Shown here piece by piece: positions 1 to 64,000 of a stretch of 64,000 nucleotides of DNA. Under the pieces are notes generated by a model. It was given only the letters and a program-made list of their open reading frames with translations. It was not told where the DNA came from and did no database searches. Position numbers and translations under genes: made by a program. Source of the DNA: Sporosarcina sp. NCCP-2716 (GTDB lineage: Bacteria; Bacillota; Bacilli; Bacillales_A; Planococcaceae); contig NZ_BRCF01000001.1 in the NCBI RefSeq assembly GCF_023707985.1, positions 245,967 to 309,966 of the forward strand, written 5' to 3'. Within the stretch, counting starts at the first letter, position 1. Each line of letters opens with the position of its first letter.

Positions 1-2
1 GG

Positions 3-1016
3 AAAGCGCGCAGGGAAATTATCGAGCGTCTGGAAGCGGGGGAGATCGATCTGCTGATCGGCACACACGCACTCATTCAGCCGGATGTGAATTTCCACAG
101 GCTGGGGCTTGTCATCACGGACGAACAGCACCGGTTCGGCGTCGAACAGCGGCGTGTGCTGCGGGATAAGGGGGAGCATCCGGACGTACTATTCATGACC
201 GCGACCCCGATCCCCCGGACGCTCGCCATCACGGCGTTCGGGGAGATGGACGTCTCCCTGCTCGACGAAATGCCAGCCGGCCGCAAAGAGATCGAAACCC
301 ACTGGCTGAAAGAAGACTCGCTCGCCCCGGTGCTGAGAAGGATGGAGAAGGAACTGCAGGCAGGACGCCAGGCATATGTCATCTGTCCGCTCATCGAAGA
401 GTCCGATACGCTCGATGTCCAGAATGCCGTCGACGTGTTCGGACAGCTGTCGGCTTACTTCGCAGGCAGGTTCACTGTCGGTCTGATGCATGGCCGGCTC
501 CATGCCGATGAAAAAGAGCAGGTCATGCGTGACTTCAGTGAAGGCAGGATCGACTGCCTTGTGTCCACGACGGTCGTCGAGGTCGGTGTCAACGTGCCGA
601 ATGCGACGTTCATGCTCATCTATGACGCGACCCGGTTCGGCCTGGCTCAGCTCCATCAGCTCAGGGGACGGGTCGGCCGAGGAGCGGACCAGTCCTACTG
701 CATCCTGCTTGCGGACCCGAAAACCGAAGAAGGAAAAGAGCGCATGATGACCATGTCCGAAACGAATGACGGGTTCCTGCTCGCCGAAAAAGACTTGGAA
801 CTGCGCGGGTCCGGTGACTTCTTCGGCAAGAAACAGAGTGGGCTTCCGGAATTCAAGATGGCGGACCTCGTCCACGATTTCCGGGCGCTCGAGACGGCTA
901 GGCAGGATGCGGAACGGCTGCTGGAATCCGATGAGTTTTGGAACGATGGCGCATATGACGGCCTCCGCCGGACAGTGGAAGAATCGGGGGTCCTGCAGAG
1001 CGAGCGGATCGACTAG
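3..1016 (+). CDS. recG: ATP-dependent DNA helicase RecG (C-terminal part)
   Basis: This is the 3' half of recG, with the reading frame open to the left edge; 337 residues remain, against about 680 for the full family. RecG unwinds branched DNA and remodels stalled replication forks and Holliday junctions. The visible part holds the helicase motifs in order: a DEQHRFG box (motif II), TATPIPRT (motif III), [14 protein letters not shown] (motif V) and QLRGRVGRG (motif VI), followed by the C-terminal TRG region. The N-terminal wedge domain lies outside the window. The next gene is fapR, as in B. subtilis. A weak GC hairpin follows the stop at about 1023-1039 but lacks a T-run. Confidence 0.96.
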
Positions 1017-1110
1017 ACGATAGCCGGCTGATACCCGGCGTGGGGTCCATTACAGCCGGCCTGCGGAACGGCCGAATCCAAACAGCAGAATGCAAATGAG
1101 CAGACCGCTC

Positions 1111-1139
1111 TTGCATTCTTTTTTTTTACTTTATATACT
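1111..1139 (+). promoter_or_regulatory. sigma-A promoter of the fapR operon
   Basis: A -35 box TTGCAT (1111-1116) and a -10 box TATACT (1134-1139) are separated by exactly 17 bases. The predicted start of transcription falls near 1146, inside the FapR operator that follows, which is the geometry expected for repression. The fapR TTG start lies about 35 bases further on. Confidence 0.75.
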
Positions 1140-1142
1140 GTT

Positions 1143-1161
1143 ACTATTACCAAGTGCTAAT
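1143..1161 (-). promoter_or_regulatory. FapR operator
   Basis: Read on the - strand, these 19 bases match the FapR palindrome ATTAGTACCTGGTACTAAT at 15 of 19 positions. The site overlaps the predicted transcription start just downstream of the -10 box. FapR is known to bind such sites and to be released by malonyl-CoA, so fapR-plsX-fabD-fabG is probably autoregulated by malonyl-CoA. Confidence 0.75.
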
Positions 1162-1179
1162 CAGGGAGGGCGGACGGCG

Positions 1180-1758
1180 TTGCGATTACAAAAAAAAGAG
1201 CGTCAGCAAAAACTTCAGCAGCTGCTGGAGACGACCCCTTTCCTGACGGATGAAGAAATTGCAGCACACTTCGACGTCAGTGTGCAGACCATCCGGCTGG
1301 ATCGGCTCGAGTGCGGAATCCCCGAACTCCGGGAACGGCTCCGTTCGGCAGCGGCCGAAACGATTGCCGGCAAAGTGAAGGCGCTTGAAGAAGACGAAGT
1401 GATCGGGGAAATCATTGATATCGAACTGGACAGCAAGGCGATTTCCATCCTGGACATCACCCCTGCCCACGTGTTCCAGAAAAGCGGGATCGCCCGGGGT
1501 CATCATCTGTTCGCCCAGGCCAATTCGCTCGCCGTCGCCGTACTCGACGATGAGCTGGCGCTGACAGCGAAATGCGTCCTGCATTTCGTGAAGCCGGTCA
1601 AGGCGGGGGACCGTGTCGTCGCCCGTGCCGTTGTCCGCGGACGGAAGGACAGCCGGTCCATCGTCGATGTCTCATCAGCCGTCGGGGAAGAGCCCGTTTT
1701 CAGCGGTGAGTTCCACATGTACCGCGCTGCCGGGACCAACAAGGAGGAAGCGGAATGA
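1180..1758 (+). CDS. fapR: FapR, malonyl-CoA-responsive repressor of fatty acid and phospholipid synthesis
   Basis: FapR represses the fatty-acid and phospholipid genes and is induced by malonyl-CoA. The protein has an N-terminal helix-turn-helix (around residues 22-45, [19 protein letters not shown]) and a C-terminal hotdog-fold effector domain (about 75-185) with the family stretch around HVFQKSG and [12 protein letters not shown]. The start is taken as TTG at 1180, preceded by a GGGAGG ribosome site, giving 192 residues against 188 in B. subtilis; an open frame from ATG 1090 would include the promoter and is not credible. The stop overlaps the plsX start by four bases, so the two are translationally coupled. 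Confidence 0.93.
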
Positions 1759-2747
1759 GAATTGCAGTCGATGGAATGGGCGGTGACCACGCCCCGAAGG
1801 AAATCATAGCAGGCGTGCTGCAGAGCCTGGAGGAATTCAGTGATATACATATACAGCTGTATGGCGACCGGGAGGCGATGGCCCCTTATCTGACAGACCA
1901 TGACCGACTGACAGTCGTCCACTGCAGCGAAAAGATCGAGCCGGAGGACGAACCTGTGCGTGCCGTGCGCCGGAAAAAGGATGCTTCGATGGTGCGGATG
2001 GCGCAGGCCGTGAAAGACGGCGAAGCGGATGCCTGCGTCTCAGCGGGTAATACGGGAGCCCTCATGGCAGCGGGTCTTTTCATCGTCGGGCGGATCGACG
2101 GAATCGAACGTCCGGCCTTGGCGCCGACACTTCCGACTCTCGGCGGGGAAGGGTTCGTACTGCTCGATGTCGGTGCGAATGCCGACGCGAAGCCGAGCCA
2201 GCTCGTCCAGTATGCGATCATGGGCAGCATCTATGCGGATAAAGTCCGGGGGATCCGAAACCCGCGTGTCGGCCTGCTGAATATCGGCACGGAAGCGGGA
2301 AAAGGGAACGATCTGACGAAAGAGGCCTATGAAGCATTGCAGGCGGCGCCGCTGAACTTCATTGGCAATATCGAAGCGCGTGACCTGCTGACAGGAGTGG
2401 CGGACGTCGCCGTGACGGACGGCTTCACAGGCAACATGGTGCTGAAGACGATCGAAGGGACTGCAGCCGGCCTGTTCTCGATGCTGAAAGATGTCTTCGC
2501 ATCTTCCGTGAAGACGAAGCTTGCCGCTGCTCTCGTGAAAGACGACCTGCGCGGACTGAAGAAACAGATGGATTACACGGAATACGGAGGAGCGGGACTG
2601 TTCGGACTGAACTCCCCCGTCATCAAGGCCCACGGTTCATCGAACGCCAACGCACTGAAGAATGCAGTGCGGCAGGCACGGACGATGGCAGCGCATCACG
2701 TGAGCGAAACGATCCGCGAAACGATTGTTGAGGAGGAAGCACGATGA
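1755..2747 (+). CDS. plsX: PlsX, phosphate acyltransferase
   Basis: PlsX converts acyl-ACP and phosphate to acyl-phosphate, the acyl donor that PlsY uses to make lysophosphatidic acid; it is a peripheral membrane enzyme. The protein has 330 residues, the usual length, begins with the family motif DGMGGDHAP and carries [10 protein letters not shown] near residue 95. It overlaps fapR and fabD by ATGA junctions and has a strong AAGGAGGA ribosome site. It is the second gene of the FapR-controlled operon. Confidence 0.96.
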
Positions 2748-3685
2748 CGAAAATAGCATTCTTGTTCCCGGGACAGGGGTCACAGAAAGTCGGTATGGGA
2801 ACGGAACTGGCCGCGGAAGCCGGCGGGCGCGTGTTCTTTGAAACCGCTGACCGTGTGCTCGAATTCCCACTGAGCAAACTCATGGAAGAAGGGCCTCAGG
2901 AAGAACTGACTGTCACGTATAACGCCCAGCCGGCGCTGCTGACGGTCGGCGCGATGGTGGCGGACCGCCTGAAACAGGCAGGCATCCGGCCGGACTGTAC
3001 GGCGGGCCACAGCCTTGGGGAATACACGGCGCTCTATGCAGCCGGTGCCTTATCATTCGAAGATGCCGTGCAGACCGTCCATAAGCGCGGGCTGTTCATG
3101 AACGAAGCGATGCCGGCAGGAGAAGGCGGCATGGCCGCGATTCTCGGTTTGGATGAAGAAACTGTTTCGGACGTCACTGCAGCCATCACTGCGGAAGGGA
3201 AGCTGGTACAGCCCGCGAACTTGAACTGCCCCGGTCAGATCGTCATTTCGGGCACGAAGGCCGGCGTCGAGGAAGCGTGTGTCCGCCTGAAGGAAGCCGG
3301 TGCAAAACGGGCTCTCGTACTGGACGTCAGCGGACCGTTCCATTCCGAACTGATGCGCCCGGCAGCCGGGAAACTCGGGGAAGTCCTCGAGAGCCTGGAA
3401 ATGCAGGATGCGGCAGTGCCTGTGTTCGCAAACGTGACGGCTCAGCCTGTCACGGACAGCGGTGAAGTGAAACGGCTGCTGATCGAACAGCTGTCCTCGC
3501 CTGTCCGCTGGGAAGAATTGGTGCGCCATATGATCGAGTCGGGTGTCACGCAGTTCATCGAATGCGGACCGGGCAAAGTACTGAGCGGTCTTGTACGCAA
3601 GATCGACAGGTCCATGACCGTCTGGCCGGTATACGACGAAGAGACGCTGGCAGCCGTCATTGAAGCAGCAAAGGAGTGGGCATGA
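2744..3685 (+). CDS. fabD: FabD, malonyl-CoA:ACP transacylase
   Basis: FabD moves malonyl groups from CoA to acyl carrier protein, supplying the elongation cycle of type II fatty acid synthesis in the cytoplasm. The 313-residue protein has the N-terminal FPGQGSQ motif and the nucleophile elbow GHSLGEY with Ser90 as catalytic residue; the conserved PFHSELM box follows near residue 200. ATG 2744 overlaps the plsX stop and the gene stop overlaps the fabG start, which fits tight co-translation. Confidence 0.97.
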
Positions 3686-4431
3686 TGGGGAAATTCACAG
3701 GAAAAACAGCGGTCGTGACCGGTGCATCCCGCGGGATCGGCCGGGAAGTCGCACTGCTGCTCGCTCGTGAAGGGGCAAGTATCGCGGTGAACTACAGCGG
3801 CAGCAAGGATCGTGCAGATGAAGTCGTCACCGAAATCGAGGCGGGCGGCGGACGGGCTGTCGCCATCCAGGCGAATGTCACCGATCCAGACAGCGTGAAA
3901 GCGATGATGGATGAGACGCTCAAAACATTCGGATCAATCGATCTGCTCGTCAACAATGCAGGAATCACGAAGGACAATCTATTGATGCGCATGAAAGAAG
4001 ACGAGTGGGATGCTGTCATCGATACGAATCTGAAAGGGGTTTTCCTCTGTACGAAAGCCGTTTCCCGTCAGATGATGAAACAGCGGGCCGGCCGGATCGT
4101 CAACATGGCATCCGTCGTCGGCATCGCAGGCAATGCGGGGCAGGCCAACTATGTGGCAGCCAAAGCCGGCGTCATCGGTCTGACGAAGACGACTGCGAAA
4201 GAGCTTGCTGCACGCGGGATCACCGTGAATGCCGTTGCTCCGGGGTTCATCACCACGGATATGACGGATGCCCTCGGCGGAGACGTCAAGGATCAGCTGC
4301 TCAACAGCATTCCGCTTGGATCCCTCGGGCGTCCGGAAGATGTGGCGAAAGCTGTTGCGTTCTTTTTATCGGATGATGCGTCCTATATTACCGGACAGGT
4401 GCTCAATGTCGACGGCGGCATGGTGATGTAA
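3682..4431 (+). CDS. fabG: FabG, 3-oxoacyl-ACP reductase
   Basis: FabG reduces 3-oxoacyl-ACP with NADPH in each round of fatty acid elongation. It is a short-chain dehydrogenase with the cofactor motif TGASRGIG (residues 13-20), NNAG (91-94) and the catalytic Ser144, Tyr157 and Lys161. The start is ATG 3682, which overlaps the fabD stop as ATGA and lies 6 bases from AAAGGAG; a GTG at 3676 in the same frame overlaps that ribosome site and is less likely. The 249 residues are the normal length. In B. subtilis acpA follows closely; here a repeat array intervenes. Confidence 0.96.
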
Positions 4432-4458
4432 CCTGTGCCTGCGCTTTTTGTACAGGCT

Positions 4459-4570
4459 AGCTCCGGCGGGCAGGGCTCGGGGGCGCTTCGGTGCTGAAGA
4501 CAAGGCAGAGAGCGCCTTGTGCTTTAGCCCCTCCAGCGCCCGTCGCCCTAGGCGCCCGCCTGCGCTTTTT
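4459..4570 (+). repeat. Repeat copy 1
   Basis: The outer helix pairs GGCGGGC plus AGGGC (4465-4476) with GCCCT (4545-4549) and GCCCGCC (4554-4560). The long hairpin pairs GCTGAAG and ACAAGGC (4493-4506) with GCCTTGT (4514-4520) and CTTTAGC (4522-4528), with a single bulged G at 4521 and one G-U pair. A run of five T follows GCGC at 4566-4570. Confidence 0.8.
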
Positions 4571-4579
4571 GTGTAATCC

Positions 4580-4692
4580 AGCTTCGGCGTCCAGAGGCTC
4601 GGGGTCGCTTCGGAATTGAAAACAGGACAAAAAGCGTCCTGTTCTTCAATTCCTCCAGCGCCTGTCGCCTCTCCCGGGCCGCCTGCGCTTTC
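4580..4692 (+). repeat. Repeat copy 2 (diverged, pairing conserved)
   Basis: The same layout is kept with different bases. AATTGAA and AACAGGAC (4614-4628) pair with GTCCTGTT (4636-4643) and TTCAATT (4645-4651) with one bulged base at 4644. In the outer helix GAGGC (4594-4598) pairs with GCCTC (4667-4671) and GGCG (4586-4589) with CGCC (4680-4683). The closing T-run is interrupted (TTTCT). Confidence 0.8.
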
Positions 4693-4702
4693 TGTGCAAT
4701 CC

Positions 4703-4814
4703 AGCTCCGGCGGGCAGGGCTCGGGGTCGCTTCGGTGCTGAAGACAAGGCAGAGAGCGCCTTGTGCTTCAGCCCCTCCAGCGCCCGTCGCCCTAGGCGCC
4801 CGCCTGCGCTTTTT
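4703..4814 (+). repeat. Repeat copy 3
   Basis: Nearly identical to copy 1. The long hairpin pairs GCTGAAG and ACAAGGC (4737-4750) with GCCTTGT (4758-4764) and a perfect CTTCAGC (4766-4772). The element ends in GCGC and five T, directly before the acpP ribosome site, so it would form the 5' leader of any acpP mRNA read from upstream. Confidence 0.8.
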
Positions 4815-4836
4815 ACTTTGAAAGGGGGTGAATGTA

Positions 4837-5073
4837 TTGTCTACTGTATTGGATCGTGTGACGAAAGTGGTTATTGACCGTTTAGGGGTTGATGAGAGCG
4901 AAGTGAAACCCGAAGCTTCTTTCCGTGATGATCTCGGCGCCGACTCGTTGGATGTCGTTGAGCTCGTGATGGAATTGGAAGATGAATTCGACATGGAAAT
5001 TTCCGATGACGACGCTGAGAAAATCGGCACTGTCGGGGATGCTGTCTCATATATCGAAGAAAAAACAAAATGA
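4837..5073 (+). CDS. acpP: Acyl carrier protein
   Basis: ACP carries growing acyl chains on a 4'-phosphopantetheine arm. The attachment site is Ser37 in the motif [22 protein letters not shown] 4837 is chosen as the start because AAAGGGGGTG at 4821-4830 then lies 6 bases upstream and the product, 78 residues, matches the family; GTG 4828 lies inside that ribosome site. The gene follows the repeat array, so transcripts from the fapR promoter must pass three strong hairpins to reach it. A terminator follows at 5083. Confidence 0.95.
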
Positions 5074-5082
5074 GTGTAGCAC

Positions 5083-5129
5083 AGAGACACCTCCGTCCTT
5101 TCCCCGGAAAGTGCGGACGTGTCTCTTTT
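5083..5129 (+). terminator. Terminator after acpP
   Basis: AGAGACAC (5083-5090) pairs with GTGTCTCT (5119-5126); inside it GTCC pairs with GGAC and CTTTCC with GGAAAG; a T-run follows. It closes the fatty-acid operon. Confidence 0.8.
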
Positions 5130-5134
5130 CCATT

Positions 5135-5163
5135 TTGCACTGCGCCTGCCGACAAGGTAGAAT
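5135..5163 (+). promoter_or_regulatory. Promoter of rnc-smc-ftsY
   Basis: TTGCAC (5135-5140) and TAGAAT (5158-5163) are 17 bases apart, between the acpP terminator and the rnc ribosome site. Confidence 0.6.
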
Positions 5164-5197
5164 ATAAAGAGTATGCAAAGAAAGGCAGGTTGACTGA

Positions 5198-5965
5198 ATG
5201 ACCACTAACAAACGACCGACTGGAAAATCATCCAAAACCGTTCTGCCCGCAGCAGTCCGGAAGAAATTCGACGAACTCCAGCAGCGTCTCGATATCCGAT
5301 TTGGCAACGCGCTGCTGCTGTATAATGCGTTCACCCACTCGTCCTACGTCAACGAACACCGCGGGAAACGTTTCACCGATAACGAACGGCTCGAGTTTCT
5401 CGGGGATGCTGTCCTCGAACTTGCCGTCTCCCAGTATCTGTATTCCACGGAGCCGACCAAAAGTGAAGGGGAACTGACCAAGCTGCGTGCGGCCATCGTC
5501 TGTGAGCCCTCGCTCGTGACGTTCAGCACGGAACTGAATTTCGGAGAGTATATCCTGCTTGGCAAAGGGGAGGAACTGACTGGCGGACGGACGCGGCCTG
5601 CGCTTCTTGCCGACGTGTTCGAAGCATTCATCGGCGCCCTGTATCTCGATCAGGGATTCGACACAGCCACCGACTTCCTGGAGCGTACGGTATTCCCGAA
5701 AATCGGTCTTGGAGCTTTTTCGCATGTGATGGATTACAAAAGCCGGCTGCAGGAAATTGTCCAGCAGACGAATCATGGACAGCTTCAGTACCGGATTGTG
5801 GAAGAATCAGGTCCTGCACATGCGAAAAAATTTCTAACCTACGTGGAGCTTGGCGCAACGAAGCTCGGTGAAGGCATCGGCCGTTCCAAGAAGGAAGCGG
5901 AGCAGGAAGCAGCACGTCAGGCGATCCAGCAGCTATTGGAAGAGCACACGAAAGAGGAGAGCTGA
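5198..5965 (+). CDS. rnc: Ribonuclease III
   Basis: RNase III cuts double-stranded RNA, including the rRNA precursor and the scRNA/SRP RNA precursor. The 255-residue protein has the catalytic signature [14 protein letters not shown] (around residues 62-75), a second acidic cluster at [13 protein letters not shown], and a C-terminal double-stranded RNA-binding domain (about 175-250). The ATG at 5198 is preceded by AAAGGCAGG. The gene is followed after two bases by smc, as in B. subtilis. Confidence 0.97.
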
Positions 5966-5967
5966 AC

Positions 5968-8900
5968 GTGTTTTTAAAACGTCTTGAAATTATCGGATTC
6001 AAATCTTTTGCCGACAAAGTCTCCATCGACTTCGTTCCGGGCGTCACAGCGGTTGTCGGCCCGAACGGCAGCGGCAAGAGCAACGTCATCGATGCAATCC
6101 GCTGGGTGCTCGGGGAACAGTCCGCCAAGTCGCTCCGCGGCTCGAAGATGCAGGACGTCATCTTTGCAGGTAGTGATTCACGCAAACCGCTCAATTTCGC
6201 CGAAGTGACATTGGTCCTCGACAACACGACAGGACTCTTTCCACTCGATTACACGGAAATCAGTGTCAGCCGGAGGGTGTTCCGTTCTGGTGAGAGCTCC
6301 TTCCATCTGAACGGGCAGGTGTGCCGCCTGAAGGATATAAATGATGTGTTTGTCGACTCTGGACTCGGGAAGGAAGCGTTCTCCATCATCTCGCAAGGGC
6401 GGGTCGACGAGATCCTGAACAGCCGTCCGGAAGACCGCCGCAGTGTGTTCGACGAAGCGGCGGGCGTCCTGAAATACAGGATGCGGAAGAAAAAGGCCGA
6501 GTTCAAGCTCATCGAGACGGATGACAATCTGGACCGGATCCTCGATATCCTGAAAGAACTGGACGACCGGATCGAGCCACTGGCAGCCAATGCCCGTGCA
6601 GCAGAACGCCACCGCACGCTCGCAGCGGAACTCCGGGAAGCGGACGTCCGTCTCCTGAATGCAGAAGCCGCGTCGATGCGGACCGAATTGCAATCCTATG
6701 AACAGCAGACGGCAGTGAAAACGGCAGCACGCGATGATCTCGACAAAGCGGCCGCTGTGCTCGAACGTGAAGTCGCGGAGGCGAAAGTATCCCTCTCCCG
6801 GCTGGACGCAGAGATCGCAGAACTGCAGGAACAGCAGGTCACAACAAGTTCCGAAGCTGAAAAGTGGGAAGGGCGCCGCCTGCTGTCCATCGAGAAACAG
6901 CGGAACGCGAAAGAGCGGTCCGTGCGCATTGACGACGAACTGCAGGCAGTCCGCCGCTCACTTGAGCTGCTGGCCGCGAAAAAGTCTGACCTGACCGAAG
7001 AGAATGGACAGACGACCCGCCAGTTGGAGGAGAAGACCGAAGAAATGGCCGGTATCTCGAAGAAACTGAAACGGTCGCTTGCCGAAACGGAACAGGAAAT
7101 CGATAACTTGAAGTCCGCTTATATTGAAGTCCTGAACAAAGAAGCGACTGTTCGCAACGAACTGAAGCATATCGATGAACGGCTGACGGGCGAACAGTTT
7201 TCATCCGAAAGGAGCACTGAGCAGACACGGGAACTGGAAGGGAAGATCGCGGAACTCCGCCGGCAGGAAGAGGAGCAGTCCGCACAGCTGGGACGACTGT
7301 CGAAAGAGATGGAACAGATCAGGCAGCAGTCCCGGCAAGTGCGCTCCGATCTCCAGCAAAGCGAATCGAAGCTTGCGGAAACCCAATCGCTGCAGCAGCA
7401 GGCTGTGAACAAGCGTTATGAACTGCAGGGCCGACTGCGTGCGCTGAAAAGCATGGAAGCCGATTTCTCCGGATTCTACTCCGGCGTGAAGGAAGTGCTG
7501 CTCGCCAAACAGGCAGGTACGCTGCACGGCGTCGAAGGGGCGGTCGCGGAACTGATCACCGTTGACAGCAAGCACCTGAAAGCTGTGGAAACAGCGCTTG
7601 GCGGCGCCATGCAGCACATCATCACAGCGACCGAACAGCATGCACGGACAGCGATCGGTCATCTGAAGAAGAGGAATTCCGGACGGGCGACGTTCCTGCC
7701 TCTTGATGTCATGAAGGCCAGATACGTTCCGAAGGATGTCCTGACGAGGGTCAGCGGACACAGTCACTATGTCGGCACCGCGGAACAGCTTGCGGCCGCC
7801 GATCCGAAATACCGTCACGCAATCTCCAATCTGCTTGGTTCCACCATCGTCGCAAGCAGTCTGGACGGCGCCTCAGAAATCGCGAAGCTCGCCGGCTACC
7901 GGTACCGGATCGTCACACTCGACGGTGATGTCGTCAATGCGGGCGGCTCCCTTACCGGCGGCGGATCGAAAGGCCAGTCGACCGTCTTCTCCCGGAAAGC
8001 GGAACTCGAGACGCTGACGGGCCAGCTCGCCCAGCTCAACACGTCCATCGATGCTGCTGAGAAACGGGCTGGTGACGTAAAAGCCGCCATGGCGGGCTAC
8101 ATGCAGTCCGTATCCGATGCAGACCGTAAACTGGGCGAACTGCAGACAGCTGCTGCTCAGCTTGAGGGTACATTACGGGAGACGGCGTTCCTGCTCCGGT
8201 CTGCCGAATCCCAGTACGACATGATCGAACGCGGCCGTGCAGGAGCGGAAGATACCGCAAGTGTGCTTTCGGCCAAACGGCTCGAGCTGCAGAAACAGCA
8301 GCAGCAGCTGAAGGCGGAACAGCAGGACATCCAGGCTTCGGTCACTTCCCTCGAAAGGCTCGCGGCAGACCGCAGGACGGAAGAGCAGTCGCTGCGTGAA
8401 CGCTACAGCGAGCTGCGGGAACAGACCGCCATCCTGCGGGAGCAGGCCGCCCATCGGTCCGCGCTTTCGGCGGAGGCCGGACGCGAATTCGAAGAGGCAC
8501 AGCAGAAACTCGCCCGCCTCGAAGAAGAGAGTAGCTTTTTAGCGGAGCAGGAGCAGGGGGAAGCTCTTACGCCTGAAGAAATCGGAATGAAGATCAGCGA
8601 AACAGCCAATGCCGTAGAACAGGTGAAGGCCCGTCTTTCAGAGAAACGCTCAGAGCGGGCTCTCGTCGACCGGGACTGCACCGGCAAAGAGGAAGCGCGT
8701 AAACGGGAAACGGACCGGCTGGCAGCTCTTATTACGGAACTGAGCCGCCTTCAGGTCCTCCTGTCCCGGTCGGAAGTCCGCCTGGAGTCACTCACCGAGC
8801 GGCTGCTGGATGAGTATGGCCTCCTCCCTGACTATGATGTGCCGGACGGCTTCGAGGAAGCGGAAGCACGTGCCCGGGTCGAGGAGCTGAAACAGGAAAT

Positions 8901-9531
8901 ATCCTCACTCGGCCCAGTCAATCCGGGCGCCGTGGAAGAATATCGGGAGGTACTGGAACGCCATACATTCTTGTCGGAACAGCGCAGCGACCTGATGGAA
9001 GCGAAGACGACACTGGAAGAAGCGATGTCCGAAATGGATACCGAGATGAAGATGCGGTTCTCCACGACATTCGATGCCGTCCAGCAGCGTTTCCGTACGG
9101 TATTCCGGGAAATGTTCGGCGGCGGGGAAGCTGATCTCGTCCTCACCGAACCGGACAACTTGCTTGAAACAGGTGTCGACATCATCGCTCGGCCTCCGGG
9201 CAAGAAACGGCAGAACCTGAGCCTGCTCTCCGGAGGGGAACGGGCGCTGACCGCGATCACCCTGCTGTTCGCCATCATCGAAGTCCGGCCTGTCCCGTTC
9301 TGTATCCTGGACGAAGTGGAGGCCGCGCTGGACGAGGCGAACGTCACCCGCTACAGCCGCTATTTGAAGAAATTCTCGGAGGATACACAGTTCATCGTCA
9401 TCACCCACCGGAAAGGGACGATGGAAGGGGCGGATGTCCTGTACGGCATCACCATGCAGGAATCCGGCGTCTCCCGTCTGCTGTCAGTCAAACTGTCAGA
9501 AGTGCCGGAAGCCGCGCTGCAAGCAACGTAA
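5968..9531 (+). CDS. smc: Chromosome partition protein SMC
   Basis: SMC forms the core of the ScpAB condensin that organises and separates chromosomes. The 1187-residue protein starts at GTG 5968 with the conserved FLKRLEIIGFKSFA, has Walker A GPNGSGKSN (about 32-40), two long coiled-coil arms rich in Glu, Gln and Arg, a central hinge (about 500-680, with the glycine-rich GGSLTGGGSKG), and the C-terminal signature LSLLSGGERALTA with Walker B FCILDEVEAALD. It sits directly after rnc and before ftsY in one transcript. Confidence 0.97.
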   Translation: MFLKRLEIIGFKSFADKVSIDFVPGVTAVVGPNGSGKSNVIDAIRWVLGEQSAKSLRGSKMQDVIFAGSDSRKPLNFAEVTLVLDNTTGLFPLDYTEISVSRRVFRSGESSFHLNGQVCRLKDINDVFVDSGLGKEAFSIISQGRVDEILNSRPEDRRSVFDEAAGVLKYRMRKKKAEFKLIETDDNLDRILDILKELDDRIEPLAANARAAERHRTLAAELREADVRLLNAEAASMRTELQSYEQQTAVKTAARDDLDKAAAVLEREVAEAKVSLSRLDAEIAELQEQQVTTSSEAEKWEGRRLLSIEKQRNAKERSVRIDDELQAVRRSLELLAAKKSDLTEENGQTTRQLEEKTEEMAGISKKLKRSLAETEQEIDNLKSAYIEVLNKEATVRNELKHIDERLTGEQFSSERSTEQTRELEGKIAELRRQEEEQSAQLGRLSKEMEQIRQQSRQVRSDLQQSESKLAETQSLQQQAVNKRYELQGRLRALKSMEADFSGFYSGVKEVLLAKQAGTLHGVEGAVAELITVDSKHLKAVETALGGAMQHIITATEQHARTAIGHLKKRNSGRATFLPLDVMKARYVPKDVLTRVSGHSHYVGTAEQLAAADPKYRHAISNLLGSTIVASSLDGASEIAKLAGYRYRIVTLDGDVVNAGGSLTGGGSKGQSTVFSRKAELETLTGQLAQLNTSIDAAEKRAGDVKAAMAGYMQSVSDADRKLGELQTAAAQLEGTLRETAFLLRSAESQYDMIERGRAGAEDTASVLSAKRLELQKQQQQLKAEQQDIQASVTSLERLAADRRTEEQSLRERYSELREQTAILREQAAHRSALSAEAGREFEEAQQKLARLEEESSFLAEQEQGEALTPEEIGMKISETANAVEQVKARLSEKRSERALVDRDCTGKEEARKRETDRLAALITELSRLQVLLSRSEVRLESLTERLLDEYGLLPDYDVPDGFEEAEARARVEELKQEISSLGPVNPGAVEEYREVLERHTFLSEQRSDLMEAKTTLEEAMSEMDTEMKMRFSTTFDAVQQRFRTVFREMFGGGEADLVLTEPDNLLETGVDIIARPPGKKRQNLSLLSGGERALTAITLLFAIIEVRPVPFCILDEVEAALDEANVTRYSRYLKKFSEDTQFIVITHRKGTMEGADVLYGITMQESGVSRLLSVKLSEVPEAALQAT

Positions 9532-9555
9532 CTTGACGGAAGGAATGTGAATGGA

Positions 9556-10572
9556 ATGTCATTTTTCAAGAAGATGAAAGAAAAAATTACGGGCACGAAC
9601 GAAGCGGTAACCGGGAAGTTCAAGGAAGGGCTGACCAAGACACGCGATTCGTTCACGTCGAAAGTGAACGACCTCGTCGCCCGTTTCCGCGAAGTGGATG
9701 AGGAGTTCTTCGAAGAACTGGAAGAGGTGCTGCTGCAGGCCGACGTCGGTTTCGAAACAGTCATGGAACTGATCGATCAGCTGAAAGCGGAAGTGAAACG
9801 GAAAAACATCAAGGACACTGCCGGAATCCAGACGGTCATTTCCGAGAAACTCGTCGATATCTACAATGCGCAAGGCGAAAGTGACAACTCCCTGAACATC
9901 CAGGAAGACGGCATCACGGTCATCCTCATGGTCGGTGTGAATGGGGTCGGCAAGACGACGACGATCGGGAAACTGGCATCCCGTCTGCAGAAAGAAGGCA
10001 AAACCGTCATGCTTGCAGCTGGAGATACATTCCGTGCAGGAGCGATCGAACAGCTCGTCGTCTGGGGCGAACGCGCAGGCGTCGAAGTCATCCGCCAGTC
10101 CGAAGGTTCGGATCCTGCCGCTGTCATGTTCGACGCGGTCAATGCCGCGAAGAAACGGGGCGTCGACGTCCTGATCTGTGATACTGCAGGGCGTCTGCAG
10201 AACAAAGTCAACCTCATGAACGAACTGCAGAAAGTCCACCGGGTTATCGGACGCGAAATTGAAGGAGCACCCCACGAAGTACTGCTCGCTCTCGATGCGA
10301 CGACCGGCCAGAACGCGTTGATACAGGCGGAGACGTTCAAGGAAGCGACGGACGTCACAGGAATCGTCCTGACGAAGCTCGACGGCACTGCGAAAGGCGG
10401 TATCGTCCTTGCCATCCGCAACAAGCTGAACATCCCTGTCAAGTTCGTCGGCCTCGGGGAAGGCATCGATGATCTGCAGCCGTTCGATCCCGAGAAATAC
10501 GTCTACGGCCTCTTTGCGGACGGCCTGGAACTGGAAGCGGCGGAAGAGCAGGACACGGAAGAAGACAAGTAA
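9556..10572 (+). CDS. ftsY: FtsY, signal recognition particle receptor
   Basis: FtsY is the membrane-associated GTPase that docks the SRP-ribosome complex at the translocon. The 338-residue protein has a short basic N-terminus, the NG domain with GVNGVGKTTT (P loop), DTAGRLQ and TKLDGTAKGG. It lacks the long acidic A domain of enterobacteria, as expected in Bacillales. ATG 9556 is chosen because GGAAGGA (9538-9544) is then 11 bases away; GTG 9547 would be only two bases from it. Its partner ffh is two genes downstream. Confidence 0.95.
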   Translation: MSFFKKMKEKITGTNEAVTGKFKEGLTKTRDSFTSKVNDLVARFREVDEEFFEELEEVLLQADVGFETVMELIDQLKAEVKRKNIKDTAGIQTVISEKLVDIYNAQGESDNSLNIQEDGITVILMVGVNGVGKTTTIGKLASRLQKEGKTVMLAAGDTFRAGAIEQLVVWGERAGVEVIRQSEGSDPAAVMFDAVNAAKKRGVDVLICDTAGRLQNKVNLMNELQKVHRVIGREIEGAPHEVLLALDATTGQNALIQAETFKEATDVTGIVLTKLDGTAKGGIVLAIRNKLNIPVKFVGLGEGIDDLQPFDPEKYVYGLFADGLELEAAEEQDTEEDK

Positions 10573-10578
10573 AATGCC

Positions 10579-10607
10579 TTGACAGTCCATCCGGCTGCGG
10601 CTACTAT
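10579..10607 (+). promoter_or_regulatory. Promoter of ylxM-ffh
   Basis: A perfect -35 box TTGACA (10579-10584) and TACTAT (10602-10607) are 17 bases apart, in the gap after ftsY and just before the ribosome site GAGGAGG of ylxM. Confidence 0.75.
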
Positions 10608-10635
10608 TTAGGAGAGGTAAGAGGAGGAGTTCCGA

Positions 10636-10968
10636 TTGCTTGAGAAAACGACGCGTGTCAACTTCCTCTTTGATTTTTATCAATCGCTGTTAACGGACAA
10701 ACAACGGATCTATATGGAATTATACTATCTCGATGACCTTTCCCTCGGGGAGATCGCCGAGGAGTACCATGTATCGAGACAGGCGGTGTATGACAACGTG
10801 CGCCGGACGGAAGCGATGCTGGAAGATTACGAAGCGAAGCTCATGCTGTTTGAGAAATTCAAGCAGCGGACAGAAGTGATCGACCGTCTGGAACAGCATC
10901 TGTCTGACGGACAGGCGCTGACTGCGGAAGCGGCCAGCCTGCTCCGGCAAATACAAGAACACGACTAA
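10636..10968 (+). CDS. ylxM: YlxM, putative SRP-associated helix-turn-helix protein
   Basis: YlxM-family proteins are about 110 residues, always encoded next to ffh and thought to assist or regulate SRP; the exact role is not settled. This one has 110 residues and an N-terminal sigma-70 region-4-like helix-turn-helix ([23 protein letters not shown], about 34-56) followed by a helical tail. The start is TTG 10636 after GAGGAGG. It ends 13 bases before ffh, whose ribosome site lies in the gap. It has its own sigma-A promoter. Confidence 0.93.
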
Positions 10969-10981
10969 GGAGGCTCTATGC

Positions 10982-12337
10982 ATGGCATTTGAAGGATTGG
11001 CAGAGCGCCTGCAAGGGACGCTTCAGAAGATTACAGGCAAGGGCAAGATCAGCGAAGCTGACGTCAAGGAGATGATGAGGGAAGTCCGTTTCGCTCTCAT
11101 CGAAGCCGACGTCAACTTGAAAGTCGTCAAAGAATTCGTCAAGACGGTCAGTGAACGCTCCATCGGGCAGGACGTCATGAAGAGCCTGACACCGGGCCAG
11201 CAGGTCGTCAAGATCGTCAAGGACGAACTGACGAAACTGATGGGTGAAGAGCAGTCGGGCATCCAATTCGCCCGCAAATCACCGACCGTCATCATGATGG
11301 TCGGACTGCAGGGAGCCGGGAAAACGACGACCTCCGGGAAACTCGCCAACTCGCTCCGGAAGCGGAACAACAAAAAACCGCTTCTCGTTGCAGCGGACGT
11401 CTACCGGCCGGCAGCGGTCCAGCAGCTCGAGACGATCGGCAAGCAGCTGACGATCCCGGTATTCTCCCTCGGCACCGACGTGTCACCTGTCGAAATCGTC
11501 CGGCAGGCGCTTGAAAAGGCGGACGAAGACCATAACGACGTCGTCATCATCGATACGGCGGGACGTCTGCACATCGACGAGACGCTCATGCAGGAACTGA
11601 AGGACATCCGCGAACTCGCTTCGCCGGATGAAACCTTCCTCGTCGTCGATGCGATGACAGGGCAGGACGCGGTCAACGTCGCGAAGAACTTCGACGACGC
11701 GATCGGCATCACAGGGGTCGCCTTGACGAAACTGGACGGCGATACACGGGGCGGGGCGGCGCTGTCGATCCGCTCGGTGACCCAAAAGCCGATCAAGTAT
11801 GTCGGTATGGGCGAGAAGATGGATGCGCTTGAACCATTCCACCCGGAGCGCATGGCTTCACGGATCCTCGGCATGGGGGATGTCATGTCCCTCATCGAGA
11901 AAGCCCAGGAGAATGTCGATGAAGAGAAAGCCCGCGATCTCGAGCAGAAACTGCGAACGCAGACCTTCACGCTCGACGATTTCCTCGATCAGCTCCAACA
12001 GGTGAAGAAGATGGGCCCGCTCGACGAAATCCTGAAGATGATGCCCGGCTTCAACAAGATCAAAGGGCTGGAAAACGCGCAAGTGGACGAGAGCCAGATG
12101 GGGAAAGTCGAAGCTGTCATCTATTCGATGACGACGCAGGAGCGCGCCACCCCGGAAATGATCAACGCCAGCCGCAAGAAACGCATCGCCAAAGGATCGG
12201 GGACGTCGATCCAGGAAGTGAACCGTCTGCTGAAGCAATTCGAAGAGATGAAGAAAATGGTGAAGCAGATGACAGGCGCGCAGTCGAAAGGAAAAAAGAA
12301 GATGAAATTCCCGGGAATGGATGCATTTTTCAAGTAA
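10982..12337 (+). CDS. ffh: Ffh, signal recognition particle protein (SRP54)
   Basis: Ffh binds signal sequences of nascent membrane and secreted proteins and delivers them to FtsY. The 451-residue protein shows the N domain, the GTPase domain with GLQGAGKTTTSGKLA (about 102-116), DTAGRLH and TKLDGDTRGGAA, and a methionine-rich M domain from about residue 300 with the RNA-binding GSGTSIQEVNRLLKQF near 405. The ATG at 10982 follows AAGGAGG. It pairs with FtsY encoded upstream. Confidence 0.97.
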   Translation: MAFEGLAERLQGTLQKITGKGKISEADVKEMMREVRFALIEADVNLKVVKEFVKTVSERSIGQDVMKSLTPGQQVVKIVKDELTKLMGEEQSGIQFARKSPTVIMMVGLQGAGKTTTSGKLANSLRKRNNKKPLLVAADVYRPAAVQQLETIGKQLTIPVFSLGTDVSPVEIVRQALEKADEDHNDVVIIDTAGRLHIDETLMQELKDIRELASPDETFLVVDAMTGQDAVNVAKNFDDAIGITGVALTKLDGDTRGGAALSIRSVTQKPIKYVGMGEKMDALEPFHPERMASRILGMGDVMSLIEKAQENVDEEKARDLEQKLRTQTFTLDDFLDQLQQVKKMGPLDEILKMMPGFNKIKGLENAQVDESQMGKVEAVIYSMTTQERATPEMINASRKKRIAKGSGTSIQEVNRLLKQFEEMKKMVKQMTGAQSKGKKKMKFPGMDAFFK

Positions 12338-12372
12338 TCCGCGAGGAAATTTCAGGTGTTAAGAAAAAACAC

Positions 12373-12401
12373 TTTACAAACACCGAGAAGGTTGATAATA
12401 T
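12373..12401 (+). promoter_or_regulatory. Promoter of rpsP
   Basis: TTTACA (12373-12378) and TAATAT (12396-12401), 17 bases apart; an overlapping GATAAT at 12394 is a second possible -10 box. The region is clearly richer in A and T than its surroundings. Confidence 0.6.
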
Positions 12402-12439
12402 ACTATCTTGTGTGAAACTATTCGGAGGTGCAACAAAAC

Positions 12440-12712
12440 ATGTCAGTTAAAATTCGTCTTAAACGTATGGGTGCCAAGAAGACACCTTTCTATCGTATCG
12501 TAGTTGCCGATTCACGTTCACCGCGTGACGGTCGTCAAATCGAAACAGTCGGTACTTACAACCCGCTTACAAAGCCGGCTGAAGTCAAAATCGACGAAGC
12601 AAAAGTACTGGACTGGATGCAAAAAGGCGCGAAGCCGTCAGACACAGTCCGCAACTTGTTCTCTGAACAAGGTATCATGGAGAAATTCCATAACGCAAAA
12701 CACGGTAAGTAA
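12440..12712 (+). CDS. rpsP: 30S ribosomal protein S16
   Basis: S16 is a small-subunit assembly protein binding 16S rRNA. The 90 residues match the family from the start [14 protein letters not shown], which fixes ATG 12440 behind GGAGGTG rather than an in-frame upstream codon at 12428. Codon choice leans to A/T-ending and preferred codons compared with neighbours, as usual for highly expressed genes. It is followed by khpA in the same unit. Confidence 0.97.
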
Positions 12713-12727
12713 TCAGGAGGTGTGCTC

Positions 12728-12961
12728 ATGGAGCAGCTGATCCAGACAATCGTAAAGCCGTTGGTCGATCATCCGCAAGCGGTCCAGATCGCTAAGGATG
12801 AGCAGGACACCCGGATTGCCTACAAACTTTCCGTCCACCCCGACGATATGGGGAAGATCATCGGAAAGCAGGGCCGTGTCGCGAGTGCGATACGGACAAT
12901 TGTGACATCAGCTGCAGGCAGCCACCGCGGTAAACGGGTTTACCTCGATATCGTCGATTGA
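12728..12961 (+). CDS. khpA: KhpA, KH-domain RNA-binding protein (YlqC)
   Basis: KhpA proteins are about 76-residue single KH domains that bind RNA, often together with KhpB/Jag, and affect cell length and division in other Firmicutes. This one has 77 residues with the KH signature GKIIGKQGRVASAIRTI (about 43-59). ATG 12728 follows AGGAGGTG. In B. subtilis ylqD comes next, but here a terminator follows and no ylqD is present before rimM. Confidence 0.94.
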   Translation: MEQLIQTIVKPLVDHPQAVQIAKDEQDTRIAYKLSVHPDDMGKIIGKQGRVASAIRTIVTSAAGSHRGKRVYLDIVD

Positions 12962-12971
12962 CACTGTGCAG

Positions 12972-12999
12972 AAGGAGGAGCCTCGGTTCCTCCTTTTTT
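12972..12999 (+). terminator. Terminator after rpsP-khpA
   Basis: AAGGAGGA (12972-12979) pairs with TCCTCCTT (12988-12995) around an 8-base loop, followed by six T. Confidence 0.85.
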
Positions 13000-13053
13000 C
13001 TATAGGGCCGGCAGAGCCGGAAACGACTACCGTACAAAGGAAGGGATTGGCCC

Positions 13054-13569
13054 ATGCAATGGTTTAACGTTGGAGAACTTGTCAACACACACGGCGTACA
13101 GGGAGAAGTCCGTGTCCTCTCCCGCACTGACTTCCCGGAGGAACGGTTTGCGGTCGGCAGCGAACTGTCGCTGTTCATGCCGAATGAAAACAAGCCTGTC
13201 CAGTTGAAGATCGCAAGCTCACGCCGCCATAAGAATTTCTATCTGCTCACATTCGAGAACCACTTCAACCTCAGCCATGTCGAGAAGTACAAGAGCGGCA
13301 TGCTGAAGATATCGGAAAAACAGCTCAGTGATCTGGAAGAGAACGAATTCTATTACCATGAGATCATCGGCTGCAAGGTCGTGTCACTTGAAGGCGAGAC
13401 GATCGGCACAGTGACGGAAATCCTCGAGACCGGCGCGAACGACGTATGGACGGTCACCCCGGAAACGGGCAAGCCGCACTACATTCCGTACATCGAAGAC
13501 ATCGTCAAGGACATCGACATCCCGAACAAGACGATCACGATCGACGTCATGGAAGGCCTCCTGTCATGA
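13054..13569 (+). CDS. rimM: RimM, 16S rRNA processing factor
   Basis: RimM helps mature the 30S head and binds S19. The 171-residue protein has the N-terminal beta-barrel ([16 protein letters not shown], residues 6-21) and a C-terminal PRC barrel with the motif [13 protein letters not shown] near 94 and [16 protein letters not shown] near 140. It begins at ATG 13054 after AAAGGAAGG and overlaps trmD by four bases, the usual pairing. Confidence 0.96.
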
Positions 13570-14303
13570 TGAACGTCCATGTCCTCTCCCTGTTCCCGGA
13601 AATGTTCGAAGGGGTGTTCAACACCTCGATGCTGAAAAAAGCACAGGAGAACGGCGCTGTAGAACTTTCGGTCACGGACTTCCGGGACTACTCGGAGAAC
13701 AAGCACCGGAAAGTCGATGATTATCCGTATGGCGGAGGTGCCGGCATGGTGCTTAAGCCCGAGCCGCTTTTCAATGCTGTCCAAGCGGTGACCGGCGCAG
13801 CCGGCAAGCCGCCTCGCGTCATCCTCATGTGTCCGCAGGGCGAACGTTTCAGCCAGGCGAAGGCGGAGGAGCTGGCTGCGGAAGAGCAGCTCGTCTTCAT
13901 CTGCGGCCATTACGAAGGGTACGATGAGCGGATCCGTGAGCACCTGGTGACGGACGAGCTGTCCATCGGCGACTTCGTGCTGACAGGCGGGGAGCTGGCG
14001 GCGATGACGATGATCGACAGCGTCGTCCGCCTGCTTCCGGGCGTCCTCGGCAACGAAGCCTCCCCCGTGGAAGATTCGTTCTCGACAGGCCTGCTCGAGC
14101 ATCCGCAGTACACCCGTCCGGCGGTCTATGAAGGCATGGCGGTGCCGGATGTGCTGCTGTCCGGCAACCATGCCGAAATCGAGAAATGGCGGACGGAACA
14201 GTCCCTGAAGCGCACATTGGAACGCCGTCCGGACCTGCTTGAATCGTATCCCCTCACCGCGGAGCAGAAAAAAGTGCTGGACCGGCTCAGATCCCGCAAC
14301 TAG
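13566..14303 (+). CDS. trmD: TrmD, tRNA (guanine-37-N1)-methyltransferase
   Basis: TrmD methylates G37 of tRNAs reading CNN-type codons, using S-adenosylmethionine, to prevent frameshifting. It is a SPOUT enzyme; the knot region holds [15 protein letters not shown] (about 56-70) and [11 protein letters not shown] (about 132-142). ATG 13566 overlaps the rimM stop as ATGA; an ATG at 13569 is an equal alternative. The frame is open further upstream into rimM, but that part is not homologous to TrmD. The length, 245 residues, is normal. Confidence 0.96.
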
Positions 14304-14306
14304 CGG

Positions 14307-14335
14307 TTGCGGAAACCGGGCAGTTATGCTACTAT
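14307..14335 (+). promoter_or_regulatory. Promoter of rplS
   Basis: TTGCGG (14307-14312) and TACTAT (14330-14335) with a 17-base spacer, immediately after the trmD stop. Confidence 0.55.
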
Positions 14336-14340
14336 GATAT

Positions 14341-14427
14341 ACGTGCTACTATGTGAGCACATACTTAACTGATGTTCCGCTGCAGCCGAACGAGCTGTAT
14401 GAGCCTCTAAGGATAGGAGAGATTATC
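14341..14427 (+). promoter_or_regulatory. Structured rplS leader, candidate L19 leader RNA
   Basis: The leader of about 85 bases has at least two hairpins: GTGCT (14343-14347) with AGCAC (14356-14360), and GTTCCGC (14374-14380) with GCCGAAC (14385-14391). Firmicutes are known to carry an L19 autoregulatory leader at this place. I could not check the consensus, so the assignment rests on position and the visible hairpins. Confidence 0.45.
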
Positions 14428-14772
14428 ATGCAACAACTTATTGCAGATATTACAAAAGACCAGCTGAAAAGCGATCTGCCGGCATTCCGTCCGGGAGACA
14501 CTGTGCGCCTGCACGTGAAGATCGTCGAGGGCACGCGTGAGCGTATCCAGCTGTTTGAAGGTGTCGTCATCAAACGCCGCGGAGGCGGAATCAGTGAAAC
14601 ATTCACAGTCCGTAAAATCTCCAACGGTGTCGGCGTAGAGCGTACATTCCCTGTACACACACCGAAAATCGCAAAACTTGAAGTGACTCGCCGTGGTAAA
14701 GTACGCCGTGCGAAACTGTACTACCTTCGCAACCTGCGCGGAAAAGCTGCCCGTATCAAAGAACTTCGATAA
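14428..14772 (+). CDS. rplS: 50S ribosomal protein L19
   Basis: L19 sits at the interface of the two ribosomal subunits. The 114 residues begin [13 protein letters not shown] and contain [16 protein letters not shown] and the conserved [16 protein letters not shown]; the end [12 protein letters not shown] is typical. ATG 14428 follows AAGGATAGGAGA; an upstream in-frame ATG at 14353 lies inside the leader and is rejected. The gene is flanked by its own promoter and terminator. Confidence 0.97.
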
Positions 14773-14785
14773 GCATAACAAGATC

Positions 14786-14817
14786 AGGAGACCGTTCACA
14801 CGGCCTCCTTTCTTTTT
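14786..14817 (+). terminator. Terminator after rplS
   Basis: AGGAG and CCGT (14786-14795) pair with ACGG (14800-14803) and CTCCT (14805-14809); a T-rich run follows to 14817. Confidence 0.85.
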
Positions 14818-14845
14818 GCCTCCAAGCGGCTTTACCTGATACAAT
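14816..14845 (+). promoter_or_regulatory. Candidate promoter of the signal peptidase gene
   Basis: TTGCCT (14816-14821) is 18 bases from TACAAT (14840-14845), and TGA directly before it forms an extended -10. It begins within the T-run of the rplS terminator. Confidence 0.5.
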
Positions 14846-14874
14846 CGAAGTACTAGACTGCAGGAGGATGAGGC

Positions 14875-15432
14875 ATGAACGAGCAAGAGGAGAAAAGTGA
14901 AACATTTGAATGGGTGAAAGCGCTTCTAATCGCATTTGGAATCGCTGCGATCATTCGGCTGTTCGTTTTCACACCGATTGTAGTCGACGGTATATCCATG
15001 ATGCCGACGCTTGTGGACGGCGACAAGATGATCGTCAACAAGATCAGCTATACGGTCGGCAAACCGGATCACTTCGACATTGTTGTATTCCATGCACCGG
15101 AAAAGAAAGACTACATCAAACGCGTCATCGGGCTGCCGGGAGACGAAATCGAGTATGCGGATGACGTTCTGTATATTAACGGAGTTGCACAGAAGGAACC
15201 ATATCTGGATGCGTACAAAAAGGAACTTGCAGAAGGGACACTGACGGAGGACTTCACGCTTGAAGAGAAGATCGGAAGCCGCAGTGTACCGGAAGGGCAT
15301 GTGTTCGTCATGGGGGACAACCGCCGGAAAAGCAGGGATTCCCGTCACATCGGCGTAGTCAGCACCGATGACATCATAGGAACGACAAAATTCGTTTTCT
15401 GGCCGATCAAAGACTTCGGACCAGTGGAATAG
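14875..15432 (+). CDS. sipS: Type I signal peptidase
   Basis: Signal peptidase I removes signal peptides from secreted proteins on the outer side of the membrane. The 185-residue protein has one N-terminal membrane segment (about 15-37), the nucleophile Ser41 in ISMMPT, the general base Lys82 in [11 protein letters not shown], and the box GHVFVMGDN near 143. It has the short single-anchor form typical of B. subtilis SipS/SipT. Its place between rplS and rbgA differs from the B. subtilis order but is common in other Bacillales. Which sip paralogue it equals is uncertain. Confidence 0.93.
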
Positions 15433-15448
15433 AAGGCAGGGATCACAA

Positions 15449-16303
15449 ATGGCTATACAATGGTTTCCCGGACATATGGCAAAAGCAAGAAGAGAAGTGA
15501 CCGAACAGCTGAAACTCGTCGATATCGTATTCGAATTAGTGGATGCCAGGCTTCCGTTGTCATCGCGGAATCCGATGATCGACGAAGTGATCCACCAGAA
15601 GCCGCGGCTCCTCATCCTCAACAAGATGGACTTGGCGGATGAGCACGAGACGGCTCGATGGATCCGGTATTTCGATGAAAAGGGCATCCAGGCGATCGCC
15701 ATCAACTCCTTTGAAGGAAAAGGGCTCCAGGCGGTCACCAAAGCAGCAAAAGAAGTGCTGGCCCCTAAAATCGAACGGATGAAGAAGCGCGGTATCCGGC
15801 CGGGCGCCATCCGTGCGATGATCGTCGGCATCCCGAACGTCGGCAAATCGACGCTCATCAACCGGCTCGCGAAGAAAAACATCGCGAAAACTGGCAATAA
15901 GCCGGGCGTCACGAAAGCCCAGCAATGGATCAAATACGAAAAAGAGCTCGAACTCCTTGATACACCGGGGATCCTCTGGCCGAAATTCGAAGATCCGGAG
16001 ACCGGTCTGAAACTCGCCTTGACCGGCGCCATCAAAGATACGATCGTCAACATGGAAGAACTGGCCATGTACGGACTGCGGTTCCTCTCGGCTCATTATC
16101 CGGAGCGGCTGGAAGAGCGGTACGGGTTCGCAGCGGTCGATGAAAAGACGCGTGAGCTGTTCGACACGGTCGGTGCCCGCAGGAAAGCGTATGCTGCCGG
16201 CGGGGAGATCGATTATGACAAAGTGGCAGAGTTGATCGTCCAGGACGTCAGGAGCGGCAATTTCGGCCGTCTGACATTCGATTGGACAACTGAACAGGAA
16301 TAA
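15449..16303 (+). CDS. rbgA: RbgA, ribosome biogenesis GTPase (YlqF)
   Basis: RbgA is an essential GTPase for late assembly of the 50S subunit. It is circularly permuted: NKMD (G4, about 58-61) comes before the P loop GIPNVGKST (about 127-135) and DTPG (about 171-174). The N-terminus [16 protein letters not shown] is highly conserved. The 284 residues match B. subtilis. The gene lies 16 bases after the signal peptidase gene and ends at a strong terminator. Confidence 0.97.
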
Positions 16304-16309
16304 GGGAAG

Positions 16310-16345
16310 GCCGGAGCCGGCACGAGACACCGGCTCCGGCTTTTT
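16310..16345 (+). terminator. Terminator after rbgA
   Basis: A perfect 11-bp GC-rich stem, GCCGGAGCCGG (16310-16320) with CCGGCTCCGGC (16330-16340), followed by five T. Confidence 0.9.
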
Positions 16346-16414
16346 ACATATCGAAACGAACGGAAAAGAACCGATAACAACAGTATGGAAGTAATACAGA
16401 CAGAAGGTGAGCGC

Positions 16415-17197
16415 GTGAAGACGATACAACTGATAAAGGAAGAACTGAAGGCGGCCGCAGAGCCGGCACACTGGATGGATGAATTGGAACACGATCCGCG
16501 ATCGGGTGTGCAGCAGGCGCTGAAATCGTGGCGGCGGGCATACGAAAAGAGATGCGTTCAGATCAGCCGCCACCGGGACAAAGTGCAGTTCGACCTGTCA
16601 TACGCACCGTTTTCCGGAGCTCTCGGGGCCGGGACGGACGAAGCGGGCAGGGGACCGCTCGCCGGCCCTGTCGTGACAGCCGCTGTCATCCTGCCGGCGG
16701 ATACCGATATGCTCATCGGGCTCGATGATTCGAAACAGATCTCCATCCGGGAACGGGAGCGTCTGGCAGACTTGATCCGTCAGGCGGCTGTCGCATGGTC
16801 GGTCCATATCCAGCCTGCGGAGCGGATCGACGAAGTGAACATTTACGCAGCCACCCGGGAGTCGATGGAACAATCCATCTATACACTGTCCGTCAAACCG
16901 GATTACGTCATGGCGGATGCGATGCCGCTTTCGGTCGGCTGCCCCTCGGCCTCCATCGTCAAAGGCGACGCACAGAGCCTCGCCATCGCTGCTGCCTCGA
17001 TCCTCGCAAAAACAACACGGGACCGGCTGATGACGGACCTGCATAGCGAGTATCCGATGTACGGGTTCGACAAGCATGCAGGCTACGGCACTAGGGAGCA
17101 CGTGGAGGCCCTTCGGCAGCACGGTCCGTGTCCGCACCACAGGAAGACGTTCGAGCCTGTCAAAACGATGCTTGCAGGAAAGGAGGAGGACCGATGA
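16415..17197 (+). CDS. rnhB: Ribonuclease HII
   Basis: RNase HII cleaves RNA in RNA-DNA hybrids and removes single misincorporated ribonucleotides. The catalytic core begins at GTDEAGRGPLAGPVV (about residue 72) and includes VKPDYVMADAM and the Asp/Glu set of the family. GTG 16415 is chosen because AAGGTGA lies just upstream and the N-terminus then aligns with B. subtilis; an ATG at 16385 without a clear ribosome site would add ten residues. The product has 260 residues. The stop overlaps the ylqG start. Confidence 0.94.
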   Translation: MKTIQLIKEELKAAAEPAHWMDELEHDPRSGVQQALKSWRRAYEKRCVQISRHRDKVQFDLSYAPFSGALGAGTDEAGRGPLAGPVVTAAVILPADTDMLIGLDDSKQISIRERERLADLIRQAAVAWSVHIQPAERIDEVNIYAATRESMEQSIYTLSVKPDYVMADAMPLSVGCPSASIVKGDAQSLAIAAASILAKTTRDRLMTDLHSEYPMYGFDKHAGYGTREHVEALRQHGPCPHHRKTFEPVKTMLAGKEEDR

Positions 17198-19203
17198 ACT
17201 ATCCGACAATCGGGCAGAGCGTGCCGATGAATGTGCTCGGTGCTGTCCAGTCCGGCCAGAAACTGCCGATGCGGGAGGGCCAGGTGTTCCAGGGGAAGAT
17301 CCAGCAGCTGTTCCCCGGGGAAATGGCGGAGATCCAGATCGGAAACCAGAAACTGCACGCCAAGCTGGAAGTGCCGCTGAAAGCCGGCGACTCGTACTAC
17401 TTCCAAGTGAAAGCGACGGATCCCGAGCTGCAGCTGAAGATCGTGTCGGGACCGTACGGCCAGAAAGAGACGCCGGGTGTCAAAATCGACAATCTGCTCG
17501 AAACGCTTCAGCTGCCGAAGACGCCGGAGATGCGCCAGCTCGCCGAGTCGTTCATGAAGATACAGCTGCCGCTGTCGAAAGACACACTGCTCGCGGGGGA
17601 AGCGCTGCTGAAACAAGTGCCGGCCGGCCAAATGGCAGCAGCACTCCAGTCGATCGCAAAACTGGCCGCCCTGAAACTGCCGGTGACCCCTCAACTGTTC
17701 AGTGCAATGATGGGTGTGGAGACAAAAGGAGGACTCCAGGACGTCCTCGGCAAGCTGGAACAGGCGCTCGCAGCCGATCAGGACATACCGGATGTGCAGA
17801 AAAAAGAAATCCAGCAGATCGTGCAGCAGGTGAGGCAGCCCCTGCTTGAAACGGCCGGCGGGAAAATGCTCGCCCTGACAGTGAAGACGGCACTCGACTC
17901 TTCAGTGGAACCGGGAGTCCGTTTCCAGACCGTCCAGCTGCTGAAGTCCGCGGGAGTGCTGCCGGCCGGGACGTCGCTCGCCAATCTGCCCGAGACGCTT
18001 GCGAAGCTCGTGACGGCGGGCAGCAGCCCGCAAGCCGGCGCCGTGCAGACGGCGGCAGCTGAAACAGCGCAATCCGCAGCACCCGCCGGCTCCTCCGGTG
18101 CTGTCCAGCCGGCTGCCGCGGCCGCAGACCCGGTGAAGCAGCTGCTCACGGTCATCCGGCAGGCGGACGGCGATGCCAAGCTGCCTGCCACCGCCGCGGC
18201 TCAGGCAGTGCGCCTCGTGCAGCAGTCCGATCTGCCGCAGCCGGTGAAATCCGGGATTACGGACCTGCTGGCCGCGCATACTAGAAACGCTGAGCCTGCA
18301 TCCGTGCTGCTCGGCAAAGTGGCAGCTGTCCTATTCGGCACACCAGCAGCCGATCCAACGGACAGCGCGCTGCCGGCGCCTGCCCGGCCGGCCGCTGAAG
18401 CCGTGCAGCCGGCTCCTGCACCCGCAAGTCCGCCTGCAGCGCCGACGCTGCTCCAGGCACTTACCGGAACCGGAGAAGGACCGGGAAAACTGACGGAACT
18501 GATGCGTCAGGCACTGCAGTCCGGTTCGCCGGACGTACGCGCTCTCGCAGCCGCTGCGGAAGATTCCGCTGCCCGGGAAATCACCGGTGCAGAAGTGAAA
18601 CAGTCGATCCAGACTGTTCTTGCAAAGCTAGGCGTGAACTACGAAGCGGGTCTCGCCGCGCGGCAGCCGGATCTCGAGCAGATCCAGCACTCACTGAAGC
18701 CCCATCTGGTCGCCCTCATGCAGGACGGCACAGTAGGCACGGCGCTGCGTGAGGCTGCGGAGTCCGCGGTCTCACGGCTGAACGGGCCGCTGCTGCAGTC
18801 GGCGGAGAACGGGGCGCAGCAGCAGATCATCATGCAGATGCCCCTGCAGCTGCACGGCCGGCGCATCGATGCGACACTTGAATGGAACGGACGCATGAAA
18901 GAGGACGGCAAGATCGATCCGGACCATGCTCGTGTCCTGTTCTACCTCGATCTCGAGGCGCTGAAAAAGACCGTCGTCGACATGCAAGTGCAGAACAAGG
19001 TGATCACGTTGACGATCTTCAATGAGGACACCCGGCTCGAATCGGCAGGTGAAATGCTGCAGGAAACGCTGGAAGCAGCACTTGAGGATGGCGGCTACAG
19101 GCTGTCCGCTGTGCGATTCCGGCCGTTCCGGGAAGACGAGGCAGTACAGTCCGTCAGAACGTCCGCCGGCAGCAGGACGAAAGGGGTGGACTTCAGAGTA
19201 TGA
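17194..19203 (+). CDS. ylqG: YlqG, FliK-like (Flg_hook domain) protein
   Basis: This 669-residue protein is in the ylqG position. The last 110 or so residues resemble the C-terminal domain of the flagellar hook-length control protein FliK (DATLEWNGRMKEDG... and VLFYLDLEALKKTVVDMQVQ). The first 200 residues are an ordered, Gln/Leu-rich part; the middle (about 270-430) is a low-complexity Ala/Pro linker. Family function is unproven. ATG 17194 overlaps the rnhB stop and follows AGGAGGAGG. The gene is longer than the B. subtilis one (about 530), mainly through the linker. It is coupled to ylqH, an FlhB-C-like gene. Confidence 0.88.
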   Translation: MNYPTIGQSVPMNVLGAVQSGQKLPMREGQVFQGKIQQLFPGEMAEIQIGNQKLHAKLEVPLKAGDSYYFQVKATDPELQLKIVSGPYGQKETPGVKIDNLLETLQLPKTPEMRQLAESFMKIQLPLSKDTLLAGEALLKQVPAGQMAAALQSIAKLAALKLPVTPQLFSAMMGVETKGGLQDVLGKLEQALAADQDIPDVQKKEIQQIVQQVRQPLLETAGGKMLALTVKTALDSSVEPGVRFQTVQLLKSAGVLPAGTSLANLPETLAKLVTAGSSPQAGAVQTAAAETAQSAAPAGSSGAVQPAAAAADPVKQLLTVIRQADGDAKLPATAAAQAVRLVQQSDLPQPVKSGITDLLAAHTRNAEPASVLLGKVAAVLFGTPAADPTDSALPAPARPAAEAVQPAPAPASPPAAPTLLQALTGTGEGPGKLTELMRQALQSGSPDVRALAAAAEDSAAREITGAEVKQSIQTVLAKLGVNYEAGLAARQPDLEQIQHSLKPHLVALMQDGTVGTALREAAESAVSRLNGPLLQSAENGAQQQIIMQMPLQLHGRRIDATLEWNGRMKEDGKIDPDHARVLFYLDLEALKKTVVDMQVQNKVITLTIFNEDTRLESAGEMLQETLEAALEDGGYRLSAVRFRPFREDEAVQSVRTSAGSRTKGVDFRV

Positions 19204-19481
19204 GCGGAAAACCGTACAAGCGGAAAGAAGCGGTGGCGCTGTCCTACATGCCCGAGCAGAACGATGCTCCGAGGGTTACAGCGAAAGGCAAAGGACAGAT
19301 CGCGGATAACATCCTCGAAAAGGCGAAGGAGCACGGCGTCCCGATCCAGGAAGACCCGTCGCTCGTCGAACTGCTCGGCCAGCTGGAAGTGAACGAGACG
19401 ATCCCCGAACAGCTTTACCAGGCCGTCTCCGAAGTGCTTGCATACGTGTACCGGCTCGACCGGGCGAAAAGCGGCAGATGA
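19200..19481 (+). CDS. ylqH: YlqH, FlhB C-terminal-like protein
   Basis: The 93 residues resemble the cytoplasmic C-terminal domain of the export switch protein FlhB: compare the tail LYQAVSEVLAYVYRLDR with FFKAVAEVLAYVYRIQR of the FlhB encoded at 46764-47843. It lacks the membrane part and the NPTH self-cleavage site, beginning just after where that motif would be (AVALSYMPEQN). It overlaps ylqG by four bases. A role as an export-switch partner of YlqG is inference; the family is conserved in Bacillales. Confidence 0.9.
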   Translation: MSGKPYKRKEAVALSYMPEQNDAPRVTAKGKGQIADNILEKAKEHGVPIQEDPSLVELLGQLEVNETIPEQLYQAVSEVLAYVYRLDRAKSGR

Positions 19482-19532
19482 GCGGGGAAACCTGTCGTAG
19501 TACAGAAATTTCGCATCACAGGAGTACAAATA

Positions 19533-19561
19533 TGGACATAGTATGACAAGTTTACTACAAT
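19533..19561 (+). promoter_or_regulatory. Promoter of sucCD
   Basis: TGGACA (19533-19538) and TACAAT (19556-19561) with a 17-base spacer in an AT-richer gap of 127 bases between ylqH and sucC. Confidence 0.6.
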
Positions 19562-19608
19562 AGAGTACGCAGTAAACTATAGTTATCAGTTTGATTGGAG
19601 GATATAAG

Positions 19609-20769
19609 ATGAATATCCATGAATATCAAGGGAAGCAGCTGCTCCGTGATTATGGGGTTGCAGCTTCTAAAGGGATTGCAGCGTTCTCGCCGGATGAGGC
19701 GGTCAGCGCAGCAAAAGAACTTGGCACCGATGTATTTGTCGTAAAAGCACAAATCCATGCCGGCGGCCGCGGGAAAGCGGGCGGCGTTAAAATTGCCAAG
19801 AATCTGGACGAAGTGCGTGCGTACGCAAAAGAACTTCTCGGCAAAACACTGGTGACGCATCAGACAGGCCCTGAAGGTAAGGAAGTCAAGCGTCTCCTGA
19901 TCGAAGAAGGCGCAGACATCAAGAAAGAATACTACATCAGCCTCGTCGTCGACCGTGCAACGGACCGCGTCACACTGATGGGTTCTGAAGAAGGCGGAAT
20001 GGACATCGAGGAAGTTGCTGAGGCGACTCCTGAAAAGATCTTCAAAGAAGTCGTGGATCCGGTTGTCGGACTGACTGGATTCCAGGCGCGCCGGATGGCA
20101 TTCAACATGAATATCCCGGCTCACCTCGTGAACAAAGCAGCTAAATTCATGACAGGCCTCTACCAGGTATTCGTCGACAAAGACGCTTCCATCGTAGAGA
20201 TCAACCCACTCGTCGTGACTGGTGACGACAACGTGCTCGCACTCGACGCGAAGTTCAACTTCGACGACAATGCATTGTTCCGTCATAAGGACATTGTCGA
20301 ACTGCGCGACTTCGATGAAGAAGATGCGAAAGAGATCGAAGCATCGAAATACGACCTGAGCTACATCTCCCTAGACGGCAACATCGGGTGCATGGTCAAC
20401 GGAGCAGGGCTTGCTATGGCTACAATGGATACAATCAACTACTACGGCGGATCACCCGCGAACTTCCTGGACGTTGGGGGCGGCGCGACAGCTGAAAAAG
20501 TTACGGAAGCGTTCAAGATCATCCTTTCCGATGACAATGTGAAAGGGATCTTCGTCAACATTTTCGGCGGCATCATGAAATGTGACGTCATCGCTGAAGG
20601 TGTCATCACGGCGGCTAAGGAAGTCGGCCTCGAAGTGCCGCTCGTTGTCCGTCTTGAAGGTACGAACGTCGACCGCGGCAAAGAGCTGCTGAACGAGTCA
20701 GGACTCAATATTATCGCTGCCGGCTCCATGGCGGACGGCGCACAGAAGATTGTTGAAATCGTAGGCTAA
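19609..20769 (+). CDS. sucC: Succinyl-CoA synthetase beta subunit
   Basis: SucC and SucD convert succinyl-CoA, ADP and phosphate to succinate, ATP and CoA in the citric acid cycle. The beta subunit is an ATP-grasp protein; [16 protein letters not shown] starts it, [17 protein letters not shown] lies near 45 and [14 protein letters not shown] near 325. The 386 residues are normal. ATG 19609 follows TTGGAGG; an in-frame ATG at 19591 overlaps that ribosome site and is rejected. Confidence 0.97.
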
Positions 20770-20787
20770 GAAAGGCAGGGACAAACG

Positions 20788-21690
20788 ATGAGTATTTATA
20801 TCGACAAAAATACAAAAGTGGTCGTGCAGGGAATCACCGGCGGGACTGCGAAATTTCATACCCAGCAAATGCTTGAATACGGCACGAAGATCGTCGCAGG
20901 TGTAACACCTGGTAAAGGCGGCACGGAAGTGGAAGGCGTTCCTGTCTTCAACACGATGGAAGAAGCCGTCAAAGCGACTGGCGCCAACGTGTCCGTCATC
21001 TATGTTCCGGCTCCGTTCGCAGCTGATGCGATCCTGGAAGCGGTTGACGCAGAACTCGATATGGCGATCTGCATCACGGAACACATCCCTGTTCTCGATA
21101 TGGTGAAAGTTGTCCGCTACATGGAAGGCAAGAAGACCCGCCTCGTCGGTCCGAACTGCCCGGGCGTCATCACACCGGAAGAGTGCAAGATCGGCATCAT
21201 GCCAGGCTACATCCATACAAAAGGCCACGTCGGCGTCATCTCACGTTCAGGAACACTGACGTATGAAGCGGTGCACCAGCTTTCTGAAGCAGGCATCGGT
21301 CAGACGACAGCTGTCGGTATCGGCGGAGACCCGGTCAATGGCACAAACTTCATCGATGTATTGAAGGAATTCAATGAAGACGAAGACACATATGCAGTTG
21401 TCATGATCGGAGAAATCGGCGGTACTGCTGAAGAAGAAGCAGCCGAGTGGATCAAAGCCAACATGAAGAAACCGGTTGTCGGCTTCATCGGCGGACAGAC
21501 TGCACCTCCAGGAAAGCGTATGGGCCACGCTGGCGCCATCATTTCAGGAGGAAAGGGAACTGCCGACGAAAAGATTAAAGCGCTGAATAACGCAGGTGTG
21601 GAAGTGGCTGAGACTCCTTCCGTCATCGGTGAAACGCTGATTAAAGTCATCAAGGAAAAAGGTCTTTACGACAAATGTAAAACCCACTGA
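20788..21690 (+). CDS. sucD: Succinyl-CoA synthetase alpha subunit
   Basis: The alpha subunit binds CoA through its N-terminal Rossmann fold ([15 protein letters not shown], about 11-25) and carries the phosphohistidine in [12 protein letters not shown] near residue 246. The 300 residues are normal. It follows sucC after 18 bases with an AAAGGCAGGG ribosome site and is closed by a terminator. Confidence 0.97.
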
Positions 21691-21702
21691 TCAAGAAAAG
21701 AA

Positions 21703-21732
21703 GCAGCGTATCGGACGATGCGCTGCCTTTTT
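21703..21732 (+). terminator. Terminator after sucCD
   Basis: GCAGCG (21703-21708) pairs with CGCTGC (21721-21726), extended by further pairs inside, followed by five T. Confidence 0.75.
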
Positions 21733-21756
21733 CTATACAAATCGAGGAGGAACGTC

Positions 21757-22608
21757 ATGAACCTGTCCGATCAGGAACTGGAACTGCTCAAACTGCACTA
21801 CGCCTGGCCCGCATCCTATCCTGTACTGAAACAGCATCTGTCGGGAAATCCCCGATGCCAAAACGTCCTGCATTCATCAACCGTGAAGCAGAAGAAGCTG
21901 AACGAAAGACTCCGTGAACTGTCCTCCCTCCCCCTGCTGGACCTGCTGTATGAAAAGGGAATCATCCCCATTCCTTATACCCATCCGGATTATCCAACCC
22001 GTCTGAAACAACTGATCGATCCGCCTGCCGTCCTCTATACGAAAGGAAATAAGGATTTACTGAAAAGAGAACATCTCATCGCGATTGTCGGTTCCAGGAA
22101 AGCGACGGATTACTCGGTGCTTGCAATGGAGCAGATCGTCCCTCCGCTGGTCCGGTACAATGCAGTAATCGTGTCAGGTCTCGCCAAAGGTGCGGATACA
22201 CTGGCCCACGAAGCGGCGATCCGGTACGGAGGCGACACGATCGCCGTGCTCGGCAACGGATTCTTCCATCTGTACCCGAAAGAGAACCGGGAGCTCGAAG
22301 CGCATATCGGGCGCCATCATCTGCTGGTCACCGAATATCCGCCTTACCAGCCACCGGCCAAGTGGACCTTCCCGATGCGCAACCGGATCATCAGCGGGCT
22401 GTCCAAGTCGCTCGTCATTACAGAATCCGCAGAGAAGAGCGGGACGATGAGCACGATCGAGCATGCCCTCGATCATGGGAAGGAAGTGTTCGCCGTGCCG
22501 GGACCGATCGATTCGCCATTATCACTCGGGCCGAACAAGCTGCTGAACGAAGGGGCACAAGGAATCTGGAACGGTTTTCAAATCGTGGAATCCCTTGTCG
22601 AATCCTGA
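21757..22608 (+). CDS. dprA: DprA (Smf), DNA-processing protein
   Basis: DprA loads RecA on incoming single-stranded DNA during transformation. The 283-residue protein has the Rossmann-like core with IVGSRKATDYS (about 109-119), SGLAKGADTLAHEAA (about 140-154) and the GTMSTIEHALDHGKEVFAVPG box near 230. No winged-helix extension follows. ATG 21757 comes after GAGGAGG; an upstream in-frame ATG at 21718 lies in the sucD terminator. It precedes topA as in B. subtilis. Confidence 0.95.
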   Translation: MNLSDQELELLKLHYAWPASYPVLKQHLSGNPRCQNVLHSSTVKQKKLNERLRELSSLPLLDLLYEKGIIPIPYTHPDYPTRLKQLIDPPAVLYTKGNKDLLKREHLIAIVGSRKATDYSVLAMEQIVPPLVRYNAVIVSGLAKGADTLAHEAAIRYGGDTIAVLGNGFFHLYPKENRELEAHIGRHHLLVTEYPPYQPPAKWTFPMRNRIISGLSKSLVITESAEKSGTMSTIEHALDHGKEVFAVPGPIDSPLSLGPNKLLNEGAQGIWNGFQIVESLVES

Positions 22609-22636
22609 CAGAAAAAAGTTCTTTTCATTCAAATAG

Positions 22637-22665
22637 TTGCTTTTCCACAAAAACTGTTATACATT
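22637..22665 (+). promoter_or_regulatory. Candidate topA promoter
   Basis: TTGCTT (22637-22642) and TACATT (22660-22665), 17 bases apart, in the AT-rich 120-base gap between dprA and topA. The boxes are weak matches. Confidence 0.35.
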
Positions 22666-22728
22666 TTGCAACAGATATTCTTTTAGACGAACAAATACAA
22701 AGAACCTCTGTAAGGGGGACCCAGCAGA

Positions 22729-24807
22729 ATGGCAGATTACTTAGTAATCGTGGAATCACCCGCGAAAGCAAAAACGATAGAACGATATTTAGGAAAGAAA
22801 TACAAAGTCCGCGCCTCGCTCGGACATTTACGCGACCTGCCCCGGAGCCAGATGGGCGTCGATGTGGAAAACAATTACGAACCGAAGTATATTACGATCC
22901 GCGGCAAAGGCCCGATCTTGCAGGATCTTAAAAAAGAAGCGAAAAAAGCGAAAAAGATCTTTCTCGCGGCTGACCCCGACAGAGAAGGGGAAGCGATCGC
23001 CTGGCACCTGGCGCATCAGCTCGGTGTCGATGAACAGACCGACTGCCGCGTCGTCTTCAACGAAATCACGAAAGACGCCATCAAGGACTCCTTCAAGCAT
23101 CCGAGACCGATCAATACGGATCTTGTCGATGCCCAGCAGGCGCGCCGCATACTGGACCGGCTGGTCGGCTACAACATCAGTCCGATCCTATGGAAGAAAG
23201 TGAAGAAAGGCTTGTCCGCCGGCCGTGTTCAGTCAGTCGCCTTGAAACTGATCATCGACCGCGAAGAGGAGATCAAGAGCTTCGAACCGGAAGAGTACTG
23301 GACGATCGGTGCGGACTTCAGCAAAAAAGAAGGGCAGTTCGATGCCTCGTTCTACGGCAAAGCCGGCAAAAAAGTGAAGCTGACCGACAAACAGCAGGTC
23401 GATGACATCCTCGCCCAGCTGAGCGGTGATGACTTCACTGTGCAGAAGGTCGTCAAAAAGGAACGCAAACGGAATCCGGCAGCGCCTTTCACGACGTCTT
23501 CGCTCCAGCAGGAGGCTGCGCGCAAACTGAACTTCCGGGCGAAGAAGACGATGATGATTGCACAGCAGCTGTACGAAGGGATCACAGTCGGAAAAGAAGG
23601 GATCGTCGGGCTGATCACGTACATGCGTACAGACTCGACGCGTATCTCGGAGACGGCCCAGTCGGAAGCGAAAGACCATATCGGAACGATGTATGGGAAG
23701 GAGTTTCTGCGCAGTACGAAGCCGGCTGCAAAAGCAGCTTCCGCGAAGACGCAGGATGCCCACGAAGCCGTGCGGCCGACTTCGGTCATGCGGACACCTG
23801 AAGCCATGAAAGCGTTTTTATCGAAAGACCAGATGAAACTCTACAAACTGATCTGGTCGCGCTTCGTCGCGAGCCAGATGGCACCTGCCGTACTCGATAC
23901 TGTGACGGCGGACCTGGGCAATCAGGAAATCCAGTTCAGGGCGACAGGCTCCCAGGTGAAGTTCCAGGGATTCATGAAAGTGTATGTCGAAAGCCAGGAC
24001 GATAAGGAAGAAGAGAAAGACAACGTCCTGCCGCCGCTTGAAGAAGGCGAGACCGTGACATGTGCCAAGATCGATCCGAAACAGCACTTCACCCAGCCGC
24101 CTCCGCGTTATTCGGAAGCCCGCCTCGTGAAGACGCTGGAAGAACTCGGCATCGGCCGGCCGTCGACCTATGCTCCTACACTCGATACGATCCAGCGGCG
24201 CGGCTATGTGACGCTCGATGCGAAACGCTTCGTGCCGACAGAACTCGGCGAAATCGTCAATGCGGCGGTGAACCAATATTTTTCGGATATAACGAATGCT
24301 GAATTCACAGCCACCATGGAACAGAGCCTTGACCGGATTGAAGAAGGCGATATCAGCTGGGTGCAGGTCATCGATGATTTCTACAAAGACTTCGAACAGC
24401 ATCTCCAAGTAGCTGAAGAAGAGATGGAGAAAATCGAAATCAAGGACGAGCCTGCCGGAGAAGACTGCGAAAAGTGCGGCTCTCCGATGGTCTACAAAAT
24501 GGGACGCTACGGCAAATTCATGGCGTGTTCGAACTTCCCGGACTGCCGTAACACGAAAGCGATCGTAAAACCGATCGGCGTAACGTGTCCTCTTTGCAAG
24601 GAAGGGGAAGTGGTCGAACGGAAGAGCAAGAAGAACCGGATCTTCTACGGCTGCGACCGCTATCCTGATTGCGAATACATTTCCTGGGATAAGCCGATTT
24701 CACGGCCTTGTCCGAAATGTGAAAGCACGTTAGTTGAAAAGCGGCTGAAAAAAGGTCTTCAAATCCAGTGTACGGAATGCGATTATAAAGAGAAGCCTCA
24801 ACAATAA
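22729..24807 (+). CDS. topA: DNA topoisomerase I
   Basis: TopA relaxes negative supercoils through a transient single-strand break. The 692-residue protein begins with the Toprim domain ([22 protein letters not shown], acidic [13 protein letters not shown] near 84) and has the catalytic tyrosine in [12 protein letters not shown] near 300. Three C-terminal zinc-ribbon repeats follow with paired cysteines (CEKCGS... CSNFPDC, CPLC... CDRYPDC, CPKC... CTEC). The length matches B. subtilis (691). The start follows AGGGGG with a spacing of about 10. Confidence 0.97.
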
Positions 24808-24831
24808 CTTTGCAGGAAAGAAGTGGTACGT

Positions 24832-26148
24832 ATGACACCAACAGTTAACGTAATCGGAGCAGGCCTTGCAGGAAGCGAAGCCGCCTGGCAAATCGCGAAC
24901 CGGGGCGTGAATGTCCGGCTTTACGAAATGCGGCCGGTCCAGCAGACACCCGCCCATCATACGGACAAATTCGCTGAACTCGTCTGCAGCAACTCATTGC
25001 GTGCGAATGCACTGACCAATGCAGTCGGCGTCATCAAAGAAGAGATGCGCCGTCTCGATTCGGTCATCATTGCCGCGGCGGATGCCTGCTCAGTACCGGC
25101 CGGCGGCGCACTTGCCGTCGACCGTCACGAGTTTTCGCAGCACGTCACGGACAAAGTGCGCAATCACCCGCTCATTGAAGTCGTCAACGAAGAAGTGACG
25201 GATATCCCGGAAGGCATCACTGTCATCGCGACCGGACCGCTCACCTCACCGGCACTCGCTGAAAAAGTCCGGACACTGACCGGAGAAGACTATTTGTACT
25301 TCTACGATGCAGCTGCGCCAATCGTCGAGAAAGATTCCATCGACATGGACAAAGTCTACTTGAAATCCCGCTACGACAAAGGGGAGGCAGCTTACCTCAA
25401 CTGTCCGATGGACGAAGAGGAATTCGCCCGTTTCCACGAAGCGCTTGTCAACGCGGAAGTCGCTGAGCTGAAAGAATTCGAGAAGGAAATCTATTTCGAA
25501 AGCTGCATGCCTGTGGAAGTGCTGGCATCCCGCGGCGAAAAGACGCTCCTGTTCGGTCCGATGAAACCGGTCGGACTCGAGGATCCTAAAACCGGCAAAC
25601 GCCCGAAAGCGGTCGTCCAGCTTCGTCAGGATGACGCAGCGGGCACCCTCTACAACATCGTCGGCTTCCAGACGCATATGAAGTGGGGAGCGCAGAAAGA
25701 AGTGCTCCGCATGATCCCGGGGCTTGAAAATGTGGAAATCGTCCGGTACGGAGTCATGCACCGGAACACATTCATCAATTCACCGCGTGTGCTGAAACCG
25801 ACCTATCAGCTCCGTGAAAACACGAACCTGTTCTTCGCAGGCCAGATGACCGGTGTCGAAGGCTACGTGGAATCAGCGGGATCCGGCCTTGTCGCCGGTA
25901 TGAACGCAGCACGGCTCGCGCTCGCCGAAGAACTCATCGTCCTGCCTGAAGAGACGGCACTCGGAAGTATGGCACGTTACATCACCGAAGCGGACTCGAA
26001 AAACTTCCAGCCGATGAATGTCAACTTCGGTCTGTTCCCCGATCTCGGAGAACGGGTCCGATCGAAAGCGGAACGCGCGGAAAAGCACGCTGCCAGGGCA
26101 TTGGATGCATTGGAAGCGTTCAAGGGAACCCACCAGCTTGTCAACTGA
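24832..26148 (+). CDS. trmFO: TrmFO, folate-dependent tRNA (uracil-54-C5)-methyltransferase
   Basis: TrmFO makes ribothymidine 54 in tRNA from methylene-tetrahydrofolate and FADH2. The FAD-binding motif [11 protein letters not shown] lies at about residues 9-19, and [19 protein letters not shown] near 47-65 is the family signature; [18 protein letters not shown] FAD contacts lie near the C-terminus. ATG 24832 gives 438 residues; the in-frame GTG 24823 overlaps the ribosome site region. A strong terminator follows. Confidence 0.96.
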
Positions 26149-26179
26149 ACTATGACTTACGATTCAGCAGGAAGGCAAG

Positions 26180-26214
26180 ACCAGCAGAGCACATCCGCTC
26201 TGCTGGTTCTTTTT
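26180..26214 (+). terminator. Terminator after trmFO
   Basis: A perfect 11-bp stem, ACCAGCAGAGC (26180-26190) with GCTCTGCTGGT (26197-26207), followed by a T-rich run. Confidence 0.9.
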
Positions 26215-26457
26215 ACGTCATTTCTTCAGCGCAATATGAAGAAATTGTGAAGTTTTAATGACAGTCTTCAAAAATCATTGATAGAGGTCAGACAACTCAA
26301 CACGTGATAGTTGATGGGACGGTACATAATCATGTATAGTAAAGCGTGGATGTATTTGAATTTAACGAGTAGTCGACATTTTCAATCACTTTGGTAAAAT
26401 TGTCCTTCTATAATAAGGGCAGTACAGTTCATATTCGGTAGTTCGGAGGTGGAGCAG
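26215..26457 (+). promoter_or_regulatory. AT-rich upstream region of xerC-hslVU-codY with a TATAAT box
   Basis: This gap has no credible coding frame. It holds a perfect -10 box TATAAT (26409-26414); the best -35 at 17 bases (TCACTT, 26386-26391) is poor, so an activator or another element may be needed. A loose match to the CodY box (10 of 15) lies at 26377-26391 over that -35. Small palindromes include TCAAC/GTTGA around 26298-26315 and ACAT/ATGT near 26325-26336. The ribosome site GGAGG at 26445 serves xerC. Confidence 0.5.
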
Positions 26458-27357
26458 TTGGATGATCGGACCCAGCAGCTGTGCAAGGAATATATTACAT
26501 ATATCCGGCTGGAGAAAAACTATTCCGTCCGCACTGTGCAGGAATATGGAAACGACGTCCAGGAATTCTTCGACTTCCTGACAAGTGAGGGGATCGGATC
26601 GATCGAATCGATCACCTACCAGGAAGCGAGGCTGTTCGCGTCCCGCCTGTATGACCGGAATTTGTCCAGAACGACCATCTCCAGAAAAATTTCATCTGTC
26701 CGCTCGTTTTTCCGCTTTGCCAATTCCCGCCATGGTACGGACGATACGGCATTCCGTCTGCTGCATCATCCGAAAAAGGAAGAACGGCTGCCGGCTTTTT
26801 TTTATGCAGAAGAACTTGAAAAGATGTTCGCTGCCTGTCAGGGCGTTTTGCCGCGTGATCTGCGCGACAGTGCGCTGCTCGAACTGCTGTATGCAACCGG
26901 CATCCGGGTCAGCGAACTGACGTCGATCGAACTTCCGGATCTGGATCTTGAACTCGGAATCGTGCGGGTGATGGGAAAAGGCAGGAAAGAGCGTTACGTC
27001 CCGTTCGGCAGTATCGCTGCGGACGCCATCGGGGACTATTTGCAGGACGGCAGGCCGCGTCTCCTGAAAAAGGAGAAGCATGAAAGATTGTTCGTCAACT
27101 TGCGCGGCGGCCCCTTGACAGATCGCGGCGTCCGCCATGTGCTCGACGCCATCGTCGGGCGGGCATCCGTCCAGGCGAATGTCTATCCGCACATGCTGCG
27201 TCACACGTTCGCCACGCATCTGCTGTCTGCGGGAGCCGATATGCGGACTGTCCAGGAACTGCTCGGCCACAGCGACTTGTCTTCGACCCAGATCTACACG
27301 CATACGACGAAAGAGCACTTACGAAGAACTTACATGAATACGCATCCGCGAGCTTAG
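26458..27357 (+). CDS. xerC: XerC (CodV), site-specific tyrosine recombinase
   Basis: XerC with XerD resolves chromosome dimers at dif. The 299-residue protein has the N-terminal SAM-like core-binding domain (about 1-100) and the catalytic domain with Arg in ATGIRVSEL (about 150), [12 protein letters not shown] with the His-Arg pair near 245, and [14 protein letters not shown] with the His and nucleophile Tyr near 270-280. TTG 26458 is chosen because GGAGG then lies 8 bases upstream; GTG 26449 overlaps that site. It leads the xerC-hslV-hslU-codY unit, as in B. subtilis. Confidence 0.94.
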
Positions 27358-27368
27358 GAGGAGTTTAC

Positions 27369-27914
27369 ATGGAATTTCACGCAACTACGATCTTTGCGAT
27401 CCGTCACGACGGAGTAGGCGCAATGTCCGGTGACGGCCAGGTGACGATGGGGGAAAGCGTCGTCATGAAACATACGGCAAGGAAAGTGAGGCGCCTTTTC
27501 AACGGCAGGGTGCTTGCAGGATTCGCAGGTTCAGTGGCGGATGCCTTCACACTGTTCGATCTGTTCGAAGATAAACTGACGGAATATAACGGCAACCTGC
27601 AGCGTGCGGCTGTCGAGCTGGCGAAACAGTGGCGCGGTGACCAGATCCTCCGGAAACTGGAAGCCATGCTGCTCGTCATGAACGAAGACAGCCTGCTGCT
27701 CGTGTCGGGCACCGGCGAAGTGATCGAACCGGACGACGGAATCCTTGCGATCGGTTCAGGCGGCAACTATGCGCTCGCGGCAGGCCGTGCGCTCGCGAAG
27801 CATGCAGGCGGTACACTGACGGCTGAGCAGATTGCGCGTGCCGCTCTTGAAACTGCTGCTGAAATTTGTGTGTTCACGAACGATAATATAGTCGTGGAGG
27901 TGCTCGGCGAATGA
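27369..27914 (+). CDS. hslV: HslV (ClpQ), peptidase subunit of the ClpYQ protease
   Basis: HslV is the proteasome-like peptidase that works with the HslU ATPase. The 181 residues contain [23 protein letters not shown] near the start and [17 protein letters not shown] near 125. The N-terminus is MEFHATTIF. In the classical family the nucleophile is the Thr exposed after Met, and in B. subtilis a Ser at position 2 is reported to act; here position 2 is Glu, so maturation would have to expose the internal Thr6. The stop overlaps the hslU start by four bases. Confidence 0.96.
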
Positions 27915-29308
27915 AATCGAAAGAACTGACACCAAAAGAGATGATTGCCTTTTTAAACCGTTATATAGTCGGGCAGGATAAGGCGAAGCGGGCGGTATCA
28001 GTTGCGATCCGCAACCGGTATCGGCGGAACTTGCTGACGGACGAGGAAAAAAGCGAAGTCATCCCGAAAAACATCCTCATGATCGGACCGACGGGCGTCG
28101 GGAAGACGGAGATCGCGCGCCGGATCGCTAAACTCGTCGATGCGCCGTTCGTCAAAGTCGAAGCGACGAAGTTCACGGAAGTCGGATACGTCGGACGTGA
28201 TGTGGAATCGATGGTCCGCGACCTGGTTGAAACCGGGGTCCGCATCGTCAAGGACCAGCAGCGTGCGAAAGTGAAGGACCAGGCAGCTGTCCAGGCGGAA
28301 GAAAGGCTTGTCGAGCTCCTCGTCCCTTCGAAAAAGAAGAAAGTGCAAATGCAGAATCCATTCGAAATGCTGTTCGGCGGCCAGAAGAACGATCAGGACG
28401 GCGAAACGCAGGAAGAAGAAAACGACCGTCAGCTGAAACGGAGTGAAATCGCGGCTCTCCTGAAAGAAGGGAAGCTGGAAGAAGAGATGGTCACTGTTGA
28501 CGTCGAATCGCAGCAGCCGTCGATGTTTGACGCTCTGCAAGGTTCGGGAATGGAACAGATGGGATCCAACATGCAGGACGCACTATCTTCCTTGATGCCG
28601 AAACGGACCGTCTCCCGGAAGATGAAAGTGAAGGATGCAAGACGGGTTGTCGAAGCCGAGGAAGCGGATAAGCTGATCGACCACGACGAAATAGCGCGTC
28701 TCGCAGTGGAACTGACCGAACAGTCAGGGATCATCTTCATCGATGAGATGGATAAAATCGCAAGCAAAAGCGGTTCCGGCAATGCAGATGTCTCCCGTGA
28801 AGGCGTCCAGCGGGATATCCTTCCGATTGTCGAAGGCTCCACTGTGACTACGAAACACGGTTCGGTTCGGACCGATTACATCCTGTTCATCGGAGCAGGC
28901 GCTTTCCATATCGCTAAGCCATCCGATATCATCCCTGAGCTGCAGGGGCGGTTTCCGATACGCGTCGAGCTCGATAAACTGTCGAAAGAAGAATTTGTGC
29001 GCATCCTGAAAGAACCGGACTTCTCACTGATCCGTCAGTATGAGAAACTTCTGGCGACGGAAGACGTCCAGTTGGAGTTCACGGATGATGCAATCGACCG
29101 GATTGCGGAAATTGCGTTCGAGGTCAATGACAATACGGAAAACATCGGGGCGAGACGTCTCCATACGATTGTGGAGCGGCTGCTCGAAGAACTTTCCTTT
29201 GAAGCATCGGATATCGGGCCGACCAGCATCCGGATCACGCCTGCTTATGTGGATGAAAAGCTCGCCGGCATCGTCAAGGACAAAGATTTGTCACATTTCA
29301 TCCTGTAA
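27911..29308 (+). CDS. hslU: HslU (ClpY), ATPase subunit of the ClpYQ protease
   Basis: HslU unfolds substrates and feeds them to HslV. The 465-residue AAA+ protein has [15 protein letters not shown] near the start, Walker [14 protein letters not shown] (about 58-70), an inserted I domain (about 110-240) rich in charged residues, Walker [13 protein letters not shown] and the C-terminal sensor region up to KDLSHFIL, the tail that docks into HslV. ATG 27911 overlaps hslV. Confidence 0.97.
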
Positions 29309-29339
29309 ATAAGCCAAAATAGTTTATTTAACAATTGAA

Positions 29340-29354
29340 AACCTTTAGAATATT
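29340..29354 (+). promoter_or_regulatory. Candidate CodY box upstream of codY
   Basis: The 15 bases match the CodY consensus AATTTTCWGAAAATT at 11 positions. They lie in the 80-base AT-rich gap between hslU and codY, 35 bases before the start codon. Such a degree of match is common by chance in AT-rich DNA, so autoregulation is only a suggestion. Confidence 0.3.
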
Positions 29355-29388
29355 CATATCAGTTACGTAACTCAAGGAGGAAAACATA

Positions 29389-30165
29389 ATGACACTGTTA
29401 GACAAAACGAGAAAGATCAACGCAATGCTGCAAGCGACTGCCGGAAAGCAAGTGAATTTCAAGCAGATGGCCGAGCAGCTCAGTGAAGTCATCGACTGTA
29501 ACGCCTTCATCGTCAGCCGTAAAGGGAAACTGCTGGGCCACGAAATCCACCATCAGATTGAAAACGAGCGGATGAAGCAAATGTTCGAGGATCGTAAATT
29601 CCCTGAAACGTACACGAACCAGTTGTTCAACATCCGGGAAACTTCCCAGAACATCGGCATCGACAGTGAATACACGGTATTCCCTGTTGAAAACAAAGAT
29701 CTGTTCAAAGAAGGCCTCACAACGATTGTTCCGATCATCGGCGGCGGCGACCGTCTCGGCACGCTGATCCTTGCACGCCTGAGTGAAGAGTTCAAAGAAG
29801 ATGACTTGATCCTCGCAGAATACGGGGCTACAGTGGTCGGTATGGAAATCCTCCGTGAAAAATCGGAAGAGATCGAGAAAGAAGCGCGCAGCAAAGCTGT
29901 CGTCCAGATGGCGATCAATTCACTGTCTTATAGTGAGCACGAAGCGATCGAGCACATTTTCAATGAACTGGACGGCAACGAAGGTCTGCTTGTCGCGTCC
30001 AAGATCGCTGACCGTGTCGGCATCACCCGTTCCGTCATCGTCAACGCGCTCCGCAAACTGGAAAGCGCGGGCGTCATTGAGTCACGTTCACTCGGTATGA
30101 AAGGGACGTACATCAAAGTGCTGAACAGCAAATTCCTTGAAGAACTCGAAAAACAAAAATCTTAA
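29389..30165 (+). CDS. codY: CodY, GTP- and branched-chain amino acid-sensing global regulator
   Basis: CodY represses many genes, including motility genes in B. subtilis, when GTP and isoleucine/valine/leucine are plentiful. The 258-residue protein has an N-terminal GAF domain (about 1-150) and a C-terminal winged helix-turn-helix with the recognition region [20 protein letters not shown] (about 201-220). The ribosome site AAGGAGG lies 7-8 bases before ATG 29389. It directly precedes the fla/che operon but is separated by a terminator. Confidence 0.98.
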
Positions 30166-30180
30166 TACGGTTTGTATTGA

Positions 30181-30218
30181 AAACGGACGAAAAGCGATTC
30201 CTGCTTTTCGTCCGTTTT
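30181..30218 (+). terminator. Terminator after codY
   Basis: AAACGGACGAAAAGC (30181-30195) pairs with GCTTTTCGTCCGTTT (30203-30217) as a 15-bp perfect stem with a short loop. It isolates the codY unit from the flagellar operon. Confidence 0.92.
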
Positions 30219-30514
30219 ATTTATTTCTTTTTGAAAAATATAATTGATTCCTGAGTATTCCGTTAAACAGGTTCAGCCGGTCTATAAGGGAAAGTGAAAA
30301 GAATACTACTAGAATGTTATGCGACCTTTTGACTAATTTTAAAGGAAAAGGTTTGGAAAACATGTGAATAAGTATAGAAACACACCCGATTTTTTCAAGG
30401 ATATGTATAGACAAAATGGTTCACAATCCGATACAATGGGAAGTAATTGTTGACTTTTAATAGATTATGTCGAATTTAATATATTTCGTAATAGACATAT
30501 AAGGAGGTAGGAAA
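30219..30514 (+). promoter_or_regulatory. fla/che upstream control region
   Basis: This AT-rich gap of about 300 bases contains no credible gene. Possible sigma-A promoters are TAGACA (30408-30413) with TACAAT (30433-30438) at a long 19-base spacing, and TTGACT (30451-30456) with TAATAT (30478-30483) at 21 bases. The first -10 is preceded by TCCGATAC (30428-30435), which is close to the sigma-D -10 box GCCGATAT, but I see no TAAA box at the right distance. CCTTTT (30325-30330) and AAAAGG (30346-30351) form a weak palindrome. The ribosome site AAGGAGGT lies just before flgB. Confidence 0.5.
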
Positions 30515-30907
30515 ATGGAGCTTTTTGGCGGTTCGATTTCCATGATTGAAAGAGGTCTGAACTTTTCAGCTGATAAGTCGAAAGCTATCGCGCAAAACGT
30601 GGCGAATGCTGACACACCGAATTACAAAGCGAAAACTGTCGACTTCAAGAGCTACCTGAACGAAGCGAAGGCGTCCCAGCCCGAAGCCTATCGGACAGAT
30701 AAGCGGCATCTCCCGTTCTCACCGTCTTCAGCCGGGACACCTGTCAGGACGTATGCGAATTTCCGGTTCAACCAGAACGGCAACGGGGTGGACATGGATA
30801 AGGAACAGGCGGACCTGGCTGCCAACCAAATCTACTATAGTGCACTTGTCGACAGGATGAGCAGCAAGTTCAATTCACTGAACAACGTCATTAAAGGAGG
30901 CCGCTGA
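30515..30907 (+). CDS. flgB: FlgB, flagellar basal-body rod protein
   Basis: FlgB is a proximal rod component at the base of the flagellum. The 130 residues carry the rod-family N-terminal pattern (AIAQNVANADTPNYKAKTVDF, about 24-44) and the C-terminal helix with NQIYYSALVDRMSSKFNSL. It is the first gene of the long fla/che operon and overlaps no neighbour; flgC starts two bases after its stop. Confidence 0.96.
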   Translation: MELFGGSISMIERGLNFSADKSKAIAQNVANADTPNYKAKTVDFKSYLNEAKASQPEAYRTDKRHLPFSPSSAGTPVRTYANFRFNQNGNGVDMDKEQADLAANQIYYSALVDRMSSKFNSLNNVIKGGR

Positions 30908-30909
30908 TC

Positions 30910-31371
30910 ATGTCGATTTTCCACGGAATGAATACGACAGCTTCTGCACTTACTGCACAGCGCCTGCGGATGGATGTGATTTCCTCCAACATGGCGAACA
31001 TCGATACGACACGCGGCAAGCTTGTTGACGGAGAGTGGCAGCCGTATGCAAGGAAGAGCGTCTCCCTACAGCCGAGACAGGGACAATTCTCCAATTTCCT
31101 CAACATCGCGATGGGGACCCGGGATCGGGGAGCGATCGGCAATGGCGTTGCTGTGTCGAAAATCACCGAAGACACGGAGACGCCGTTCAAGCAGGTGTTC
31201 GACCCGACGCATCCCGATGCGGACGAGGATGGCTATGTATCTATGCCAAACGTCGATCCACTGCGCGAAACGATTGACATGATGTCCGCAACCAGGTCCT
31301 ACGAAGCAAATATCACTGTGCTGAACTCCAACAAGGCGATGCTCATGAAGGCACTTGAAATCGGCAAATAA
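30910..31371 (+). CDS. flgC: FlgC, flagellar basal-body rod protein
   Basis: FlgC builds the proximal rod with FlgB. The 153-residue protein has the N-terminal rod motif (SALTAQRLRMDVISSNMANIDTT split over residues 10-33) and the C-terminal motif ATRSYEANITVLNSNKAML. The ribosome site AAAGGAGG lies at the end of flgB. Confidence 0.96.
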   Translation: MSIFHGMNTTASALTAQRLRMDVISSNMANIDTTRGKLVDGEWQPYARKSVSLQPRQGQFSNFLNIAMGTRDRGAIGNGVAVSKITEDTETPFKQVFDPTHPDADEDGYVSMPNVDPLRETIDMMSATRSYEANITVLNSNKAMLMKALEIGK

Positions 31372-31396
31372 TCCAATAGAAATCAGGTGAATGGAA

Positions 31397-31699
31397 ATGG
31401 CGATACACTCAATCATGGCCATGGGGCCGGCAATGACTCCGAGCACACCGAAAGCGGCACCGACCTCTTTCGATTCCCAGCAGAAATTCGGTACATATCT
31501 GAAAGAGGCCATACAGGAAGTGAATACTGCGCAAGTCCAGTCGGATGTCATGACGGACAAACTGGTGAGAGGCGAAGACGTCGACTTGCATAACGTCATG
31601 ATCGCCGCACAGAAAGCATCGGTCGCCCTGAGCGCGACGATGGAAGTGCGCAACAAAGTAGTCGAGGCATACCAGGAAGTCATGAGGATGCCTGTGTAA
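31397..31699 (+). CDS. fliE: FliE, flagellar hook-basal body complex protein
   Basis: FliE links the MS ring to the rod. The 100 residues end with the family signature LHNVMIAAQKASVALSATMEVRNKVVEAYQEVMRM (positions about 62-98). Two ATG codons are possible: 31391 abuts the ribosome site AGGTGA, so 31397, six bases from it, is preferred. Confidence 0.94.
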   Translation: MAIHSIMAMGPAMTPSTPKAAPTSFDSQQKFGTYLKEAIQEVNTAQVQSDVMTDKLVRGEDVDLHNVMIAAQKASVALSATMEVRNKVVEAYQEVMRMPV

Positions 31700-31762
31700 C
31701 AAAAATATAGCGTTGTTCTACTGAAAGCCATGCGGATAACGTCTGCCGACCGGAGGATCAGA

Positions 31763-33361
31763 ATGAAAGATAGATTGACAAAACTCATAAACGACATACG
31801 AACGTTCTGGTCGAACCGGACGAGAAAACAGAAAGTCCTGTATATCAGCACGACGGCTGCTGTCCTGATCGGAGCTGCCCTGCTGACGTTCTTCCTGTCA
31901 CGGACCGTCTACGTGCCGTTATACAAAGATCTCTCCCGGTCCGATATCGGCCGCATCAAGGAAGAACTGGATGCGCAGGCCGTCCCGAACCAGATCGCAC
32001 CCGGCGGCACGTCGATCCTCGTCCCGCAAGAACGCGTCGACGAACTGCTCGTATCGATCGAATCGCAGGGATTGGCGGACTCTGGAAGGATCGACTACTC
32101 GTTCTTCTCGGAGAACGCCGGATTCGGAACGACTGATAACGAATTCAATATGATCAAACTGGCGACGATGCAGAACGAACTCGCCAAGCTGATCACAGGG
32201 ATCGAAGGCGTGAAAGATGCAAAAGTGATGATCACGCTGCCGACGCAGGGAGTCTTCGTGAACGAGGACACGCAGGCGGCGACCGCTTCTGTCGTCTTGA
32301 AGACGGAACCCGGACAGCAATTCAGCGATGCGCAGATCAACGGACTTTATAACCTTATTTCCAAAAGTATTCCTAATCTCGCTCCTGAAGACATCGTCGT
32401 CATGAACCAATACTTCGAATACTACGACCTGAACCATGAAAAGAACCAGTTCGGCTCGAACGTCAGCGACCAGATGGCGATCAAGAAATCGATCGAACGC
32501 GATCTGCAGCGTCAGGTCCAGATGATGCTAGGCTCGATGATGGGACAGGACAAAGTCATCGTTTCCGTTACGACCGATATCGACTTCATGCAGGAAAAGC
32601 GTGAAGAGAACCTCGTGACGCCTGTCGATGAAGAAAGCAAAGAAGGCATCGCACTCAGCGTCCAGCGCATCACCGAAACATTCACGGGTGACGGAGCAGT
32701 GCCGGGCGGTGTACCGGAAGCTGAAGATCCAACGGACAACCGGACGACAGTCGTTGAAGGGAACACCGCGAACGGTGATTATGAACGAATCGAAGAGACG
32801 ATTAACAACGAAGTGAACCGCATCCGGAAAGATATTGTAGAAAGCCCGTACAAGATCCGTGACATCGGTCTGCAGGTCATGGTGGAGCCGCCGGTCGCTG
32901 ATGACCCGAACTCACTTGACCCGGGTGTGCAACAGGATATCGAACAGATCCTCGGGACGATTGTCCGGACGTCCATCGACAAAGTGTCCGCGGGTGAACT
33001 GACCGAAGAACAGCTTGCTGACAAGATCGCCGTATCCATCCAGCCGATCCGCGGCAAACAGGCGGACTTCTCGGAGAAACAGACGGTCATCCCTTGGTGG
33101 ATATACCTCGTCGGCGGCCTCCTGCTCATCGTCATCGTAGTGCTCGTCGTCCTCTATATGAGAAAGCGCAAGAGAGACAGCGAACTCGCCGAGCAGGAAG
33201 CGAGGGCGCTCGAAGAACAGCTGCAGGCGATCGAAGTGAGCGATATCAACGACGAAGTCGAGACGGAAGCTACAACACGCAGAAAACAGCTTGAAAAGAT
33301 GGCGAAAGACAAACCGGAGGAATTCGCGAAATTGCTCCGTACGTGGATAGCTGAGGACTAA
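31763..33361 (+). CDS. fliF: FliF, flagellar MS-ring protein
   Basis: FliF forms the membrane MS ring on which the export gate and the C ring are built. The 532-residue protein has a first membrane segment (about 25-45), the YscJ/FliF ring-building domains (VYVPLYKDLSRSDIGRIKEEL onward), a variable periplasmic segment and a second membrane helix near 440-465 (IPWWIYLVGGLLLIVIVVLVV spans it). The C-terminal helix (about 500-532) binds FliG. ATG 31763 follows CGGAGG by six bases; ATG 31730 in the same frame has no such site. Confidence 0.95.
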   Translation: MKDRLTKLINDIRTFWSNRTRKQKVLYISTTAAVLIGAALLTFFLSRTVYVPLYKDLSRSDIGRIKEELDAQAVPNQIAPGGTSILVPQERVDELLVSIESQGLADSGRIDYSFFSENAGFGTTDNEFNMIKLATMQNELAKLITGIEGVKDAKVMITLPTQGVFVNEDTQAATASVVLKTEPGQQFSDAQINGLYNLISKSIPNLAPEDIVVMNQYFEYYDLNHEKNQFGSNVSDQMAIKKSIERDLQRQVQMMLGSMMGQDKVIVSVTTDIDFMQEKREENLVTPVDEESKEGIALSVQRITETFTGDGAVPGGVPEAEDPTDNRTTVVEGNTANGDYERIEETINNEVNRIRKDIVESPYKIRDIGLQVMVEPPVADDPNSLDPGVQQDIEQILGTIVRTSIDKVSAGELTEEQLADKIAVSIQPIRGKQADFSEKQTVIPWWIYLVGGLLLIVIVVLVVLYMRKRKRDSELAEQEARALEEQLQAIEVSDINDEVETEATTRRKQLEKMAKDKPEEFAKLLRTWIAED

Positions 33362-33374
33362 GGAGAGATCAGTC

Positions 33375-34388
33375 ATGGTGAAAAAAGATAAAGAGATGTC
33401 GGGAAAGCAAAAGGCTGCACTTCTTTTGATATCCCTTGGTCCTGAAGTGTCGGCTTCCATCTATAAGCACTTGACGGAAGAGGAGATCGAGCGTCTGACC
33501 CTTGAGATTTCAGGGGTCCGCAAAGTCGAGTCCTCCGTGAAAGAGGAGATCATCGAGGAATTCCACAATATCGCGCTGGCGCAGGACTACATTTCCCAAG
33601 GGGGGATCGGCTACGCGAAGACGATCCTCGAGAAAGCGCTCGGCAAGGAGCATGCCCAGGCGGTCATCAACCGTCTGACATCGTCCCTGCAAGTGCGCCC
33701 GTTCGACTTTGCGCGCCGCACGGAACCGAGCCAGATCCTGAATTTCATCCAGAACGAGCATCCACAGACGATTGCGCTCATCCTTTCCTATCTGGAACCG
33801 GAACAGGCGGGGATGATCCTGTCCTCGCTGCCGCAGGAAGTGCAGGCGGATATCGCGAAACGGATTGCGACGATGGATTCGACATCGCCGGAAGTGATCA
33901 GCGAAATCGAAGCTGTCCTCGAACGCAAACTGTCCTCGACGGTCACTCAGGATTATACCGATACGGGCGGCGTCGATGCAGTGGTCGAAGTGCTGAATGG
34001 CGTCGATCGTGCGACCGAGAAAACGATCCTCGATGCGCTCGAAATCCAGGATCCGGAACTCGCAGAAGAGATCAAGAAGCGGATGTTCGTCTTCGAAGAT
34101 ATCATTACGCTCGACAACCGCTCCATCCAGCGTGTCATCCGCGATTGTGAAAACGAAGATCTCATCCTGTCGATGAAAGTTTCGAGCGAGGAAGTCAAAG
34201 AGATCCTGTTCAAGAACATGTCTTCCCGGATGGCGGAATCGTTCAAGGAAGAGATGGACGTCATGGGCCCGGTACGGCTGCGTGACGTGGAAGAAGCGCA
34301 GACCCGCATCGTCGGCACGATCCGCCGCCTGGAAGACGCAGGGGAGATCATCATTGCGCGCGGCGGAGGAGATGATGTGATTGTCTAA
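33375..34388 (+). CDS. fliG: FliG, flagellar motor switch protein
   Basis: FliG is the rotor component that contacts the stator and couples ion flow to torque. The 337-residue protein has three armadillo-like domains: N-terminal binding to FliF, the middle with the EHPQTIALILSYLEPEQAG motif (about 125-143), and the C-terminal torque helix with charged residues around DRSIQRVIRDCENEDL-like sequence near 245-262. It overlaps fliH by 8 bases. Confidence 0.97.
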   Translation: MVKKDKEMSGKQKAALLLISLGPEVSASIYKHLTEEEIERLTLEISGVRKVESSVKEEIIEEFHNIALAQDYISQGGIGYAKTILEKALGKEHAQAVINRLTSSLQVRPFDFARRTEPSQILNFIQNEHPQTIALILSYLEPEQAGMILSSLPQEVQADIAKRIATMDSTSPEVISEIEAVLERKLSSTVTQDYTDTGGVDAVVEVLNGVDRATEKTILDALEIQDPELAEEIKKRMFVFEDIITLDNRSIQRVIRDCENEDLILSMKVSSEEVKEILFKNMSSRMAESFKEEMDVMGPVRLRDVEEAQTRIVGTIRRLEDAGEIIIARGGGDDVIV

Positions 34389-35157
34389 CATTTACAGACC
34401 ACAGCCGAATCAGACGGCAGGCGTGAAGAAGATCGGCATCCGCCGTCTCGACACCCAGCCTGACATTACGGATACATCCGCACCGGCATCCCATGCAAGT
34501 CTTGCGGAAATCATCATGGAACGCGACCGGCTCATGGCCGAAGCGCGTACGCAGATCGAAGTCGAGCGCGCTGATTTGGAAAGGCTCCGCACAACAGCGC
34601 AGGATGACATCGAAGCGATGCATGCCGCGTGGGAGTCAGAAAAGGCCGAACTGCAGCAGCGGGCCTACGAAGAAGCATTCCAGGTCGGCTACGAAGAAGG
34701 TACGAAAAAGAGTATGTCGGACATGCAGGAAGCGGTCCGCAAAGCGAATGAAACGGTGCAGACCGCGCAGGAGAATGGGGAGGCCTACTTGGAATCACAG
34801 GAATGGCTGATCCTCGAGATTGCAATGAAATCAGCAGAGCGGATTCTCGGGCATCAGCTAGAGGACGAGCCGGAACTGTTCCTGTCGATCGTCAAACGCG
34901 GACTGAAAGAAGCGCGGGAAATGCGGGATATCAAAGTCTACGTTTCTCCGGACTGCTACAAACTCGTCTCGGACAGCCGGGAGGAGCTCGCTTCGATCTT
35001 CCCTCCGGATGTCCCGATGCTGCTGTTTGTGAATGATGAATTCGAAAATGATGAATGTTATATAGAAACGAATCACGGAAGGATCGTCGTCAGTGTTGAC
35101 GAACAGCTGAACGAATTGAAAGAGCGCCTTGTGGAATTACTCGAAAGCGAGGGCTGA
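34381..35157 (+). CDS. fliH: FliH, flagellar export ATPase regulator
   Basis: FliH binds and regulates FliI and links it to the C ring. The 258-residue protein has an N-terminal Pro/Gln-containing tail, a long charged coiled coil (about 40-130) and a C-terminal V-ATPase E-subunit-like domain (LILEIAMKSAERILGHQLEDEP and VSPDCYKLV). The start is TTG 34381 inside the end of fliG, after GGAGGAGATGATG. FliH sequences vary a lot; position between fliG and fliI supports the call. Confidence 0.93.
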   Translation: MSNIYRPQPNQTAGVKKIGIRRLDTQPDITDTSAPASHASLAEIIMERDRLMAEARTQIEVERADLERLRTTAQDDIEAMHAAWESEKAELQQRAYEEAFQVGYEEGTKKSMSDMQEAVRKANETVQTAQENGEAYLESQEWLILEIAMKSAERILGHQLEDEPELFLSIVKRGLKEAREMRDIKVYVSPDCYKLVSDSREELASIFPPDVPMLLFVNDEFENDECYIETNHGRIVVSVDEQLNELKERLVELLESEG

Positions 35158-35159
35158 TC

Positions 35160-36491
35160 ATGAAAAAAGCTGAAGAACTTTCTAAAAAAATCCCAACCTT
35201 GAAAACAATGAAAAAGTACGGACGTGTGGCACGTGTCGTCGGACTGATGATCGAGTCGAAAGGGCCCGAAAGTTCGATCGGTGACCTGTGCATCATCCAC
35301 TTGAACCCGTCCGATGACAATGACGCAAAAATCATGGCGGAAGTTGTCGGTTTCCGCGAGGAGATCGTCATGCTCATGCCGTATACGAATGTCACCGACA
35401 TTTCGAGCGGCTGCTTGGTCGAAGGGACGGGCAAGCCGCTCGAAGTGAAAGTGGGCATGAACCTGATCGGGAAAGTGCTCGATCCGATGGGCCGTCCGAT
35501 CGATCAGACGCAGCTTCCGAAAGGGCTAGCGACGGTCCGTACAGAACAGAACCCGCCGAACGTCCTGACGAGACCGACGATCAACGACAAGATTTCCGTC
35601 GGCGTTAAAGCGATCGACGGGATGCTGACAGTCGGCTCCGGTCAGCGAGTCGGGATCTTCGCAGGGTCCGGTGTCGGGAAAAGCACACTGCTCGGCATGA
35701 TCGCCCGCAATACGACAGCCGATATCAACGTCATCGCGCTGATCGGCGAACGGGGACGGGAAGTCCGTGAATTCATCGACCGCGACTTAGGTCCTGAAGG
35801 GCTGAGCCGGACGATCGTAGTGGCAGCGACCTCCGATCAGCCTGCACTCATGCGCATCAAGGGTGCGTTCACTGCAACCGCGATCGCCGAGTATTTCCGC
35901 AACAGAGGCATGAACGTCATGCTGATGATGGATTCCGTGACGCGGGTCGCGATGGCGCAGCGTGAAATCGGACTCGCTGTCGGAGAGCCGCCGGCAACGC
36001 GCGGCTACACGCCATCCGTCTTTGCGATCCTGCCGAAATTACTTGAACGGTCCGGAACGAACGAATTCGGCGCCATCACGGCGTTCTATACTGTTCTGGT
36101 CGACGGGGACGACATGAACGAACCGATCGCCGATGCCGTCCGCGGAATACTGGACGGCCACATCGTGCTCGACCGGACACTCGCCAACAAAGGGCAGTAC
36201 CCGGCCATCAACGTCCTGAAAAGCGTCAGCCGTCTCATGAACCATATTGCTGATGCGGAGCACGTGAAGGCAGCGGAAAAACTTCGCGAGCTGTATTATA
36301 CGTACGACAAATCGGAAGATCTGATCAACATCGGCGCCTACAAGAAAGGCACGTCACGGGAAATCGACCAGGCGATCGAATATGAGCCGCTCATCACGAA
36401 ATTCCTGAAGCAGAGCTACAAAGACAACATCACACTTGAAGAAAGTGTCGAAGAGCTCATCGCGCTCGCTCCAGGGGGCGGTCAGACGTGA
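35160..36491 (+). CDS. fliI: FliI, flagellum-specific export ATPase
   Basis: FliI powers entry of substrates into the flagellar export gate. The 443-residue protein is F1-beta-like: Walker A GIFAGSGVGKSTLLG (about 165-179), ALIGERGREVREFID, Walker B NVMLMMDSVTRVAMAQREIGLA and the P-loop ATPase signature PPATRGYTPSVF. The product starts two bases after fliH and overlaps fliJ by four bases. Confidence 0.97.
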   Translation: MKKAEELSKKIPTLKTMKKYGRVARVVGLMIESKGPESSIGDLCIIHLNPSDDNDAKIMAEVVGFREEIVMLMPYTNVTDISSGCLVEGTGKPLEVKVGMNLIGKVLDPMGRPIDQTQLPKGLATVRTEQNPPNVLTRPTINDKISVGVKAIDGMLTVGSGQRVGIFAGSGVGKSTLLGMIARNTTADINVIALIGERGREVREFIDRDLGPEGLSRTIVVAATSDQPALMRIKGAFTATAIAEYFRNRGMNVMLMMDSVTRVAMAQREIGLAVGEPPATRGYTPSVFAILPKLLERSGTNEFGAITAFYTVLVDGDDMNEPIADAVRGILDGHIVLDRTLANKGQYPAINVLKSVSRLMNHIADAEHVKAAEKLRELYYTYDKSEDLINIGAYKKGTSREIDQAIEYEPLITKFLKQSYKDNITLEESVEELIALAPGGGQT

Positions 36492-36940
36492 AACCGTATC
36501 AATACCGGTTTGAGAAAGTGCTGACGTACCGGGAACAGGAGAAGAACGAGACGGAATCCGCCTACAAGCAGTCGATCGAAGACTTCGAGACGATTGCGAC
36601 CGAACTGTATGGACTGCTGAAACGGAAAGAGACGGTGCTCGAACAGCAGCAGGAGAAGATGACTGTCGGATTCGCCGTGAACGAGATCCACCATTATGCC
36701 CGTTTCATTGAAAGTTTGGAAGCGAGAATCTCTTCCGTCCAGCAGCAGGTGATCCAGGCACGCAGCAAAATGACGTGGTTCGAGGAACAACTGCTCCAGA
36801 AGACGATAGAAGTGAAGAAATACGAAAAGATGCGGGAAAAAGATCGGGAAGTGTACCGGAAAGAGATGGAGCATGACGAAGCCGAGCGGCTGGATGAATT
36901 GGCCACGATGAAATTCCGCAAAAATGAAGATGGGTGGTAA
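36488..36940 (+). CDS. fliJ: FliJ, flagellar export chaperone
   Basis: FliJ is the central stalk of the FliI ATPase ring and a chaperone escort. The 150-residue protein is almost entirely an antiparallel coiled coil rich in Glu, Lys and Gln, beginning YQYRFEKVLTYREQEKNE, which is typical. The GTG start at 36488 overlaps the fliI stop. It overlaps or abuts ylxF. Confidence 0.93.
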   Translation: MKPYQYRFEKVLTYREQEKNETESAYKQSIEDFETIATELYGLLKRKETVLEQQQEKMTVGFAVNEIHHYARFIESLEARISSVQQQVIQARSKMTWFEEQLLQKTIEVKKYEKMREKDREVYRKEMEHDEAERLDELATMKFRKNEDGW

Positions 36941-36944
36941 GCCG

Positions 36945-37550
36945 GTGAAACGTAAAAAGGATAAACAGGACGATCCGTTCAAGGAAGAACGCCGGGCTGG
37001 CGGAATCTTTCAGCTGCTGTTGGCATGGTTCTTCATCCCGCTGATTTTTGCGGTCGCAGTTCTGCTGATCATCGCGAAAGTGGCCGACGTCGATGTTGTG
37101 GAGAAAGCGAAAGAATGGACATCATCCATCCCGGCGCTGGAAGAGAAGAAGCAGCAGAATTCAGCGAAAAAGGACGAACAGATTCTGGAAGAGCGGGCAG
37201 CCGCACTGAAAGAGGAAGTCAAGCAGAAAGAGCAGCAGCTGCTGGATATCCAGGAAGACTTGAAAAAGTCGAACGAAAAGAACGAAAAGCTGGTACTTGA
37301 GCAAGAGAGACTGAAAGCCCAGATCCTCGTGCTGCAGCGGACGAGCGACGAGAAGAAGAAGGATGTCGGCCAGATCGTCTCCACGTATGAAAAGATGTCA
37401 GCCAAGTCGTCAGCAGCCGTCATCTCGAAAATGGAGGAAGCGCAAGCGCTCCAATTACTCTCCCAGATGAAGGTCGATACCCTTGCAGCTGTCCTAGAAA
37501 AAATGTCTCCCGAAGATGCAGCGAAATATACTGCTCTTTTAGCCAAATGA
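36945..37550 (+). CDS. ylxF: YlxF, flagellar operon membrane protein with MgtE-N-like domain
   Basis: The protein has a basic N-terminus, one membrane helix (about 20-40 from GTG 36945), a long charged coiled coil (about 65-150) and a C-terminal domain resembling the MgtE N-terminal (FliG-like) fold (AQALQLLSQMKVDTLAAVLEKMSPEDAAKYTALLAK region). It occupies the ylxF position between fliJ and fliK. The family role is unclear; export or switch assembly is likely. GTG 36945 follows GGGTGG; ATG 36924, inside fliJ, is an alternative that adds seven residues. Confidence 0.88.
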   Translation: MKRKKDKQDDPFKEERRAGGIFQLLLAWFFIPLIFAVAVLLIIAKVADVDVVEKAKEWTSSIPALEEKKQQNSAKKDEQILEERAAALKEEVKQKEQQLLDIQEDLKKSNEKNEKLVLEQERLKAQILVLQRTSDEKKKDVGQIVSTYEKMSAKSSAAVISKMEEAQALQLLSQMKVDTLAAVLEKMSPEDAAKYTALLAK

Positions 37551-37595
37551 TGATATAATCATAAAGTAATAGATTTTAACTTCGGAGGTGAAAAA

Positions 37596-38984
37596 ATGAA
37601 CGCAGGTTCAGTGCAGCAAGTCCCTTCCGCGGCGGTCAGCCAGCTCGGAAAAGGAGCGTCAGCCAGCGGAAAAAGCGGCGGAATTTTCGGCGAGGTGCTG
37701 GCCGGGATGACGAAGCCTACCCAAGCGCAAAATGCTCAGAAAACCGACGGAACCGACGGAATCGACGATGCTGCAGAATTGATTGTAAATATCCTGGCAT
37801 CGTCAGATATCGGCTCTTTGGCTCAAGCACTTGAAGAGTTGACGGGAGCCTCTGCAGAAGAAATTCAGGAAGGTCTCGGAGAGCTGAAAGCGAGCTCGAA
37901 ACTGTCCGATTGGTCGGAAATACTCGGCGCAGATGTGACAGAGGTGATCGCAGTACTCGGTCCGCTGCTGGAAAAAGCAGGAGTGACGAAAGAACAGCTT
38001 GCAGAACTGTCGTACTCAAATGACGTCTGGCCTCTCGTCACCACAGTCGCTGAGCATGCATCAGAGATTGCAGCACGCCTTGAAAGCATGCTGGCAGGAA
38101 AAGACGGCCAGGAAGTCAAGGAGCAGGCAGTCAAAGCAGTCGCTCTGCTGAAGACACTGGCAACGGTCATGCCGTCAAAAGATTTGATGGGGTGGCAAGA
38201 GGAAAGCATCGGGAAATTGAATGAACAGCTGGCGGTCATGAAAGACAGTGCTGTGCTGCGCACGATGCTGGACACCAAACCGGCAGGGAATGCAGCAGGA
38301 TTTCAAATGCTGCTGAAGAAATCTCCGCAAAGCATTACGCCATTCCAGCAAGTACCGGGTGACGCTGTTCAAGAGAAGAACACAGCCGATCAGCCGCGGA
38401 CCCTTGTCCAGGCAATGGCAGCTTCATCACAAAGCAGTGACAGCAGTTCGGATGCAGATGGGAAAACTGAACAAAATCAGAACCAGCTTCTTCAAAATCC
38501 GACAAGTCAGCCGATAGTATCTAGGAACGTTTTCACTCTCGAAACACCTGCCGCAAAGCCGTCCGGACAGGCAGAAGCATTGCTCGAGAAACTTCAAGGG
38601 CTCTTCAAGCAGACGAATTTCGGACAGCTCGGCGGAACGAACCGGCTGCTCGTGAAATTGTATCCGGAACATCTCGGTCAAGTGCGTATCGAACTCGTCC
38701 AGGTGAACGGTGTCATGACCGCCAGGATTTTAGCTTCGACAGCGCTCGGCAAGGAAATGCTCGACAGCCAGCTGCATCAGCTGAGACAGTCATTCAGCCA
38801 GCAGAACATCCAAGTGGACCGCATCGATGTCACGCAGGCCGTCCAGGATCCGTCACGGAACGAGCGGAACCAGCAATTCAGCCAGCAGCAGTTCAAAGGG
38901 AACGAAGAACAGTCGGAACATAGCGATTCCGAGCAGGAAGAGCAGCAGACATTCCAGGAATTCCTAGTCGATTTGGAGGTGTAA
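37596..38984 (+). CDS. fliK: FliK, flagellar hook-length control protein
   Basis: FliK is an exported molecular ruler that flips the export gate from hook to filament substrates. The 462-residue protein has a long N-terminal part with helical repeats, a Ser/Gln-rich linker (about 265-310) and the C-terminal Flg_hook domain (GGTNRLLVKLYPEHLGQVRIELVQVNG region near 350-372) followed by a Gln/Glu-rich tail. ATG 37596 follows CGGAGGTG. A perfect TATAAT box lies at 37554-37559 in the gap but without a convincing -35 box. Confidence 0.94.
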   Translation: MNAGSVQQVPSAAVSQLGKGASASGKSGGIFGEVLAGMTKPTQAQNAQKTDGTDGIDDAAELIVNILASSDIGSLAQALEELTGASAEEIQEGLGELKASSKLSDWSEILGADVTEVIAVLGPLLEKAGVTKEQLAELSYSNDVWPLVTTVAEHASEIAARLESMLAGKDGQEVKEQAVKAVALLKTLATVMPSKDLMGWQEESIGKLNEQLAVMKDSAVLRTMLDTKPAGNAAGFQMLLKKSPQSITPFQQVPGDAVQEKNTADQPRTLVQAMAASSQSSDSSSDADGKTEQNQNQLLQNPTSQPIVSRNVFTLETPAAKPSGQAEALLEKLQGLFKQTNFGQLGGTNRLLVKLYPEHLGQVRIELVQVNGVMTARILASTALGKEMLDSQLHQLRQSFSQQNIQVDRIDVTQAVQDPSRNERNQQFSQQQFKGNEEQSEHSDSEQEEQQTFQEFLVDLEV

Positions 38985-38987
38985 TCA

Positions 38988-39635
38988 TTGATAGACGGAC
39001 AACAGCCGATCAAAGAATCGATGTTCCTTATCAACAAACAGCGGGATGAACGGAAAACCGGACAGGGAACGTTAGGCAAGGACGATTTCATGAAACTGCT
39101 GATCGCCCAGCTGCAGAACCAGGACCCGACGAATCCGATGAAAGATAACGAATTTATCGCACAGATGGCCCAGTTCTCCTCACTCGAACAGACGATGAAC
39201 CTTTCAAAAGCGTTTGAGAAATTCGCCGAAACGGCCAACCAGGGACAGCTGATCCAGTACAATTCTTTCGTCGGCAAAGACATTAAGTGGCACAAAGTCG
39301 CTGAAGAACCTGACGCTGACGGGAAACCAGTCATCACGGAAGGGACGGGCACGATTTCATCCATCAAGTACGTCAACGGCTCTGTTATTTTCACGATGAA
39401 AGACGGACAGGAACTGTCACCAGGCAACATTTCCGAAGTGCTCTCAGGCGGTGCAAGTTCAAACAGCTTAGTTGAAGCGAGCATGCTCATCGGAAAGAAA
39501 GTCGGCTACACCGACGGGGAAACGGAGAAAACAGGCACCGTCACTTCGGTATCGAACAAAGACGGCAAACTGCTCTATATCCTCGAAAACGGTGAAAAAG
39601 TCGACGGCAGCAAATTCACGACCATCAGCAAATAA
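38988..39635 (+). CDS. flgD: FlgD, flagellar hook capping protein, with duplicated C-terminal module
   Basis: FlgD caps the growing hook and guides FlgE assembly. The conserved N-terminal region is present (GTLGKDDFMKLLIAQLQNQDPTNPM and FIAQMAQFSSLEQTMNL, about 24-75). After it, two related beta-rich segments follow: one from FVGKDIKWHK (about 92-150) and one from LIGKKVGYTDG (about 165-212), both with a GTGTISSIKY/GTVTSVSN-like strand and a DGQ/NGEK turn. The B. subtilis protein is only about 140 residues; this one is 215. TTG 38988 follows GGAGGTG. Confidence 0.92.
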   Translation: MIDGQQPIKESMFLINKQRDERKTGQGTLGKDDFMKLLIAQLQNQDPTNPMKDNEFIAQMAQFSSLEQTMNLSKAFEKFAETANQGQLIQYNSFVGKDIKWHKVAEEPDADGKPVITEGTGTISSIKYVNGSVIFTMKDGQELSPGNISEVLSGGASSNSLVEASMLIGKKVGYTDGETEKTGTVTSVSNKDGKLLYILENGEKVDGSKFTTISK

Positions 39636-39657
39636 AAAAACAGAACGGAGCGATCGC

Positions 39658-40032
39658 ATGGAACAAGTCAATCTCCAGCGCCTCCATTCGCAACCGCAGC
39701 TGCGCCCCGGACAACTGACGAGACCGGCACCGAAGCAGTCTTTCGCCGAACAGCTGAACAGTGCACTCGCACCAACTCCGCTGAAAATCAGCAAACACGC
39801 ATCGGCCCGACTCACAGAACGAAACATCACCATCTCCGAAGCCGAATGGGCTCGCGTCACGGACAAAGTAAACGAGGCGAAAGCGAAAGGAATCCGCGAC
39901 TCCCTCGTACTGATGGACCAGGCGGCACTGATCGTCAGCGCCAAAAACTCCACAGTCATTACAGCGATGGACCGCACGGAAGCAAAAGATCAGCTATTCA
40001 CCAATATCGACGGAACAATCGTTCTCAGCTAA
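39658..40032 (+). CDS. Conserved flagellar operon protein (TIGR02530-like)
   Basis: This 124-residue protein lies between flgD and flgE, a position where many Firmicutes have a conserved small flagellar operon protein of unknown role; I recognise the pattern ISKHASARLTERNITISEAEW (split at residues about 43-63) followed by KGIRDSLVLMDQAALIVSAKN and TVITAMDR. The first 35 residues are Gln/Pro-rich and probably flexible. No membrane segment or signal is seen. ATG 39658 follows CGGAG. It has no obvious counterpart at this place in B. subtilis 168. Confidence 0.85.
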   Translation: MEQVNLQRLHSQPQLRPGQLTRPAPKQSFAEQLNSALAPTPLKISKHASARLTERNITISEAEWARVTDKVNEAKAKGIRDSLVLMDQAALIVSAKNSTVITAMDRTEAKDQLFTNIDGTIVLS

Positions 40033-40040
40033 GCAACACC

Positions 40041-40069
40041 CGGCAGGACCTCCTGAAGTGAGGATGCCG
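40041..40069 (+). promoter_or_regulatory. Hairpin in the flgE leader
   Basis: CGGCA (40041-40045) and CCTC (40049-40052) pair with GAGG (40060-40063) and TGCCG (40065-40069) with a small internal loop. It lies in the 96-base gap before flgE and lacks a T-run, so it is not a standard terminator. An RNA processing or stability role is possible. Confidence 0.4.
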
Positions 40070-40128
40070 ACGCACTGCCGACCGAATGAGGCAGCTGCAC
40101 TCTACAATCCGAGAGGGGAAAATAATCA

Positions 40129-41004
40129 ATGTTACGCTCAATGTACGCAGGAATCTCAGGACTCAAAAACTTCCAGACAAAACTGGACGTCATCGGTAAC
40201 AACATCTCGAACGTCAATACTTATGGGTTTAAAAAAGGCCGTACGATTTTTAAAGATCTCTATTCGCAGACGGTAGCTGGGGCAAGTGCTCCAAGTGCTG
40301 CTCGTGGAGGTGTGAATCCAAAACAGGTTGGTCTAGGTTCTCAACTTGCTGCAATTGATACTTTACACACCGCTGGTTCTACGCAATTTACTGGAAATAC
40401 ACTTGATATGGCTATAGAAGGGGATGGCTTCTTTGTTGTTAAAGAAGGCACGACTAATATGTACACCAGGGCTGGCAATTTCTATTTAGATAGTGGTACG
40501 CCTTCAACAACAGCTGGTACTTCAAATCCTGCTCGTTTGGTAGATGGTGATGGACGTTTTGTAATGGGCTATAAAGCTGACGCGAATGGTGTTATTCAAG
40601 GTGCACCAACGACTACATCTAATGGTACTTTAACTCAGCTGGAAATCCCTACAGACGCAACTAATATGTCTGTTGGCCAAGATGGAACAGTAAACTATGT
40701 ACAAAATGGCGTGCTGAAAATCGCTGGTAGAATAGCAATCGCTAACTTTAACAACCCTGGAGGATTGGAAAAAGTCGGGGGGAATCTTTTTCTTAATAAC
40801 GTTGCCTCAGGCAATCCTTCGATCGGATATTCACAAGACCTTGGCCGTGGCACTATCAAATCCGGTTCCCTAGAAATGTCAAACGTCGATCTTTCCGAAG
40901 AATTCACGGAAATGATCGTCGCGCAGCGCGGTTTCCAGGCGAACACCCGGATCATCACTACTTCCGACGAAATCCTCCAGGAACTCGTCAACCTGAAACG
41001 ATAA
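40129..41004 (+). CDS. flgE: FlgE, flagellar hook protein (mosaic gene)
   Basis: FlgE forms the hook that joins rod and filament. The 291-residue protein has the conserved ends of the rod/hook family: MLRSMYAGISGLKNFQTKLD with NNISNVNTYGFKK at the N-terminus and LSEEFTEMIVAQRGFQANTRIITTSDEILQELVNLKR-like C-terminus (last 37 residues). The middle (about codons 45-225) is very different in base composition: about 42 percent G+C by hand count over 40321-40800, with T-ending codons, whereas both ends are near 60 percent. No stop or frameshift interrupts it. The centre was probably exchanged by recombination. Confidence 0.94.
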   Translation: MLRSMYAGISGLKNFQTKLDVIGNNISNVNTYGFKKGRTIFKDLYSQTVAGASAPSAARGGVNPKQVGLGSQLAAIDTLHTAGSTQFTGNTLDMAIEGDGFFVVKEGTTNMYTRAGNFYLDSGTPSTTAGTSNPARLVDGDGRFVMGYKADANGVIQGAPTTTSNGTLTQLEIPTDATNMSVGQDGTVNYVQNGVLKIAGRIAIANFNNPGGLEKVGGNLFLNNVASGNPSIGYSQDLGRGTIKSGSLEMSNVDLSEEFTEMIVAQRGFQANTRIITTSDEILQELVNLKR

Positions 41005-41046
41005 TCGCTTAAGCTTAAAAAAGTCTAGCAACCTACTTCACTAGTC

Positions 41047-41087
41047 AAAGGAGGGCCGGGCCGGCTCTTGTGCCCGGCCCTTTACAT
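41047..41087 (+). promoter_or_regulatory. Ribosome site of swrD joined to a 9-bp GC hairpin
   Basis: A strong Shine-Dalgarno AAAGGAGGG (41047-41055) lies 33 bases before the swrD ATG. Between them GGGCCGGGC (41053-41061) pairs with GCCCGGCCC (41072-41080), nine GC pairs with a 10-base loop, followed by only TTTAC. The lower stem overlaps the last three bases of the Shine-Dalgarno. The hairpin can either hide the site or, if the lowest pairs open, bring it to about 10 bases from the start. It could also act as a weak terminator inside the operon. Confidence 0.65.
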
Positions 41088-41309
41088 ATGATACAAGTCA
41101 CACGACTGAATGGAGCGACCTTTCATCTGAATGCGCTCTACATAGAAAAAATTGAAGCGATGCCGGATACGAAAATCACGCTGACCACCGGAACGACCTA
41201 TGTCGTCCTCGACCCGCTCGAGACCGTGAACGCCCGCATCACCGAGTTCTATAAATCCGTACAGCTGCTGTCGAATCCACACTTGCGAGGTGAAAAAGAT
41301 GAAGAATAA
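41088..41309 (+). CDS. swrD: SwrD (YlzI, FlbD family), flagellar power/swarming protein
   Basis: SwrD-type proteins are about 70 residues; in B. subtilis SwrD raises motor torque and is needed for swarming. The 73 residues begin MIQVTRLNGATFHLNALYIEKIE, the family signature, with ITLTTGTTYVVLDPLETV following. ATG 41088 is chosen by this conserved start; GTG 41070 in the same frame would add six unrelated residues inside the hairpin. The gene overlaps fliL by 11 bases. Confidence 0.92.
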   Translation: MIQVTRLNGATFHLNALYIEKIEAMPDTKITLTTGTTYVVLDPLETVNARITEFYKSVQLLSNPHLRGEKDEE

Positions 41310-41727
41310 AGTCCTGACCGTCTCCCTGATCATATTGGTGTCCATCACGCTCGTCGGCATCGTCGGCCTGATCCTCGTCCTCCAGTTCAACAAAGGGGAC
41401 GACAAACCGAAGGAGCCGAGCATCGACGAGATCATCGAGGCGTCCGTCGACGTACCGGAGATCACGACCAACCTGAACGGCCGCCAGTTCATCCGCATTT
41501 CGCTGAAAATCCAGACGGACAACAAGAAAGCGGCAGCCGAACTGACGAAACGCGACTTCCAAGTGAACAACATCGTCATCCAGCAGCTCTCCGAGATGAC
41601 TGCCAAGGACTTCGAAGGCAAAGCGGGCAAGCAGCAGTTCGAAGACGGCCTGAAAGCGCAGCTCAACCCTCTTATGCAAGAGGGCAAGATCGTGAAAGTC
41701 TATATTACGTCCTACATTATTCAATAA
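41299..41727 (+). CDS. fliL: FliL, flagellar basal body-associated protein
   Basis: FliL is a single-pass membrane protein near the stator that supports torque. The 142-residue protein has a short basic N-terminus, one membrane helix (about 6-29) and an extracytoplasmic domain with TNLNGRQFIRISLKIQTDNKKAAAEL (split at about 60-85) as in the family. ATG 41299 lies six bases from GAGGTG; GTG 41290 overlaps that site. Confidence 0.95.
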   Translation: MKNKVLTVSLIILVSITLVGIVGLILVLQFNKGDDKPKEPSIDEIIEASVDVPEITTNLNGRQFIRISLKIQTDNKKAAAELTKRDFQVNNIVIQQLSEMTAKDFEGKAGKQQFEDGLKAQLNPLMQEGKIVKVYITSYIIQ

Positions 41728-41761
41728 CGCTGCCTGATGAGCGGTACAAGGAGGTGGGCCC

Positions 41762-42763
41762 ATGCCGGGAGATATTTTATCGCAAAATGAGATCGATGCA
41801 CTGCTGTCCGCCATATCGACAGGCGAGATGACTGCAGATGAAATGAAAAAAGAAGATGAAACGAAGAAAGTGAAAGTGTATGACTTCAAACGCGCGCTCC
41901 GGTTTTCGAAAGACCAGATACGCAGTTTGACGCGGATCCATGAAAACTTCGCCCGTCTGCTGACGACGTACTTCTCGGCGAAGCTGCGGACGTACATCCA
42001 GATCAACGTCGCGTCTGTCGACCAGATTCCGTTCGAGGAATTCATCCGCTCCATCCCGAACATGACACTCCTCAATATTTTCGAAGTTCCGCCGCTCGAA
42101 GGCAACATCATCATGGAAGTGAACCCGAATGTCGCCTACTCCATGCTGGAGCGGCTGATGGGCGGGTTCGGCGAGAGTTCAGGCAAGATCGACAACATGA
42201 CCGAAATCGAGACGAAGATCCTCACTGGGCTGTTCGAGCGGTCCTTCGATAACTTGCGCGAAGCGTGGGCGAATATCGCGGACATCGACCCGTATCTTGC
42301 GGAGATGGAAGTGAACCCGCAGTTCCTGCAGATGATTTCGCCGAACGAAACGGTTGTCGTCATCTCGTTCAATATCGTTATCGGGGAATCGAGCGGGATG
42401 ATCAATATATGCATTCCGCATGTCGTGCTCGAGCCGATCATCCCGAACTTATCCGTTCAATACTGGATGCAGACGAACAAGAAGGAGCCGACGCCTGAAC
42501 AGAGCGTCGTGCTCGAACAGCGACTGAGGAAAGCGAACCTCCCTGTCGTAGCGCAGCTCGGGGAAGGGAAGATGACGGTCGAAGATCTGCTGTATCTGCA
42601 GCAGGGAGACGTCATTCAGCTGGATACCGCCCACGATGATCCGCTGACGATCGAAGTGAGCGGCGTCCCGAAATTCACTGCACAGCCCGGCCATTTACGG
42701 AACCGGATGGCAGTCCAAATACTAGATACCCTGATTGGAGGGGATGACGAAGATGATGAGTGA
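41762..42763 (+). CDS. fliM: FliM, flagellar motor switch protein
   Basis: FliM is the C-ring protein that binds phosphorylated CheY. The N-terminal CheY-binding peptide ILSQNEIDALLSAI (residues 5-18) is present, followed by the CheC-like middle domain (about 45-230) and the C-terminal SpoA domain (about 250-325). The 333 residues match the family. The ribosome site AAGGAGGTG is strong. The end overlaps the fliY start region. Confidence 0.97.
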   Translation: MPGDILSQNEIDALLSAISTGEMTADEMKKEDETKKVKVYDFKRALRFSKDQIRSLTRIHENFARLLTTYFSAKLRTYIQINVASVDQIPFEEFIRSIPNMTLLNIFEVPPLEGNIIMEVNPNVAYSMLERLMGGFGESSGKIDNMTEIETKILTGLFERSFDNLREAWANIADIDPYLAEMEVNPQFLQMISPNETVVVISFNIVIGESSGMINICIPHVVLEPIIPNLSVQYWMQTNKKEPTPEQSVVLEQRLRKANLPVVAQLGEGKMTVEDLLYLQQGDVIQLDTAHDDPLTIEVSGVPKFTAQPGHLRNRMAVQILDTLIGGDDEDDE

Positions 42764-43970
42764 CAATATCCTTTCACAGGAAGAAATCGAAGCCCTGCTG
42801 CGCGGAGAATCCATTAACACAGGAGGCGAAGCGGAGCCGGGCGGGAAGCAACCGATCCGGACGGAAGACTATCTGGATGAAATGGAGCAGGATGCTCTCG
42901 GCGAGATCGGCAATATCTCGTTCGGCAGTTCGGCTACCGCCCTCTCCGGCCTCCTTGGCCAGAAAGTGGAAATTACAACGCCGACGATATCGGTCATTCA
43001 CCGGGATGACCTCGAGACGGAATTCGTCCATCCGTACGTTGCGGTCGGTGTCGAGTACACTGTCGGGCTGAGCGGAACGAACCTGCTCGTCATCAAGCAG
43101 AGCGATGCAGCGATCATCGCGGACCTCATGCTCGGCGGCGACGGACTGTCGCCTGATGAGAACCTCGGCGAGATCCACTTGAGCGCAGTCCAGGAAGCGA
43201 TGAACCAGATGATGGGGTCGGCGGCGACATCGATGTCCACCGTCTTCAATAAGAAGGTCGACATTTCACCGCCGACGATCGAACTGCTGAACGTGCAGGC
43301 GGATGAAGGGACGGACAGCATTCCGCAAGACAACTTGCTGATCCGGGTGTCCTTCAACTTGAAAGTCGGAGAGCTCATCGACTCGAACATCATGCAGCTG
43401 TTCCCTCTCAATCTCGGGAAGGAACTTGTCGCCTCGCTTGTCGGTGATGCAGCAGCAGAGGCAGCGCCGACCACTGCGGAACCGGAAGCGCGGGCGCCGC
43501 ACCAGTCATCAGCACCTATGCAGGAACCCGTCCGCCAGGAGGAACCTGTTTACCGGCAGCCGGCGTACGAGCAGCCGAGTGCAGCGGCACAGCCGGCTTA
43601 TACGGAGCCGCCTCAGCAGATGCCGCAGCGCCAGCAGGCACCTCAGCATCTGGACGTCCAGCAGGCGCAGTTCGCGAGTTTCGATGCGCCTTCGCTGTCT
43701 CAGTCCGAAGCCTCCAATCTGAACCTACTGCTGGATATCCCGCTGCGGGTGACCGTTGAACTCGGACGGACCCAGCGTTCGGTGAAAGAGATCCTGGAGA
43801 TGTCGAGCGGTTCGATCATCGAACTCGACAAACTGGCCGGAGAGCCTGTCGACATTCTCGTGAACAACCGGAGGATCGCCAAAGGGGAAGTTGTCGTCAT
43901 CGATGAAAACTTCGGGGTGCGCATCACCGATATTTTAAGCCAAACAGAACGTCTGAACAATTTACGCTAA
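42753..43970 (+). CDS. fliY: FliY, flagellar motor switch phosphatase (FliN-type)
   Basis: FliY combines a FliM-like CheY-binding peptide (ILSQEEIEALLRGE, about residues 5-18), two CheC-type CheY-P phosphatase motifs (EIGNISFGSSATALS near 48-62 and EIHLSAVQEAMNQMMGSAATSMS near 145-167) and a C-terminal FliN/SpoA domain (LLDIPLRVTVELGRTQRSVKEIL onward, about 325-400). A Pro/Gln-rich linker of about 85 residues joins them. ATG 42753 lies 9 bases after GGAGGGG and overlaps the fliM end; 42756 is an equal alternative. Length 405, longer than B. subtilis (378) because of the linker. Confidence 0.96.
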   Translation: MMSDNILSQEEIEALLRGESINTGGEAEPGGKQPIRTEDYLDEMEQDALGEIGNISFGSSATALSGLLGQKVEITTPTISVIHRDDLETEFVHPYVAVGVEYTVGLSGTNLLVIKQSDAAIIADLMLGGDGLSPDENLGEIHLSAVQEAMNQMMGSAATSMSTVFNKKVDISPPTIELLNVQADEGTDSIPQDNLLIRVSFNLKVGELIDSNIMQLFPLNLGKELVASLVGDAAAEAAPTTAEPEARAPHQSSAPMQEPVRQEEPVYRQPAYEQPSAAAQPAYTEPPQQMPQRQQAPQHLDVQQAQFASFDAPSLSQSEASNLNLLLDIPLRVTVELGRTQRSVKEILEMSSGSIIELDKLAGEPVDILVNNRRIAKGEVVVIDENFGVRITDILSQTERLNNLR

Positions 43971-43988
43971 AACTTGGAGGTCATTGAT

Positions 43989-44351
43989 ATGTCAAAACGT
44001 ATTCTCATAGTGGACGATGCTGCATTCATGCGCATGATGGTGAAAGATATTCTGTCAAAAAACAACTTTGAAGTCGTCGGTGAAGCAGCAGACGGTGTCC
44101 AGGCTGTCGAAAAGTACTTCGAACTCAAGCCCGACCTCGTCACAATGGATATTACAATGCCCGAAATGGACGGCATCGCCGCTTTGAAAGCGATCAAGGA
44201 AAAAGATCCGAACGCAACAGTCATCATGTGCTCGGCGATGGGGCAGCAGGCAATGGTCATCGACGCCATCCAGGCAGGCGCGAAGGATTTCATCGTCAAG
44301 CCGTTCCAGGCAGACCGGGTAGTAGAAGCCATTGAAAAAGCGCTCAGCTGA
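43989..44351 (+). CDS. cheY: CheY, chemotaxis response regulator
   Basis: CheY-P binds the switch proteins FliM and FliY. The 120-residue receiver has the acidic pair Asp9-Asp10, the phosphorylated Asp54 in DLVTMDITMPEMDG, Ser/Thr near 84 (IMCSAMGQQ) and Lys104 in DFIVKPF. ATG 43989 follows TTGGAGG; an earlier in-frame ATG at 43974 overlaps that site. It overlaps fliZ by 20 bases. Confidence 0.97.
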   Translation: MSKRILIVDDAAFMRMMVKDILSKNNFEVVGEAADGVQAVEKYFELKPDLVTMDITMPEMDGIAALKAIKEKDPNATVIMCSAMGQQAMVIDAIQAGAKDFIVKPFQADRVVEAIEKALS

Positions 44352-45036
44352 TCCAGCGCGCGCGTCCCGGCTGATCGGCCTGCTGATCGCCTGTTCCGTC
44401 TTCTTTCTTGCAGTCTGCCTGCCGGCGGAGTCCGCCCATGCGGAAAAGGACTCCTCGGTGACGGATTATCTGAAGGAGAACAGCGGGAAGGACAAGGCAC
44501 CTGAAGGGACCAAGCAGCCGCCGGCATCCGAGGAACCGCCTGCTGCAGCTCCCGGAGTCGGCCTGTCATTCTGGGATTACTTGAAGACGGGTCTTGCCCT
44601 GCTGTTCGTCATTGCGCTCATCTATGGCATGGTGAAAGTGGTCAATACCCGGAACCGGATCACCCGGCATGGCAAGCTCATGAAAAACATGGGCGGCCTG
44701 TCGCTCGGCCAGCAGAAATCGATCCAGCTCGTCCAGATCGGAGAGCGTTATTATCTTGTCGGAGTCGGGGAAGATGTCCGGCTGCTGAAAGAGCTGACAG
44801 ATTCGGATGAAATCGCCGCGCTGACAGCGTATTATGCCGACGAAGAGGAAGGCGGACAGCACAGCCCAATCCTCGCTCTTCTGGACCGGCTGAAAAATGC
44901 AAAACGGAATCCATACCAGGAACAAGAAAGTCCCGCAGATTTCGGGGACGTTTTCAAAACCAAGCTGGCTGAAATCGAGAATGAGAGGAAGCGGAAGCTG
45001 AATCAGCTGACGGAGAAGGAGCGCAATCGAGAATGA
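44332..45036 (+). CDS. fliZ: FliZ/FliO-type flagellar biosynthesis protein
   Basis: FliO-family proteins help assemble the FliP ring of the export gate. This 234-residue protein has a signal peptide (basic [12 protein letters not shown], hydrophobic stretch about 14-29, likely cleavage after AHA at residue 37), a Pro-rich segment, one membrane helix (about 80-105) and a cytoplasmic FliO domain ([24 protein letters not shown] region). TTG 44332 is the only usable start that keeps the basic signal segment, so the overlap with cheY appears real. Confidence 0.91.
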
Positions 45037-45698
45037 CTGACTTCATGCAATTTTTTTCGGATAGTGATCCGGGTGCCGTATCGACATCCGTCAAAATGCT
45101 CCTTCTTCTGACCGTCCTTTCGCTGGCGCCTGCGATCCTGATCCTGATGACTTCGTTCGCCAGGATCATTATTGTTTTGTCGTTCGTGCGCTCGGCACTC
45201 GCCACCCAGCAGATGCCGCCGAACCAGGTGCTCGTCGGGTTAGCACTTTTCCTGACGTTCTTCATCATGGCGCCGACGTTCCAGCAAGTGAACGACCAGG
45301 CGCTGACCCCGCTGTTCAATGAGGAGATCTCGCTCGACGAAGCGTATGCGAAAGCGAGCGTACCGTTCAAGGAATTCATGGGTAAGCATACCCGCCAGAA
45401 AGACCTGGAGCTGTTCCTCAGGTACAACAATGCCGACCGTCCGGAGACGATGGAGGATATCCCGCTCACGATGATGGTTCCGGCATTCGCCCTGAGCGAG
45501 ATCAAGACCGCGTTCCAGATGGGCTTCATGGTGTTCATCCCTTTCCTCGTCATTGACATGATTGTGGCCAGTGTCCTCATGTCGATGGGGATGATGATGC
45601 TGCCGCCGGTCATGATTTCACTGCCATTCAAAATTCTGCTGTTCGTGCTCGTCGACGGCTGGTATCTGATCGTAAAATCACTGCTGCAAAGCTTCTAG
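45033..45698 (+). CDS. fliP: FliP, flagellar export gate protein
   Basis: FliP is the main ring-forming subunit of the FliPQR export gate. The 221-residue protein has four membrane segments and the family signatures [29 protein letters not shown] (about 37-65, with several conserved positions) and [23 protein letters not shown] near 170. It has no obvious signal peptide, as in B. subtilis. It overlaps fliZ by four bases. Confidence 0.97.
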
Positions 45699-45710
45699 GA
45701 GGGGTTCAGG

Positions 45711-45980
45711 TTGACAGGAGAACTGATAATCGAGATTGCGGAACGTTCCATCTGGGTCATTCTGATGGCATCCGGGCCCCTGCTCATCGTCGCCCTCGTG
45801 ACAGGGCTTGCGGTCAGTATCTTCCAGGCGACAACGCAGATCCAGGAGCAGACACTCGCGTTCGTGCCGAAGATCATCGCCGTCATGGTGGCGATCGTCT
45901 TTTTCGGTCCGTGGATGCTGTCGAAAGTGACGGCGTATGCGGCGGACATCTTTGACAACTTGTCACGGTATGTAGGCTGA
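45711..45980 (+). CDS. fliQ: FliQ, flagellar export gate protein
   Basis: FliQ is the small two-helix subunit of the export gate. The 89 residues contain the conserved ASGPLLIVALVTGLAVSIFQATTQIQEQTL stretch (about 20-49). TTG 45711 follows AGGAGGGG. It sits between fliP and fliR in the standard order. Confidence 0.96.
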   Translation: MTGELIIEIAERSIWVILMASGPLLIVALVTGLAVSIFQATTQIQEQTLAFVPKIIAVMVAIVFFGPWMLSKVTAYAADIFDNLSRYVG

Positions 45981-45985
45981 CGGGC

Positions 45986-46759
45986 ATGGAAGCGTTCGTA
46001 CCTTTCGTCTCCGTCTATCTGCTCGTCCTGACGCGCATCGCGGCCTTCTTCGTCACGATGCCGCTGTTCTCCTACCGGGCGATCCCGCCGGTCATGCGGA
46101 TCGGAATCGCCGTCCTGCTTTCCTGGGTGATCGTCTTCACGCTGGACACGACGGGCGTGGATATAAACGGGGAGTACATTCTGCTCGTCCTGAAGGAAGC
46201 GGTCATCGGCCTGTCGATCGGGGTCATCGCTTTCATCGTCATGGCGGCAATCCAAGTGGCCGGCGGACTGATCGACTTCCAGATGGGGTTCGCCATCGCG
46301 AACGTCATCGATCCGCAGACGGGCACCCAGTCGCCGCTGCTCGGGCAGTTCTTCAACTCCCTGGCGCTGCTGCTGCTGCTCGCCGTCAATGGACACCACG
46401 TGCTGCTGGACGGCATGTTCTACAGTTACCAGTTCCTGCCGATCGATCAAGTATGGCCGCACTTCGGCAATGGCAACGCGGCGGAACTTGTGCTGAAGAC
46501 GGTAGCCGCTGTATTTGCGATTTCGTTCCAGATGGCGATCCCGATCGTTGCGACATTGTTCCTCGTCGACCTGGCGCTCGGTATCACCGCGCGGACAGTG
46601 CCGCAGCTGAACATTTTCGTCATCGGATTCCCGATCAAGATCGGCGTCGGTTTCCTGGTGCTCTTCATCATGGGGTCGGTCATCGTTGCGATGATGCAGA
46701 AAATATTCGAAGTGATGTCGTACGCCATGAGAGATCTCATGATGCTGTTAGGAGGTTGA
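45986..46759 (+). CDS. fliR: FliR, flagellar export gate protein
   Basis: FliR completes the FliPQR gate with one copy per export apparatus. The 257-residue protein has six hydrophobic segments and the family pattern AGGLIDFQMGFAIANVIDPQTGTQSPLLGQF near 92-122. It starts five bases after fliQ and ends four bases before flhB. Confidence 0.96.
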   Translation: MEAFVPFVSVYLLVLTRIAAFFVTMPLFSYRAIPPVMRIGIAVLLSWVIVFTLDTTGVDINGEYILLVLKEAVIGLSIGVIAFIVMAAIQVAGGLIDFQMGFAIANVIDPQTGTQSPLLGQFFNSLALLLLLAVNGHHVLLDGMFYSYQFLPIDQVWPHFGNGNAAELVLKTVAAVFAISFQMAIPIVATLFLVDLALGITARTVPQLNIFVIGFPIKIGVGFLVLFIMGSVIVAMMQKIFEVMSYAMRDLMMLLGG

Positions 46760-46763
46760 CCGG

Positions 46764-47843
46764 ATGCTGCGCTTGGATCTGCAGTTCTTTGCAGGGGAGA
46801 AGACGGAGAAAGCGACACCGAAAAAACGGGAAGACTCCCGGAAAAAAGGTCAGGTGCTCAAAAGTCAGGATGTTACGAGCGCCGTCGTCCTGCTGTCCGT
46901 GTTCCTGTTCCTCTTTTTTGCCGCCGGCTTCATGAAAGACCGGTTTTTCCAATTTTTCATACAGACTTTCCATACATACATATCGATGGAGAAACTCGAC
47001 ATCGACCAGACGATGCTCATCTACTTGGAAATCATCAAGGAAATGGCATTCGTCCTGCTTCCGATCATGCTTGTCGCAATGATCGGAGCGATTGCCGGCA
47101 ACCTGATGCAGTTCGGCCTGCTGTTCACCGGAGAGCCGCTGAAGTTCGACTTGAAAAAGATCGATCCCTTGAAAGGGCTGAAGCGGATCTTTTCCATCCG
47201 TGCGATCGTGGAACTGCTGAAGTCATTGCTGAAGATTTCTTTCATCGGGGGCGTCACCTCCCTCGTCCTGTACATGAATATCGACAAAGTACTCGAATTG
47301 GCGTTCAAGACACCATCTGCCTCGATGAAGACGATCGGACAGCTCGTTGCACTGATGGGGATTACCGCATCGTTCGTCCTGCTGTTCATCTCCATCCTGG
47401 ATTTCCTCTACCAGAAATTTGACTACGAAAAAAACTTGCGAATGTCGAAACAGGACATCAAAGATGAATATAAGAACATGGAAGGGGATCCGCAGATCAA
47501 ATCGCGGATCAAACAGAGACAGCGCGAAATGGCGATGCGGCGCATGATGCAGGAAGTGCCGGAAGCAGACGTTGTCATCACGAACCCGACCCATTACGCA
47601 ATCGCGCTGAAGTACAAGGACGGCGAAATGGAAGCGCCAGTCGTCGTGGCAAAAGGGGCGGACTTCATCGCCCAGAAGATCAAGCTGATCGCGAAGGAAA
47701 ATAATATCGTCACCGTCGAAAACAGGCCTCTCGCGCGGGCGCTGTATGCCGACGCGGAGATCGGGTCAGGCATTCCCGACCAGTTTTTCAAAGCGGTCGC
47801 TGAAGTGCTCGCATACGTCTACCGCATTCAGCGGAAAATCTAA
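46764..47843 (+). CDS. flhB: FlhB, flagellar export switch protein
   Basis: FlhB controls export substrate specificity. The 359-residue protein has four membrane helices in the N-terminal half and the cytoplasmic self-cleaving domain with NPTHYAIAL near 273. LRLDLQFFAGEKTEKATPKKREDSRKKGQ marks the N-terminus. Its C-terminal domain resembles the separately encoded YlqH at 19200-19481. It lies between fliR and flhA as usual. Confidence 0.97.
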   Translation: MLRLDLQFFAGEKTEKATPKKREDSRKKGQVLKSQDVTSAVVLLSVFLFLFFAAGFMKDRFFQFFIQTFHTYISMEKLDIDQTMLIYLEIIKEMAFVLLPIMLVAMIGAIAGNLMQFGLLFTGEPLKFDLKKIDPLKGLKRIFSIRAIVELLKSLLKISFIGGVTSLVLYMNIDKVLELAFKTPSASMKTIGQLVALMGITASFVLLFISILDFLYQKFDYEKNLRMSKQDIKDEYKNMEGDPQIKSRIKQRQREMAMRRMMQEVPEADVVITNPTHYAIALKYKDGEMEAPVVVAKGADFIAQKIKLIAKENNIVTVENRPLARALYADAEIGSGIPDQFFKAVAEVLAYVYRIQRKI

Positions 47844-47868
47844 CTGACCAACAGAAAGTAGGGATGAC

Positions 47869-49902
47869 ATGCAGTTCAAAGATATGGGTGTGCTCGCAGC
47901 GGTGATCATGATCGTTGCGATGCTTGTCATCCCGCTGCCGCACTGGCTGCTCAGTTTTCTGATCATCATCAATATCACGCTGGCGCTGCTCGTGCTGCTC
48001 ACAGCTATGAATATGCAGGAAGCGCTCCAGTTCTCGATCTTCCCGTCACTGCTTTTGCTGCTGACGCTGTTCCGTCTCGGACTGAACGTCTCGACAACCC
48101 GGGCGATCCTGAGCGACGGAAGCGCAGGGGGCGTCGTTGACACATTCGGTTCGTTCGTCACCGGCGGCAACGTCATCGTCGGACTGGTCGTCTTCGTCAT
48201 CCTGATCATCATCCAGTTCATCGTCATCACGAAAGGTTCGGAACGGGTCTCGGAAGTTGCGGCCCGTTTCACACTCGACGCAATGCCGGGTAAGCAGATG
48301 AGTATCGACGCCGATCTGAACGCCGGTATGATCTCCGATACACAAGCCCGTGAACGCCGTGACAAAGTGAGTAACGAAGCGGACTTCTACGGAGCGATGG
48401 ACGGAGCGACGAAATTCGTCAAAGGGGACGCGATCGCCGGAATCATCATCGTCATCATCAACCTGCTCGTCGGGATGATCATCGGTGTTGTCCAGCTCGG
48501 TCTGCCATTCGCGGAAGCTGCGACGCAATTCTCGAAACTGACGGTCGGTGACGGGATCGTCTCCCAGATTCCAGCGCTGCTCATTTCGACAGCAACAGGG
48601 ATCGTCGTCACGCGTGCCGCATCGGAAGGCAATCTCGGTTCCGATATTACGAGCCAGCTGCTCGGTCAGCCGAAGCTGCTGTACGTGGCAGGCGCCACGA
48701 TCCTCCTGCTCGGTCTCGCCACGCCGATCAATAACATTCTGACGATGCCGATTGCAGCCGCTTTGGCAGCAAGTGCTTTTTTCATGTCTCGTCCGAAAGA
48801 GGAAGACCCGGAAGAAATGCTCGAAATGGAAGAGAGCGAGCAGACGGAAGGGCTCAAGAGTCCGGAGAACGTCGTCAACCTGCTCAATGTCGACCCGATC
48901 GAATTCGAATTCGGCTATGGGCTGATACCGCTTGTCGACGCTTCGCAGGGAGGGGACTTGCTCGACCGGGTCGTCATGATCCGCAGGCAGCTCGCCCTTG
49001 AACTCGGTCTCGTCATCCCGGTTGTGCGCATACGGGATAATATCCAGCTGCAGCCGAACGAATACCGCATCAAAATCAAAGGAAGCGAGATGGCGCGCGG
49101 TGAACTGCTGCTTGACCATTACTTGGCGATGAGCCCGGGCGGTGATGACTCGATACCGGGTATTGAAACCGTCGAGCCGTCGTTCGGACTGCCTGCGAAG
49201 TGGATCACCGAGGAAGTGAAGGAAGATGCAGAAATCCTCGGCTATACGGTCGTCGATCCGCCAAGCGTCGTTTCGACCCACTTGACGGAAATCATCCGCA
49301 GCCACGCAGCAGACCTGATTGGCCGTCAGGAGACGAAACAGCTCATCGACCATGTCCATGAGACGTATCCGATCCTTGTCGACGAGCTGACGCCGACACC
49401 GCTGTCCGTCGGGGAGATCCAGAAAGTGCTGGCCAAGCTGCTGAGTGAGAATGTCTCGATCCGCAACTTGCCGATCATTTTCGAGACACTTGCGGATTCT
49501 TCGAAATATACGGCGGATGTCGACCTGCTGACGGAATATGCACGGCAATCGCTCGCGCGGCAGATCACGGAACAGTACACGCCGCAAGGCCAGGCGCTGA
49601 AAGTCATGACTGTTTCCGGCAAAGTCGAGAAACTGATCGCAGACAGCGTCCAGCAGACGGAAACGGGCAGTTACCTGACGATCGACCCGCAGGAATCACA
49701 GGCGATCCTGGAATCGATCGCAAGCGAAGTGGAACGGGTGGCACTGCTTGACCAGTCACCTGTCATCCTCTGTTCGCCGGCTGTCCGGATGTATTTACGG
49801 CAGATTACGGAAAGGTATTTCCCGCAAATACCGATTTTATCCTATAACGAACTGGAAGCATCGGTGGAAGTACAGAGCGTAGGGGTGGTGGATATCGCGT
49901 GA
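47869..49902 (+). CDS. flhA: FlhA, flagellar export gate protein
   Basis: FlhA forms the nonameric ring of the export gate and uses the proton motive force. The 677-residue protein has eight membrane segments in the first half, including the conserved LTLFRLGLNVSTTRAIL (about 64-80) and FVKGDAIAGIIIVIINLLVG, then a large cytoplasmic domain (about 320-677). It is preceded by a GAAAGTAGGGA ribosome site and overlaps flhF. Confidence 0.97.
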   Translation: MQFKDMGVLAAVIMIVAMLVIPLPHWLLSFLIIINITLALLVLLTAMNMQEALQFSIFPSLLLLLTLFRLGLNVSTTRAILSDGSAGGVVDTFGSFVTGGNVIVGLVVFVILIIIQFIVITKGSERVSEVAARFTLDAMPGKQMSIDADLNAGMISDTQARERRDKVSNEADFYGAMDGATKFVKGDAIAGIIIVIINLLVGMIIGVVQLGLPFAEAATQFSKLTVGDGIVSQIPALLISTATGIVVTRAASEGNLGSDITSQLLGQPKLLYVAGATILLLGLATPINNILTMPIAAALAASAFFMSRPKEEDPEEMLEMEESEQTEGLKSPENVVNLLNVDPIEFEFGYGLIPLVDASQGGDLLDRVVMIRRQLALELGLVIPVVRIRDNIQLQPNEYRIKIKGSEMARGELLLDHYLAMSPGGDDSIPGIETVEPSFGLPAKWITEEVKEDAEILGYTVVDPPSVVSTHLTEIIRSHAADLIGRQETKQLIDHVHETYPILVDELTPTPLSVGEIQKVLAKLLSENVSIRNLPIIFETLADSSKYTADVDLLTEYARQSLARQITEQYTPQGQALKVMTVSGKVEKLIADSVQQTETGSYLTIDPQESQAILESIASEVERVALLDQSPVILCSPAVRMYLRQITERYFPQIPILSYNELEASVEVQSVGVVDIA

Positions 49903-51020
49903 AGATGAAGAAATATACAGCAGATACGATGGTGCAGGCGATGCAGCAGGTGCGCAAAGACTTCGGCGACGAAGCCGTCATCATGAGCTCATCGATCGTC
50001 CGCTCGAAAGGTTTCCTCGGTTTATTCAAAAAGAAAAGTGTGGAAGTGGTGGCAGGCTTTGACGAGCCGTCAGCAGTCAGACAGTCGGTCCGTCAGCCGG
50101 AGACACGCAGTGAACCTGCCGTCAGCAGCCAGCCGGACCCAGCACTCCAGGAACTGAAGCAGGAGATGCAGGAGATGAAGCAGCTGCTGAAGACGGCGAA
50201 GGATTCAGCACCGCTCGATCAGTATCCGCAGTCGATGCAGCCGCTGCTCAGAGTCCTGCAGAAAGCTGAACTGAACCGGGAGACGATCCGGGAGATCGCA
50301 GATCATCTCTTCACTCGCATGAAAGAGGAGAAAGCCGACTTCACAGCAGCTGAACAGCGGGATATGACCCGGGCCCTGCTGAAAGAGAAGCTGTCCGACC
50401 TGCCATTCGGCGGTGTGCCGATGAAAAAGAAGTTTGTGAATGTCCTCGGTCCGACAGGCGTCGGCAAGACGACGACCATCGCGAAGATTGCTGCACGGGC
50501 GCTTATCGAAAACAAGCGCAAGGTCGGTTTCATCACGACGGACACGTATCGGATTGCAGCGATCGAACAGCTCAGGACGTATGCCAACCTGCTGCAGGCA
50601 CCTGTGGAAGTGGTGTACAGCACGGAAGACTTCAAAAAAGCGCTGAAGAAACTCGACCAGAAGGACATCGTATTCATCGATACTGCAGGGCGCAATTACA
50701 AGGAGACGAAATTCATCGAAGACCTGAAATCCCTCATCGACTTCGATTTGGAGATGGAATCCTACCTTGTACTCGCTGCGACGACGAAAGAGTCCGACAT
50801 GCGTGCCATCGCTGACCAGTTCCTTGAATTCCCGATCTCCCAGTTCATCTTCACGAAGCTCGACGAAACCGAGTCTATCGGACCGGTATTCAACATGCTC
50901 ACGGACTACGGTAAAGGAATCGCGTACATGACCGATGGACAGGAAGTGCCGGAGGACCTTGAAGAAGCAAGCGTCAGCAAATTACTGACACTCCTGCTGG
51001 AGGAGGACGCCCATGCGTGA
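49899..51020 (+). CDS. flhF: FlhF, SRP-type GTPase for flagellar placement
   Basis: FlhF belongs to the SRP GTPase family with Ffh and FtsY and sets where flagella form. The 373-residue protein has a basic N-terminal B domain (MKMKKYTADTMVQAMQQVRKDF), a linker with Gln/Lys coiled coil, and the NG domain with [15 protein letters not shown] (about 184-198), DTAGRNY and FTKLDETESIGP. GTG 49899 overlaps the flhA stop; ATG 49905 would remove two conserved residues. It is followed by flhG. Confidence 0.95.
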   Translation: MKMKKYTADTMVQAMQQVRKDFGDEAVIMSSSIVRSKGFLGLFKKKSVEVVAGFDEPSAVRQSVRQPETRSEPAVSSQPDPALQELKQEMQEMKQLLKTAKDSAPLDQYPQSMQPLLRVLQKAELNRETIREIADHLFTRMKEEKADFTAAEQRDMTRALLKEKLSDLPFGGVPMKKKFVNVLGPTGVGKTTTIAKIAARALIENKRKVGFITTDTYRIAAIEQLRTYANLLQAPVEVVYSTEDFKKALKKLDQKDIVFIDTAGRNYKETKFIEDLKSLIDFDLEMESYLVLAATTKESDMRAIADQFLEFPISQFIFTKLDETESIGPVFNMLTDYGKGIAYMTDGQEVPEDLEEASVSKLLTLLLEEDAHA

Positions 51021-51879
51021 CCAGGCGGAAGCACTCCGGGTGAAGATGATGCAGGCCGATGGGACGGCTGCCCGCTCCGTCGCGATCATCAGCGGCAAAG
51101 GGGGCGTCGGGAAGACGAATTTCACAACGAACTTCGCAACAGCCCTCCAGGCGGAAGGGAAGCGTGTGATCATCGTCGATATGGATATCGGGATGGGGAA
51201 TGTCCATATCCTGCTCGGCACGTCGGCGGAATACAGTCTGAAAGATTATTTGACAGGAGAACGGTCACTCGAAGAAACAATCACCGAGAGTGCGGACGGT
51301 CTCCGTTTCATCTCCGGCGGTTCGGGGCTTGAAACTGTCCTGCAATGGACCGAACAGCGTTTTGCACGGCTGATCGGCGCTTTCGAGAAACTGCAGCAGC
51401 AGTACGACTATATTTTGTTCGACATGGGAGCAGGGGCTTCCGAAAGCGCGATCGAACTCATCGTGTCCGTGGACGAAATCATCGTAATCGCGACGCCTGA
51501 GCCGACGTCGATCACCGATGCATATTCGATGGTGAAGTTCATCTGCCTGCGGGACCCTGAAAAGACATTCCATGTCGTCAGCAACCGGGTCCAGCCGAAG
51601 GAAGACGGCAACGAAGCGATTACGCGGCTGCAGTTCGCAATGCGCAAGTTCCTGAACAAAGAGACGACATTGCTCGGGGCCCTTCCGGAAGATGCGGCCG
51701 TCCATAAATCGGTCATCGCTCAAAGACCGTTCGTTACGCTTTACCCGCATGCGCCCATTACGCGGCGGATGAATGCGATTGCTGCTAATTATCTCTCTTC
51801 CGGCACCGATATAGATATCAAGGAAGGCAGTACGTTTTTGAGCCAGCTCAAAAAATTATTTGCGAGGGGGCGTGGGTGA
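51013..51879 (+). CDS. flhG: FlhG (YlxH), MinD-like ATPase regulating flagellar number
   Basis: FlhG is a ParA/MinD ATPase that stimulates FlhF GTPase and sets flagellar number and pattern. The 288-residue protein starts with a basic segment that in B. subtilis carries the FlhF-activating DQA motif (here RDQAEALRVKM), then the deviant Walker A SGKGGVGKTNF (about 29-39) and DMDIGMGN. A C-terminal amphipathic end (FLSQLKKLFARGR) may serve as a membrane anchor. It overlaps flhF by eight bases. Confidence 0.96.
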   Translation: MRDQAEALRVKMMQADGTAARSVAIISGKGGVGKTNFTTNFATALQAEGKRVIIVDMDIGMGNVHILLGTSAEYSLKDYLTGERSLEETITESADGLRFISGGSGLETVLQWTEQRFARLIGAFEKLQQQYDYILFDMGAGASESAIELIVSVDEIIVIATPEPTSITDAYSMVKFICLRDPEKTFHVVSNRVQPKEDGNEAITRLQFAMRKFLNKETTLLGALPEDAAVHKSVIAQRPFVTLYPHAPITRRMNAIAANYLSSGTDIDIKEGSTFLSQLKKLFARGRG

Positions 51880-51881
51880 CA

Positions 51882-53009
51882 ATGAGTGTACCAGCCGTTA
51901 AACGAGTGCTGATTGCAGATGACTCTGCTTTCATGCGCAAGCTGATTACTGAAATTATCTCGTCGCATCCAGGACTCGAAGTGGCAGGTACCGCCCGGAA
52001 TGGGCTCGAAGCAGTGAAGAAAGTCCGCGAGCTTTCGCCTGATGTCATGACGCTGGATATCGAAATGCCGCTTCTGGACGGTCTTGGTGCTTTGCAGCAG
52101 ATCATGAAAGAGCACCCGCTTCCTGTCGTCATGCTGTCGAGCACGACGAAGGAAGGCGCTGAAAATACGATCCGTGCAATGGAATATGGCGCCGCGGATT
52201 TCATCACGAAACCAGGCGGAGCGATCTCGCTCAACCTGCGTGACAGCGAAGAACAGATTGTCAGCAAGGTATACGATGCTGCCCAGATCGATGTGAAGAA
52301 GATCACTGGCCGCAGGACTGCCATTTCACCGGCAGCCCGCAAGACGCCTGTTTCGGCAGTTTCACCTCATACAGCTTCTCCGGTGCGCCATACGCAAAAC
52401 GCGGCACCCGGCAGTGTGCCGAGGTCCTTACCGCGGCGAATGGTGATCATAGGCACTTCGACAGGGGGGCCTAGAGCCCTGCAGCAAGTGCTGACCTCTC
52501 TGCCGGCGACGATCGGCGTGCCGATCCTCATTGTCCAGCATATGCCGGCAGGCTTCACGAAGTCGCTGGCCGACCGGCTGGACAGCTTGTGTGATATCCA
52601 TGTGAAAGAAGCGGAGAACGGTGAATTGATCGAAAAGAATACCGCCTACATCGCACCCGGCGGCTATCATATGAAGCTGGCGCGTGTCGGCGTCAGTTAT
52701 GCAATCCGCCTCGACGCGGAGGAAGCACCGCGTATGGGACACCGCCCGGCTGTGGATGTATTGCTGGAGTCGGCCGCCGAATTTCCGGAAATCGACTATA
52801 CGACCGCCATCATGACAGGCATGGGGCATGACGGCCTCGCCGGCATGCAGCAGCTGAAAAGCCGCTGCCGGACATACACGATCGCTGAATCGGAAGAGAC
52901 GGCAGTCGTATACGGAATGCCCCGGGCCATCGCGGAAGCAGGACTCGCAGACGTTTCAGCAGATGTACAGCAGATCGGCAAGCTGCTATCAGACCAGGTT
53001 AAGTCTTAA
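51882..53009 (+). CDS. cheB: CheB, chemoreceptor methylesterase
   Basis: CheB removes methyl groups from (or deamidates) chemoreceptors. The 375-residue protein has an N-terminal receiver with Asp59 (VMTLDIEMPLLDG), a Ser/Pro/Ala linker (about 150-185), and the methylesterase domain with the Ser of IGTSTGGPRAL (near 190), VQHMPAGFTKSL and GMGHDG. ATG 51882 is preferred; GTG 51876 in the same frame and overlapping the flhG stop is also possible, with a GAGGGGG site five bases before it. Confidence 0.96.
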   Translation: MSVPAVKRVLIADDSAFMRKLITEIISSHPGLEVAGTARNGLEAVKKVRELSPDVMTLDIEMPLLDGLGALQQIMKEHPLPVVMLSSTTKEGAENTIRAMEYGAADFITKPGGAISLNLRDSEEQIVSKVYDAAQIDVKKITGRRTAISPAARKTPVSAVSPHTASPVRHTQNAAPGSVPRSLPRRMVIIGTSTGGPRALQQVLTSLPATIGVPILIVQHMPAGFTKSLADRLDSLCDIHVKEAENGELIEKNTAYIAPGGYHMKLARVGVSYAIRLDAEEAPRMGHRPAVDVLLESAAEFPEIDYTTAIMTGMGHDGLAGMQQLKSRCRTYTIAESEETAVVYGMPRAIAEAGLADVSADVQQIGKLLSDQVKS

Positions 53010-53021
53010 GGAGGCATTTGG

Positions 53022-55088
53022 ATGGATACAGATCAGTACTTGGAAATGTTCCTCGAAGAAAGTAAAGAGCATCTCCAGGCATGCAACGAACAATTATTGG
53101 AATTAGAGAAGAACCCGGACGACCTCGGGATTGTCAATGAAATCTTCCGTGCGGCACATACGCTGAAGGGCATGTCTGCGACGATGGGGTATGAGGACAT
53201 CGCCAACCTGACACACAAAATGGAGAATGTGCTGGATGCAATCCGCAATTCGAAAATCAGCGTGACATCGGAAATCCTTGATGTCGTTTTCGAATCCTCC
53301 GAAACCTTGGAAGAGATGGTCATCGATATCGAAGAAGGCGGCACTGGCAAAAAAGATGTCGGCAGTCTCGTCACGATGCTGAACCAGATCGAAGCCGGGA
53401 AATCACCAACTGCGGCCGCTGAGCAGGCGTCGGAAGAGAAGGCGGTACATTCCCAGCCGGAAGGGCTCGTATACGATGACTTTGAACAGACGGTCATCAC
53501 GCAGTCAATCGACCAGGGGTTCCACGCGTACGAACTGACCGTGACGCTCCGTGATGACTGCCTGCTGAAAGCGGCGAGAGTGTTCATGGTTTTCGAGATT
53601 CTCGAAAAAGCCGGCGAGATCATCAAGACCTCCCCGACGGTGGAACACTTGGAGAACGAAGAATTCGATAACCGGTTCACCGTCGTCCTGGTGACCAAGG
53701 AAGACGCGGGTGATCTGCAGTCGAAAATCCAGAAAGTCTCCGAACTGGAGAAGGCGGACATCCAGCCTGTGCAGTTCCAATCGGCCTCCAGGGAAACGGC
53801 AGCAGCTGCGGAAGCGGTGGTAACACCTGAAGCCAGCAAGGACGGTGCTGTTGAGGAGAATGAACCGGCACAGCCGGCAGACAAGAAGAAAGCCGGCAAA
53901 GCGGAGGCTTCCCCGAAACGGAGCGGCGCTTCCCACTCAGCCAACAAAACGATCCGCGTCAACATCGACCGCCTGGACGTGCTCATGAATCTGTTCGAGG
54001 AACTCGTCATCGACCGGGGACGCCTCCAGTCGATCGCTGCTGAGCTCCAGAATTCCGAACTGAATGAGACGACGGAGCGGATGACCCGTATTTCCGGGGA
54101 TCTGCAGAACATCATCCTGAACATGCGCATGGTGCCTGTCGAAACGGTCTTCAACCGCTTCCCGAAAATGGTGCGGCAGCTTGCCCGGGATCTCGACAAG
54201 AAGATCAACCTCGAAATCATCGGTGCGGAAACGGAACTCGATCGGACGGTCATCGATGAAATCGGCGATCCTCTCGTCCATCTTATCCGGAACGCCGTTG
54301 ATCACGGCGTGGAAAGCCCGGCTGAGCGGCGGTCGAAGGGCAAACCGGAAGAAGGGACAGTTACACTGCGCGCTTATCACTCCGGCAACCATGTGTTCAT
54401 CGAGCTGGAAGATGACGGAGCGGGCGTCAACCGTGAACGGGTCTTGAAGAAAGCGATCGAACGCGGCATCGTCACCGAAGACGCAGCGGATACACTGACG
54501 GATAAGCAAGTTGCTGAACTTATTTTGTCATCCGGTTTTTCCACGGCCGAAAAACTGACGGACGTCTCCGGACGCGGCGTCGGACTGGATGTCGTGAAGA
54601 GCACGATCGAATCGCTTGGCGGCCATATCTCCATCGATTCGAAAGAAGGGGAAGGCTCGCTCTTCCAGGTGCAGCTGCCTTTGACACTGTCGATCATCTC
54701 CGTCATGCTCGTCGAAATGCAGAAAGAAGTGTTCGCGGTGCCGCTGTCGTCGATCATCGAAACAGCGATCATCCACCGTGATGATATACTGAATGCCCAT
54801 AACCAGCGTGTCATCGATTTCCGCGGCAAAATCGTACCGCTCGTCGACTTGCGGGAGATCTTCCATACCGGTCTGCCGGAAGAGGAAGAGGACTACAAGT
54901 CTGTCGTCATCGTCCGAAAAGGCGAAAACCTTGCGGCGCTTGTTGTCGATTCGTTCATCGGCCAGCAGGAGATCGTCCTGAAGTCACTCGGAAATTACTT
55001 GCAGAGCGTGTTCGCGCTATCGGGCGCTACCATTCTCGGCAACGGCCAGGTGGCGCTGATCGTCGACTGCAATGCACTCATTAAATAA
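53022..55088 (+). CDS. cheA: CheA, chemotaxis sensor histidine kinase
   Basis: CheA autophosphorylates in response to chemoreceptors and passes phosphate to CheY and CheB. The 688-residue protein contains P1 with His46 (FRAAHTLKGMSATMG), P2 (about 155-245), a Pro/Ala linker, P3 dimerisation helices starting NKTIRVNIDRLDVLMNLFEELV near 308, P4 kinase domain with HLIRNAVDHGVE (N box), DDGAGV and GRGVGLDVVK, and the C-terminal P5 CheW-like domain from about 545. Confidence 0.97.
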   Translation: MDTDQYLEMFLEESKEHLQACNEQLLELEKNPDDLGIVNEIFRAAHTLKGMSATMGYEDIANLTHKMENVLDAIRNSKISVTSEILDVVFESSETLEEMVIDIEEGGTGKKDVGSLVTMLNQIEAGKSPTAAAEQASEEKAVHSQPEGLVYDDFEQTVITQSIDQGFHAYELTVTLRDDCLLKAARVFMVFEILEKAGEIIKTSPTVEHLENEEFDNRFTVVLVTKEDAGDLQSKIQKVSELEKADIQPVQFQSASRETAAAAEAVVTPEASKDGAVEENEPAQPADKKKAGKAEASPKRSGASHSANKTIRVNIDRLDVLMNLFEELVIDRGRLQSIAAELQNSELNETTERMTRISGDLQNIILNMRMVPVETVFNRFPKMVRQLARDLDKKINLEIIGAETELDRTVIDEIGDPLVHLIRNAVDHGVESPAERRSKGKPEEGTVTLRAYHSGNHVFIELEDDGAGVNRERVLKKAIERGIVTEDAADTLTDKQVAELILSSGFSTAEKLTDVSGRGVGLDVVKSTIESLGGHISIDSKEGEGSLFQVQLPLTLSIISVMLVEMQKEVFAVPLSSIIETAIIHRDDILNAHNQRVIDFRGKIVPLVDLREIFHTGLPEEEEDYKSVVIVRKGENLAALVVDSFIGQQEIVLKSLGNYLQSVFALSGATILGNGQVALIVDCNALIK

Positions 55089-55104
55089 GCGGGAGGGAAG
55101 CTCA

Positions 55105-55578
55105 ATGACAGCTGGAACGGAAAACAAAATGATGAAAACGATCGTCTTCCAATTGCTCGATAAGGAATACGCAATTGAAGTGGATGTCGTCCAGTCCATC
55201 GAAAAACTATTGCTCATGACGATCACCCGCATTCCCGGAGTGCCCGATTACGTCAAAGGCGTGATCAACCTCCGCGGGATGGTGACGCCGATCGTCGATT
55301 TGCGTGTCCGCTTCGATCTGCCGGAAACCGGGTATGACGACAACACGCGGATCATCATCGTCAATTTGGAGGACTACGACGTCGGTCTGATCGTCGATAA
55401 TGCGAACGATGTGATCGACATCCCGGCCGGCGCGCTCGAGTCGCAGCCGGAAGTGGTCGGCTCCGTCGAATCGGAATTCGTGGCAGGAGTTGCGAAGATC
55501 GACAAACGCCTGCTCGTGATGCTCAATCTGGATCATGTGCTGAAACCGATCAGAAACGGGAACTCCGATGACAACTGA
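55105..55578 (+). CDS. cheW: CheW, chemotaxis coupling protein
   Basis: CheW joins CheA to the receptors. The 157-residue SH3-like protein has the typical FQLLDKEYAIEVDVVQSIEKLL (about 15-36), ITRIPGVPDYVKGVINLRGMVTPIVDLR (about 42-69). ATG 55105 follows GGGAGGG; an in-frame ATG upstream at 55072 lies in cheA. It overlaps cheC by 11 bases. Confidence 0.96.
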   Translation: MTAGTENKMMKTIVFQLLDKEYAIEVDVVQSIEKLLLMTITRIPGVPDYVKGVINLRGMVTPIVDLRVRFDLPETGYDDNTRIIIVNLEDYDVGLIVDNANDVIDIPAGALESQPEVVGSVESEFVAGVAKIDKRLLVMLNLDHVLKPIRNGNSDDN

Positions 55579-56200
55579 ATTCACGATCAGTGACATGCAC
55601 CTCGACGTACTGAAGGAAATCGGCAACATCGGGGCGGCGCACGCGGCGACATCCCTTTCCGAGCTGCTCCAGCGCACGATCGATATGCATGTGCCGAAAG
55701 TGGCGCTCGTGTCGTTTGACGACATGTTCGAACTTGCGGGCGGTTCGGAACGCGTCGTCGTCGGCATCTTCCTGCGGCTCGAAGGCGATCTGTCAGGAAG
55801 TATGTTCTTCGTCCTCCCGATCGAATCGGCGAACCGTTTCATCCGCAGGCTGATCGGTGACGGAACGTTCGATTTCTCCGATCCATCGACAATCCGGGAA
55901 ATCGGCGTTTCCGCCATGCAGGAGCTCGGCAATATATTGTCAGGTTCCTACTTGTCGGCCCTGTCTGATTTCACCGGGCTCAAGATCTACCCGACTGTCC
56001 CGTCGCTCAGCGTCGACATGGTCGGGGCAATCGTCAGTTTCGGTCTCATCGAAGTCTCGCATTACAGCGATGAAGTGATCGTCATCGATACGAAAATTGT
56101 CGAAGTGGACGGCAATGATACGAGTGTCGACGGGCACTTCTTCCTGCTGCCCGATCCGCCATCCTATGTCACGATCTTCAAATCATTGGGAGTCATGTGA
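55568..56200 (+). CDS. cheC: CheC, CheY-P phosphatase
   Basis: CheC hydrolyses CheY-P weakly and binds CheD as part of the adaptation system. The 210-residue protein has two phosphatase signatures, DVLKEIGNIGAAHAATSLSELL near 12-33 and IREIGVSAMQELGNILSGSYLSALS near 110-134, each with the Glu-x-x-Asn core. It is related to FliY encoded in the same operon. It ends one base before the cheD start. Confidence 0.95.
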   Translation: MTTEFTISDMHLDVLKEIGNIGAAHAATSLSELLQRTIDMHVPKVALVSFDDMFELAGGSERVVVGIFLRLEGDLSGSMFFVLPIESANRFIRRLIGDGTFDFSDPSTIREIGVSAMQELGNILSGSYLSALSDFTGLKIYPTVPSLSVDMVGAIVSFGLIEVSHYSDEVIVIDTKIVEVDGNDTSVDGHFFLLPDPPSYVTIFKSLGVM

Positions 56201-56201
56201 G

Positions 56202-56696
56202 ATGGGGAGCGTCAAGACGGTCGTCAGGGTTGGCATAGCGGATTTGAACATTGTGAAGGAGCCGGATACGATCCGTACATCCGGGCTCGGTTCCTGTGTC
56301 GGCGTCGTTCTGTACGACGAACGGCGCAAAGTCGCGGGGATGGTGCACGTCATGCTGCCGGACAGCTCACTTGGCAAAGGGGGTCCGCTGAATGCCGCGA
56401 AATTCGCGGATACGGGCATCTACGCGCTGATGGAGAGGCTGAAAGCGGAAGGTGTCCGGCCGATGGCGCTGAAAGCGAAAATTGCGGGCGGTTCGCAGAT
56501 GTTTCAGTTCGGCTCAAGCGACACTGTGCGCATCGGTCCGCGCAATGTCGAAGCCGTCAAACAGGAGCTCCGCAGACTGTCGATACCGCTAGTCGCCGAA
56601 GACACCGGCGGCTCAAGCGGCCGGACGATCGAATTCGACCCGGCGACTGGTGTGCTGAATGTACGGACGGTCAATCAGGGGACAAAAGAGATATAG
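56202..56696 (+). CDS. cheD: CheD, chemoreceptor glutamine deamidase
   Basis: CheD deamidates chemoreceptors and is regulated by CheC. The 164-residue protein has the catalytic Cys in SGLGSCVGVVLYD (about 30-42), the His in GMVHVMLPDS (near 53) and the conserved KIAGGSQMF. ATG 56202 follows GGGAG; the frame stays open upstream inside cheC but without homology. It is the last gene before a strong terminator, so it probably ends the fla/che transcript. Confidence 0.96.
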   Translation: MGSVKTVVRVGIADLNIVKEPDTIRTSGLGSCVGVVLYDERRKVAGMVHVMLPDSSLGKGGPLNAAKFADTGIYALMERLKAEGVRPMALKAKIAGGSQMFQFGSSDTVRIGPRNVEAVKQELRRLSIPLVAEDTGGSSGRTIEFDPATGVLNVRTVNQGTKEI

Positions 56697-56704
56697 TGGT
56701 TGTA

Positions 56705-56740
56705 CAGCGGTTTCAGCCTATGAAACTGCTGTTTTTTTTT
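56705..56740 (+). terminator. Strong intrinsic terminator between cheD and sigD
   Basis: CAGCGGTTTCA (56705-56715) pairs with TGAAACTGCTG (56721-56731), 11 pairs with one G-U, a five-base loop, followed by nine T. It begins 8 bases after the cheD stop and precedes a new promoter for sigD. Confidence 0.93.
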
Positions 56741-56762
56741 GATGAATATAATCTGCGTTCGC

Positions 56763-56791
56763 TGTCTTTACGCCATCGGTTTTGCTATACT
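56763..56791 (+). promoter_or_regulatory. Extended -10 promoter of sigD
   Basis: TATACT (56786-56791) is preceded by TGC, an extended -10 element; a weak -35, TGTCTT (56763-56768), lies 17 bases upstream. A leader of about 45 bases would follow before the sigD ATG. The site lies directly downstream of the terminator that closes cheD. Confidence 0.6.
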
Positions 56792-56844
56792 GTTGTTATA
56801 GATACATATCTACTACACCGTTCAGCATGGAAGCGAGGGATTCT

Positions 56845-57624
56845 ATGTCAAAAAAGGAACTGTCCGAAGAGGATTACTGGGATCTTTGGTTAACTAAGCG
56901 GGATCCGGACGCAGGAGATGTACTTGTCCGCAAGTATATGCCGCTCGTCAACTATCATGTCCAGCGGATCGGTTCAGGCCTTCCCCGCAACGTTTCCAGG
57001 GATGATGTGAAAAGTCTCGGTTATCAGGGGTTATTCGACGCGCTGACTAAATTCGACCCGGGCCGGGATCTGAAATTCGATACATATGCCTCATTCCGGA
57101 TCCGCGGAAGCATCCTGGACGGACTGCGGAAAGAAGACTGGCTTCCAAGGTCCTCAAGGGAAAAATCCAAGAAACTTGAAGAGCAGATCAGCAGGCTGGA
57201 ACAGCAGCTGATGCGCAGCGCCACGCCTGAGGAGATTGCGGAGCACACCGGCCTGGCAGTCGCTGATGTCTATCAGACCGTGCACGAGCACTATTTCGCG
57301 AGCGTCCTGTCGATCGACGAACGCATGAATGATGACGAAGAGGATTCCGGTAAGAGTTTCGTGCTGAAAGACGAGAAGACCATCACGCCCGAACAGCAGA
57401 CGGTGAAACAGGAACTGCTCGGTGAGATGACGGAGAAGATCAAAGACCTGAACGAAAACGAGCAGCTTGTGCTGAGCTTGTTCTACTCAGAGGAGATGAC
57501 CCTAACGGAAATCGGCGAAATCCTCAGCCTGTCCACTTCCCGCATTTCGCAGATCCATTCCAAAGCTCTCTTCAAACTGCGCAAAGTGCTGCTGCCGGAA
57601 GTGCTGGATCGGGGGATACTATGA
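56845..57624 (+). CDS. sigD: SigD (FliA), flagellar sigma factor sigma-28
   Basis: SigD drives late flagellar, chemotaxis and autolysin genes. The 259-residue protein shows region 2 (LVNYHVQRIGSGLPRNVSRDDVKSLGYQGL with FDTYASFRIRGSILDGLR following), region 3 (TPEEIAEHTGLAVADVY) and region 4 (LNENEQLVLSLFYSEEMTLTEIGEILSLSTSRISQIHSKAL area). ATG 56845 follows GCGAGGG; upstream in-frame ATGs overlap the promoter region. In B. subtilis sigD is deep in the fla/che operon; here it seems to have its own promoter. Confidence 0.96.
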   Translation: MSKKELSEEDYWDLWLTKRDPDAGDVLVRKYMPLVNYHVQRIGSGLPRNVSRDDVKSLGYQGLFDALTKFDPGRDLKFDTYASFRIRGSILDGLRKEDWLPRSSREKSKKLEEQISRLEQQLMRSATPEEIAEHTGLAVADVYQTVHEHYFASVLSIDERMNDDEEDSGKSFVLKDEKTITPEQQTVKQELLGEMTEKIKDLNENEQLVLSLFYSEEMTLTEIGEILSLSTSRISQIHSKALFKLRKVLLPEVLDRGIL

Positions 57625-57929
57625 GCTTGAAATCGATCGAACTGCAGATCGCCATCCCGAAGACATTCGACGCCGGGAAATTGACCGAGCAGAAAAACCA
57701 GCAGTCCGTGCTCAATCATCAGCAGGCAGCCGCCCAGACCGAAGAGCTTGTACACAAACAGCGCAAGTCGGTCATGGACAGCGCACATTCCGAAAAGACG
57801 AACGGCAAAGACCAGACGGCTGACAGCGGCAGTCCGTCCGGCGGCGGACGGAAAGATCCGGAAGACGAGAAGGAAGAATTTTACGCAAGCCATCCATACA
57901 AGGGCGGCTTCGTGGATTATACAGGGTGA
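57621..57929 (+). CDS. Small conserved flagellar-cluster protein of unknown function
   Basis: The 102-residue product starts MSLKSIELQIAIPKTFDAGK, is rich in Gln, Glu, Lys and Ser, has no membrane segment and ends with HPYKGGFVDYTG. I recall similar short proteins beside sigD/swrB in other Bacillales and Paenibacillaceae, with the same first and last few residues conserved and a variable charged middle, but no function is known to me. It overlaps the sigD stop by four bases, so it is translated with sigD, and precedes the swrB-like gene. Confidence 0.8.
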   Translation: MSLKSIELQIAIPKTFDAGKLTEQKNQQSVLNHQQAAAQTEELVHKQRKSVMDSAHSEKTNGKDQTADSGSPSGGGRKDPEDEKEEFYASHPYKGGFVDYTG

Positions 57930-57933
57930 ACCG

Positions 57934-58485
57934 ATGACAGCAATAGTGCTTACCGTCCTATTCATATTGCAGCTGGGCAGCTTTTACGTGATCGCACTGC
58001 TGTACATGCGCCTCTCGAAGCTTGACGGCACGGAGAAGAAACAGCGGCAGCTCATGAAGGAGATGGAAGACAGCCTGGCCCTCTACATAGCAGACGTGAA
58101 AGAAGAGAATGACAGGCTGATCGAACAGCTCACGAACCGTCCGGACGCTCCCGGAATCCGTGCAGACAGCAGGGGGGCCGGTGCTTCCAATGCCGGGACT
58201 GCCGCAGATCCTGCAGGCAGCAGCATAGAAAAACCACTCACAGCCGTCTCGGCCGTGAAGCCCCCTGCGCTGAAGGTGATGGATTCATACCGTTCCCAGC
58301 AGACTGCAAAACCCCGGGAAACTGTTGAACCGCCGGAATCCGTGCAGCAGCAGGAGCCGGACGGGGAGACAGGGTTCGAGCCGGTCTACAGGCTCCATGC
58401 AGAAGGGCTGACAGCCGGCGAAATCGCGAGCCGGCTCGGGAAAGGGAAAACGGAAATCGAATTGATCCTGAAATTCAAACAGTAA
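57934..58485 (+). CDS. swrB: SwrB-like (YlxL) protein
   Basis: B. subtilis SwrB promotes activation of the flagellar export apparatus and SigD-dependent expression. This 183-residue protein has the same layout: an N-terminal membrane helix (about 2-26), a coiled coil (about 30-65), a variable Ala/Pro/Ser linker and a C-terminal helix-turn-helix-like end (VYRLHAEGLTAGEIASRLGKGKTEIELILKF region). Sequence similarity is low, so the name rests mainly on position between sigD and rpsB and on architecture. ATG 57934 follows AGGGTGA. Confidence 0.8.
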   Translation: MTAIVLTVLFILQLGSFYVIALLYMRLSKLDGTEKKQRQLMKEMEDSLALYIADVKEENDRLIEQLTNRPDAPGIRADSRGAGASNAGTAADPAGSSIEKPLTAVSAVKPPALKVMDSYRSQQTAKPRETVEPPESVQQQEPDGETGFEPVYRLHAEGLTAGEIASRLGKGKTEIELILKFKQ

Positions 58486-58488
58486 AGG

Positions 58489-58518
58489 TTGTACAAGTCG
58501 CCACAGCTGTGATATAGT
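58489..58518 (+). promoter_or_regulatory. Promoter of rpsB-tsf
   Basis: TTGTAC (58489-58494) and TATAGT (58513-58518) are 18 bases apart, and TGA before the latter makes an extended -10. The -35 box begins right after the swrB-like stop. Confidence 0.7.
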
Positions 58519-58524
58519 AGCAAG

Positions 58525-58627
58525 TGGTATTACTACACACGTGCGCGGACGCGGGAGACGGTGCCGAAAGGTCGCTTCCGACGGATGAACTGCACGGAGG
58601 AATCCAACCAAACAGGAGGAAAACACT
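58525..58627 (+). promoter_or_regulatory. GC-rich structured rpsB leader
   Basis: The leader of about 100 bases contains the hairpin GTCG-CTTC-CGAC (58571-58582) and a long-range complement GTGC near 58541 with GCAC near 58592. It may be an S2-responsive leader, as ribosomal protein operons often have, but I cannot match it to a known consensus. Confidence 0.35.
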
Positions 58628-59362
58628 ATGTCAGTTATTTCAATGAAACAATTGCTTGAAGCTGGTGTGCACTTCGGACACCAAACACGCCGCTGGAACC
58701 CGAAAATGAAGAAATACATCTTCGTTGAACGGAACGGCATCTACATCATCGACCTTCAGAAAACAGTTAAAAAACTGGAAGAAGCTTACAACTTCATGCG
58801 CCAAGTCGGTGCAGACGGCGGGAAAGTATTGTTCGTCGGTACGAAGAAACAAGCTCAAGACGCGATCAAAGAAGAAGCAGAACGTGCAGGCATGTACTAC
58901 ATCAACCAACGCTGGTTGGGCGGTACTCTCACAAACTTCGGAACGATCCAAAAGCGTATTGCACGCATGAAACAGATTGAGAAGATGGAAGAAGACGGCA
59001 CTTTCGAAGTCCTTCCTAAGAAAGAAGTTTCCCAATTGAAGAAAGAGCACGAACGCCTCGTGAAATTCCTCGGCGGTATCCGTGACATGAAACAGATTCC
59101 AGACGTGATCTACGTAGTAGACCCGCGTAAAGAGCGTATCGCAGTTGCGGAAGCTCATAAATTGAATATCCCACTCGTCGGCATCGTAGATACTAACTGC
59201 GACCCGGATGAGATCGACTATGTCATCCCTGCAAACGACGATGCAATCCGTGCAGTCCGTCTTTTGACTAGCAAAATGGCAGACGCGCTCATCGAGTCTA
59301 AACAAGGTGAAGACGACGAAGCTGCTCAAGCAGAAGAGTCTGAAGCAGTAGCTGCAGAGTAA
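58628..59362 (+). CDS. rpsB: 30S ribosomal protein S2
   Basis: S2 binds near the head of the small subunit late in assembly. The 244-residue protein starts [28 protein letters not shown], the family signature (residues 1-28 in part), and includes the conserved [20 protein letters not shown] near 76-95. An acidic tail rich in Glu and Ala ends it. Codon use is biased to preferred A/T-ending codons. AACAGGAGG is the ribosome site. Confidence 0.97.
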
Positions 59363-59373
59363 TAGAAATGTGT

Positions 59374-59411
59374 AAGACGATAAGCGGCCAACCCCCCTTA
59401 TCGTCTTTTTT
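59374..59411 (+). terminator. Terminator or attenuator between rpsB and tsf
   Basis: AAGACGATAAG (59374-59384) pairs perfectly with CTTATCGTCTT (59397-59407), followed by a T-run. As tsf has no clear promoter of its own, it may act as an attenuator that lets some transcripts through. Confidence 0.88.
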
Positions 59412-59454
59412 AGGAGAACAAACTACAACTAATGCTCTTTAGGAGGAATTCAAC

Positions 59455-60342
59455 ATGGCAATTACAGCTCAAATGGTAAAAGAACTTCGCGAAAAAACAG
59501 GTGCAGGTATGATGGACTGCAAAAAAGCACTTACAGAAGTCAACGGTGACATGGACGCAGCAATCGATTTCCTGCGTGAAAAAGGTCTTTCCAGTGCGGC
59601 GAAGAAAGCGGATCGCATCGCGGCTGAAGGAACAACTTCCATCGAAGTGCGCGGAAACGACGCTGTCATCCTTGAAGTGAATGCGGAAACTGACTTCGTT
59701 GCGAAAAACGAAGCATTCCAGACACTCGTAAAAGAATTGTCGGATCACCTTCTTTCTACTAAACCTGCTACTGTCGAAGAAGCGGTTGCTTCTACAATGG
59801 GCAATGGCCTGAACGTTGCGGACTACATTTCGAATGCTATTGCTAAGATCGGTGAAAAAATCACCCTCCGCCGTTTTGAAATCCGTACGAAGACGGATAG
59901 CGACGCTTTCGGTGCATACTTGCACATGGGCGGCCGTATTTCCGTTCTGACTGTTCTCGAAGGTTCGACTGATGAGGAAGCAGCAAAAGACGTTGCTATG
60001 CACATCGCAGCGATGAATCCTAAATACATTTCACACGACCAGATTTCAGAAGACGAAATCGAGCACGAGCGCAAAGTGTTGACAGAACAGGCGCTTAACG
60101 AAGGCAAGCCGGAGAACATCGTTGCGAAAATGGTGGAAGGCCGCCTGCGCAAGTACTTCGAAGAAATCTGTGTACTTGACCAGCCATTCGTCAAGAACTC
60201 CGACCAAAAAGTCGGCGAGTTCGTCAATTCCACTGGCGGTACATTGGTAGAATTCATCCGCTACGAAGTCGGCGAAGGAATTGAAAAGCGTGAAGACAAC
60301 TTTGCAGACGAAGTAATGAGCCAAGTTAACAAAGGCAACTGA
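59455..60342 (+). CDS. tsf: Elongation factor Ts
   Basis: EF-Ts is the nucleotide exchange factor of EF-Tu. The 295-residue protein starts with the UBA-like domain ([24 protein letters not shown], about 3-26) and has the core motif [11 protein letters not shown] near 81-91. ATG 59455 follows AGGAGG. The gene follows rpsB across the hairpin at 59374. Confidence 0.97.
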
Positions 60343-60361
60343 TTACACTCATACAACTGAC

Positions 60362-60390
60362 AGGGGACACATTTTGTGTTCCCTATTTTT
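60362..60390 (+). terminator. Terminator after tsf
   Basis: AGGGGACAC (60362-60370) pairs with GTGTTCCCT (60376-60384), one G-U pair, five-base loop, followed by A and five T. Confidence 0.8.
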
Positions 60391-60418
60391 AAGAAAAACA
60401 AAAAAATGGGGGATACAT

Positions 60419-61141
60419 ATGAGCACTCCTAACTATGAACGTATTGTACTGAAACTAAGCGGAGAGGCGCTCGCCGGAGAGCAGGGATTCGGTCTTTCCC
60501 CGAAAATCATCAAGTCTGTTGCCATTCAGGTAAAAGAAGTCCTCGATCTCGGCATCGAAGTGGCGGTCGTCGTAGGTGGAGGCAATATCTGGCGTGGTAA
60601 GGTCGGCAGCGAAATGGGCATGGACCGGACGACTGCCGATTATATGGGTATGCTCGCCACTGTTATGAATGCACTCGCCCTGCAGGATGCTATCGAAAAA
60701 CTTGGAGCGGAGTCCCGAGTGATGTCTTCCATCGACATGCGCCAGGTGGCTGAACCGTACATCCGCCGAAAAGCGATCCGCCATCTCGAAAAGAATCGCG
60801 TCGTCATCTTTGCAGCAGGTACCGGCAACCCGTATTTCTCGACCGATACGACTGCGGCACTCCGCGCAGCTGAAATTGAAGCAGATGTAATCCTAATGGG
60901 AAAAAACAATGTCGACGGTGTCTATTCTGCCGATCCAATGATCGATTCGACAGCTGTCAAGTACGAACAGCTGACCTATTTGGATGTGATCAGCAAAGGT
61001 CTCCAAGTCATGGACGCTACTGCTTCTACGCTCTGTATGGACAATGATATCCCGCTCGTAGTATTCTCAATTATGGAAGAAGGAAACATTAAAAAGGCTG
61101 TATGCGGTGAAACAATCGGTACAGTCGTTGGGAGGAACTAA
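60419..61141 (+). CDS. pyrH: Uridylate kinase
   Basis: PyrH phosphorylates UMP to UDP for pyrimidine nucleotide synthesis. The 240-residue amino acid kinase-fold protein begins with [15 protein letters not shown] (about 6-20), has [11 protein letters not shown] (near 53) and [21 protein letters not shown] 60419 follows GGGGGA; an in-frame ATG at 60374 would overlap the tsf terminator and is rejected. It is followed after two bases by frr. Confidence 0.97.
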
Positions 61142-61143
61142 AC

Positions 61144-61701
61144 ATGCCAAAAGCAGTAATGGACCAAACAACTGAACGGATGGAAAAAGCAATCAGCTCA
61201 CTTACGCGGGAACTCGCTTCCATTCGTGCGGGACGTGCAAGTGCTTCTTTGCTCGACCGTATTTCCGTTATGTATTATGGGGCGCCTACGCCGCTGAACC
61301 AGATGGCTGGTATTTCCGTACCTGAAGCCCGGCTGCTCGTCATCCAGCCGTACGACAAAACGACGCTCGGAGACATCGAAAAAGCGCTCTTGAAGTCGGA
61401 TATCGGTATCACCCCTTCGAATGACGGCTCAGTCATCCGCCTCGCGGTTCCTGCCCTGACGGAAGAACGCCGGAAGGATCTCGTCAAGGAAGTGAAGAAA
61501 GATGGGGAAGAATCGAAAATCGCCATCCGCAACATCCGCCGCGATGCGAACGAGGAACTGAAGAAACTCGAGAAAGACGGCGAAATCACAGAAGACGAAT
61601 TGCGCCGCTACAGTGACGAAGTCCAAAAGCTGACTGACTCGTACATCACTAAGATCGACAGCCTGGCAGAGGATAAAGAAAACGAAATTATGGAAATCTA
61701 A
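61144..61701 (+). CDS. frr: Ribosome recycling factor
   Basis: RRF splits post-termination ribosomes with EF-G. The 185-residue tRNA-like helical protein has [30 protein letters not shown] (partly residues 26-55) and [20 protein letters not shown] near 118-137. It begins two bases after pyrH, whose last codons contain the ribosome site GGGAGGA. Confidence 0.97.
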
Positions 61702-61722
61702 ACAGTAACTTTCCTTTTCAAT

Positions 61723-61751
61723 GGGCGTCCTACCGTTAGGGCGTCCTTTTT
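61723..61751 (+). terminator. Terminator after frr
   Basis: GGGCGTCCTA (61723-61732) pairs with TAGGGCGTCC (61737-61746), including two G-U pairs, with a 4-base loop and five T. Confidence 0.75.
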
Positions 61752-61828
61752 AGCATGCAACTTTCCCCTCAGTTTGATAGGATAAAGAGGGTGAATGATT
61801 CGAAACGCCGCCGAGTGGAGGAAAAAAT

Positions 61829-62623
61829 ATGTTCGGAAAACTGCTGCGAAAGAAGACGGCGGCTGATCTGCCGTCATACGAAGAGCGGCTGGCTGCTGCA
61901 AAAGAGAGGCCCATGCCTGTACATATCGCCATCATCATGGATGGCAACGGCAGATGGGCGAAACAACGGAAACTGCCACGGATTGCAGGGCATCATGAAG
62001 GCATGAAAACCGTCCGGAAGACGACGTTGTTTGCCAGCAGGCTCGGCGTGGAAGTGCTGACACTCTATGCCTTCTCAACAGAAAACTGGAAGCGGCCAAA
62101 ACGGGAGATCGACTTCCTCATGAAATTGCCAGGCGAGTTCCTGAGTACGTATCTGCCTGAACTGGTCGAAAATAATGTGAAAGTCGAAATGATCGGCAGT
62201 GCCGATCTGCTGCCGGTCCATACGAAAGAGGCCATCGAACGGGCCATGCAGGAGACGTCTTCGAACGACGGAATGGTGCTCAACTTCGCGATGAACTACG
62301 GCAGCCGCTTCGAAATTTCAGAAGCTGTCAAAAAGATCGCCGTCCAGCTGCAACAGGACGAACTGGCACTCAGTGAGATTACGGAAGAGACCGTCAGCAA
62401 GGCGATGATGACCTGCCATTTGCCGGATCCAGATCTGCTGATCCGTACGAGCGGGGAAGTCCGTCTGTCGAATTTCATGCTCTGGCAGCTCGCTTACGCC
62501 GAACTGGCCTTCACTGAAGTGCTGTGGCCGGATTTTGATGAGCATACGATGCTGACCATCATTGAAGATTATCAAAAACGCAGCAGACGATTTGGAAGTC
62601 TCGAAGGGAATGAACTTACGTGA
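61829..62623 (+). CDS. uppS: Undecaprenyl diphosphate synthase
   Basis: UppS makes the C55 lipid carrier for cell-wall synthesis from FPP and IPP. The 264-residue cis-prenyltransferase has the signature IAIIMDGNGRWAKQRKLPR (about 32-50), with the catalytic Asp, and DLLIRTSGEVRLSNFMLWQ near 208-226. ATG 61829 follows GTGGAGG. The gene overlaps cdsA by four bases. Confidence 0.97.
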   Translation: MFGKLLRKKTAADLPSYEERLAAAKERPMPVHIAIIMDGNGRWAKQRKLPRIAGHHEGMKTVRKTTLFASRLGVEVLTLYAFSTENWKRPKREIDFLMKLPGEFLSTYLPELVENNVKVEMIGSADLLPVHTKEAIERAMQETSSNDGMVLNFAMNYGSRFEISEAVKKIAVQLQQDELALSEITEETVSKAMMTCHLPDPDLLIRTSGEVRLSNFMLWQLAYAELAFTEVLWPDFDEHTMLTIIEDYQKRSRRFGSLEGNELT

Positions 62624-63414
62624 AACAACGAATACTTACCGCAGTGATCGCAGCAGCGGTCTTCATTCCTTTTGTCATTACAGGGGGAGTGCCGTTTACA
62701 CTGCTCGTCTATGCCATCGCGACCATCGGCCTGTATGAGCTGCTGAAGATGCAGTCGATCAGACTGGCATCCGCCGAAGGTGTGCTTGCGTGGCTCATGG
62801 CTGCTGTCTTTCTGCTGCCGAAAAACACAGCGGACCGATGGCTCGGAGCGATCGGTTACACGAAATTGGATGCTGCATTCGTCATCATCCTGCTTTTATT
62901 GATCTATACAGTTATCGTCAAGAACCGTTTTACATTTTCGGATGCCGCATTCTCCGTACTGGCCGCCTTTTACGTCGGGATGGGTTTCTACTTCCTCACC
63001 GCCACGAGGGAAGCTGGCCTCATCTTCATCATCTACGCACTGGTCGTTGTCTGGACGACGGACTCGGGTGCATATTTCGTCGGCCGCAAGCTCGGGAAGA
63101 CGAAACTGTGGCCCGACATTTCACCGAATAAGACGGTGGAAGGCTTTGTCGGCGGCATCATCAGTGCAGTCATCTTCGTCCTTATCTTCCAGCTCATCGA
63201 GCCGATCACCTCTTCATACCTTATACTGATCGGCATGACGATTCTCGCTTCGATTGTCGGCCAGCTGGGGGATTTGGTGGAATCTGCATTCAAAAGGACC
63301 TACAATGTAAAAGACTCCGGGAAACTTCTTCCCGGGCACGGCGGTATTCTGGACCGGTTCGACAGCCTGCTGTTTGTCCTGCCGCTGCTCCATCTGCTGC
63401 ACTTCGTTAGCTAA
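62620..63414 (+). CDS. cdsA: Phosphatidate cytidylyltransferase
   Basis: CdsA makes CDP-diacylglycerol for phospholipid synthesis in the membrane. The 264-residue protein has seven or eight hydrophobic helices and the C-terminal CDP-DAG signature region SAFKRTYNVKDSGKLLPGHGGILDRFDS (conserved Ser, Lys-Asp, PGHGG, DR-D). The GTG start overlaps the uppS stop. It is followed by dxr. Confidence 0.96.
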   Translation: MKQRILTAVIAAAVFIPFVITGGVPFTLLVYAIATIGLYELLKMQSIRLASAEGVLAWLMAAVFLLPKNTADRWLGAIGYTKLDAAFVIILLLLIYTVIVKNRFTFSDAAFSVLAAFYVGMGFYFLTATREAGLIFIIYALVVVWTTDSGAYFVGRKLGKTKLWPDISPNKTVEGFVGGIISAVIFVLIFQLIEPITSSYLILIGMTILASIVGQLGDLVESAFKRTYNVKDSGKLLPGHGGILDRFDSLLFVLPLLHLLHFVS

Positions 63415-63434
63415 TCGAAAGGGATGTTTTGACC

Positions 63435-64000
63435 ATGAAGAAAAAGATCAGCCTGCTGGGAGCGACCGGTTCGATCGGTCTCCAGACAGTGGACGTCATC
63501 GGCGCCCATCCTGAACAGTTCGAGCTCACTGCGCTCTCAGCCGGACGCAATATCGGGAAAGTACGGGAAATCGCGGCGGCCTTCAGACCGCCGCTCATTT
63601 CGGTCATGGAAAAGAGTGACGCGGACACACTGCGTGCGGAATTCCCTGATATTACATTCGTCCATGGCGCAGAAGGTCTGGAAGAGGTTGCGGCCGGTTC
63701 GGGTGCTGATATCCTGCTGAACTCGGTGATCGGCAGTGTCGGCCTCAAGCCGACGCTCTCAGCAATCCGCGAAGGCATCGCCATCGCCATCGCCAACAAG
63801 GAAACGCTCGTTGCCGCGGGTGACGTCGTCATGGCGGAGGCGAGGAAGCGCAATGTGCCGATCCTGCCGGTGGACAGTGAACACTCCGCGCTGTTCCAGG
63901 CATTGAACGGGGAACAGCCGAAGTCGATCGAGCGGCTCATCCTGACCGCATCGGGCGGCAGCTTCCGCGACCTGACACGGGACCAGCTGCAGGGTGTGAC
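63435..64000 (+). CDS. dxr: 1-deoxy-D-xylulose 5-phosphate reductoisomerase (5' part)
   Basis: Dxr makes methylerythritol phosphate, the committed step of the non-mevalonate isoprenoid pathway that feeds UppS. About 188 codons are in the window and the gene runs off the right edge. The NADPH motif LLGATGSIGLQT lies at residues 7-18, IANKETLVAAG near 119 and the metal-site motif PVDSEHSALFQ near 146. ATG 63435 follows AAAGGGATG. It continues the uppS-cdsA unit. Confidence 0.95.
   Translation, partial: MKKKISLLGATGSIGLQTVDVIGAHPEQFELTALSAGRNIGKVREIAAAFRPPLISVMEKSDADTLRAEFPDITFVHGAEGLEEVAAGSGADILLNSVIGSVGLKPTLSAIREGIAIAIANKETLVAAGDVVMAEARKRNVPILPVDSEHSALFQALNGEQPKSIERLILTASGGSFRDLTRDQLQGV

Follow-up and report, generated by a model that had tools for sequence, protein, structure and literature searches.

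Operon-internal stabilising hairpins, dispersed bacterial repeats (bcr, REP) and Bacillaceae-1 RNA are already known. In Bacillus subtilis, the operons cggR-gapA and glnRA carry an internal hairpin beside the more strongly needed gene, where it stabilises the cleaved downstream mRNA; for cggR-gapA, stabilising the cleaved product is described as the main effect of the downstream hairpin (passages on these operons in PMC11780869). In S. aureus, an RNase III cut in the long 5' hairpin of cspA stabilises the mRNA, as stated in an excerpt of PMC3386247. The cip-cel operon of Ruminiclostridium cellulolyticum has intergenic GC-rich stem-loops that serve cleavage and stoichiometry, according to the portion of PMC10311766 that describes them. 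Among dispersed repeats, bcr1-bcr18 of the Bacillus cereus group are intergenic repeats of Bacilli, about half of which are transcribed in UTRs and operon gaps, and mRNAs carrying bcr3 have longer half-lives (excerpt of PMC3446304). REP sequences are palindromes scattered through genomes, and they frequently lie against a stop codon or provide one (section on REP in PMC3733652). Finally, Bacillaceae-1 is a structured motif of Bacilli that a table entry in PMC2864571 marks as RNA and not as cis-regulatory.

Repeats between bacterial genes tend to be dismissed as selfish clutter of unknown effect. Here we describe a tandem array of such a repeat between two fatty-acid genes, fabG and acpP, of the soil bacterium Sporosarcina sp. 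NCCP-2716, found in a stretch of 64,000 nucleotides that was analysed as a whole (the window). The cggR-gapA and glnRA operons, as presented in the passages of PMC11780869 cited above, differ from it in having neither a tandem array nor a dispersed repeat family, and cleavage was measured there, whereas for the array it is proposed. The cip-cel operon concerns other genes and is likened to the array by description, not by sequence (PMC10311766, same portion); bcr1-3, which the excerpt of PMC3446304 describes as MITE-like, are likewise set beside it by description only. REP units are 20-40 bp long with GTAG or CGTC tags (PMC3733652, same section), compared with a unit of about 117 nt with stacked helices in the array. 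Bacillaceae-1 RNA is nested in this very unit in some relatives, yet it has 67 nt and two small hairpins, runs on the strand opposite to the unit, and is absent from the window copies.

The array is vertically inherited and kept in sense orientation. We tentatively favour the reading that its hairpins shield the acpP end of the fapR-plsX-fabD-fabG-acpP messenger, which on comparative sequence grounds is quite possible, if somewhat short of probable. The family can be followed locus by locus: it is constrained and faces one way at fabG-acpP, is antisense both in rRNA operons and at rho-rpmE, and hosts Bacillaceae-1 in some relatives. It thereby offers a natural test case for the conversion of repeats into regulatory RNA, and for how an excess of acyl carrier protein (ACP) may be kept without a dedicated promoter.

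Structure of the array and its operon

The gap between fabG and acpP is filled by three in-register repeat copies and the 3' remnant of a further one, with the fabG stop codon (4431) on one side and the acpP ribosome-binding region (4820) on the other. All features given here are on the + strand. Copy 1 (subtype A) occupies 4456..4570, copy 2 (subtype B) 4577..4693 and copy 3 (subtype A) 4700..4814; the copies are 115-117 nt long, and their starts are spaced by 121 and 123 nt. The triple tandem repeat that a sequence-only reading had reported in this gap was therefore borne out. That reading had set its start at 4437 and had noted a GCGC box ending in T. The box held, as each full copy ends with GCGCTTT, while the start did not: the first full copy begins at 4456, and the stretch 4435..4450, just behind the fabG stop, corresponds to the 3' end of a full copy and is the leftover of another one.

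Copies 1 and 3 are 95-97% identical to each other and 74-80% identical to copy 2, whose subtype is the one shared with a more distant sub-clade. The three copies match R1, the covariance model of the repeat unit, over the full unit with 105-114 bits (L033:1129-1243, 105.6 bits; L033:1250-1366, 107.1 bits; L033:1373-1487, 114.1 bits), a match by construction, since all three are in its training set. Independently of R1, blastn matched the window copies to copies in 23 other genomes of the relatives set. It is unlikely that the array is an artefact of assembly, because 1 to 6 related copies were found in the orthologous gap of eight of nine other close genomes; the ninth, G064, has none in its gap. 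The order A-B-A or A-B-B-A is frequent (L057, L066, L095, L099 and window 4456-4814), and over 16 arrays identity was 0.81 between next-but-one copies versus 0.75 between neighbours. The arrays thus look as if identical neighbours had been lost.

FabD, FabG, AcpP and RNase III were assigned by NCBIfam models, with TIGR01830 matching fabG (3676..4431, 347.8 bits) and TIGR00517 matching acpP (4837..5073, 110.7 bits). The T-run of copy 3 stops 5 nt upstream of the acpP ribosome-binding region, GAAAGGGGGTGA at 4820..4831, from the position of which we infer that acpP starts with the TTG at 4837. Behind acpP there is a hairpin with a T-rich tail (5083..5132; fold -25.5 kcal/mol, z -5.8), which can be aligned across the acpP-rnc gap of nine close genomes, followed by a promoter-like site before rnc (5134..5163, TTTGCA-18-TAGAAT, a consensus match only). 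As predicted from its fold, this hairpin is likely the end of the operon transcript; together with the promoter-like site, it makes acpP the likely last gene of that transcript.

Distribution and descent of the copies

The fabG-acpP gap was extracted from all 68 Sporosarcina genomes, following a suggestion of the sequence-only reading to look at it in sister species. At least one unit was present in 35 of the 68 gaps, with 79 copies altogether and 1 to 6 per gap; these counts include three in-gap matches under 21 bits (L065, L059, L086), without which they are 32 genomes and 76 copies. L080 holds a copy with a long deletion, and G077 has six copies in series. An unrelated hairpin repeat, GGCGGCGACTCC...GGAAAGCGTCCGCC, lies in the same gap of nine of the 68 genomes (L050:1345-1462 and the gaps of eight others), in one fixed orientation in 9/9. 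Three of these nine genomes are also among the 35, and the gap of G064, which lacks the unit, carries this repeat. It is dispersed as well, with matches in 65/68 genomes and 12 in the window's genome. The remaining 27 gaps were classed as without either repeat, a class that includes L069, with two Bacillaceae-1 hairpins, and L072, with an unclassified hairpin-like stretch.

Copies from the ten close genomes gave a clear picture of descent. Their 66 R1 matches comprise 30 in the gap, 11 at rho-rpmE, 23 in rRNA operons and 2 elsewhere, and an element tree was built from 62 of them, that is, all except four short rRNA copies. The 30 gap copies formed one clade with support of 98/97. The 11 rho copies grouped as a second clade at lower support (81/81). 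The rRNA copies stood apart, except L311, which grouped with the gap and rho groups. Recent mobility at the locus would have scattered gap copies among copies from other loci, and no such scatter was seen. Subtypes inside the gap clade are common to several species. These results indicate that the array was probably multi-copy already in the common ancestor, without separate landings, and they contradict, for this lineage, the idea of the sequence-only reading that small mobile elements had landed here repeatedly.

The same clade bears on another explanation, in which insertions favour the fabG-acpP gap as a hotspot and a target preference sets the fixed orientation. The presence of two unrelated repeat families in the gap would agree with it, as would gap copies in other genera (L122, L152, L164), which lie reversed, antisense behind the fabG stop. 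We regard a hotspot as very improbable, because the single clade of copies in the close genomes shows that this lineage had no repeated landing.

Across the remaining species of the genus, where non-gap copies were sampled from a minority of the genomes, 35/40 gap copies have their closest match in a gap copy of another species and 5/40 in a copy elsewhere, which makes some replacement likely there. The genus-wide element tree, of 206 copies of 100-125 nt, had 14 label changes and was poorly resolved.

We then compared identity at the array with that at fourfold sites. Fourfold-site agreement of the window genome (G000) was 107/305 (0.35) with G083 and 83/225 (0.37) with G077, while subtype B, copy 2 against the best copies of either genome, was 0.92 identical. 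Subtype A copies reached 0.75-0.79 against their best match in G083/G077, and all three window copies 0.69-0.77 against G024 and G020. The acpP-rnc gap, with its terminator-like hairpin, gave 0.73-0.74. The identity of subtype B, far above fourfold sites, suggests constraint, although gene conversion among copies could raise the values.

Predicted fold and covariation

The predicted fold of each copy consists of an outer helix closing on GCTTT, a middle helix and, at the apex, a long hairpin; copy 1 reaches -66.7 kcal/mol. Against dinucleotide shuffles the copies had z values of -3.4 (1/200 as good), -5.2 (0/200) and -4.0 (0/200), so the outer helix and long terminal hairpin seen earlier from sequence alone are upheld as predictions. 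In alignment A1, 33 copies hand-picked from the 68 gaps, RNAalifold gave 33 pairs; 93.8% of 1089 cells were paired, and 27/33 pairs showed two-sided changes. The covariation score was 0.672 against a shuffled mean of 0.232, with 0/500 shuffles as high, for a structure derived from the same sequences as tested, and it dropped to 0.085-0.149 when the partner was slid. One of five covariation measures, the number of further pair types in A1, was not above shuffles (66 vs 63.8; 137/500). One helix is swapped whole between types, being CGCT/AGCG in one and CATAAG/CTTATG in another. Collectively, the copies share a predicted RNA fold that is conserved and lies between two genes of the same operon, as would be expected of a hairpin-stabilised operon processing element.

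Well-paired columns held 1425 Watson-Crick, 22 GU, 11 AC and 13 other combinations; they are nearly all Watson-Crick with few wobble intermediates. In a wobble test for selection on the + strand RNA, which kept 75 gap copies and left out seven loci, the GU share was 0.63-0.67, with 95% ranges that include 0.5. The near-absence of wobble would suit hairpins that act as DNA, as a protein-binding, supercoil-relief or cruciform site between genes, and so would the location of close-clade copies in rRNA, rho-rpmE and fab units. A cruciform or supercoil site could lie in either direction, but all gap copies (79/79) point the same way, which a single founding insertion would also explain. We consider a role as DNA improbable.

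The fold also raises the possibility of serial partial terminators, at which a share of polymerases would stop before acpP, tuning acpP down relative to fabG. The GC-rich outer helix closes directly on a short T-run, and terminator-like matches occur at copies 1 and 3 (4550-4567 and the weak match 4794-4811), each with a shorter overlapping match, giving 4 versus a shuffled mean of 1.6 (sd 1.5). However, the T-runs are short, copy 2 (TTTCT) has no terminator-like match, so that the + strand pattern is confined to copies 1 and 3, and G077 carries six copies in series.

The ribosome-binding region was also folded in context. Its unpaired share was 0.30 with the native array, 0.54 with the array reversed and 0.25 without it; the idea that sense orientation is needed to free this region was thus unsupported by folding.

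Orientation and spread of the repeat family

All gap copies in Sporosarcina (79/79) lie in sense, in the direction of transcription. The rRNA-operon copies sampled (L213 and L214 in the window's genome, and L227, L234, L251, L269, L274, L277, L282, L298-L304, L307, L309, L311-L317) are antisense to the rRNA in 28/28 cases, 23 of them in the close clade and 5 in G084, G018 and G029; those among them that are related by descent are not independent. They lie between 16S and 23S, between 23S and 5S, or behind 5S. We further sampled 72 chosen sites in 28 genomes with a longest-ORF caller, setting the L222 and G005 loci aside. Five sites were in rRNA operons and two uncallable, and 65 were counted, six of them being the same rho-rpmE site in six genomes. 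Flanking genes were opposed to the element ('<E<') at 35 sites, codirectional ('>E>') at 13, convergent at 13 and divergent at 4. At 29/65 sites a gene running towards the element ended within a few bases of the element's T-run end. Against this antisense bias elsewhere, the uniform sense array in Sporosarcina is an exception, although a single founding insertion would also fix the orientation. The bias is at the same time what partial terminators would lead one to expect: if sense copies stop transcription, they should be scarce in rRNA operons (0/28) and in codirectional gaps (13 vs 35, p 0.002 ignoring kinship).

The rho copies lie antisense directly behind the rho reading frame (L305:1528-1765, L221:1256-1615, L222, L217, L218, L306, L308). 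The name rho was assigned at L305; the other loci have the same end of a 431-aa frame or were paired with such a locus, and two have an L31 leader match. This site appears as a second long-term residence of the family.

A search of the genome and its relatives with the repeat model, as the sequence-only reading had advised, gave five R1 matches (E up to 1) in the window's genome and matches in 67/68 Sporosarcina genomes. The five are the three gap copies, one full copy between 23S and 5S rRNA (L213:96-212) and one weak part-copy behind 5S (L214:268-321; 26.6 bits). Both rRNA-region copies sit near contig ends, and since the assembly has a completeness rating of 92% and 20 contigs, further copies could be missing from it. 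Nine Sporosarcina genomes have at least 54 R1 matches each. R1 matched 156/200 genomes drawn from the order, all in the same family (Planococcaceae) among the matches listed, and 41/299 genomes drawn from the class, 20 of which are outside the family. The sequence-only reading was thus correct that such repeats are dispersed in Bacillaceae-type genomes: the unit is common in Planococcaceae and present in other Bacilli.

No Rfam model (release 15, 4227 models) matched at or above its gathering threshold in the 64 kb window, and cargo of a phage or plasmid was rejected, with no match by distant blastn. No account of the 117-nt unit was found in titles and abstract starts of open-licence papers, and a literature search with the letters of the repeat returned unrelated papers.

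Such dispersal invites the explanation that the copies were left behind by a selfish interspersed repeat and have no effect at this locus, their persistence being due to slow decay, gene conversion between copies and occasional replacement. It is in keeping with the many copies in the nine genomes above, with their frequent position against the end of a gene running towards them, with the A-B-A pattern of the arrays, and with the Bacillaceae-1 hairpins nested in some relatives, as layered insertions would give. What speaks against it is that copies form clades by locus, with few elsewhere (2/66 outside the gap, rho-rpmE and rRNA operons in the ten close genomes), and that subtype B is conserved far beyond fourfold sites, though here conversion could again contribute. 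On balance we think it unlikely that the copies are relics.

Promoter box upstream of acpP

In order to compare promoters directly before acpP, a -10 box was scored as TATAAT or TATACT in the last 50 nt upstream of the gene, which occurred in 6.4% of shuffles. The box was found in 59/67 loci of other genera. In Sporosarcina, it was present in 18/27 repeat-free gaps vs 1/41 repeat-filled gaps (Fisher p 6e-9 ignoring kinship). This contrast is clustered on the tree, with 15 of the 18 box-bearing genomes in one clade, and an independent-pairs test of repeat against box had only 5 pairs and was not significant. Bhargavaea, Edaphobacillus and the Sporosarcina clade L036-L039 have neither box nor repeats; the box can therefore be lost without an array. 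No account of an array standing where relatives have a promoter was found in titles and abstract starts of open-licence papers.

The last 50 nt before acpP in the window contain neither TATAAT nor TATACT. A consensus scan of limited sensitivity found no sigma-70-type promoter on the + strand of 3600-4837, array included; the scan is not a sensitive one, as it also failed to find the operon's own promoter at 900-3600. A promoter hidden in the array was accordingly set aside on the result of a scan that missed the operon's own. For partial terminators, an essential and abundant acpP (general knowledge) with no promoter found between the last copy and the gene is a difficulty, and we judge them distinctly unlikely.

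Proposed role of the array

If the array instead acts as a hairpin shield, the long mRNA would be transcribed through it and cut at or just before it by an endonuclease of the host, possibly RNase Y or RNase III. This would leave a short downstream acpP mRNA, flanked by stable hairpins on the 5' side and by the -25.5 kcal/mol hairpin at the 3' end. Such an mRNA would resist decay from both ends, and acpP would accumulate above fabD and fabG. In repeat-free relatives, the same surplus of acpP would come from the promoter directly before the gene. Cells need much ACP, and the shield would join this need with the sense orientation, the structure, the constraint, the missing promoter box and the hairpin behind acpP. 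Cleavage and protection are proposed by analogy with cggR-gapA, cip-cel and cspA. Against the shield speak the low similarity of the copies in G024 and G020, the loss of the array in G064, the clustering of the promoter contrast on the tree, the small gain in predicted access to the ribosome-binding region and the strand on which the nested Bacillaceae-1 RNA lies.

A role in the transcript that sets acpP apart from fabD and fabG had been among the proposals of the sequence-only reading. This part fits the retention of the array, its sense orientation, the covariation and the missing promoter box. A broader version is more doubtful, namely that a dispersed repeat was co-opted to set gene ratios from within the operon, that the acpP promoter was swapped for sense hairpin arrays and, elsewhere in the genus, for the unrelated hairpin repeat, and that RNA stability replaced a promoter more than once; we consider it rather unlikely, if a serious possibility.

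Bacillaceae-1 RNA and copies at other loci

Bacillaceae-1 RNA (RF01690) gave 9 matches in the loci of 7 relatives, 5/9 of them inside a unit match and each on the opposite strand. It is nested in long unit copies in the fabG-acpP gap of L055 (1376-1441) and L098 (776-842) and elsewhere at L189, L242 and L275, and it lies beside unit pieces in L059 and L069. RF01690 was found neither in the window nor in L033, and the three window copies lack it. These sequence matches suggest that the Bacillaceae-1 orphan motif can be a nested module of a larger repeat, and nesting in this repeat may account for its spread. At the gap loci (L055, L059, L069, L098) the motif is antisense to acpP in 6/6 matches; the strand known as RNA is therefore not the strand transcribed with acpP.

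Some copies lie near SAM riboswitches (S box leaders) and antisense to them (L240:1501-1735, L206, L241, L201), falling between leader and coding sequence as far as simple ORF calls show. In two genomes of the S. ureae group, whose clade has retained the promoter box of acpP, copies are placed behind the gene, in antisense, and not before it (L100:3225-3460, L063:105-275).
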